Part shown: in pieces, positions 1 to 32,965 of the stretch | Layout: each line of letters starts with the position of its first letter | How positions within the stretch are numbered: position 1 is the first letter of the stretch | Source: Parcubacteria group bacterium GW2011_GWA1_40_21 | GTDB lineage: Bacteria; Patescibacteriota; Minisyncoccia; Phycocordibacterales; GWA1-40-21 | NCBI GenBank assembly: GCA_000996205.1 | Contig: LBYO01000015.1 | Coordinates: forward strand, 1-32,965 | DNA: 32,965 nucleotides | Direction of reading: 5' to 3' | Notes under the pieces: model-generated | Told to the model about the DNA's origin: nothing | The model's database searches: none | What the model saw: the letters and a program-made list of their open reading frames with translations, nothing else | Made by a program: the position numbers and the translations under genes

Positions 1-30
1 CCGTACGATTTTGAGTCGTATGCGTCCCGC
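1..30 (-). pseudogene. Partial tRNA-Leu-like sequence (anticodon arm) cut by the window edge
   Basis: Reverse complement GCGGGACGCATACGACTCAAAATCGTACGG matches the D-arm end plus anticodon arm of tRNA-Leu(CAA), but only ~16 nt separate it from the CCA of the upstream tRNA, too short for an acceptor stem and D-arm. Confidence 0.4.
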
Positions 31-35
31 ACAAA

Positions 36-121
36 TGGTGGGCGAGGAGGGAGTTGAACCCTCACGACCTTGCGGCCAATGGATTTTGAGTCCATCGCGT
101 CTGCCATTCCGCCACTCGCCC
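36..121 (-). tRNA. tRNA-Leu (anticodon CAA), CCA encoded
   Basis: Reverse complement GGGCGAGTGGCGGAATGGCAGACGCGATGGACTCAAAATCCATTGGCCGCAAGGTCGTGAGGGTTCAACTCCCTCCTCGCCCACCA: 7-bp acceptor stem GGGCGAG/CTCGCCC, anticodon loop CTCAAAA, long variable arm, T-loop GGTTCAACTCC, 3' CCA. Confidence 0.95.
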
Positions 122-218
122 CCCATTTAAGCGGGATAAATCTGCCAGCTTGTCCTGAAATGAGCTCTGCTCTAATTTAGGATTCCGCCACCGCGGCAAA
201 ACTTAATTTCTTGCCCAA

Positions 219-319
219 GAATTACGAAATGCAAAATTTATAGGTCTATTGAGCAAAAACATTAAAAAAATAAATAGCTTTTGCGACCCGAGGAACTAAA
301 TTTTTGCATTTCGTAATTC
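219..319. repeat. Foldback dispersed repeat family A, copy 1
   Basis: GAATTACGAAATGCAAAA...TTTTTGCATTTCGTAATTC arms around core TTGAGCAAAAACATTAAAAAAATAAATAGCTTTTGCGACCCGAGGA; nearly identical core at 20468-20512. Confidence 0.85.
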
Positions 320-369
320 GTGGTTCTTAAACAGTTTAATCAAATTAGCTGAAAAAATCAATCAAAATT

Positions 370-389
370 TTGGACATCGGATGTCCAAA
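370..389 (-). terminator. Putative intrinsic terminator of priA-like gene
   Basis: Minus strand TTTGGACATC/CGATGTCCAAA hairpin followed by ATTTTGATTGATTTTTTC. Confidence 0.55.
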
Positions 390-399
390 GATTACGATT

Positions 400-2295
400 C
401 TAAAGAAGGCTTTCGGGATCCACATTGATATTGAAATAAGGCGGGAGGTTTTTGAGCTTGCTCAAAAGCGCGGGGTCAACCCAGCCGCCTCTAGGAATTT
501 TTATGAGAGCGTGCATACTGTATTTCCCATTTGCGTAAGGAGTGAAAGCGGGGAATATGGCGAGATGATAGGCGTCAAAATATTTTTCCAATTTATCCAT
601 TTCCTCGGCGACTTTTTTCTTCTCTCCGGAAACCGTGATTTTAATAAGATTTGAAAAGGGCGGGTATTCAAATGATTGGCGGTTGTTTATCTCATCTCTA
701 TAAAATTCGGCGAGATTGCCTTTTGTGGCATACTCTATTACTTTTTGAGAAGAATCTCTAGTTTGGATTAAAAAATTCTTGGCAGCAAATGATCTGATTT
801 TGAGCAAAATATTCAAAACTTTTTCATTTATTCTGAAATCGGGCAAGGAAAAAAAAGAGTCAACCGAGACGACGGTGGCATTGGCTATTTTTTCGCTTAA
901 ATAAACTAAAGCCATTTCCGTGCCGAGAAGAATGCTCCCGGGCGATTCGTAGAATTTTTTGATTGTTTGGCAAGCGATTTTGTGAGTGGGAGAATTATCC
1001 GAATCAATTTTGAAAATTTTAATTTCGGGAAATTTTTCACTTAATTCTTCGTAAACTTTTTCCATACCTATCCCAAGCGCGGTCAGATTCCACCCGCCGC
1101 AGTTCGCGCATTTCTCAAGGGCGCTTCGGCGCTCCCCGCATCTGTGGCAGAGGAAAAAGTTTTCTTTGTTTGATCTGTGAAGAACTGTCGGCGCTTTGCA
1201 GAAATGGCAGAGGACTATTGTTCCGCAATCGTTGCAGAGAGTGGTCGGGGAAAGGCCTCTTCTCGCGACGAATATGAACATATGCTCGTTATTTTTTTGA
1301 GTTATTTTCACTAATTGTTCCAACTCATCGCTTATTATTCTAAACGGAAATTCTTTAGTTCCGCCCTTAATTTTTTTCATATCAACAATCTCCTGCGCCG
1401 CGGTGGAAAGCGATCTGAATTTGAGAGGGGAGAATTCTATAAACTCGCCTTGCCCGTGCCTCCAGATTGTTTCCGTTCTCAAGAGAAGGTCGCCGAAAAT
1501 TAATTTCGCTCCAATCTTGTCGGACAAAATTTCACTGAATTTTCTAACATCAAGATACGGCCTGACTTGAGACTTGTAAGAGCTTGAATTTTCCTTGTCC
1601 ACGATTATGGCGCCGATGTCGCCTCTCGGTATTGAAAAGTATGAACCCGTCGCGATAATCAACACGGGATGCGGTTCGCTCAAAACTTTCATCCAGTTTT
1701 CCAAAATTTCTTTTTTTGATAATCCGCTATGAAGTATGAAAGAGTATTGTTCAATTCCTTTGGACAAAATCTCAAATATCTTCTTTATGTCTTGAATCGT
1801 CGGCAGACAGAAAAAAACCGAAAACCCCTTGGCGAATTCCTCGCGGATAAAGCTCCTATAGTTCGCATACCTTTCCTCATCGTCGGCTTGCAAAACGAAT
1901 TTCTCGTGGGGGCGCGGACTTTTTGCCGCGTCTATCTTCATTTTAATTTTTAATTTGTCGGCATTTAAGAGGATATTCTTTGGAATTATTGAGTTCAGCG
2001 CGCTGCCAGTTGACGCCGCAAGATAATCGGCCATTTCTTTTGACGCTTCAATGAATTTGGGAGAGGTTAATTCAAAAGATTTAATATCTTTTATTTTTCT
2101 TATCGCATAGGTGGAATCTTTGATTGACGACTTGGCTTCAGACACTTCTTGAAACGACAATACTATTGCCGGAATTGTTTTCTTTCTCAATGGGACTTTC
2201 ACGATTGACCCGGCGGATACTTCACCGGCCGTGAAATAAGTCAAGGTTTCCGCGGAAATTCCTCTCGCTATTGGTATTACTTCTAATAGTTTCAT
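400..2295 (-). CDS. priA: PriA-like primosomal protein N' with degenerate helicase motifs
   Basis: 631 aa ORF; PriA-type N-terminus and C-terminus and zinc-binding cysteines (CNDCGTIVLCHFC...LCHRCGERRSALEKCANCGG); no GxxGxGKT; DKEN in place of DEEH. Confidence 0.85.
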   Translation of the reverse strand: MKLLEVIPIARGISAETLTYFTAGEVSAGSIVKVPLRKKTIPAIVLSFQEVSEAKSSIKDSTYAIRKIKDIKSFELTSPKFIEASKEMADYLAASTGSALNSIIPKNILLNADKLKIKMKIDAAKSPRPHEKFVLQADDEERYANYRSFIREEFAKGFSVFFCLPTIQDIKKIFEILSKGIEQYSFILHSGLSKKEILENWMKVLSEPHPVLIIATGSYFSIPRGDIGAIIVDKENSSSYKSQVRPYLDVRKFSEILSDKIGAKLIFGDLLLRTETIWRHGQGEFIEFSPLKFRSLSTAAQEIVDMKKIKGGTKEFPFRIISDELEQLVKITQKNNEHMFIFVARRGLSPTTLCNDCGTIVLCHFCKAPTVLHRSNKENFFLCHRCGERRSALEKCANCGGWNLTALGIGMEKVYEELSEKFPEIKIFKIDSDNSPTHKIACQTIKKFYESPGSILLGTEMALVYLSEKIANATVVSVDSFFSLPDFRINEKVLNILLKIRSFAAKNFLIQTRDSSQKVIEYATKGNLAEFYRDEINNRQSFEYPPFSNLIKITVSGEKKKVAEEMDKLEKYFDAYHLAIFPAFTPYANGKYSMHALIKIPRGGWVDPALLSKLKNLPPYFNINVDPESLL

Positions 2296-2426
2296 TCAAA
2301 GTCATTCTCTCAAAAATCGCGCGAAGATTCAATTGGTTGCAATTTTCCATTTACGCGGTATTGTTTTGATAGAAAATAGAAATAAGCCGATTATTTAAAC
2401 AGTTATTTGAAAAAAGGAGGTGTTAA

Positions 2427-3188
2427 GTGAATATAAAGAGTATAGAAACAACGGGACATATTTGGAGTGGAGGAAATATTGTAAGTCCTTTTGATGTTTT
2501 AAGAGAGGCGGGAGGTTGGTATGAATGTCATAAAGATACTCAAGGAATTAGGTCTGGTCCGCTTGTCGGATATGCAGAGAGGGATAAACTTGAGCGACAA
2601 TTTGTCGGCGAGAAATATGCCAACTTCGCGAAGATTGAAGAAAATGTTGAAGTCGTTCAGGATTTGGCCTTATTGTTGAAAAACAAAATTCCTGACAATC
2701 TTTTAAAACTCTGCGATATTTTTTGCGGAATTCCGGAAGGGGGGAAAACGCTAGCGGCAATACTTGCTCTTATCTGCAATAAAAAGTTTAAATACCCCGA
2801 GAAAAAGATGATTCTTTCTTACAAACTAGGAGAGCGAGGGGTGTCAGCTTTTTCTTTCGGCAGACATCAGATACGATCGGGTCAAAAGGTCATTCTTGTA
2901 GAAGATGTAACTAACACTTTTTCAAGTATTGAGAAGGTGTTAATGCAAATAAGAAAGAATGTAGATTATTTTACTATTGTCGCGATAATTACTTTCTTTA
3001 ACAGATCAATCGAATGGGATAATTTTTACTATTCAAAATCTGAACAGCAATGTATCCCTGTTTTTAGTTTGATTCGCAAGATAATTCAGCCATATAGCCA
3101 GGATGACCCGTTCGTAATAGATGATATTAAAAAAGGAAATGTCGTCTGGGACCCGAAAAATAATTGGAAGCGATTGGTTCATTATTAA
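2427..3188 (+). CDS. Orotate phosphoribosyltransferase-like / PRTase-fold protein
   Basis: AAAGGAGG RBS then GTG start; IFCGIPEGGKTLAAILA resembles OPRT GIPxGGxxLA; VILVEDVTNTFSSIEKV at the PRPP-loop position. Confidence 0.65.
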   Translation: MNIKSIETTGHIWSGGNIVSPFDVLREAGGWYECHKDTQGIRSGPLVGYAERDKLERQFVGEKYANFAKIEENVEVVQDLALLLKNKIPDNLLKLCDIFCGIPEGGKTLAAILALICNKKFKYPEKKMILSYKLGERGVSAFSFGRHQIRSGQKVILVEDVTNTFSSIEKVLMQIRKNVDYFTIVAIITFFNRSIEWDNFYYSKSEQQCIPVFSLIRKIIQPYSQDDPFVIDDIKKGNVVWDPKNNWKRLVHY

Positions 3189-3211
3189 ATATCTATTGGT
3201 GGAAAATATTG

Positions 3212-3245
3212 AAAGGCATCTGATCCGATCAGATGCCTTTTTTTG
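3212..3245 (+). terminator. Intrinsic terminator
   Basis: AAAGGCATCTGATC-C-GATCAGATGCCTTT followed by a T-run (TTTTTTT). Confidence 0.9.
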
Positions 3246-3255
3246 TAACTATTTT

Positions 3256-4767
3256 CTAAACCTCTCTCAATACTTTTATTTTCGCGCCGAGATTATTTAA
3301 CCGTTTTATTATGTCTTCATAACCGCGGTTTATGCTGTAAATATTTCTAAGAATTGACACTCCTCTCGCGCCAAGCATTCCGATAAGTATTATCGCCGCC
3401 GGTCTTAGGGCGGAGGGGCAGATTATCTCGTTCGCCCTTAGTCTGGTCGGTCCGGTGATATAGATGCGGTGCGGATCGGCGAGAAGAGTTTCAGCTCCAA
3501 GCTTATCAAGCTCGGCGTAATAGCTTGCTCTCTTTTCATACACCCAGTCGTGAATCAATGTTTTTCCTTCCGCCTGCGTGGCTATGACGGCGAAGTAGGG
3601 GAGATTATCTATGTTCAGCCCCGGATAAGGGCGGGATTCTATCTTGTCGTCAAGCGCCGTCAATTTTGAGGGATAAGTTTTTATATCAACAAGATTAGTT
3701 CTTTCATTTTCGGCTTTGTATCTCTTTATAATCTTATATTTGAAATCCATCTTCTCCAGTTTAAGAAGTTCAATTTCCAAAAAATCAATGGGGCATCGTT
3801 CTATCGTGATTGATGAGTTCGTTAAAATCGCCGCCGAAATAAAAAACATTGATTCAATCGGGTCTTCGCTCAAACAATACGATACAGGAATATCTATCTC
3901 TTCTTTTCCGTGAATAATGAGTGTCGTTGTTCCAATTCCTTCAATTTTCACTCCGAGTTTTTCCATAAAAAAACAGAGTTCTTGGACTTGATAATTGGCC
4001 GAAGCGAATTTGATTACTGTTTTTCCGGCAATCTTCGCCGCCGCCATTATTGCGTTTTCCGTCACAGTGTCGCCCGATTCGTAAAGAACGATTTCATTTG
4101 GAGTCAACTTGCCTACGCGGATTTCGTATCTATCCGTTCTCGCTTTTATGTCAACTCCCAGTTTTTCCAGAGCGAAGAAGTGAGGCCTTACAGTTCTTGA
4201 ACCGAGCTTGCACCCTCCGGCTTGCGGAAGGTCAAATGATTTGAAGAGATGAATGAGAGGGCCGATCATCATTATCACGCTTCGCGTTCTTATGGCTGAT
4301 TCTTTGTTTATTTTTGAAAGCGATATTTTTTTAGGCGGGACGATATGAAGATCATTTCCGTTCCATTTGGCGGAAACGCCGATGCTCTCCAAGACTTCAA
4401 TTATTCTGTAAACCTCTTCAATCTTTGGAACATTCTTTAGAACCGTTTTGTTTTTATTGAGAAGGGAAGAGCATAAGAGTCCGACAGCGCCGTTTTTTGA
4501 AGTCTTTGTTTTAACAGTTCCGCTAAGCTTCGCTCCGCCCTCAATCTGGATATTTATCGCGCCGTCAGAGACGCTCACGATATCCTGATCCAAAGTGTCG
4601 CTTATTTTAGAAAGCATAACAGTGCTTAAATTCTGCTCGCCATTTTCAATCCTCGCGATGACGCTCTGCGATGTGCAAAGCTTTTCCGCGAATCGCTCTT
4701 GAGTGATGCCCCTCTCCGCCCGCAGTTTTTGGATAAGTTTCCCTATGTGCGCCAATTTTTTATTCAT
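3256..4767 (-). CDS. murA: UDP-N-acetylglucosamine 1-carboxyvinyltransferase (MurA) with N-terminal XRE-type HTH domain
   Basis: 503 aa; N-terminal LIQKLRAERGITQERFAEKLCTSQSVIARIENGEQNLSTVMLSKISDTL is a typical XRE HTH; the rest is MurA-like, with AGGCKLGSRTVRPH in the catalytic Cys loop. Confidence 0.9.
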   Translation of the reverse strand: MNKKLAHIGKLIQKLRAERGITQERFAEKLCTSQSVIARIENGEQNLSTVMLSKISDTLDQDIVSVSDGAINIQIEGGAKLSGTVKTKTSKNGAVGLLCSSLLNKNKTVLKNVPKIEEVYRIIEVLESIGVSAKWNGNDLHIVPPKKISLSKINKESAIRTRSVIMMIGPLIHLFKSFDLPQAGGCKLGSRTVRPHFFALEKLGVDIKARTDRYEIRVGKLTPNEIVLYESGDTVTENAIMAAAKIAGKTVIKFASANYQVQELCFFMEKLGVKIEGIGTTTLIIHGKEEIDIPVSYCLSEDPIESMFFISAAILTNSSITIERCPIDFLEIELLKLEKMDFKYKIIKRYKAENERTNLVDIKTYPSKLTALDDKIESRPYPGLNIDNLPYFAVIATQAEGKTLIHDWVYEKRASYYAELDKLGAETLLADPHRIYITGPTRLRANEIICPSALRPAAIILIGMLGARGVSILRNIYSINRGYEDIIKRLNNLGAKIKVLREV

Positions 4768-4776
4768 TAAAATATA

Positions 4777-4792
4777 ATAGCATATATGCTAT
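4777..4792. promoter_or_regulatory. Perfect 16-bp palindrome ATAGCATATATGCTAT, candidate operator of HTH-murA
   Basis: Self-complementary sequence ending 10 bp upstream of the murA start codon (4765-4767, minus strand). Confidence 0.6.
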
Positions 4793-4969
4793 ACGGCTGG
4801 AAATTGACACGAATATTTGTTCAAGTATGATGGTATTATTCCACTTGGAATTGGAATTAGTTCCTTAAAATCTTAATAAAGAAAGGGTGTTATGATATAG
4901 GTGAATACGGGATTATTTGTTAAGCGTGATGTTTTTTAAATTTAAGATAGAATTAAAAGGAGGCAGGTT

Positions 4970-5767
4970 ATGATGGGTTTGAAAAATGATAATATGAAGT
5001 TAAAAATTCTTCTAATTCACGGTTGGAATTACGCCAACTACACATCGTCAGGATGCGTAGATGCGTGGGCGAACCGCTCATCGTTCGTAGTCGCATTGTC
5101 CAAGCATTTTGAAGTCGTCACTTTTAATCTGCCCGGATTTTGCGGAGAGAAAGACCCTGAAACTTCCTGGAATATTGACGACTTTGCGAAATTGATTCAA
5201 AAAAAAGTTCGCCAAGAAAACCCCGATTATATTCTCGGTTATTCTTTTGGCGGCGCGGTAGCTTTGCGTTTTAAGAAAATCACGGGGGATATTCATATTA
5301 AAGTTATTTTGGTTTCTCCTGCAATTATTCGGAAATATGAAAAAAAAGTTTACAGTCATGGCATATTTCAACGAATTCTTAAAACTATTCTGCCAGAAAA
5401 ATCAATTTCTATTCTTCGTGATATTTATCTTATAAAAATAGTGAAAAATCCATATTACGCCGGAGCAAGCAGGGTAATGCGGGAAACATATCGCAACATC
5501 GTGTCTGTTGATCTTAGAAACGATTTATTATTCGTTACGAATTCGCTTTCTCTCATCTATGGGGAAAAAGACACGGCAACGCCCAATGAATTGGTCAGAA
5601 ATGTTTTGAAAAATTCCACTGCTCATCATAATCTATATGTTATTTCCGGTGGCGGACATGATATTGCCAACACTCACACAGAAGAGTTGGTTTCTGTAAT
5701 TCTTAAAATCAAGGAGGGAGATGGATATGAGAATAAATCTGAAAATCTTGGCGCGAATTTTGCCTAA
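4970..5767 (+). CDS. Alpha/beta-hydrolase family protein
   Basis: RBS AGGAGG; ILLIHGWNY oxyanion region, GYSFGGAVALR nucleophile elbow, SLIYGEKDTATP and GGGHDI acid/His regions. Confidence 0.85.
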   Translation: MMGLKNDNMKLKILLIHGWNYANYTSSGCVDAWANRSSFVVALSKHFEVVTFNLPGFCGEKDPETSWNIDDFAKLIQKKVRQENPDYILGYSFGGAVALRFKKITGDIHIKVILVSPAIIRKYEKKVYSHGIFQRILKTILPEKSISILRDIYLIKIVKNPYYAGASRVMRETYRNIVSVDLRNDLLFVTNSLSLIYGEKDTATPNELVRNVLKNSTAHHNLYVISGGGHDIANTHTEELVSVILKIKEGDGYENKSENLGANFA

Positions 5768-7103
5768 TGTTGAATTTTATAATTTAGGCAAAGATGAGGA
5801 TTTTGAAATCTGCAACATCGCTCATCTGAACAGTTTTGACACATTTCCTTCAGGCACGAAAACTCTTTATTTTTTAATATACGAAGACAAGCCAGAAATT
5901 TTAGGATGGTACAATAAGCCATTTGACCGTTCGCAAAATTTGGAAAGACTTAAAAAAATGAATAATTTGGTTTTTGTCGCAGACTATCGGGTGTCAGATG
6001 AACAACTGTTAAATTGCAGATATGTTCGCGTTGGAGATATATATCAAGCGATAAAAATAATACGCGAATATGTTATTTCATCCGTAAACCCTAAAGTTGT
6101 TGGCGTAACGGGAAGTGTTGGAAAGACTACCGCCACATCTTTAATAGAAAGCGTCCTGTCGCGGAAATTTCATTGCGGCAGGATATATTCAAAACGGCTT
6201 ACCCCGCTTACACTATCTTCTTGGCTCATAAATTTTCTTGAACCAAATCATCAGATTTTAACTCTTGAATATTCAATGTACAGAAAGGATCACATCGGTC
6301 TTCTTGCGCAGATGCTAAAGCCAAATATTGCCGTTTTCCTCAATATAGAGAGGGTGCATCTTGGCGTAGATGGCATCAATACCCTGTGTGATATTCAGGA
6401 GGCAAAATCAGTGCTGATTGATAAATCAGAAATCGGCATTTTAAACGCTGACAATCCGCTCATTCTAGATTTGAAAAGAAAAAATGATTTGATATTCTCG
6501 CGTAAAGATCCAAAAGCAGACGCTTTTATAAGGAGTGACGGAGATGTTGTGTATTTAAATTTGAATTATGTTAATCAAATAATTCCATTCAACTCTCTTT
6601 ATATCAAAACAAGACTTTTCTATTATCAAGTCGCCGCCACCGGACTTGTTAGTAGCTTATTAGGAATTCCGACAAGTGATATTTATGAGACTATAACAAA
6701 TTTTGTTCCTGCTGAAAATAGGATCAAATGGATCAAGGCTTTTGGAGAAGATATATTGTTTGACGGCGATGTTACAATAAGCGGTAGATTATTCGCTCTT
6801 GCAAATAATGATTACAAGACAAGTCTTTTGCTGATTCACAGTTTCGATTTCGGAGAAGAAAATGTCTCATTACAAGTTGATGATTTTAATCAAGCATTTT
6901 CCTTTTTTAATGAAGTGAGGATTCTTGATACAAATGAAAACAGGGATATAGTTTCGAAGTATTCTTTTAAGAACATTTTTTTCTTTACAAAAAGCAAATT
7001 TTTGAAGAATATATCAAATTATCAATTCAAAGTTTTTCACTTCGGCACATATTACAGAAAGCACAAAGACTTACAATATCTCTTTAATTTTTTAAGCGCT
7101 TGA
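5721..7103 (+). CDS. Divergent Mur ligase family protein (MurF-like)
   Basis: RBS AGGAGGGAG; GVTGSVGKTTATSLIESVL ATP-binding loop; LEYSMYRKDHIGLLAQMLKPNIAVFLNIERVHLGVDG resembles the MurF central region; start overlaps the end of the hydrolase ORF. Confidence 0.75.
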   Translation: MDMRINLKILARILPNVEFYNLGKDEDFEICNIAHLNSFDTFPSGTKTLYFLIYEDKPEILGWYNKPFDRSQNLERLKKMNNLVFVADYRVSDEQLLNCRYVRVGDIYQAIKIIREYVISSVNPKVVGVTGSVGKTTATSLIESVLSRKFHCGRIYSKRLTPLTLSSWLINFLEPNHQILTLEYSMYRKDHIGLLAQMLKPNIAVFLNIERVHLGVDGINTLCDIQEAKSVLIDKSEIGILNADNPLILDLKRKNDLIFSRKDPKADAFIRSDGDVVYLNLNYVNQIIPFNSLYIKTRLFYYQVAATGLVSSLLGIPTSDIYETITNFVPAENRIKWIKAFGEDILFDGDVTISGRLFALANNDYKTSLLLIHSFDFGEENVSLQVDDFNQAFSFFNEVRILDTNENRDIVSKYSFKNIFFFTKSKFLKNISNYQFKVFHFGTYYRKHKDLQYLFNFLSA

Positions 7104-7122
7104 GCAATCAAGCGCTTTTCTT
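7094..7122 (+). terminator. Putative intrinsic terminator
   Basis: AAGCGCTTGA-GCAA-TCAAGCGCTT hairpin followed by TTCTTT; overlaps the stop region of the Mur-ligase-like ORF. Confidence 0.6.
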
Positions 7123-7168
7123 TGTCTTGTTTCGTTTAACGAAAGCCGTTAAGCTGATAATCAAGTGA

Positions 7169-7354
7169 GTATTCAATGACTTTGCTTTGGTATCTATTCA
7201 CGCTTCAGTCATAAGTTTGAATAACGGTTCAATTCGTGTTTTGGAAAAGTCGGGATTTAGTCAGATTGGCAAATATCAGAAATCCAGATTTGAATCAGGT
7301 AAGCACTATGACGAACTATTATTTGAGCTTGTGCGCGAAGGGATAACAATATGA
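7169..7354 (+). pseudogene. N-terminally truncated GNAT-type acetyltransferase remnant
   Basis: Frame reading VFNDFALVSIHASVISLNNGSIRVLEKSGFSQIGKYQKSRFESGKHYDELLFELVREGITI* resembles the GNAT C-terminal half (N..SIRVLEK.GF...G); in-frame TGA just upstream and no start; its stop overlaps the next ATG as ATGA. Confidence 0.7.
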
Positions 7355-8046
7355 AAAATTTTTTTAAAAAAATACTTCAAAACGCTGGGCTTCTCGGTTT
7401 TGTTTATAGAATCAGTTATAAGCTCGGCTTCATTAGTATGATTCCAAGCGCTTATGTTCGCTCTGTTCCTATTAACGAAAACGGAGAATCTCTCATATTG
7501 ATTCAGCCGTCCGAAAAAATAGAGGTTTTTTGCCCAAACGAAAAAGAAGTGTTGGTTAGAAAAACTGTTTTAGACAAACTTGTTGCCGCGAGCTCAATGC
7601 TTCCTGACGGTTTCAAATTGAAAATCCTTTATGGTTATAGAAGTTTGCGAGTTCAAGAAAAATTTTGGAAAGAAGTATGCGCGAATATTAGGCAGAAAAA
7701 TCCGGATTTAACGGAGCAGGAAGTTGAAGCAAAAGCGCGCCGATATTCGGCGGTACCAGATGGCAAAGGACCTCATCAGACTGGCGGAGCTGTGGATATT
7801 TTGATTGAGGATAGCAACGGATCATCTCTTGATTTTGGAACAGAGTATCGCGGTTATGGCGATGATGTTTTTATGCATTCAAAATACATAACTCTCAAAC
7901 AAAAACTAAACAGGAAATTACTTAGAAAAATTATGCAATCAGCAGGGTTTATTTATTATCCCGGTGAATGGTGGCATTACTCTTACGGCGACCAAACTTG
8001 GGTGGCGTATACGGGCAATAAACACGCTTTGTATGATTTTCTGTAG
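7351..8046 (+). CDS. D-alanyl-D-alanine dipeptidase (VanX/DdpX, peptidase M15D)
   Basis: GYRSLRVQEKFW, GPHQTGGAVDILI (SxHxxGxAxD-like) and GEWWHYSYGD motifs of the VanX family. Confidence 0.85.
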   Translation: MKNFFKKILQNAGLLGFVYRISYKLGFISMIPSAYVRSVPINENGESLILIQPSEKIEVFCPNEKEVLVRKTVLDKLVAASSMLPDGFKLKILYGYRSLRVQEKFWKEVCANIRQKNPDLTEQEVEAKARRYSAVPDGKGPHQTGGAVDILIEDSNGSSLDFGTEYRGYGDDVFMHSKYITLKQKLNRKLLRKIMQSAGFIYYPGEWWHYSYGDQTWVAYTGNKHALYDFL

Positions 8047-8058
8047 TAAGGTAAATTA

Positions 8059-8102
8059 AAAATGACTCTCTTTATTTAAAATTTAAAGAGGGTCATTTTT
8101 TT
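8059..8102 (+). terminator. Intrinsic terminator
   Basis: AAAATGACTCTCTTTA...TAAAGAGGGTCATTTTTTT hairpin with T-tract. Confidence 0.8.
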
Positions 8103-8201
8103 GCCTTGTTTCATTTGCGGATTTATTGTATCTTCTAAAATAAAGGAAGTTTTGCGGTGAGGAAGCGGGAATATGTTAATATAACTTCAATAAAGACAAA
8201 T

Positions 8202-9215
8202 ATGTCCATATTTTCTAAAAAATTGGGAATAGATCTGGGGACGACAAGCACAATCGTGTTTTTGCCGGGCAAGGGAATAGTGCTGAATGAGCCGTCAGTC
8301 GTGGCGGTTTCGGAGCAGGACAACAAAATTCTCGCCGTCGGGCTTGAAGCGAAAGGCATGATAGGGAAGACACCGGATAACATCATCGCTTACCGGCCGA
8401 TGAAGGACGGGGTCATCGCCGATTATCGGGTGACGGAAGCGATGCTCCGATATTTTATTGACAAAGCGCTCGGCAAATGGAATCTGTTCAAGCCGGAAGT
8501 GATGATCTCCGTTCCAGCCGGAGTCACCTCCACCGAAAGAAGAGCGGTGGTTGAAGCCGCCATAAAAGCGGGAGCGAAAAACGCCTATGTGGTGAAGGAG
8601 CCGATTCTAGCCGCGATAGGCGCAGGCATCCCAATATATGAAGCGGTGGGACATATGGTGGTTGACATCGGAGGAGGAACGACCGATGTGGCTGTTATAT
8701 CGCTCGGCGGAATCGTGGCATCGACATCGGTGAAATGCGCCGGCAACAAAATTGATTACGCCATAGCCGATTACATAAAAAAGACTTTCAATCTGGCTGT
8801 GGGCGATCAGACCGCTGAAAACATAAAAATCAATATCGGATCGGCCGTGCCTCTTGAAGAAGAGCTTTCAATGCTGGTCAAAGGGCGCGATTTTCTATCA
8901 GGACTCCCAAGATCAACCGAGATAAAAACCAATGAAATAGTCAAAGCCATAGGCAAAGAATTGCGGGATATGATCAAGGCGATTAAAGATGTCCTGCAAG
9001 AAACTCCGCCCGAACTCGCCGCCGACATAATTGATCAAGGCATCATAATGACCGGTGGCTCATCTCAATTAAGGAATTTACCGGAACTCGTTTTCAGAAG
9101 AACGGGAGTCAAAGCAATTCTCGCTGAAAATCCTCTTTATTGTGTCGCCAAAGGCACGGGAATCGCTTTGGAACATTTGGACACTTACAAGAGAAGTATT
9201 ATTGTGAAGAGATAA
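8202..9215 (+). CDS. mreB: Rod shape-determining protein MreB
   Basis: MSIFSKKLGIDLGTTSTIVFLPGKGIVLNEPSVVA, VVDIGGGTTDVAVISLGGIV, IIMTGGSSQLRNLPEL. ORF opens at GTG 8157, but the homologous N-terminus starts at 8202. Confidence 0.95.
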   Translation: MSIFSKKLGIDLGTTSTIVFLPGKGIVLNEPSVVAVSEQDNKILAVGLEAKGMIGKTPDNIIAYRPMKDGVIADYRVTEAMLRYFIDKALGKWNLFKPEVMISVPAGVTSTERRAVVEAAIKAGAKNAYVVKEPILAAIGAGIPIYEAVGHMVVDIGGGTTDVAVISLGGIVASTSVKCAGNKIDYAIADYIKKTFNLAVGDQTAENIKINIGSAVPLEEELSMLVKGRDFLSGLPRSTEIKTNEIVKAIGKELRDMIKAIKDVLQETPPELAADIIDQGIIMTGGSSQLRNLPELVFRRTGVKAILAENPLYCVAKGTGIALEHLDTYKRSIIVKR

Positions 9216-9332
9216 TCGTTTCGTCGCCTAATGTTCTTGACTTTTTGAGACAATTAGTTAATTATAATTCTAGAAAGTCAAAAAGTTCGTCAATTTTAGT
9301 TTTCGAAAATTTTTTGAGAAGAGGGGTGAAAG

Positions 9333-9707
9333 ATGAAGCTAAGTAAAGATCAATTTGTGGGAATTATTGTTTTTACCGTTTTTGCCATAATCGGCGGTTT
9401 GATTTTTATTGGCGCGATGAGTGAAAGACCTATCAAAATAGAACGCATTTGGGGGACAGTGGAGAGTGTCAATGGTAATTATCGCCAAAACAAGGATCCG
9501 CTTGATTGTCATTTAATAACGAAATTTGAAAATGGAAACATGACAATTACTACAAGTTACAGGGTCACTTATGATTCTTGGGGACCTACTGACGATGATG
9601 AGTACAATAAATGTTGGAAGATTTTACTTCTGAAACAAGGGGATCCTATATCGGCGATAAAGAAAACATGGGCAGACGACGATATAACTTACGAGTTAGC
9701 ACCTTAG
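9333..9707 (+). CDS. Hypothetical protein with N-terminal transmembrane helix
   Basis: 124 aa with hydrophobic IIVFTVFAIIGGLIFIGAM; followed by a terminator-like hairpin. Confidence 0.65.
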   Translation: MKLSKDQFVGIIVFTVFAIIGGLIFIGAMSERPIKIERIWGTVESVNGNYRQNKDPLDCHLITKFENGNMTITTSYRVTYDSWGPTDDDEYNKCWKILLLKQGDPISAIKKTWADDDITYELAP

Positions 9708-9728
9708 AGTGGACTTGCCGGATATTTA

Positions 9729-9765
9729 CAAAAAGGGAGATCAATGTTTGGTCTTCCTTTTTTTT
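9729..9765 (+). terminator. Putative intrinsic terminator
   Basis: AAAAAGGGAGATC AATGTTT GGTCTTCCTTTTTTTT. Confidence 0.65.
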
Positions 9766-9786
9766 ATTTTCCATAATTTATCAATC

Positions 9787-9812
9787 AACTTGGAAGCCTC
9801 GCTTCCAAGTTG
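9787..9812. repeat. Hairpin between convergent genes
   Basis: AACTTGGAAGC-CTC-GCTTCCAAGTT inverted repeat. Confidence 0.6.
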
Positions 9813-9817
9813 GAATT

Positions 9818-10585
9818 TTATACTTTAATTGCTTCCATAAACAGAAACAGTGGGAATTCTTTTCTGGCTTTGTCTTCCGCTATGGCTCTCGGACCGGGTT
9901 GGCTCTTTTTGTCCGATATCCACTCTTCCAAACCGCTAACGCAAAATCTGTTTTTCTTTAGCATTTTAAAATAGACTTGAAGCGGCCGATGGAATGACAC
10001 CGTGCTCTTGCTCTTATCTTTTCCCGGGTGCATTTCAATCTTTGTTTTTGATTCAGACATATATTCGTCCATTCTTCTGTATTGGATTTTGTTTTTCTCG
10101 TTAAAACCCCAACTGCTTTTTTGGAGGACTCTGAAAGACGGATGATTCATAACCAAGAAAAGTTTTCCGTCGGTTTTTAGAACACGATGACATTCGCTAA
10201 AAACACCGGAAATATTTTCAATGTTTTGGACTGCCAAAATAATCACTATTTTATCAACACTTTTATCTCCAATGAGAGACAATTGATCAGCCAGAGAGAT
10301 AAAAAATTTAATTTCTTTCGGCGAATTTTCTTTGGCGATTTTAATAAGCTCTGGCGATATGTCTGTTCCAAAAACTTTCGCTCCATTTTTGAAAAATTCT
10401 CGCGAGAAAAATCCTGTGCCACAGGCCAAATCTAAAACAACCTCGCCCTTCTTTATATCCAACAGTCTCAATATATTTGGCAGAATGACATTTTTCTGAT
10501 AAGTGCCATCTTTCTCTTCCAGCATTTCATCGTACCAGCTTGCGACATTTCCCCACGAAGTTTCTATTTTTTGGATTTTTTTCAT
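9818..10585 (-). CDS. SAM-dependent class I methyltransferase
   Basis: VVLDLACGTGFFSREFFKNGAKVFGTDIS motif I/II; MNHPSFR and HRPLQVYFKMLKK regions typical of UbiE-like methyltransferases. Confidence 0.85.
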   Translation of the reverse strand: MKKIQKIETSWGNVASWYDEMLEEKDGTYQKNVILPNILRLLDIKKGEVVLDLACGTGFFSREFFKNGAKVFGTDISPELIKIAKENSPKEIKFFISLADQLSLIGDKSVDKIVIILAVQNIENISGVFSECHRVLKTDGKLFLVMNHPSFRVLQKSSWGFNEKNKIQYRRMDEYMSESKTKIEMHPGKDKSKSTVSFHRPLQVYFKMLKKNRFCVSGLEEWISDKKSQPGPRAIAEDKARKEFPLFLFMEAIKV

Positions 10586-10714
10586 ATTTTTTACAAATAA
10601 ACTATACCATAAATTTTAAATAACATTGTTTTGAAAAAATTTGTTTTTTTAGACATTTGTGGTATTTTATAGTAAATTATTTTAACTGGAAAGTTCTTTA
10701 AAAGGAGATTAGAT

Positions 10715-10894
10715 ATGCTTAATTTTATAAAGAAAGCCGTAAGGTTTATTGCTTCTTTTATATTTGATGTGATCAAACTATTTGTGTGGATACCCTTGTT
10801 TATTTTTGTTGCTTTCGTGAATGTTAAATTTTTCTTGAAAGAGAAAGGAGAAAATAATGGGGAATCAGCTCAAAAGAGTTCTAGTTATCAGTAA
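10715..10894 (+). CDS. Small single-TM protein (59 aa)
   Basis: RBS AAAAGGAG then ATG; MLNFIKKAVRFIASFIFDVIKLFVWIPLFIFVAFVNVKFFLKEKGENNGESAQKSSSYQ; overlaps the start of the next ORF. Absent from the supplied ORF track. Confidence 0.6.
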   Translation: MLNFIKKAVRFIASFIFDVIKLFVWIPLFIFVAFVNVKFFLKEKGENNGESAQKSSSYQ

Positions 10895-11297
10895 TGAATT
10901 TTTTTACGCATTGGCGATCCTCTTATCAATAAAAGATCTTATTGACAAGACAATAGAAATCGTAAACCCAGGACTTCCAAGAACGGTTAAATTGTCTGAA
11001 GAAGCTTTGGGTTTGATCGAGGAACACAAGCCTGATGTAATTTTACTTGATCATTTTTTGTCCGGAACCCCGATGGATAGAATACTGGGAAAAATAAAAC
11101 CGGAAGACGGGGAAGGAATAGATATTGCCCAAGAAACAAATTTTTTCTACATTGGAGAAGTTAAGCCAGATATAATCTCAATATCCACAAGGCAAAAAAG
11201 TGAGGTTGAATTATTGTATGGCAATAGAGTTAAGCATTATTGCGAAGGCGATATGTTGAAATTAAGAAAATGTTTAAAAGGAGAATGTCTTTGTTGA
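10857..11297 (+). CDS. Hypothetical protein, receiver-like (REC-like) fold possible
   Basis: RBS GAAAGGAG; 146 aa; RVLVISNEFF...HKPDVILLDHFLSG resembles a response-regulator beta3/Asp region; the usual N-terminal acidic pair is absent. Confidence 0.5.
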   Translation: MGNQLKRVLVISNEFFYALAILLSIKDLIDKTIEIVNPGLPRTVKLSEEALGLIEEHKPDVILLDHFLSGTPMDRILGKIKPEDGEGIDIAQETNFFYIGEVKPDIISISTRQKSEVELLYGNRVKHYCEGDMLKLRKCLKGECLC

Positions 11298-11305
11298 AAT
11301 TGTGG

Positions 11306-11349
11306 ATACCCATAGATTTGCGCGATGCAAATCTATGGGTATTTTGTTT
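11306..11349 (+). terminator. Intrinsic terminator
   Basis: 16-bp stem ATACCCATAGATTTGC/GCAAATCTATGGGTAT followed by TTTGTTTT. Confidence 0.9.
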
Positions 11350-11376
11350 TCTAATTTTTGTGATAAAGTTTAGATA

Positions 11377-12714
11377 ATGGAAAGAATATATATCAAAGAC
11401 ATCAAAAATAAAATCGGCGAAGAAATTAAGCTGTCCGGCTGGGTGGATGTTCGCCGCGACCACGGCAAGCTTATTTTCATTGACCTGCGCGATATGTCCG
11501 GCAAAGTCCAGATGGTGGCTTTGCCTAATCACAAAGAAGCGCACAATAACGCCAGCAAGCTCCGTTCGGAATGGGTGGTGGAAATAATCGGCAAAGTCAA
11601 CAAAAGGCCGGAAAAAATGATAAACAAAAACGAAGAACTGGGCGAGGTGGAGGTGGAAATAATGGAAGTAAAAATACTTAGCGAAGCTGAAATTCCGTTT
11701 GAAAAAGATGCCGTAACAAACCTTGACACGCATTTGGATAATCTTCCGCTTACCCTAAGAACGGAGAAAGCCAAAGCTGTTTTTAAAGTTCAGGCGGAAA
11801 TAGTAAAAGCTTTCAGAGAATTTTTAAATCAAGAAAATTTTACGGAATTCCAATCGCCGAAATTGATAGGGGAAGACGCGGAAGGTGGCGCGAATTCGTT
11901 TGATGTGACATATTTCAAACACATTGCTCATCTAGCGCAAAGCCCTCAATTATATAAGCAAATTATGGTGGGCGTTTTTGAAAGAGTGTTTGCCGTGGGT
12001 AATGTTTACAGGGCGGAAAAACACAGCACCACCAGACATTTAAATGAATATACCAGCTTGGATATGGAGATGGGGTTTATCCAAGACCACACGGATATAA
12101 TGAAGATGGAAAACCGCCTGCTTAAATTTGTGATGGGCGAGCTCACAGAAACTTGCGCGAAAGAATTTGAGCTTCTTAAAGCAAATATACCGGAAGTGCC
12201 CGAAAATATTCCGGCGATGAAATTAAGAGAAGCGCAGGAGATTATAAAAAAAGAAACTGGAGAAGATTGCGTGAAAGAACCCGACCTTGAACCGCAACAC
12301 GAAAGATGGCTGTGCGAATACGCCAAAAAACAATTCGGGTCAGATTTTATTTTCATAACCCATTTTCCAATGGCGAAAAGACCTTTTTACACCCACGAAG
12401 ACGAAAATGACATAGGGTACGCCAAAGGTTTTGATCTGCTTTTCAGGGGCGTAGAGATAACCACCGGCGCCCAGCGTATCCATAAATACGACGAGCTGGT
12501 GGAAGCTCTTAAGAAAAAAGGGCTCAATCCCGATAAATTCAGCTTTTATCTGCAAGCCTTCAAATGCGGTATGCCTCCGCACGGCGGATTTGGTATGGGC
12601 TTGGAACGGCTCACCGCCAAACTTCTCGGATTGGAAAATGTCAAAGAAGCGACTCTTTTTCCGAGGGATTTAAATAGGATAGATACGCTTTTGTCTACAG
12701 ATAAAAACCAATAA
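11377..12714 (+). CDS. aspS: Aspartyl-tRNA synthetase, short archaeal-type (probably non-discriminating)
   Basis: 445 aa; LSGWVDVRRDHGKLIFIDLRDMSGKVQ OB-fold, FTEFQSPKLIGEDAEGGANSF, FAVGNVYRAEKHSTTRHLNEYTSLDMEM, GGFGMGLERL motif 3; no room for the bacterial GAD insertion. Confidence 0.92.
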   Translation: MERIYIKDIKNKIGEEIKLSGWVDVRRDHGKLIFIDLRDMSGKVQMVALPNHKEAHNNASKLRSEWVVEIIGKVNKRPEKMINKNEELGEVEVEIMEVKILSEAEIPFEKDAVTNLDTHLDNLPLTLRTEKAKAVFKVQAEIVKAFREFLNQENFTEFQSPKLIGEDAEGGANSFDVTYFKHIAHLAQSPQLYKQIMVGVFERVFAVGNVYRAEKHSTTRHLNEYTSLDMEMGFIQDHTDIMKMENRLLKFVMGELTETCAKEFELLKANIPEVPENIPAMKLREAQEIIKKETGEDCVKEPDLEPQHERWLCEYAKKQFGSDFIFITHFPMAKRPFYTHEDENDIGYAKGFDLLFRGVEITTGAQRIHKYDELVEALKKKGLNPDKFSFYLQAFKCGMPPHGGFGMGLERLTAKLLGLENVKEATLFPRDLNRIDTLLSTDKNQ

Positions 12715-12843
12715 ATAAGCCAGAAATCGGCAAAATCCTTGACTTTTTATAAAGTTCCTGTACTATATAAGCAGTATTTTGAACATTTTAAATTTCGCCA
12801 AAAGCGACCGACATCTGACGGGATCAGAAAAAAGGAAGAGAAA

Positions 12844-13059
12844 ATGTATTATCCCAGAACGGTAGTTGGAATTCTATTTCCATGCCCTAGTTGTGGGCAC
12901 AGAAACAGAGTAAGTAAAAAATTAAGACAATCTGTTCAGTTGTGGTTAGAAAATAAACTGCCTTTATGTAAAAAGTGTGGTTTTGATTTAAAAAGGGCTA
13001 ATTACGATTTTATCAAAAAAATGCCTCAGATAAATCGTATAGTGGAATCACTAAAATAA
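12844..13059 (+). CDS. Small zinc-ribbon-like protein
   Basis: ATG preceded by GGAAGAG; FPCPSCGHRNR...PLCKKCGFDLKR paired CxxC; TTGACT/TACTAT-like promoter at ~12740-12768. ORF track start (12739) is probably too far upstream. Confidence 0.6.
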   Translation: MYYPRTVVGILFPCPSCGHRNRVSKKLRQSVQLWLENKLPLCKKCGFDLKRANYDFIKKMPQINRIVESLK

Positions 13060-13076
13060 ATTCAAGCCACAATGAT

Positions 13077-13116
13077 AAAGGGTGATTTGTTAAAAAACAA
13101 CTCACCCTTTTATTTT
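13077..13116 (+). terminator. Intrinsic terminator
   Basis: AAAGGGTGATTTGTT AAAA AACAACTCACCCTTTT ATTTTT. Confidence 0.8.
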
Positions 13117-13180
13117 TGTGCTACAATTACTGAAACTATCTTATGCCTCAAATTTTGACGATAATTTTTGTTTTTTAACA

Positions 13181-14152
13181 ATGAAAAAAGATAATTTCAA
13201 AAAAGGGGAAATAATAATTTACAAAACTTCAAAAAATGAGGTTGATTTAAAAGTGCGTTTGGAAGATGAGACAGTTTGGCTTGATGCTCATCAGATAAGC
13301 AATCTGTTTGATGTAAATAGGCCTGCGATAGTGAAGCATATTCAAAATATTTATAAAACAGGGGAGTTAATTGAAAAGGCAACCTGTTCCATTTTGGAAC
13401 AGGTTGCCGCCGATGGAAAAATTAGGAGAATGAATATTTATAATTTGGATATGATTATTTCTGTCGGCTACAGAGTTATTTGGGCGACTAAAACATTGAA
13501 AGACCATTTGATTAAAGGTTATACAGTAAACGAAAAAAGATTATTGGAAGCTCGCGAAAAATTCAACGAATTGCAAATGGCTATCTCTTTTTTGCAAGAA
13601 AAATCCAAGAAGGAATTGTTGAGCGGACAAGCAGGGGAGATTTTAAACTTGCTTTCCGATTACGCCAAAACACTGACTATCCTTGAACAATACGATAAAG
13701 GACAGCTCAAAGAATCAAAAGGCGGGAAAACAAAATTTATTTTGGAATACGGCGCTTGTTTGAAAATAATAGCTGAATTAAAAAAAGAATTGGTCATGAA
13801 AAAAGAAGCAAGTGACTTGTTTGGAAATGAGAGAGACGGAAGTTTTGAGGGTATTATTAAAGGTCTTTACCAGTCATTTGGCGGAAAAGAACTGTATCCA
13901 TCAATAGAAGACAAGGCATCTCATCTTCTTTATTTCATCATCAAAGATCATCCATTTTCTGACGGAAACAAACGCTCCGCCGCTTTTTTGTTTGTGTACT
14001 TCTTGGACAAAACAAATTTTCTTTTCAAAAAATCCGGCGAAAGAAAGATAAACGACAACGCTCTTGTAGCCTTGGCGCTTCTTGTCGCCGAAAGCGATCC
14101 GAAAGAAAAAGAAACAATGGTAAAAATTGTTAAGAATCTTTTGGCGGAGTAA
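13181..14152 (+). CDS. RhuM-like N-terminal domain fused to Fic/DOC domain
   Basis: IIIYKTSKNEVDLKVRLEDETVWLDAHQISNLFDVNRPAIVKHIQNIYKTGEL and NLDMIISVGYRV / WATKTLKDHLIKGYTVNEKRL are RhuM-like; HPFSDGNKRSAAF matches Fic HPFxxGNxR. Confidence 0.88.
   Translation: MKKDNFKKGEIIIYKTSKNEVDLKVRLEDETVWLDAHQISNLFDVNRPAIVKHIQNIYKTGELIEKATCSILEQVAADGKIRRMNIYNLDMIISVGYRVIWATKTLKDHLIKGYTVNEKRLLEAREKFNELQMAISFLQEKSKKELLSGQAGEILNLLSDYAKTLTILEQYDKGQLKESKGGKTKFILEYGACLKIIAELKKELVMKKEASDLFGNERDGSFEGIIKGLYQSFGGKELYPSIEDKASHLLYFIIKDHPFSDGNKRSAAFLFVYFLDKTNFLFKKSGERKINDNALVALALLVAESDPKEKETMVKIVKNLLAE
13377..13409. repeat. Perfect inverted repeat inside the RhuM-Fic coding sequence
   Basis: GGCAACCTGTTCCA-TTT-TGGAACAGGTTGCC at 13378-13408 (14-bp stem, 3-nt loop). 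Confidence 0.9.
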
Positions 14153-14161
14153 GACAAAACA

Positions 14162-14890
14162 ATGACCACCTCATTCAAAATAAAAACTGAAACATTTGAA
14201 GGGCCGCTTGATTTACTTCTTAATTTGATAGAGAAGAGGAAATTGTTTATAAACGACATTTCTATTTCTAAAGTGGCGGATGATTACATCGCGTATATAA
14301 AAAACTTGAATAAATTTCCGATAGGGGAGAGCGCGAATTTTATTCTTATCGCCTCAACTCTGCTTCTTATAAAATCAATCTCTCTTTTGCCGAATCTTCA
14401 TCTTTCAGAAGAAGAGGAGCATGATATCAAAGACCTTGAAGCCCGTCTCAAACTTTATCAAAAAATAAAGGAATTGAGTTTTGGAATCAAAAAAATTTTT
14501 GGCCACAATATCATCTTTTCTCCTCTGGCAAGAAAAATAAATCCTGTATTTTCACCGGATGAAAGCATTACTCTTTCAAATCTGCTTAATTCGGCGCGCG
14601 ATGTTATAAGAAATATTCCGAAGAGTGAAAATCTTCCCAAAGCGGTCGTCAAAAAAATCATAAGCCTGGAAGATGTCATTGAAAATCTTACCGAAAGAAT
14701 CAAGACGGGCTTGAGTATGAATTTCAAGGATTTTGCGCAAATTGGAAAAGAAGATAAAATTAATATCATTGTGAGCTTTTTAGCAATGCTTGAGCTCGTG
14801 AAGCAAGGGGTGATTGAAGTGATTCAAGAAAATCAGTTTGATGATATTAAAATGCAGACGCAGGAAATGACCACGCCAAGATATGCTTAA
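14162..14890 (+). CDS. scpA: Segregation and condensation protein A
   Basis: FKIKTETFEGPLDLLLNLIEKRKLFINDISISKVADDYIAYI and FLAMLELVKQGVIEVIQENQFDDI are ScpA signatures. Confidence 0.93.
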   Translation: MTTSFKIKTETFEGPLDLLLNLIEKRKLFINDISISKVADDYIAYIKNLNKFPIGESANFILIASTLLLIKSISLLPNLHLSEEEEHDIKDLEARLKLYQKIKELSFGIKKIFGHNIIFSPLARKINPVFSPDESITLSNLLNSARDVIRNIPKSENLPKAVVKKIISLEDVIENLTERIKTGLSMNFKDFAQIGKEDKINIIVSFLAMLELVKQGVIEVIQENQFDDIKMQTQEMTTPRYA

Positions 14891-14916
14891 TTATTTTGAA
14901 TAATTTCAATATGGAA

Positions 14917-14922
14917 TATAAT
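14917..14922 (+). promoter_or_regulatory. Candidate -10 box for the R-M cassette
   Basis: TATAAT 11 nt upstream of the methylase ATG (14934), in the scpA-methylase gap. Confidence 0.4.
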
Positions 14923-14933
14923 TAATTATAAAT

Positions 14934-16343
14934 ATGGCAACATTAAATAGACAATTTGACAGGGGTGTGATTAATGAATTAAAAAACGACACTCAAGCTC
15001 TTCTGTCTTTTTTGCAAGATCAAAATGACGGCACGATTGTTTATGTGCTAGAAAAGTTAGGGAGATTAGAAAATGGATATAGCAAACAGCCATTACTGAA
15101 TTTATTAGACAATAACAACGAAACAATTAGATCACTTGCTATAAAAAATCTTGCAAAAATTGGTGATGTTTCTTTGCTAGACACTTTCGTAAATTTCGCC
15201 AAACAAGACGAAAGCACTGAAGTCAGACGTGAATCTGTTTCCGCTATTGGAAGATTAAGAAATGAAAAGACGATTCCGATTCTTATAAAATTGTTATCAG
15301 ACAATGATCCAAAAGTTGTAATGCAAGCAATAAGAGGATTACTTGTTTTTTCAAGTAATAATCAAGTAAAAAAAGAATTATCAAAACTACTCAATCACCC
15401 AAATGAGTTAATTAAAGAAGTTATCGGTAAAGAAATAAACGGAGTAAGTTATGGTTCGAAAGATAACGGAAAACAGGATGAATTTCCGGCCCATCTTAAA
15501 AATACAATTGTTCAGGGCGATGTCTTGGAAACATTAAAATATGTTCCGGATGAATCTATCCACATGACTTTCACTTCGCCGCCTTATTATAATGCTAGAG
15601 ATTATTCAATTTATCAGAGCTACGATGAATATTTGAAATTTTTAGAAAAAGTTTTTAAGGAAGTTCATCGAGTTACGAAAGAAGGAAGGTTTTTTGTACT
15701 TAATACATCACCGATTATTATTCCAAGAATAAGCAGAGCTCATGCCAGTAAAAGATATCCTATTCCTTATGATATTCATCCGCTATTAGTGAAAATGGGC
15801 TGGGAATTTATTGATGATATTGTATGGGTAAAACCGGAGGCAAGCGTAAAGAATAGAAATGCAGGTTTTTTACAACACAGAAAACCATTAGGTTATAAAC
15901 CCAATGCTATCTCAGAAATGATAATGGTCTACAGAAAAAAAACGGATAAATTGATTGATTGGAATATAAGCCAATACAATTGGGATAAAGTAAAAAAAAG
16001 TAAAGTTGAGGATAAATACGAAACAACAAATATTTGGCGTATTTCTCCCTCGTTTGATAGAGTGCATAGTGCGGTTTTCCCGATAGAGTTGTGCAATAAA
16101 GTAATTAAATATTATTCATTTGTGGATGATTTAATTTTTGACCCATTCGCTGGAAGCGGAACATTAGGCTTAGCAGCAATCAATTTAAATAGGCATTTCT
16201 TTTTAACGGAAAAAGAATCGAAATATATTAGCAGGATGAAAGAGGATTTGATCAGAAACAGCAACTTGTTTGATAAAAAAAATAATCAGCCAAATTTTAT
16301 AGATATTAAAAATTTCATATCATTAAATAATAGAAAAATATGA
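14934..16343 (+). CDS. HEAT-repeat::DNA methyltransferase (N4-cytosine/N6-adenine family, beta-class order)
   Basis: N-terminal helical repeats (IRSLAIKNLAKIGDVSLLDTFVNFAKQDESTEVRRESVSAIGRLRNEKTIPILIKLLSDNDPKVVMQAIRGL); FTSPPYYNARDY motif IV upstream of FDPFAGSGTLGLAA motif I. Confidence 0.9.
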   Translation: MATLNRQFDRGVINELKNDTQALLSFLQDQNDGTIVYVLEKLGRLENGYSKQPLLNLLDNNNETIRSLAIKNLAKIGDVSLLDTFVNFAKQDESTEVRRESVSAIGRLRNEKTIPILIKLLSDNDPKVVMQAIRGLLVFSSNNQVKKELSKLLNHPNELIKEVIGKEINGVSYGSKDNGKQDEFPAHLKNTIVQGDVLETLKYVPDESIHMTFTSPPYYNARDYSIYQSYDEYLKFLEKVFKEVHRVTKEGRFFVLNTSPIIIPRISRAHASKRYPIPYDIHPLLVKMGWEFIDDIVWVKPEASVKNRNAGFLQHRKPLGYKPNAISEMIMVYRKKTDKLIDWNISQYNWDKVKKSKVEDKYETTNIWRISPSFDRVHSAVFPIELCNKVIKYYSFVDDLIFDPFAGSGTLGLAAINLNRHFFLTEKESKYISRMKEDLIRNSNLFDKKNNQPNFIDIKNFISLNNRKI

Positions 16344-17251
16344 CAATAACGGAACAAGTCGCGAAAAACATAATAAGAAAATTACTCAAAGGAGAGGATT
16401 ATAGAATTGAAGTTGTAACACTTATTAACGCAGAATTTTTACAATTTGCCGTTGATTTCTTTAAGAAAATTGTTGATGCAAAACTTAAAAACAAAGGCGT
16501 AACAGCAGATTGGTATAAAAAAGAATTTCTCAATCCCAATTTATCGGCTCGCGACATTGCAATCAATTCGGGATTAAACGAAAAGACAATCCACAACATG
16601 TTTAATTCTTCAACAAAGGAAATTGTTATTGATGCTTCAAATGAACATTACGACACTCTTTATGAAGCGATAAAAAATCTTGTGGACACAGAACACGACC
16701 TTGATCTCACTTTAACTGTTAAATTTAAAGGAGTGAGTGTTGATCTAAATGTTAGCGAAAGTCTAATCGTAATAAATACTTTGGCAGTAAAAAGATCTGC
16801 ATTAAGAGGTGGTTTGTGGAGTACTGCTGGCAAAAGAGTTGAAAAACCTTTAATGCAAACTCTTTGCAAATTATACGGCGTCTCTGAAAGTAATTATTCT
16901 TTAAAAATAAAAGGCAAAGAAATTGAAAAAGATGATTTTGAAAGAGAAATTGATTTTTATTTAATTGAAGGTAAGAATCAATACAAATGCGAGATCAAAC
17001 TAATGGGGCGAGGTAACCCTGAAAGCGCAGATGCGGTTATAGCGCGAGACAGTAAGGTATTTGTGGCAGATAAGCTTTCAGACACAAATAAAAAACAATT
17101 AACCAGTCGAAAAGTCGAATGGGTTGAATTGAGAAGTGATGGCGGCTTTGAGAGATTTGATATTGTTTTAAAAAATTTGAAAATTCCACATACAAAATTG
17201 TCGCATAATGTTGATAAAGAATTAGAAATCATATTTAAAGAAATTTTTTGA
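16340..17251 (+). CDS. Type II restriction endonuclease, CfrBI-like
   Basis: ATGA overlap with the methylase; REIDFYLIEGKNQYKCEIKLMGRGNPESADAVIARDSKVFVADKLS shows a PD-(D/E)xK-like D..ExK layout; adjacency to a methylase supports the call. Confidence 0.75.
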   Translation: MTITEQVAKNIIRKLLKGEDYRIEVVTLINAEFLQFAVDFFKKIVDAKLKNKGVTADWYKKEFLNPNLSARDIAINSGLNEKTIHNMFNSSTKEIVIDASNEHYDTLYEAIKNLVDTEHDLDLTLTVKFKGVSVDLNVSESLIVINTLAVKRSALRGGLWSTAGKRVEKPLMQTLCKLYGVSESNYSLKIKGKEIEKDDFEREIDFYLIEGKNQYKCEIKLMGRGNPESADAVIARDSKVFVADKLSDTNKKQLTSRKVEWVELRSDGGFERFDIVLKNLKIPHTKLSHNVDKELEIIFKEIF

Positions 17252-17259
17252 TTATAATA

Positions 17260-17697
17260 ATGGAACAAGACAAAACAACACTTTCGCTAGACGCTCAAAT
17301 TGAAGGGATACTTTTCTGGAAAGGGGAGCCTGTGCGGGTGAAAAAACTTGCTCAAATTTTAAACGCGACGGAAAATGATATTTTGTCGTCTCTTGAAATC
17401 CTAAAACAAAAACTTGAAGGAAGGGGAATGATTATCGTCTTCAAAGAAGACGAAGTAATGCTCGGAACGACGCCTCAAATGTCCGCGATTTTGGAAACTT
17501 TGACCAAAGAAGAGCTTGTGAAAGATTTGGGCAAGGCTGGACTGGAAACGATATCAATTATTCTTTATAAAGGACCTATTTCGCGGGCTGAAATTGATTA
17601 TATAAGAGGCGTGCAGTCTAATTTTATTTTGAGAAATCTTCTTGTGCGCGGCCTTATAGAAAAAGTGGTCAAACCAATACGAAAAAGTCAAAAATGA
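17260..17697 (+). CDS. scpB: Segregation and condensation protein B, probably C-terminally truncated
   Basis: LSLDAQIEGILFWKGEPVRVKKLAQIL and GLETISIILYKGPISRAEIDYIRGVQSNFILRNLLVRGLIEKV are ScpB signatures; the reading frame then departs into VKPIRKSQK*. Confidence 0.85.
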   Translation: MEQDKTTLSLDAQIEGILFWKGEPVRVKKLAQILNATENDILSSLEILKQKLEGRGMIIVFKEDEVMLGTTPQMSAILETLTKEELVKDLGKAGLETISIILYKGPISRAEIDYIRGVQSNFILRNLLVRGLIEKVVKPIRKSQK

Positions 17698-17836
17698 ATT
17701 TGAAAAAATAAACGAGCAAGCTTCCAAAGAAGAAGACGCTCTAAACAACACCTCAAACGACCTTGACGATGAGCCTCAAAAAATAGAAAATACAGATAAT
17801 GGAAACAGAAATGAATCATCCGACGCAAGAGTCTAG
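17675..17836 (+). pseudogene. Out-of-frame remnant of the ScpB C-terminal tail
   Basis: Other frame reads QYEKVKNEFEKINEQASKEEDALNNTSNDLDDEPQKIENTDNGNRNESSDARV*, resembling the acidic ScpB tail after the (L)P(E)YEKVxNEF region. Confidence 0.65.
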
Positions 17837-18818
17837 CCCGCCGTCTTCAAGCTTGAAGACGCGTTTTATCGCAACACTCTTATTCTTAATTCCGATCATT
17901 GTTATTCTGTTAACTTACCCAACGGCTAATGAATGGAGGAAAAACGCCACTGACTCGACGGTAAAAATTGAAAAACCGTTCCCCGAAACAAACATTCTGG
18001 CAAAAGCCGCTTATGTATGGGATGTTGAAAATCAAAAAATAATTTACGCGAAAAACGAGAAGGAGCCACTGCCCCTAGCATCGCTTGCAAAAGTAATGAC
18101 GGCGCTTGTGGCTTGGGAAGACAAAGGAGGTGAAGAGAAAATCAAAATTACTTCCGATTCCATAAGACAAGAGGGCGATAGCGGGCTTAAGAATGAAGAA
18201 AAATGGAAACTTAAAGACTTGATTGACTTCAGTTTAGTAACATCGTCAAACGACGGCATATACGCGGTCGCGAGCGCGATTGAAAGCGTTAGGTCCGGCT
18301 CAACGACAACGGAGATGACCTGTGGGCGAGAAAATGAACCGGACGCCGAATCGTCTCGCGAAAACTTCATGGATTTGATGAACAAAAAGGCGAAAGAAAT
18401 TTCGCTTAATCAGACTTTTTATTTAAATGAAACCGGATTGGATTCGTCTGATAATGTAAGCGGGGGATACGGATCAGCAGAAGATATGGCGAAATTATTC
18501 GCTTATATAATCAAAAACAACCCTGAGGTTCTTGAAGCGACGGCTTATGATGAGATCAAATTGGTATCTCTTGACGATATAGATCACAAAGCCAAAAATA
18601 CTAATGAAATCACGGGAGCAATTCCCAATTTAATCGCCTCAAAAACAGGATACACGGGTATTTCCGGCGGAAATTTGATCGTGGCTTTTGATCTTGGACT
18701 TATGAGACCGATTATTATTTCAGTTCTGGGATCAACAATAGATGGCAGATTTGAAGATATGGAAAAACTTATAGACGCGACTGTGAATTATTTGACTGAT
18801 AAAAATACTGAGAATTAA
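17799..18818 (+). CDS. D-alanyl-D-alanine carboxypeptidase (serine peptidase S11, DacA-like)
   Basis: PLASLAKVMTALVAWE (SxxK), TSSNDGIYAVAS (SxN), LIASKTGYTGISGGNLIVA (KTG); N-terminal hydrophobic anchor. Confidence 0.92.
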   Translation: METEMNHPTQESSPPSSSLKTRFIATLLFLIPIIVILLTYPTANEWRKNATDSTVKIEKPFPETNILAKAAYVWDVENQKIIYAKNEKEPLPLASLAKVMTALVAWEDKGGEEKIKITSDSIRQEGDSGLKNEEKWKLKDLIDFSLVTSSNDGIYAVASAIESVRSGSTTTEMTCGRENEPDAESSRENFMDLMNKKAKEISLNQTFYLNETGLDSSDNVSGGYGSAEDMAKLFAYIIKNNPEVLEATAYDEIKLVSLDDIDHKAKNTNEITGAIPNLIASKTGYTGISGGNLIVAFDLGLMRPIIISVLGSTIDGRFEDMEKLIDATVNYLTDKNTEN

Positions 18819-18901
18819 AATGCGCATTTGACTTTTATGTTGCAAGGAATAATCTTTAATAAGATATTAAAATTGAACTTTTTAAAGAAAGGAAATAATG
18901 T

Positions 18902-20359
18902 ATGAAAAAGCTGGAAGAATTGCTAAATGATGTCCCGATTGCGGAGATAATAGGTTCTGACGAAATTTCAGTCTCATCACTTTGTTTGGATTCCAGAAAA
19001 TGCCAACCGTCTTCAGTTTTTGCGGCTGTGAGAGGCGGATCTTCTGACGGGCATAATTTTATCAAAGAAGCGATTGAAAAAGGAGCGAATGCGATAATTT
19101 GCGAGGAATTTCCAAGCTTGCTTGCGGGAGGAGTAACTTATGTGAAAGTTTATGACACTCAAGCCGCGATTCCCAAAATAGCCAAAGCATTTTTTGGCGA
19201 CCCGTCTTCGCGATTGAAACTTGTCGGAGTGACGGGAACGAACGGCAAGACTACCACGACCACTCTTCTGTATTGCTTATTCAAAAAGCTAGGTTTCAAG
19301 GTTGGCTTGATTTCAACAGTGAAGAATATGGTAGACGATAAAGAGTTTTCTACGAACAACACCACGCCGGACGCGATAACATTAAATGAGTTGTTGAACG
19401 ATATGGTTCAAGCCGGATGCTCATATTGCTTTATGGAAGTTAGCTCGCATTCGGTGGTGCAACACAGGATAGACGGACTGAAATTCGCCGGAGCGATATT
19501 CACCAATATTACTCACGACCATCTGGATTATCACGGATCGTTTGAGGAGTATATGAAAGCCAAGCAAGGGTTTTTGGAAATGCTGGAGAATGACGCTTTC
19601 GTATTGAGCAATCTTGACGATGAAAATGCGAAAGTGATGGATAGAAATTCCAAAGCCGCCAAAAAGTATTTTTCTCTAAAATCACCGGCTGATTTCAGCG
19701 CTAAAATCGTTGGGAACGGATTTGACGGACTATTGCTTGACATTGGTGGCTATCGAGTCAGGACAAAACTTATCGGCAGTTTCAATGCTTATAATTTTTT
19801 GGGCATCTACGGCGCTTCTGTTCTGTTGGATCAAAAAAGGTCTCGGGTTTTAGAAATATTGAGCAATCTTGATCCGGTGAAAGGAAGATTTGAGCATTTC
19901 AAATCAAAGAAAGGAGTCATCGGAATTGTTGATTACGCTCACACGCCGGACGCAGTGGAAAATGTATTGAAAACCGTCCGCGACATAAAAGGCGATAGGG
20001 GAAAGGTGATAACTGTAATCGGCTGCGGTGGCGACAGAGACGCGACAAAAAGGCCAATAATGGCGGAAATAGCAGCTATGTTTAGCGACAGGCTTATTAT
20101 CACTTCTGATAATCCTCGTTCAGAAGACCCGGTTATTATAATTGAGCAGATGAAAAAAGGACTTGATAATGAAGCAGAAAAAAAGACTTTAACGATTGCG
20201 GACAGAAGGGAAGCGATAAGAGAAGCTTGCTCGCTTGCTGTGCCCGGCGACATTATTCTCTTGGCCGGCAAAGGCCACGAAACATACCAAGAAATAGAAG
20301 GCGCAAAAAATCATTTTGATGATATAGAAGAATTGCGTTTTCTCCTTCAGCTTCAGTAA
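18902..20359 (+). CDS. murE: UDP-N-acetylmuramoyl-tripeptide synthetase MurE
   Basis: CLDSRKCQPSSVFAAVRGGSSDGHNFIKEAIEKGA, GVTGTNGKTTTTTLL, FTNITHDHLDYHGSFEEYMKAKQ, ITSDNPRSEDP (the DNPR motif suggests meso-DAP). Confidence 0.94.
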   Translation: MKKLEELLNDVPIAEIIGSDEISVSSLCLDSRKCQPSSVFAAVRGGSSDGHNFIKEAIEKGANAIICEEFPSLLAGGVTYVKVYDTQAAIPKIAKAFFGDPSSRLKLVGVTGTNGKTTTTTLLYCLFKKLGFKVGLISTVKNMVDDKEFSTNNTTPDAITLNELLNDMVQAGCSYCFMEVSSHSVVQHRIDGLKFAGAIFTNITHDHLDYHGSFEEYMKAKQGFLEMLENDAFVLSNLDDENAKVMDRNSKAAKKYFSLKSPADFSAKIVGNGFDGLLLDIGGYRVRTKLIGSFNAYNFLGIYGASVLLDQKRSRVLEILSNLDPVKGRFEHFKSKKGVIGIVDYAHTPDAVENVLKTVRDIKGDRGKVITVIGCGGDRDATKRPIMAEIAAMFSDRLIITSDNPRSEDPVIIIEQMKKGLDNEAEKKTLTIADRREAIREACSLAVPGDIILLAGKGHETYQEIEGAKNHFDDIEELRFLLQLQ

Positions 20360-20371
20360 AATTATTTTACC

Positions 20372-20410
20372 AAACCCCGATTAGTTTTTAAAGACTAATC
20401 GGGGTTTATT
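20372..20410 (+). terminator. Intrinsic terminator
   Basis: AAACCCCGATTAGT TTTTAAAG ACTAATCGGGGTTT ATT. Confidence 0.75.
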
Positions 20411-20434
20411 AAATTAACTGAATTATAACATAAC

Positions 20435-20540
20435 CCCAAATTATGAAATGCAAAAATTCAGGTCTGGTTGAGCAAAAACATTTAAAAACAAATAGCTTTT
20501 GCGACCCGAGGACCTGAATTTTTGCATTTCGTAATTTGGG
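20435..20540. repeat. Foldback dispersed repeat family A, copy 2
   Basis: CCCAAATTATGAAATGCAAAAATTCAGGTC...GGACCTGAATTTTTGCATTTCGTAATTTGGG long arms around the same core as copy 1. Confidence 0.88.
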
Positions 20541-20549
20541 AAATATAAA

Positions 20550-20921
20550 CTAAAACGAGGCGATAAGCATAAGAGCCGCGCCGATTAAGGCTAAATTTTT
20601 GAAGAAATGCGTCATATCGGTCATTTTTGCCATCGGGTCGGAATTTTTCCAGTAAGAATGAATTAGAAAAGAAACCGGCAATAGGAAAGCTATTATAAGT
20701 ATTAGCGAAATGACGGGATGAATGCCGAAAATTATTCCAACCCCTCCCAAAAAAATCAAAACACCGGAAAAATAAACCGCCATGCTCGGCATAGGAATTT
20801 TTTTGGAAGCGGCATAGCCGGCAAGCATTTTATGGTTGCCGAAATGATTCAGTCCCATCATCACGAAATAACCGCCGAACATAATCCGACCGATAAGGAA
20901 AATAATTGCTGATGTTGTCAT
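20550..20921 (-). CDS. DoxX family membrane protein
   Basis: IGRIMFGGYFVMMGLNHFGNHKMLAGYAASKKIPMPSMAVYFSGVLIFLGGVGIIFG and four hydrophobic segments. Confidence 0.85.
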   Translation of the reverse strand: MTTSAIIFLIGRIMFGGYFVMMGLNHFGNHKMLAGYAASKKIPMPSMAVYFSGVLIFLGGVGIIFGIHPVISLILIIAFLLPVSFLIHSYWKNSDPMAKMTDMTHFFKNLALIGAALMLIASF

Positions 20922-20969
20922 AATGTTTTAAAAATTTATTATTAAAAGCTAAATGCGTTTGGCATTTGA

Positions 20970-20975
20970 TATAAT
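20970..20975 (+). promoter_or_regulatory. Candidate -10 box of mraY
   Basis: TATAAT 16 nt upstream of the likely mraY ATG at 20992. Confidence 0.4.
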
Positions 20976-20991
20976 AACACATAATGACAAT

Positions 20992-22047
20992 ATGATAATA
21001 AATGTCATCAAAGTCCTTTTTCCTTCGGCGCTGGCTTTCTTTATCGGCCTTCTGATAACGCCGATTCTCACTAAGTATTTTTATAAATACAAAATGTGGA
21101 AGAAGTCATCACGGAGCATGTCTCAAACTTCCGCGGATTTTGTGAAAATACATAACGAAAAAGGGGAACTGAATACCCCCAGAGTCGGTGGAATTATCAT
21201 TTGGCTCAGCGTCTTCCTCACGATTTTCGTCATTTATCTCGTTTCCGTTTTTTTCCCTTCACAGCTTACGGGGAAGATGTCTTTCTTGAGCCGGGGGCAG
21301 ACAATCGTTCCTTTGTTCGCTCTTTTGGCGGCATCGCTTTTGGGGCTGGTTGACGATTTTTTTCAAATTATAGGCAAGGGCGGATACGCCGGAGACGCTA
21401 TCGCTTATCGGAAAATAAAAATTGCGGCAGTCGTCATAATCGGAGCACTCATAGGGTCATGGTTCTTCTACAAACTGGGAGTTTCTTCAATATCAATTCC
21501 TTTTCTAGGGGCGATTGACATCGGATTTTTATTCATACCGTTTTTCATAATCGTTATGCTCTCCGTTTTCTCAAGCAGTGTCGTGGACGGGATTGACGGA
21601 CTCGCTGGCGGGCTTATGGCGGAAGTTTTCGCCGCTTACGCGACAATAGCTTTTTTCCACAATCAAATAGACTTGGCGGCCTTTTGCGCCGTGCTTGCCG
21701 GAGGAATACTGGCATTTCTTTGGTTTAATGTTCCGCCGGCCAGATTTTATATGGGAGAGACTGGCATTCTCGGCCTCACCATCACTCTTTCAGTCGTCGC
21801 GTTTCTCACTGATTCCGTTGTCGTATTGCCCATTATCGCTTTTCCACTCGTCATAACTTCTTTTTCGGTTATCGCGCAAATGTTTTCCAAAAAATTTCGC
21901 AACGGGAAAAAAATATTAATTGTCGCGCCGATACACCACCACTTTGAAGCTAAAGGGTGGTCTCGTTCCAAAATCACAATGAGATATTGGATAATCGGGG
22001 TCGTATTCGCCGTTCTCGGAATAATTTTAGCTCTTGTCGGTCGATAA
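20992..22047 (+). CDS. mraY: Phospho-N-acetylmuramoyl-pentapeptide-transferase MraY
   Basis: HNEKGELNTPRVGGIIIW, GLVDDFFQI, VDGIDGLAGGL, APIHHHFEAKGWSRSKITMRYWIIG. ORF opens at 20953 but a candidate promoter precedes ATG 20992. Confidence 0.95.
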   Translation: MIINVIKVLFPSALAFFIGLLITPILTKYFYKYKMWKKSSRSMSQTSADFVKIHNEKGELNTPRVGGIIIWLSVFLTIFVIYLVSVFFPSQLTGKMSFLSRGQTIVPLFALLAASLLGLVDDFFQIIGKGGYAGDAIAYRKIKIAAVVIIGALIGSWFFYKLGVSSISIPFLGAIDIGFLFIPFFIIVMLSVFSSSVVDGIDGLAGGLMAEVFAAYATIAFFHNQIDLAAFCAVLAGGILAFLWFNVPPARFYMGETGILGLTITLSVVAFLTDSVVVLPIIAFPLVITSFSVIAQMFSKKFRNGKKILIVAPIHHHFEAKGWSRSKITMRYWIIGVVFAVLGIILALVGR

Positions 22048-22092
22048 ATTTAATTTATAAAAAACAGTTTTTTAAGACCAGCGAATTTTCAA

Positions 22093-23193
22093 ATGAAAAG
22101 CAAAAAAGTTGATAGAATATTTTTAGCGACGGTCATTTTTTTAACCATTCTCGGTTTTTCTGTTTTTGCTTCCGCGTCTCTCAGCCTTTTGGCGAGAGAC
22201 GGCGCGAGATTCTCCAACATCGCCTTTAACCAGACTTTCTTCGGATTATTTCTCGGTTCCGTAGCCTGCCTGATCTTGTCAAAAATCCATTACAGGGTAT
22301 GGAGAAAATATGCGTTGCTTATATTTATCACCGGAATCGTTTTGACGCTTTTGGTTTTCGCGCCGAAATTAGGGTTCGCGCACAACGGAGCCAAAAGATG
22401 GCTTTCAATAGGCGGGATTTCATTCCAGCCCGCCGAGTTTTTGAAAATAGCTTTCGTGATATATTTCGCGGCGTGGCTGTCGGGCGTAAAAGAAAAAACA
22501 GCCACTTTCAGATACGGTCTTCTGCCATTCCTCATACTTATCGGTATCGTTGGCGCGATAATGCTCAAACAGCCTGATACTGACGGACTTGTCGTGATAG
22601 CAATGGCCGGATTGGGAATATTCGTGACAGCGGGAGCAAGATGGAGAGATATAATCATCCTGATTCTTGCTCTGCTTATGGCGATAACGGCCACGGCGTA
22701 TTTTCGGCCTTATGTGATGGACAGATTTATGACCTTTTTCAATCCGGCGGCCAATTCCAGAGATGCCGGTTATCAAATCCAGCAATCTCTCATAGCGATA
22801 GGTTCGGGCGAAATGTTCGGAAGAGGTTTCGGCCAAAGCATACAAAAATTCAAATTTCTGCCTGAGTCTATGGGGGATTCCATATTCGCCGTCGCGGCCG
22901 AGGAGTTCGGCTTTGTCGGAAGTTTTTTTGTGATTCTTGTCTTTGTCTTTTTTGTTTTTCGTGGCTTTAAAATAGCTCTCAAATCTCCGGATATGTTCGG
23001 TGGACTTTTGGTAGTTGGAATTGTTATACTTGTCATATCTCAGTCATTTATAAACATAGCTTCAATGCTCGGTGTCATACCTTTGTCCGGACTGCCTCTT
23101 ATTTTTTTCAGCCAAGGCGGGACATCTATGTTTTTCACATTAGCCGAGATGGGAATAATTTTAAATGTGTCCAAGTATAGAAAATCGGCATAA
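22093..23193 (+). CDS. ftsW: SEDS family protein FtsW/RodA
   Basis: GAKRWLSIGGISFQPAEFLKIAFVIYFAAWL, IMLKQPDTDGLVVIAMAGLGIF, GYQIQQSLIAIGSGEMFGRGFGQSIQKFKFLPESMGDSIFAVAAEEFGFVGS. Confidence 0.93.
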   Translation: MKSKKVDRIFLATVIFLTILGFSVFASASLSLLARDGARFSNIAFNQTFFGLFLGSVACLILSKIHYRVWRKYALLIFITGIVLTLLVFAPKLGFAHNGAKRWLSIGGISFQPAEFLKIAFVIYFAAWLSGVKEKTATFRYGLLPFLILIGIVGAIMLKQPDTDGLVVIAMAGLGIFVTAGARWRDIIILILALLMAITATAYFRPYVMDRFMTFFNPAANSRDAGYQIQQSLIAIGSGEMFGRGFGQSIQKFKFLPESMGDSIFAVAAEEFGFVGSFFVILVFVFFVFRGFKIALKSPDMFGGLLVVGIVILVISQSFINIASMLGVIPLSGLPLIFFSQGGTSMFFTLAEMGIILNVSKYRKSA

Positions 23194-23225
23194 AAATGGA
23201 AAGCGGCTGAAGAACTTTGCCACTT

Positions 23226-23278
23226 GAATCGCGAAACTTCATTATGCGTGTTCCGCGAATAATGAAGTTTTGTGATTC
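23226..23278 (+). repeat. 20-bp hairpin between ftsW and murG
   Basis: GAATCGCGAAACTTCATTAT ... ATAATGAAGTTTTGTGATTC; the two mismatches become G-U pairs in plus-strand RNA. Confidence 0.75.
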
Positions 23279-23317
23279 GCAAATTTATAAATTTTTTTTC
23301 GATTAAACATAATTCAA

Positions 23318-24445
23318 ATGAAAATATTGCTAACAGGAGGAGGTTCAGGCGGTCATTTCTATCCGATAATCGCGGTTGCGGAAGAGATTAATCGCATTGT
23401 AAAAGACGAGAAGCTTATCGCGCCTCAACTTTTCTTTATGTCCGATTATCCGTACGACAAAGGAGCGCTTATTGAAAATAATATCACATTTGTGAAAAGC
23501 CGAGCGGGAAAAATGCGAAAATATTTTTCAATATTAAATGTCATTGACGCGATCAGAACCTTAATCGGAGTTGTTTCGGCTCTGATAAAAGTCTACCGAA
23601 TATACCCGGATGTCATCTTCAGCAAAGGCGCTTACGCGAGCTTTCCGGTACTTGTCGCCGCGAAGTTTTTCAGGATTCCGGTGGTGATTCACGAGTCAGA
23701 CAGCGTGCCCGGGAGAGTCAACGAATGGGCCGGGAAATTCGCCGAAAAAATCGCGGTGTCTTATCCCGATGCCGTAAAATTTTTTGACCCCGCAAAAACA
23801 GCTTTTACCGGAAACCCGATAAGAAAAGAAATATTGAATCCGATAACAAGCGGCGCTCATGAATTTTTAAAACTTGAAACCAATCTTCCAGTCATTCTTA
23901 TATTAGGAGGTTCTCTCGGCGCGCAAATCATAAATGACGCGATAGTGGAGGCTCTGCCGGCCCTTGTGGAAAATTATCAAATAATTCACCAGACCGGGAA
24001 AAACAACATAAAAGGCGCTTTGCAAATGGCCGATATTGTTTTAGCCGGGAATCCGAAAGGAAGCCGATATAAGCCTTTTGATTATCTTAACAATCTAGCA
24101 ATGAGTATGTCGGCTGGCGTCGCCGATTTGGTAATCTCAAGGGCGGGATCGGCAATTTTTGAAATAGCGGCGTGGGGAATTCCTTCAATCATTATTCCCA
24201 TAACCAATTCGGTTTCAAACCATCAAAGGATGAATGCCTACAGCTACGCGAGAAGCGGCGCCGCGATCGTAATTGAAGAATCCAACTTGAGCGACAATAT
24301 ACTTGTTTCGGAGGCGAACAGAATAATAAGAAACAAAACGGAAAGCGACAGGATGAGAAAAAACGCCAAAGAATTCGCCAAAATTGACGCGGCGGAAAAA
24401 ATAGCCAGAGAAATAATACACATAGCGCTTAAGCACGAAAGATGA
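23318..24445 (+). CDS. murG: UDP-N-acetylglucosamine--N-acetylmuramyl-(pentapeptide) pyrophosphoryl-undecaprenol GlcNAc transferase
   Basis: MKILLTGGGSGGHFYPIIAVAEEI; HESDSVPGRVN; ILGGSLGAQIIND; DLVISRAGSAIFEIAAWGIPSIIIPI. Confidence 0.94.
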   Translation: MKILLTGGGSGGHFYPIIAVAEEINRIVKDEKLIAPQLFFMSDYPYDKGALIENNITFVKSRAGKMRKYFSILNVIDAIRTLIGVVSALIKVYRIYPDVIFSKGAYASFPVLVAAKFFRIPVVIHESDSVPGRVNEWAGKFAEKIAVSYPDAVKFFDPAKTAFTGNPIRKEILNPITSGAHEFLKLETNLPVILILGGSLGAQIINDAIVEALPALVENYQIIHQTGKNNIKGALQMADIVLAGNPKGSRYKPFDYLNNLAMSMSAGVADLVISRAGSAIFEIAAWGIPSIIIPITNSVSNHQRMNAYSYARSGAAIVIEESNLSDNILVSEANRIIRNKTESDRMRKNAKEFAKIDAAEKIAREIIHIALKHER

Positions 24446-25797
24446 AAACACCGGACGCAAACAAAAAAACAATCGTTCGTTTCGCTCCGAGTCCCACCGG
24501 AGCGCTTCACTTGGGTGGCGCTCGCACCGCGCTTTTCAATTATCTTTTTGCCAGACAAAATAAAGGCAAGTTTATTTTGAGAATTGAAGACACCGACAAG
24601 GAGCGCTCAAAGAAAGAGCACGAAGAAGACATCGTGAACGGCCTGAAGTGGCTGGGTTTTGATTTCGACGAATTTTACAGGCAGTCCGAAAGGGAAGACA
24701 TTTACAAAAAATATCTTAAAAAGCTCATTGGCGAAGGCAAGGCGTATGTTTCAAAAGAATCCGGCGCTCTGGAGGCTGGAGAGAGAAGCGAAGTCATAAG
24801 ATTCAAAAATCCCAATAAAAAAATTTCGTTCAGCGATATGATAAGAGGAGAAATTGAATTTGACACAACAGAGCTCAAAGATTTTGTCATCGCTAAAAGT
24901 CTTGAAGAACCTTTGTTCCATCTCGCGGTGGTTGTTGACGATTTTGAAATGGAAATTACTCATATCATAAGGGGCGAAGACCATATTTCCAACACCCCGC
25001 GCCAAATACTCATTCAAGAGGCCATCGGCGCTCCGAAGCCTTTTTACGCCCATTTGCCGCTAATTCTTGACAGTGACCGGGCCAAGTTGTCAAAGAGAAA
25101 GCACGGGGAAAAAGTTTCTCTTTCGCATTACATAAAACAGGACTACCTGCCTCAAGCCGTCTCCAATTTCATGGCTCTTCTCGGCTGGAATCCGGGCACG
25201 AACCAGGAAATTTTCACATTAGACGAGTTGATTGAAAAATTCAACATAAAAAAAATACAAAAAGGCGGCGCGATCTTCAATGAAGAGAAAATGAAATGGG
25301 TGAACAAAGAGCACCTCAAACTTCTTCCACCTGACCAAATCGCGGATGAAATCTATAAAATTGCGAGAAATCATTACGACACGGATATATCATATGTTAA
25401 AAAATTATATCCTTTGATTCTGGACAGGATAAATTCATTCGGCGATGTGAACGGCATAATAGAAGCGGGAGAAATAGACTTCTTTTTCAAAAGACCGGAT
25501 TACGAAAAAGATTCGTTGAAATGGAAAGGTGATTCCGACATTATGATGACAAAAACGCACTTGGAACATGCCCGATTATCACTTGAAAATATTTCGGAAG
25601 AACAATTCACAATTGACAACATAAAGAATGTGTTGTTCGGATATGCCGAAAAAATGGGGAAGGGGAGCGTCCTTTGGCCGATCAGATTCGCTCTTTCCGG
25701 CAGAGAAAAGTCGCCGGACCCGTTCGCCATAATGTCCGCGCTCGGGAAAAAGGAAACGATAGAGAGGATAAAAATCGCGGAGCAAAAAATAAAATGA
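24442..25797 (+). CDS. gltX: Glutamyl-tRNA synthetase
   Basis: VRFAPSPTGALHLGGARTALFNYLFAR (HIGH region), LSKRKHGEKVSL (KMSKS-like), LRIEDTDKERS; ATGA overlap with murG. Confidence 0.95.
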   Translation: MKTPDANKKTIVRFAPSPTGALHLGGARTALFNYLFARQNKGKFILRIEDTDKERSKKEHEEDIVNGLKWLGFDFDEFYRQSEREDIYKKYLKKLIGEGKAYVSKESGALEAGERSEVIRFKNPNKKISFSDMIRGEIEFDTTELKDFVIAKSLEEPLFHLAVVVDDFEMEITHIIRGEDHISNTPRQILIQEAIGAPKPFYAHLPLILDSDRAKLSKRKHGEKVSLSHYIKQDYLPQAVSNFMALLGWNPGTNQEIFTLDELIEKFNIKKIQKGGAIFNEEKMKWVNKEHLKLLPPDQIADEIYKIARNHYDTDISYVKKLYPLILDRINSFGDVNGIIEAGEIDFFFKRPDYEKDSLKWKGDSDIMMTKTHLEHARLSLENISEEQFTIDNIKNVLFGYAEKMGKGSVLWPIRFALSGREKSPDPFAIMSALGKKETIERIKIAEQKIK

Positions 25798-27086
25798 AAA
25801 TGAAATTTTTATGGGCGTTTAAAATAATTTTCTTGTTGTTTCTGGTCGGGGCGATAACATTTTTCAATGGAAAATCAATCGGAAACGCGGCGACCATAGA
25901 TGAGTTGAAGGTTAAAATAAACGATAAGAATAAGCAGAAGCAAGAAATAGAGAAAGAAATCGCCGAATACGAACAAAAAGCCGCTGAAGCCGGAAAAAGC
26001 GCGAAAACACTTCAGGGCGCGATAAATACTTTAAACCTCACAACAAAGAAGCTTGAGACTGACATTAAAGCGACCGAGAACAGGATAGGAATTACGAATT
26101 TAAGCATTGAGAAGCTGGAAATAGAAACAAAGAACGTTGAAAAAAAAATAAAAAACGACATTGACGCGATATCTTCCGCGTTTAGAAAAATCAATGTCGC
26201 CGAGGGGTCTTCGCTCGTGGAAACACTCTTGACTTACGATAATGTTTCCACGCTCTGGGATGAAGTGGAGACGCTTCTAAGATTTCAAATCGGACTCAAA
26301 AAAAATATTGACGAACTTAGAGTTTTAAAAGATGAACTGCGAGCGACCAAATCCGAAAAAGAGAGGAATAAGAAAGAACTGCTAGTTATAAAATCGGAGC
26401 TTAAAGACCAGCAAGAACTTATTGAGGACAATAAAAACGAGAAAAGCCAGCTTTTGACGGCAACAAAAAACAATGAGTCAAATTACAAAAAAATTTTGGC
26501 CGAAAAAATAGCTTTAAGCGAAGCTTTTGAGAAGGAATTGCTTGAGTTTGAATCACAGCTGAAAATCGCCATTGACCCCGACAGCTTTCCGAAGGCGGAA
26601 GCGGGCATTTTATCTTGGCCTCTGGATAAAATATTCGTCACTCAATATTTCGGCTATACGGATTTTGCCGTGAAAAAAAACGCTTACAACGGCAAAGGGC
26701 ACAATGGCGTTGATTTTCGGGCGGCTCCGGGGACAAGAATCAAAGCGGCGCTGGACGGCGTGGTGATGGGAACGGGCGATACGGATAAAGTTTGCAAAGG
26801 AGCATCCTTCGGCAAATGGGTCTTTATAAGGCACAATAACGGTCTGTCCACGATATACGCGCACCTTTCGCTTATAAAAGCCGTTGAAGGCCAGAAGATT
26901 AAAACCGGCGATGTGATAGGCTATTCCGGAAATACCGGATATTCCACCGGTCCGCATCTTCATTTTAGCGTGTACGCGAGCCAGGGAGTTCAAATAATGG
27001 ACAGACAAAGCGCGGTGTGTGGCGGGATATATCGTATGCCTATCGCCGACCTTAAAGCGTATCTTGATCCTATGCCGTACCTTTAA
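25794..27086 (+). CDS. Murein hydrolase activator EnvC-like / M23 peptidase with coiled coil
   Basis: N-terminal TM segment, long coiled coil, C-terminal GKGHNGVDFRAAPGTRI and STGPHLHFSV of M23. ATG 25794 overlaps the gltX stop; the ORF-track start at 25674 lies inside gltX. Confidence 0.9.
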   Translation: MKMKFLWAFKIIFLLFLVGAITFFNGKSIGNAATIDELKVKINDKNKQKQEIEKEIAEYEQKAAEAGKSAKTLQGAINTLNLTTKKLETDIKATENRIGITNLSIEKLEIETKNVEKKIKNDIDAISSAFRKINVAEGSSLVETLLTYDNVSTLWDEVETLLRFQIGLKKNIDELRVLKDELRATKSEKERNKKELLVIKSELKDQQELIEDNKNEKSQLLTATKNNESNYKKILAEKIALSEAFEKELLEFESQLKIAIDPDSFPKAEAGILSWPLDKIFVTQYFGYTDFAVKKNAYNGKGHNGVDFRAAPGTRIKAALDGVVMGTGDTDKVCKGASFGKWVFIRHNNGLSTIYAHLSLIKAVEGQKIKTGDVIGYSGNTGYSTGPHLHFSVYASQGVQIMDRQSAVCGGIYRMPIADLKAYLDPMPYL

Positions 27087-27124
27087 AAAAGGATTGCGAA
27101 ATGTTAGAATTTAAGCAATAAAAA

Positions 27125-27400
27125 ATGCAAAATATATTTCACCCAGATTCAGATAAAAATAAAAACAGGGGGTTCATCAAAACAGCGCTTATGGTAATAG
27201 TCGCGGTTGTCACGATCAGTTTTTTTGTTGATATAAAGTCCATAGTAGATTCAAAATTTGATTCAGCGCGCCTGAAAAATAATTTTCAATATATGAAAAC
27301 GGTGTCGGTCTCCGTTTGGAAGGGATATATCTCGGAGTCGGCTCATAATGTCTGGAATAAAATTTTCAAAAAACAAAATACGCAGGAAGGGAATAATTGA
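27125..27400 (+). CDS. Hypothetical small membrane protein
   Basis: 91 aa with TM segment FIKTALMVIVAVVTISFFV, directly after the M23 gene. Confidence 0.55.
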   Translation: MQNIFHPDSDKNKNRGFIKTALMVIVAVVTISFFVDIKSIVDSKFDSARLKNNFQYMKTVSVSVWKGYISESAHNVWNKIFKKQNTQEGNN

Positions 27401-27555
27401 AAAAGAATAACACTAATAATAATACATAGTATGTCGCAAAAGATATATTGTGCGACACGCCTATTATATCTTAAAACTGCTAAATAAGGACTTCCCCTCT
27501 GATGAGGCTATCTTGGAATAATTTCTTCTTTTGTTTATTGATTTATTTAAGGAAA

Positions 27556-28167
27556 CTATTTCTTCTGAGCAATAACTTGTATCCAAGTTGCTCTCCCTGA
27601 ATCGGTAGTAGTCTCGTATATCACATCAAGTCCTGACTCTTTCATATATTGTTTAATCTCTTTGAGAGTAAAAAAGCTAAAGAACCTCTCATATCGGTAT
27701 CCGTAGTCTTCTTCTACTGACACTTCTTCCTCTGCCCTGCCCGGCTTTTTTGCTTTGACGGCTATATAAAAATAACCGCCTCGCTTGAGTTTTTTCGCAA
27801 GTTTTTTAATTATTTCTTTTGCATTCACCTTGGGAATATGAAGCGGGACAGCCTGCATAAAAATAGCGTCAAATATATAGTTGAGAGTATCGGCATTTGC
27901 CATATCTTTAACTAAAAATTCACCATTCGGAACTTCACATTTTGCAATTTCTACCATTTTTTCCGAGAAATCCATCCCGACGACATTTAATCCGTTTTCA
28001 ATTAAATATTTTGATTTAATGCCCCCGGCGCATCCGACATCCAGCACAAGATCGTCCTTATTCAGAAAAGAAATAAATTTATCCGTTCCTTCTATCCACC
28101 AGTCATCTTTTTTATGGTCACTGTGCCAATCCTCGGCGATTTTGTTATATGTTTCTTTTAAATTCAT
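27556..28167 (-). CDS. SAM-dependent methyltransferase
   Basis: LVLDVGCAGGIKSKYLIENGLNVVGMDFSEKMVEIAK motif I and downstream Rossmann motifs. Confidence 0.87.
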   Translation of the reverse strand: MNLKETYNKIAEDWHSDHKKDDWWIEGTDKFISFLNKDDLVLDVGCAGGIKSKYLIENGLNVVGMDFSEKMVEIAKCEVPNGEFLVKDMANADTLNYIFDAIFMQAVPLHIPKVNAKEIIKKLAKKLKRGGYFYIAVKAKKPGRAEEEVSVEEDYGYRYERFFSFFTLKEIKQYMKESGLDVIYETTTDSGRATWIQVIAQKK

Positions 28168-28278
28168 TTTTTAAGTTTATCCTAATCATTCCGTCTTTTC
28201 AATTTTTTATGAATGGCATTGATGATTAACTCCTCTCTCCTGTCAATTTTTTGTCATAACATAATAATAAATGTCTTT

Positions 28279-28413
28279 GAATTACGAAACTATCATATTG
28301 CCACATTGTCATTGCGAGCAAAGCGAAGCAATCCATAATTACGCGTGGTAAATTCCGGATTGCCACGCCGGAGTACCGGCTCGCAATGACGGAAAACGAG
28401 GGTTTCGTAATTC
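28279..28413. repeat. Composite foldback repeat (GTCATTGCGAGC... type)
   Basis: Outer arms GAATTACGAAAC/GTTTCGTAATTC, inner arms GTCATTGCGAGC (28308-28319)/GCTCGCAATGAC (28379-28390). Confidence 0.85.
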
Positions 28414-28415
28414 AC

Positions 28416-28467
28416 AATAAATGTGTATCTTATTTAGGCGATAGCAGAATTAAGATACACATTTATT
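28416..28467 (-). repeat. Foldback repeat family B, copy 1
   Basis: AATAAATGTGTATCTTATTTAGGCGATAGCAGAATTAAGATACACATTTATT; reverse complement matches 32119-32174. Confidence 0.88.
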
Positions 28468-28490
28468 TTTTTGTTTTACTTGAAAATATA

Positions 28491-28530
28491 TACAAAAATC
28501 CCGCTTCTTAATTGAAGCGGGATTTTTGTA
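28491..28530. terminator. Bidirectional-type intrinsic terminator
   Basis: TACAAAAATCCCGCTTC-TTAATT-GAAGCGGGATTTTTGTA. Confidence 0.88.
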
Positions 28531-28565
28531 TTGAAACAGAATTATTTTCTATTCCGTTAGATTTT

Positions 28566-29051
28566 TTATCCGTTAATAAGACTGTCTGCCGTTTTGGCAT
28601 ACTTCTTCCAGCATTTGGATGACGAATTCCAAGGTTTTGTTCCTTCCCTGTCATAAAGCGCTTTGGCGTAAGCCATATTGCCTTCAGTGGTATGCAAGTC
28701 GTAGCCAAGCTTTTCAGCTGATTTCAGATGATAATATTTATTTATCTGCATCACGCCGACATCGCTTTTATTGACCCTTCCCTTTATCACCTCGCCGGAA
28801 GAGCTGTATTGCCTGAAAGTTGATTCACACTTGGCGATTTCGGCCAATATGGGATCATCACTAAAATATTCTCTGACATACTGCTCAAATGTAATGGGAT
28901 TATCAGTTTTGATACTCTTGATACTCTCCGAATACTCTTGTTTTTGAGTCGTGTCGGCTTTGATTCCTAAAGCGCCGTCAACTGACGCTTCGCTTACCCC
29001 TCCATAAAACGACGAAACTAAAAACAATAAAGATGTTGTAATTTCAATCAT
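28566..29051 (-). CDS. Lytic transglycosylase (SLT-like domain) protein
   Basis: ILAEIAKCESTFRQYSSSG...SDVGVMQINKYYHLKSAEKLGYDLHTTEGNMAYAKALYDREGTKPWNSSSKCW follows the SLT pattern (catalytic E, GVMQI, N..A..LY, W..S..CW). Confidence 0.85.
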   Translation of the reverse strand: MIEITTSLLFLVSSFYGGVSEASVDGALGIKADTTQKQEYSESIKSIKTDNPITFEQYVREYFSDDPILAEIAKCESTFRQYSSSGEVIKGRVNKSDVGVMQINKYYHLKSAEKLGYDLHTTEGNMAYAKALYDREGTKPWNSSSKCWKKYAKTADSLING

Positions 29052-29117
29052 AAATTTTTGTTTTGAAGCTTGTTAAAATTCTAATACCTGACAGAACAAG
29101 CCCCTAAATTAAAAAAT

Positions 29118-29136
29118 CAGAGTTGCCTCTGACTTA
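29118..29136 (-). terminator. Hairpin with U-tract upstream of the SLT gene
   Basis: Minus strand TCAGAG-GCAA-CTCTGA-TTTTTT. Confidence 0.6.
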
Positions 29137-29197
29137 TAATAGACTAGCATTTTATTTTAGCCGTGTCAAGCATTTTGGCCCTAATTTTCAACAGAAA

Positions 29198-29216
29198 AAG
29201 CCCTAAATAGGGCTAT
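29198..29216 (-). terminator. Putative terminator of the exonuclease gene
   Basis: Minus strand AGCCCTA-TT-TAGGGCT-TTTT. Confidence 0.6.
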
Positions 29217-29240
29217 AAATAAGGCTAAAACTGGACAACA

Positions 29241-29825
29241 CTACCAAGGGATAGTATAGCCTTTAAACTCCTCAAATAGAGATTTATCATAAAACAGCCT
29301 TGAGAACGCTTCCGTGGCAACTTTTGCTCCATTAAGAGCATTGTGCGGGTGCGGTTCCACCGGAATTCCGACATATTTCATTATTTTATCCGAGTTCAAG
29401 TCGGTTCTTTTGTTGGCGACAGGAGGCTTCACTTCCCTTTTAATCATATGGAAGTAGCAAGCGGTGTGAAGGTCAATAGTTCGGTAAGCTAGAGGCCAAT
29501 TCAGATGATACCGTTCCGCCGCTTTGTGAATCGCGTCTCTGTCAAAGGAAGGATTCTGCCCCGCTATGGTATGCTCACTCGTTGTTTCAACCCAAGCTAA
29601 AAAAGATTTGACCAATGACTCTTCGGTCTGTTTATTTTTGTCCGTAATTTGTTCCATAGTGAAGCCGTTGACCGCAAGCGCCTCGTCCATAATATGAGCC
29701 CCGTCCCAAACACGGCACTCGCCGTAAAATTGATTCTTCGGATTCAAAAAATCAATCGCTCCGATGGACAGAACGGAGTGTTTTACGGCATCAACCCCCG
29801 ATGATTCAACATCTACTATAATCAT
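29241..29825 (-). CDS. 3'-5' exonuclease, DEDDh (DnaQ/RNase T-like)
   Basis: MIIVDVESSGVDAVKHSVLSIGAIDF (DxE), AGQNPSFDRDAIH, PHNALNGAKVATEAF (HxAxxDA-like). ORF extends to 29879, but the extra N-terminus lies in the rhuM remnant; TATAAT lies just upstream of ATG 29825. Confidence 0.82.
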   Translation of the reverse strand: MIIVDVESSGVDAVKHSVLSIGAIDFLNPKNQFYGECRVWDGAHIMDEALAVNGFTMEQITDKNKQTEESLVKSFLAWVETTSEHTIAGQNPSFDRDAIHKAAERYHLNWPLAYRTIDLHTACYFHMIKREVKPPVANKRTDLNSDKIMKYVGIPVEPHPHNALNGAKVATEAFSRLFYDKSLFEEFKGYTIPW

Positions 29826-29854
29826 AAAAAATATTATAGCAGATAAGTAAAAAT

Positions 29855-30096
29855 ATGGCGCGGACAGTTTCCTTGCCATCGGCGGCAGTTATTAGGAAAT
29901 TCCGAATAACTGTTTTTTTTCTAATTCTTGCGTAAAAAATATATTTTTTAAGTGTTCATTAATTGTTGGTACCCTCACTTCAAAAAGTTCTGCCATGAGC
30001 TTTTGCGTAAGCCATCTGAAATTGAACATCAATTTTAGTCTGACCGTCTTCAGTTTGATAAATAATAATTTTCGATGATTGATTGTCGTTATTCAT
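29855..30096 (-). pseudogene. Degraded rhuM-like gene
   Basis: Three-frame reading of the minus strand: MNNDNQSSKIIIYQTEDGQTKIDVQFQ / WLTQKLMAELFEVRVPTINEHLKNIF.TQELE / TVIRNFLITAADGKETVRA, collinear with RhuM but broken by frameshifts. Confidence 0.85.
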
Positions 30097-30187
30097 ATTT
30101 TTATTTCCAAAAACTTAATCTTCGCTCCTTGGGGAAAATAATTTCGTGTTCGCAGTTATTTTTTAATTATACCACGAAATTTTTTCT

Positions 30188-30304
30188 TTATCCGCCAAAC
30201 GCTTCGCTTAAAATCCCCCTTTCCAGCAGTTTCAATTCTTTTTCTGTTTCGGATTGAAGGGTTTGGTTTTTTCTGACTTTTTCCGAGAGAGAGTCAAGAA
30301 AATA
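30188..30304 (-). pseudogene. C-terminal remnant of a Type I restriction specificity subunit (HsdS)
   Basis: YFLDSLSEKVRKNQTLQSETEKELKLLERGILSEAFGG* matches the HsdS C-terminal coiled-coil/ILxxAFxG ending; upstream in-frame TGA. Confidence 0.8.
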
Positions 30305-30349
30305 TCAATGTGAATAACTTCTATTGCTTTGTTTATAAAAAAATAGGTA

Positions 30350-30420
30350 TATAATGCAAGTGATTGAAAGATCGCTAAATCCGTAGCTTAGGGACCTCGC
30401 AAGATGTCCCTTTGGCTTTT
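30350..30420 (+). ncRNA. Candidate small RNA with its own promoter and terminator
   Basis: TATAAT at 30350-30355; AGTGAT-TGAAAG-ATCGCT hairpin 30359-30376; terminator-like hairpin AGGGAC(30390-30395)...GTCCCT(30406-30411) then TTGGCTTTTT. Confidence 0.4.
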
Positions 30421-30668
30421 TATTGGCTTATATCCTTCTTAATCGATAACAGTAATTCTTTTGGCCAACAGATAAACTCCTTGATTTTCTTAATGCCGAT
30501 TTTTTGAATGGTGTCTAAAATTTTTTTTGAAAGCTGAATCACATTCAAACCCTCAATCCCCGAACCCAAAAGAATCGCCAAAAGCTCAAATTCCGTAAGT
30601 TTTTTAACCCCGTATTTCTCAAGCTTCTCTCTCGGTCTTTCAATTTTCAACAAGTCCTTTATTTTCAT
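30420..30668 (-). pseudogene. RadC (UPF0758) N-terminal fragment, JAB domain missing
   Basis: MKIKDLLKIERPREKLEKYGVKKLTEFELLAILLGSGIEGLNVIQLSKKIL is the RadC N-terminal signature; ORF ends at 82 aa before the JAMM/MPN domain. Confidence 0.7.
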
Positions 30669-30713
30669 AATTATTGCAATTATATCACACCCGAGATAAT
30701 GGTTTTTATCGCT

Positions 30714-31154
30714 TTACTTCAACCCCTTGCAATTGGCGGCCGGTTGGTAGCCGGCTTTTGTCGCTTCCGTTTCCGAGGCGAACCAGATTTTGTTTTCTTC
30801 TTTGATTCTTGAGACTCCTCCGCACCATGGGAAATAATATTTTGTTCCCGATTTTGCCGCGACGAAGGATTTTTCGGATGGATTTTGAGTTGTTTTGATG
30901 GATACCGTATTTTTATTGGGTATGGCTTCGTTTGTTGAAGATAATGAAGATGAGCTTCTTTCAATTAAAATGGGCATCTTCTTCCCTTCCAGAGCGGACA
31001 GCCTGCCGAGTCCGAATCCGGCGAAAGCTACGAGGATAATGACAACCGCCGTGAAGAAATCGCCGCGAAAAGCGGTCTTCGTCCTATGATTGAACAAAAA
31101 AATCGAATTCCAGCACTCGCCCTTGATTTTTAGAAACAAATCTTTTATACTCAT
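30714..31154 (-). CDS. Membrane-anchored protein with Ada-like zinc-binding C-terminal module
   Basis: TM segment FTAVVIILVAFAGFGLGRL, then FVAAKSGTKYYFPWCGGVSRIKEENKIWFASETEATKAGYQPAANC. Confidence 0.7.
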   Translation of the reverse strand: MSIKDLFLKIKGECWNSIFLFNHRTKTAFRGDFFTAVVIILVAFAGFGLGRLSALEGKKMPILIERSSSSLSSTNEAIPNKNTVSIKTTQNPSEKSFVAAKSGTKYYFPWCGGVSRIKEENKIWFASETEATKAGYQPAANCKGLK

Positions 31155-31206
31155 TGAGTTATTATATCAAACAAATTTAATGTTATAGGTTCGCACTTTT
31201 CCTCCG

Positions 31207-31232
31207 AAGGAGGATCCGCCTCAGGCGGAATA
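31207..31232. repeat. Short palindromes upstream of rpmA
   Basis: CTCCGAAGGAG and TCCGCCTCAGGCGGA. Confidence 0.5.
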
Positions 31233-31265
31233 AACTTTATAACTTTATAAACTTTCAACTTATTT

Positions 31266-31538
31266 ATGGCAACAAAAAAAGCGGCGGGGACAACAAAAAA
31301 CGGCAGAGATTCCAATCCGAGATACCTCGGAATAAAGCTCTATGCGGGAGAAACGGCTAAAGTCGGCTCTGTTTTGGTGCGCCAGAAAGGGCGAAGTATT
31401 ATGGCTGGCCAAAATGTCGGAGTCGGCAAAGATCACACTCTTTTCGCTCTCAAAGACGGTAGAGTTGAATATGGGCACAAAAGAAAAGGTAATTTTGACT
31501 CATCTTGGACAGTAAGGAAGGTTGTCAGCGTTAGGTAA
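31266..31538 (+). CDS. rpmA: 50S ribosomal protein L27
   Basis: [69 protein letters not shown]. Confidence 0.96.
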
Positions 31539-31556
31539 ATAAAATCAGTATTAGTA

Positions 31557-31597
31557 AAACAAAAACTCTCAATTTTGAAATTGAGCGTTTTTGTTTT
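31557..31597. terminator. Shared bidirectional terminator of rpmA and rplI
   Basis: AAAACAAAAACTCTCAATTT TGA AATTGAGCGTTTTTGTTTT. Confidence 0.85.
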
Positions 31598-32039
31598 ACA
31601 GAGCCTTAACAACAAGCTTGAATTTTACTGTCTTGTCCGCGACTTTGACGGTGATTTCGTGTTCGCCGACTTCTTTAATGGGTTTATCAAGAATTAGAAA
31701 CTCAGATAGCATATCAATTCTGGTCTGCTTTTTTATTTCTGGAATAATCTGTTCTTTATGAATTCCGGCGAACAGATGCCCTTTTTCATTGGCTTTTTCC
31801 GCCATCTCAATTTTAACCCCGCTTAATTCTTTAAGATTCATTATCAGAAGGTCTTCTTGGATCTTCCTATGTTCTAAATCTGTTCTCTTCTTTATATCCA
31901 CTTCCTTCATATTCTTACCCGTCGCGTGAACCGCCAGCCCTTGAGGTATTAGCAAATTCAAAGCGTGACCATCTTTGGCTTCTTTGATATCATATTTTTT
32001 CCCCAATCCCCTCACATCTCTCAAAAGTATTATTTTCAT
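31596..32039 (-). CDS. rplI: 50S ribosomal protein L9
   Basis: MKIILLRDVRGLGKKYDIKEAKDGHALNLLIPQGLAVHAT and LFAGIHKEQI. Confidence 0.95.
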   Translation of the reverse strand: MKIILLRDVRGLGKKYDIKEAKDGHALNLLIPQGLAVHATGKNMKEVDIKKRTDLEHRKIQEDLLIMNLKELSGVKIEMAEKANEKGHLFAGIHKEQIIPEIKKQTRIDMLSEFLILDKPIKEVGEHEITVKVADKTVKFKLVVKAL

Positions 32040-32118
32040 ACTTTCAGATTAGCATAATCCAAATTGAAATTCAATCAAAACGATTCTTAAAAGATTCTAA
32101 ATGTAAATATCAGTGCTC

Positions 32119-32174
32119 AATAAAAATGTGTATCTTAATTCTGCTATCGCCGAATTAAGATACACATTTTTATT
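32119..32174 (+). repeat. Foldback repeat family B, copy 2
   Basis: AATAAAAATGTGTATCTTAATTCTGCTATCGCCGAATTAAGATACACATTTTTATT. Confidence 0.88.
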
Positions 32175-32193
32175 AACAGTTTTAATGCCTAAA

Positions 32194-32226
32194 AAAATAT
32201 GGAGGAATGGTAATTACCATTCCTCC
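32194..32226 (-). terminator. Terminator of the 32270-32863 gene
   Basis: Perfect 26-bp palindrome GGAGGAATGGTAATTACCATTCCTCC (32201-32226) followed on the minus strand by ATATTTTTTT. Confidence 0.85.
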
Positions 32227-32269
32227 AAAAAATATAGGGTTTATTTGTTCGTATAATTCACCTGAATTT

Positions 32270-32863
32270 TCACGAATTATGTTTACTGATTTTTTCTTCT
32301 ATAAAGTTGGCGTGAGTTATGTGATCCGGGCGTGTCCCAATCATCTGCGAGATCTCCTTAAACTTCTCATTGGTGATATGGAAGTCGCTTGATTTATCTC
32401 CTTCCCTAGCGTGATTTGCGAAGTTAAACAAAACTTTCGTAAATAGTCTTAAACATACAAAGCATAAACCGCTTTCAGAGTATTTTGAGTCACTGTATAA
32501 ATTTATGAATGTCACCTCATAGATTTTTGCGTTTGTTTCAAGCCACATATCTGGCTCAAATTTATCTCTTAACTTCCATAGGACATTTGACATTTCAATC
32601 AATATCTCCGTCCAATTATGCCAATCTTCTCTCGTAAGATAACGGTCCACCAGATGGCTATTCAATCTGAAACGTCTAAAAAAGGCCTCGTAAAATTGAA
32701 TGGTTTCAGGGATGTTTTTGTCCTGCCCGCCAAGCACCGTTAGAACAGTCATGAAATCTTCCGGTTCAACTAAAATTCCTATAACACCCTTTACTCTTTT
32801 CGGCTTTTTATCAGCTAAGATTTTCAACAGATAATTTTTAAATGACAGTCTTTTTCTGGCCAC
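32270..32863 (-). CDS. Hypothetical protein
   Basis: 197 aa ORF with GTG start and a strong terminator; no family recognised. Confidence 0.6.
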   Translation of the reverse strand: MARKRLSFKNYLLKILADKKPKRVKGVIGILVEPEDFMTVLTVLGGQDKNIPETIQFYEAFFRRFRLNSHLVDRYLTREDWHNWTEILIEMSNVLWKLRDKFEPDMWLETNAKIYEVTFINLYSDSKYSESGLCFVCLRLFTKVLFNFANHAREGDKSSDFHITNEKFKEISQMIGTRPDHITHANFIEEKISKHNS

Positions 32864-32965
32864 TATCCCAGTATGAGAGAATCTACTGGGTTTTGCAGTT
32901 AAAGAATTAACACAGAAACTAGTAGAATGTAGAGGCGAGGTTTAGCATTTCATTCCCAAACCCTG

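Follow-up and report, generated by a model that had tools for sequence, protein, structure and literature searches.

A type II restriction–modification pair probably inserted between scpA and scpB in a Parcubacteria genome

The genes scpA and scpB were each detected in 112 of 118 genomes of the order studied here and are mostly adjacent. In Parcubacteria group bacterium GW2011_GWA1_40_21, a HEAT::methylase gene and a CfrBI-like nuclease gene lie between them, which raises the question of how a restriction–modification (R-M) pair came to separate two core genes. With a probability of roughly 0.8, we favour a minimal mobile type II R-M pair that inserted co-directionally into the scpA–scpB gap, carries no gene for its own mobility, and probably relies on read-through of the host operon for its transcription.

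The locus and its gene products

The window, meaning the whole stretch of 32,965 nucleotides that was analysed, is contig 15 of a 761-kb genome (97.7% complete, 26 contigs). Its genes are arranged in the order aspS, a small zinc-ribbon-like ORF, RhuM::Fic, scpA, HEAT::methylase, CfrBI-like nuclease, scpB, a D-alanyl-D-alanine carboxypeptidase-like gene and murE, where the names of aspS, the carboxypeptidase-like gene and murE were assigned by inspection. On the left, scpA (14162–14890, plus strand; Pfam SMC_ScpA, 1.2e-20) encodes the kleisin subunit of Smc-ScpAB. It is present in one copy in this genome and is 83% identical to its counterpart in G001, the only other genome of the genus. An A+T-rich left junction of 43 bp (14891–14933) leads to the gene for the HEAT::DNA methyltransferase (14934–16343, plus strand; Pfam N6_N4_Mtase, 1.3e-40, and HEAT_2, 5.4e-19). 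This is followed by the gene for a predicted CfrBI-family type II restriction endonuclease (16340–17251, plus strand; Pfam RE_CfrBI, 5.5e-25; PADLOC REase_II, 1.7e-109) and by scpB (17260–17697, plus strand; Pfam SMC_ScpB, 2.2e-30).

The sequence-only reading from which this analysis started had placed these two genes between scpA and scpB, and the ORFs and their order are as it described, with strong Pfam matches for all four. The tight junctions that it reported are likewise present in the sequence. The nuclease ATG is part of the terminal ATGA of the methylase gene (overlap 16340–16343), and the nuclease stop codon (17249–17251) is separated from the scpB ATG at 17260 by a right junction of 8 bp (17252–17259); blastn against other copies of the pair places the end of their common DNA at about 17248–17259. 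Its phrase 'condensin-loader operon' needed correction, as both Scp proteins belong to the Smc complex as subunits and do not form a separate loader.

Two further observations concern the surroundings of the pair. RhuM::Fic (13178–14152, plus strand; Pfam RhuM, 2.4e-12, and Fic, 1.6e-10; PADLOC PDC-S23, 5.8e-116) lies outside the R-M cassette, between aspS and scpA, so that scpA is flanked by accessory genes on both sides, namely this PADLOC candidate and the R-M pair. It is absent between aspS and scpA in G005, G006 and G008. Elsewhere in the window (3259–4767, minus strand), Pfam matches reveal an EPSP-synthase/MurA-type enzyme with a fused HTH_3 domain.

The motif order of the methylase, TSPPY and then DPFAGSGT, is that of the beta class (N4-C or N6-A). 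In an alignment of 20 methylases these catalytic and SAM motifs are invariant or nearly so, and residues of the N-terminal HEAT region are conserved as well; the HEAT domain appears to be part of the standard architecture of these proteins. The nuclease scores 88.6 bits against PF09516 (RE_CfrBI; cut-off 25), and its residues D205, E218 and K220, which are candidate catalytic residues, are invariant in 25 aligned sequences. The best fold matches to its structure model (mean pLDDT 73.6) are the restriction enzymes BsoBI, MspJI and FokI, none of them significant (E ≥ 0.12). Pairwise dN/dS ratios, which are approximate given that dS is near saturation, are 0.03–0.11 for the methylase and 0.035–0.08 for the nuclease, and both genes appear to be intact and under purifying selection. 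Family matches support the assignment of the pair as a type II R-M cassette of predicted activity.

A promoter of the cassette had been suspected in a TATAAT just before the methylase. The hexamer is indeed found at 14917–14922, but a promoter role does not rise above chance: the 43-bp gap is 91% A+T, TATAAT arises in 30% of shuffles of the gap (P = 0.30), and this candidate was dropped. A promoter scan gave none on the plus strand at 14891–14933 and no excess over the region (22 versus 19.5 ± 3.6). Because no plus-strand terminator-like site was found between scpA and scpB, cassette included, expression of the cassette by operon read-through is plausible. The sequence-only reading had gone on to conjecture that scpB expression, for its part, may depend on transcription of the cassette.

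The scpA–scpB junction in relatives

Distances between scpA and scpB were compared in 110 genomes of the order in which both genes are on the same contig and strand, and the neighbourhood was read in the 12 genomes of the family. The median distance is 39 bp (n = 110), and that of the window, 2393 bp by HMM coordinates, is the largest of all. Gaps of approximately 15–230 bp are found in the family genomes G002, G003, G004, G007, G010 and G011; in G009 the contig ends right after scpA. In G001, the sole same-genus genome, each of the two genes is on a contig of its own and next to other genes; this genome provides no empty site within the genus and underwent an scpA/scpB rearrangement of its own. 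The nuclease family (PF09516) was absent from the 11 other genomes of the family and occurred in 5 of 397 genomes of the order, in four of them above the cut-off. The GC content of the cassette is 31–33%, against 41–44% in most neighbouring core genes; since scpA itself is also A+T-rich (35% GC), composition alone is weak as evidence of insertion.

The sequence-only reading had interpreted the pair as an inserted cassette, and this interpretation is borne out by the empty sites in relatives, by the lack of the nuclease from the other family genomes, and by a patchy spread over phyla and domains that is described below. On the two points that it had named as refuting, the relatives do not all share the gene order of the window, and the ORFs do match R-M families in HMM searches. 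Insertion of the R-M pair into the scpA–scpB gap is well supported.

More than 300 bp separate scpA from scpB in 14 of the 110 genomes, the window included. Where an ORF is present, it is a different one in each case: in G005 a GNAT gene, and elsewhere UDP-sugar-dehydrogenase-like, PNPOx-like, CutA-like, MazG-like and four-helix IVS-like genes or unknown ORFs, with names given by inspection where there was no Pfam support. A few of these longer gaps hold no convincing gene. Two family genomes outside the sample of 110 also have genes at the site. In G006 a PEP-utiliser/kinase set lies between scpA and scpB, and in G008 three related pilin-like ORFs lie there on the opposite strand (L030, 4377–5969), one of which was searched against Pfam and had no match. 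Altogether, unrelated cargo was seen at scpA–scpB in G005, G006, G008, G120, G063, G109, G076, G044, G105 and G108.

As a control, the rpsB–tsf pair had an inserted gene in 0 of 57 genomes (Fisher P = 0.003 versus 14 of 110; 7 of 53 versus 0 of 57, P = 0.005, when the same genomes are compared). The rpsB–tsf distances run from one domain match to the next, so that protein ends outside the matches count towards them, and the absence of inserted genes was judged from the maximum of 382 bp. From these arrangements, the scpA–scpB junction seems repeatedly to gain genes, usually different ones each time; calling it a hotspot would take more controls than this single, highly expressed pair.

The same comparisons bear on whether the arrangement is instead ancestral in the genus and functional, the R-M pair and scpAB being selected together, for example by a coupling of restriction to chromosome condensation. 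The same-strand, tight junctions and the intact genes would fit such co-selection. Empty sites elsewhere, the lack of the nuclease from G001 and all other family genomes, the presence of unrelated genes at this junction in relatives, and the occurrence of the same cassette in unrelated operons (see below) make this explanation extremely improbable.

The right flank has a peculiarity of its own. Relative to G001, alignments place an 83-bp out-of-frame deletion near 17675 of scpB, which leaves a ScpB of 145 aa, compared with about 207–228 aa in relatives, and removes its C-terminal third. As similarity to the intact frame persists past the deletion, the deletion is either very recent or an assembly error, and the latter is possible. 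This odd frameshift and the fragmented state of the genome (26 contigs) could be taken to mean that an R-M contig was misjoined into the scp operon. We regard such a misjoin as very unlikely, given that both junctions are continuous, have a plausible coding structure and are far from the ends of the 33-kb contig, and that several relatives have genes at the same junction. Loss of the C-terminal part of ScpB would also fit a decay of Smc-ScpAB in this lineage, of which the insertion and the truncation would both be signs. This reading is improbable: the genome has an uninterrupted Smc-type open frame of 774 aa, scpA is intact, and the conserved frame past the deletion speaks for a very recent event or an error. 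No causal link from the cassette to the scpB truncation can be claimed.

Spread of the pair across lineages

Searches returned 31 relatives of the nuclease, with up to 90% amino acid identity, from unrelated phyla and archaea. The nuclease is 83–90% identical to copies in metagenome-assembled genomes (MAGs) of Ratteibacteria, Altarchaeota, Ignavibacteria, Dehalococcoidia (Chloroflexota), Jorgensenbacteria and Caldisericia; ScpA proteins from different genera of the family that includes the window share only 56–63% identity. In the nuclease tree, the window copy groups with copies from Altarchaeota, Jorgensenbacteria, Ratteibacteria and Patescibacteria (support 99/97). Errors in MAG binning could explain some of the hosts but hardly the overall spread, and the pair appears to be horizontally mobile between phyla and domains.

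In blastn comparisons with the closest copies, DNA similarity begins at 14924–15033 and ends at 17224–17259. Similarity is thus bounded by the gene edges, and the shared unit is the two genes. No recombinase was found within this unit, which holds the methylase and the nuclease alone, or beside the window copy. Elsewhere the pair also lies close to its neighbours. In L065 it is located between tktN and tktC, the genes for the N and C subunits of transketolase, with gaps of 66 and 22 bp, and in the distant copy L085 between ccmE and ccmF (15 and −10 bp); the flanks of both are confirmed by Pfam. It lies 14 bp upstream of glmS in L072 and overlaps a downstream tsaB-like gene by 4 bp in L083; the placement is co-directional in all four. 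Same-strand neighbours were observed in most copies with readable flanks, by simple ORF calling and with no genome-wide baseline.

A different route is that the cassette travels in larger defence islands or in a conventional mobile element (transposon, plasmid or phage) and that the carrier was later lost. Some copies do have the company that this would predict: an XRE regulator is directly upstream in L061, L074, L077 and L079 and, in a reading of upstream sequences, also in L055 and L069, and defence-like neighbours include a TIR-like gene after L078 and a 947-aa protein after L077 and L079. The window copy has no XRE regulator directly upstream and no recombinase beside it, and the shared DNA stops at gene boundaries in all contexts. 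The nuclease has no match in 50,697 phage and 72,556 plasmid records, and carriage by phage or plasmid was rejected on this count. We consider carriage of this kind possible, though unlikely.

The last approximately 20 bp of the left junction resemble the region upstream of the L062 copy (62 of 5000 shuffles were as good, P ~0.01). That this edge is a relic of an XRE controller was considered and set aside as weak, since the XRE-bearing G122 copy is no more similar to it than shuffled sequence is. An apparent fusion of the L056 nuclease to a NUDIX-like ORF was discarded too, as it is due to a run of N in the scaffold. Separately, L077 and L079, from a Melioribacteraceae MAG and a Patescibacteria MAG, share a near-identical block of XRE, methylase, nuclease and the 947-aa protein.

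The proposal of CCWWGG as the target site fared less well than that of insertion, as its avoidance in carriers is weak and non-significant: O/E is 0.72 versus 0.88 in the sister G001 (z −1.5), 0.75 versus 0.86 in a second pair (z −1.2) and 1.17 versus 0.97 in a third. Among 187 patterns, TCGA is by far the most depleted in carriers relative to same-genus non-carriers (0.24 versus 0.57 for the window's genome, G000; 0.30 versus 0.87 for G101), and it is depleted again in the carrier G122 (0.38 versus 0.99). RE_TaqI matches are present in G101 and in the genomes of L060 and L065, with a fragment in G122, and none was found in G000; the TaqI-like nuclease and its fragment may explain the depletion in G101 and G122. 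Given these matches, the slight depletion in the TaqI-free carriers L062, L068 and L069 (0.75–0.92, from short flanks only) and the low TCGA of the sister G001 itself, we did not assign TCGA to the cassette.

Other R-M genes were encountered in these genomes. A second type II R-M pair of G000 (L209, 1414–2843, contig 4) consists of an N6_N4 methylase overlapping a MutH-like nuclease, and GATC is under-represented in the sampled half of that genome (O/E 0.49). In G101 (L211, 1459–2814, minus strand, contig 20), LexA, with its DNA-binding and S24 peptidase domains, is fused to an N6_N4 DNA methylase beside an HNH nuclease gene, possibly forming an SOS-linked R-M system.

A route of acquisition and its precedents

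How could a pair that has no mobility gene of its own reach this position? It would settle by recombination at places where insertion breaks no gene, most likely either by homologous recombination through flanking conserved genes or by illegitimate recombination. The former could account for exchange among members of one species. It does not account for a first landing from another domain, for which illegitimate recombination is the probable route. Once in place, the methylase would probably modify its site in the host genome, and the nuclease would cut unmethylated incoming DNA. The pair may be retained through defence value, post-segregational killing or both, and the flanking core genes would make its deletion costly.

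A bolder generalization would see the cassette as a recombinase-free 'operon parasite' of bacteria and archaea, promoter-poor and inserted co-directionally in gaps of core operons (scpA|scpB, tktN|tktC, ccmE|ccmF), expressed by read-through, locked in by the cost of deleting its neighbours, and using scpA–scpB as an order-wide port for cassettes. We regard this extension as rather doubtful.

Insertion of a minimal mobile pair has partial counterparts among known systems. Like the CfrBI system, the window has a nuclease of Pfam RE_CfrBI. The CfrBI genes are transcribed divergently from overlapping promoters that methylation controls (PMC12707154), whereas those of the window are in tandem, methylase then nuclease, with an ATGA overlap, and CCWWGG is not clearly avoided. 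R-M units have been reviewed as mobile elements with target duplication (PMC3874152), and here too R-M genes move between genomes to new loci; a non-exhaustive search at the window copy identified no target duplication, long or short, no inverted repeats and no homology arms. Transposon-borne R-M systems differ in that the window unit has no recombinase gene.

The closest precedent is provided by the minimal mobile elements of Neisseria, in which varying whole-gene cassettes, including type II R-M genes at pheS/pheT, occupy the space between two conserved genes and enter it via homologous recombination (PMC3082526, PMC3898611). In both cases an R-M cassette without a recombinase lies between conserved genes, and the cargo varies by genome. 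The present case differs in that the variation is seen between genera and families rather than strains, the site is scpA–scpB, and the route of integration is inferred. It is a documented example, outside Neisseria and in a genome-reduced bacterium, of a core operon for two subunits that is split by an R-M pair. A junction that repeatedly accepts unrelated genes offers a site at which to ask how recombinase-free defence genes cross between distant lineages, bacterial and archaeal alike, and whether such genes rely on operon read-through for their expression.
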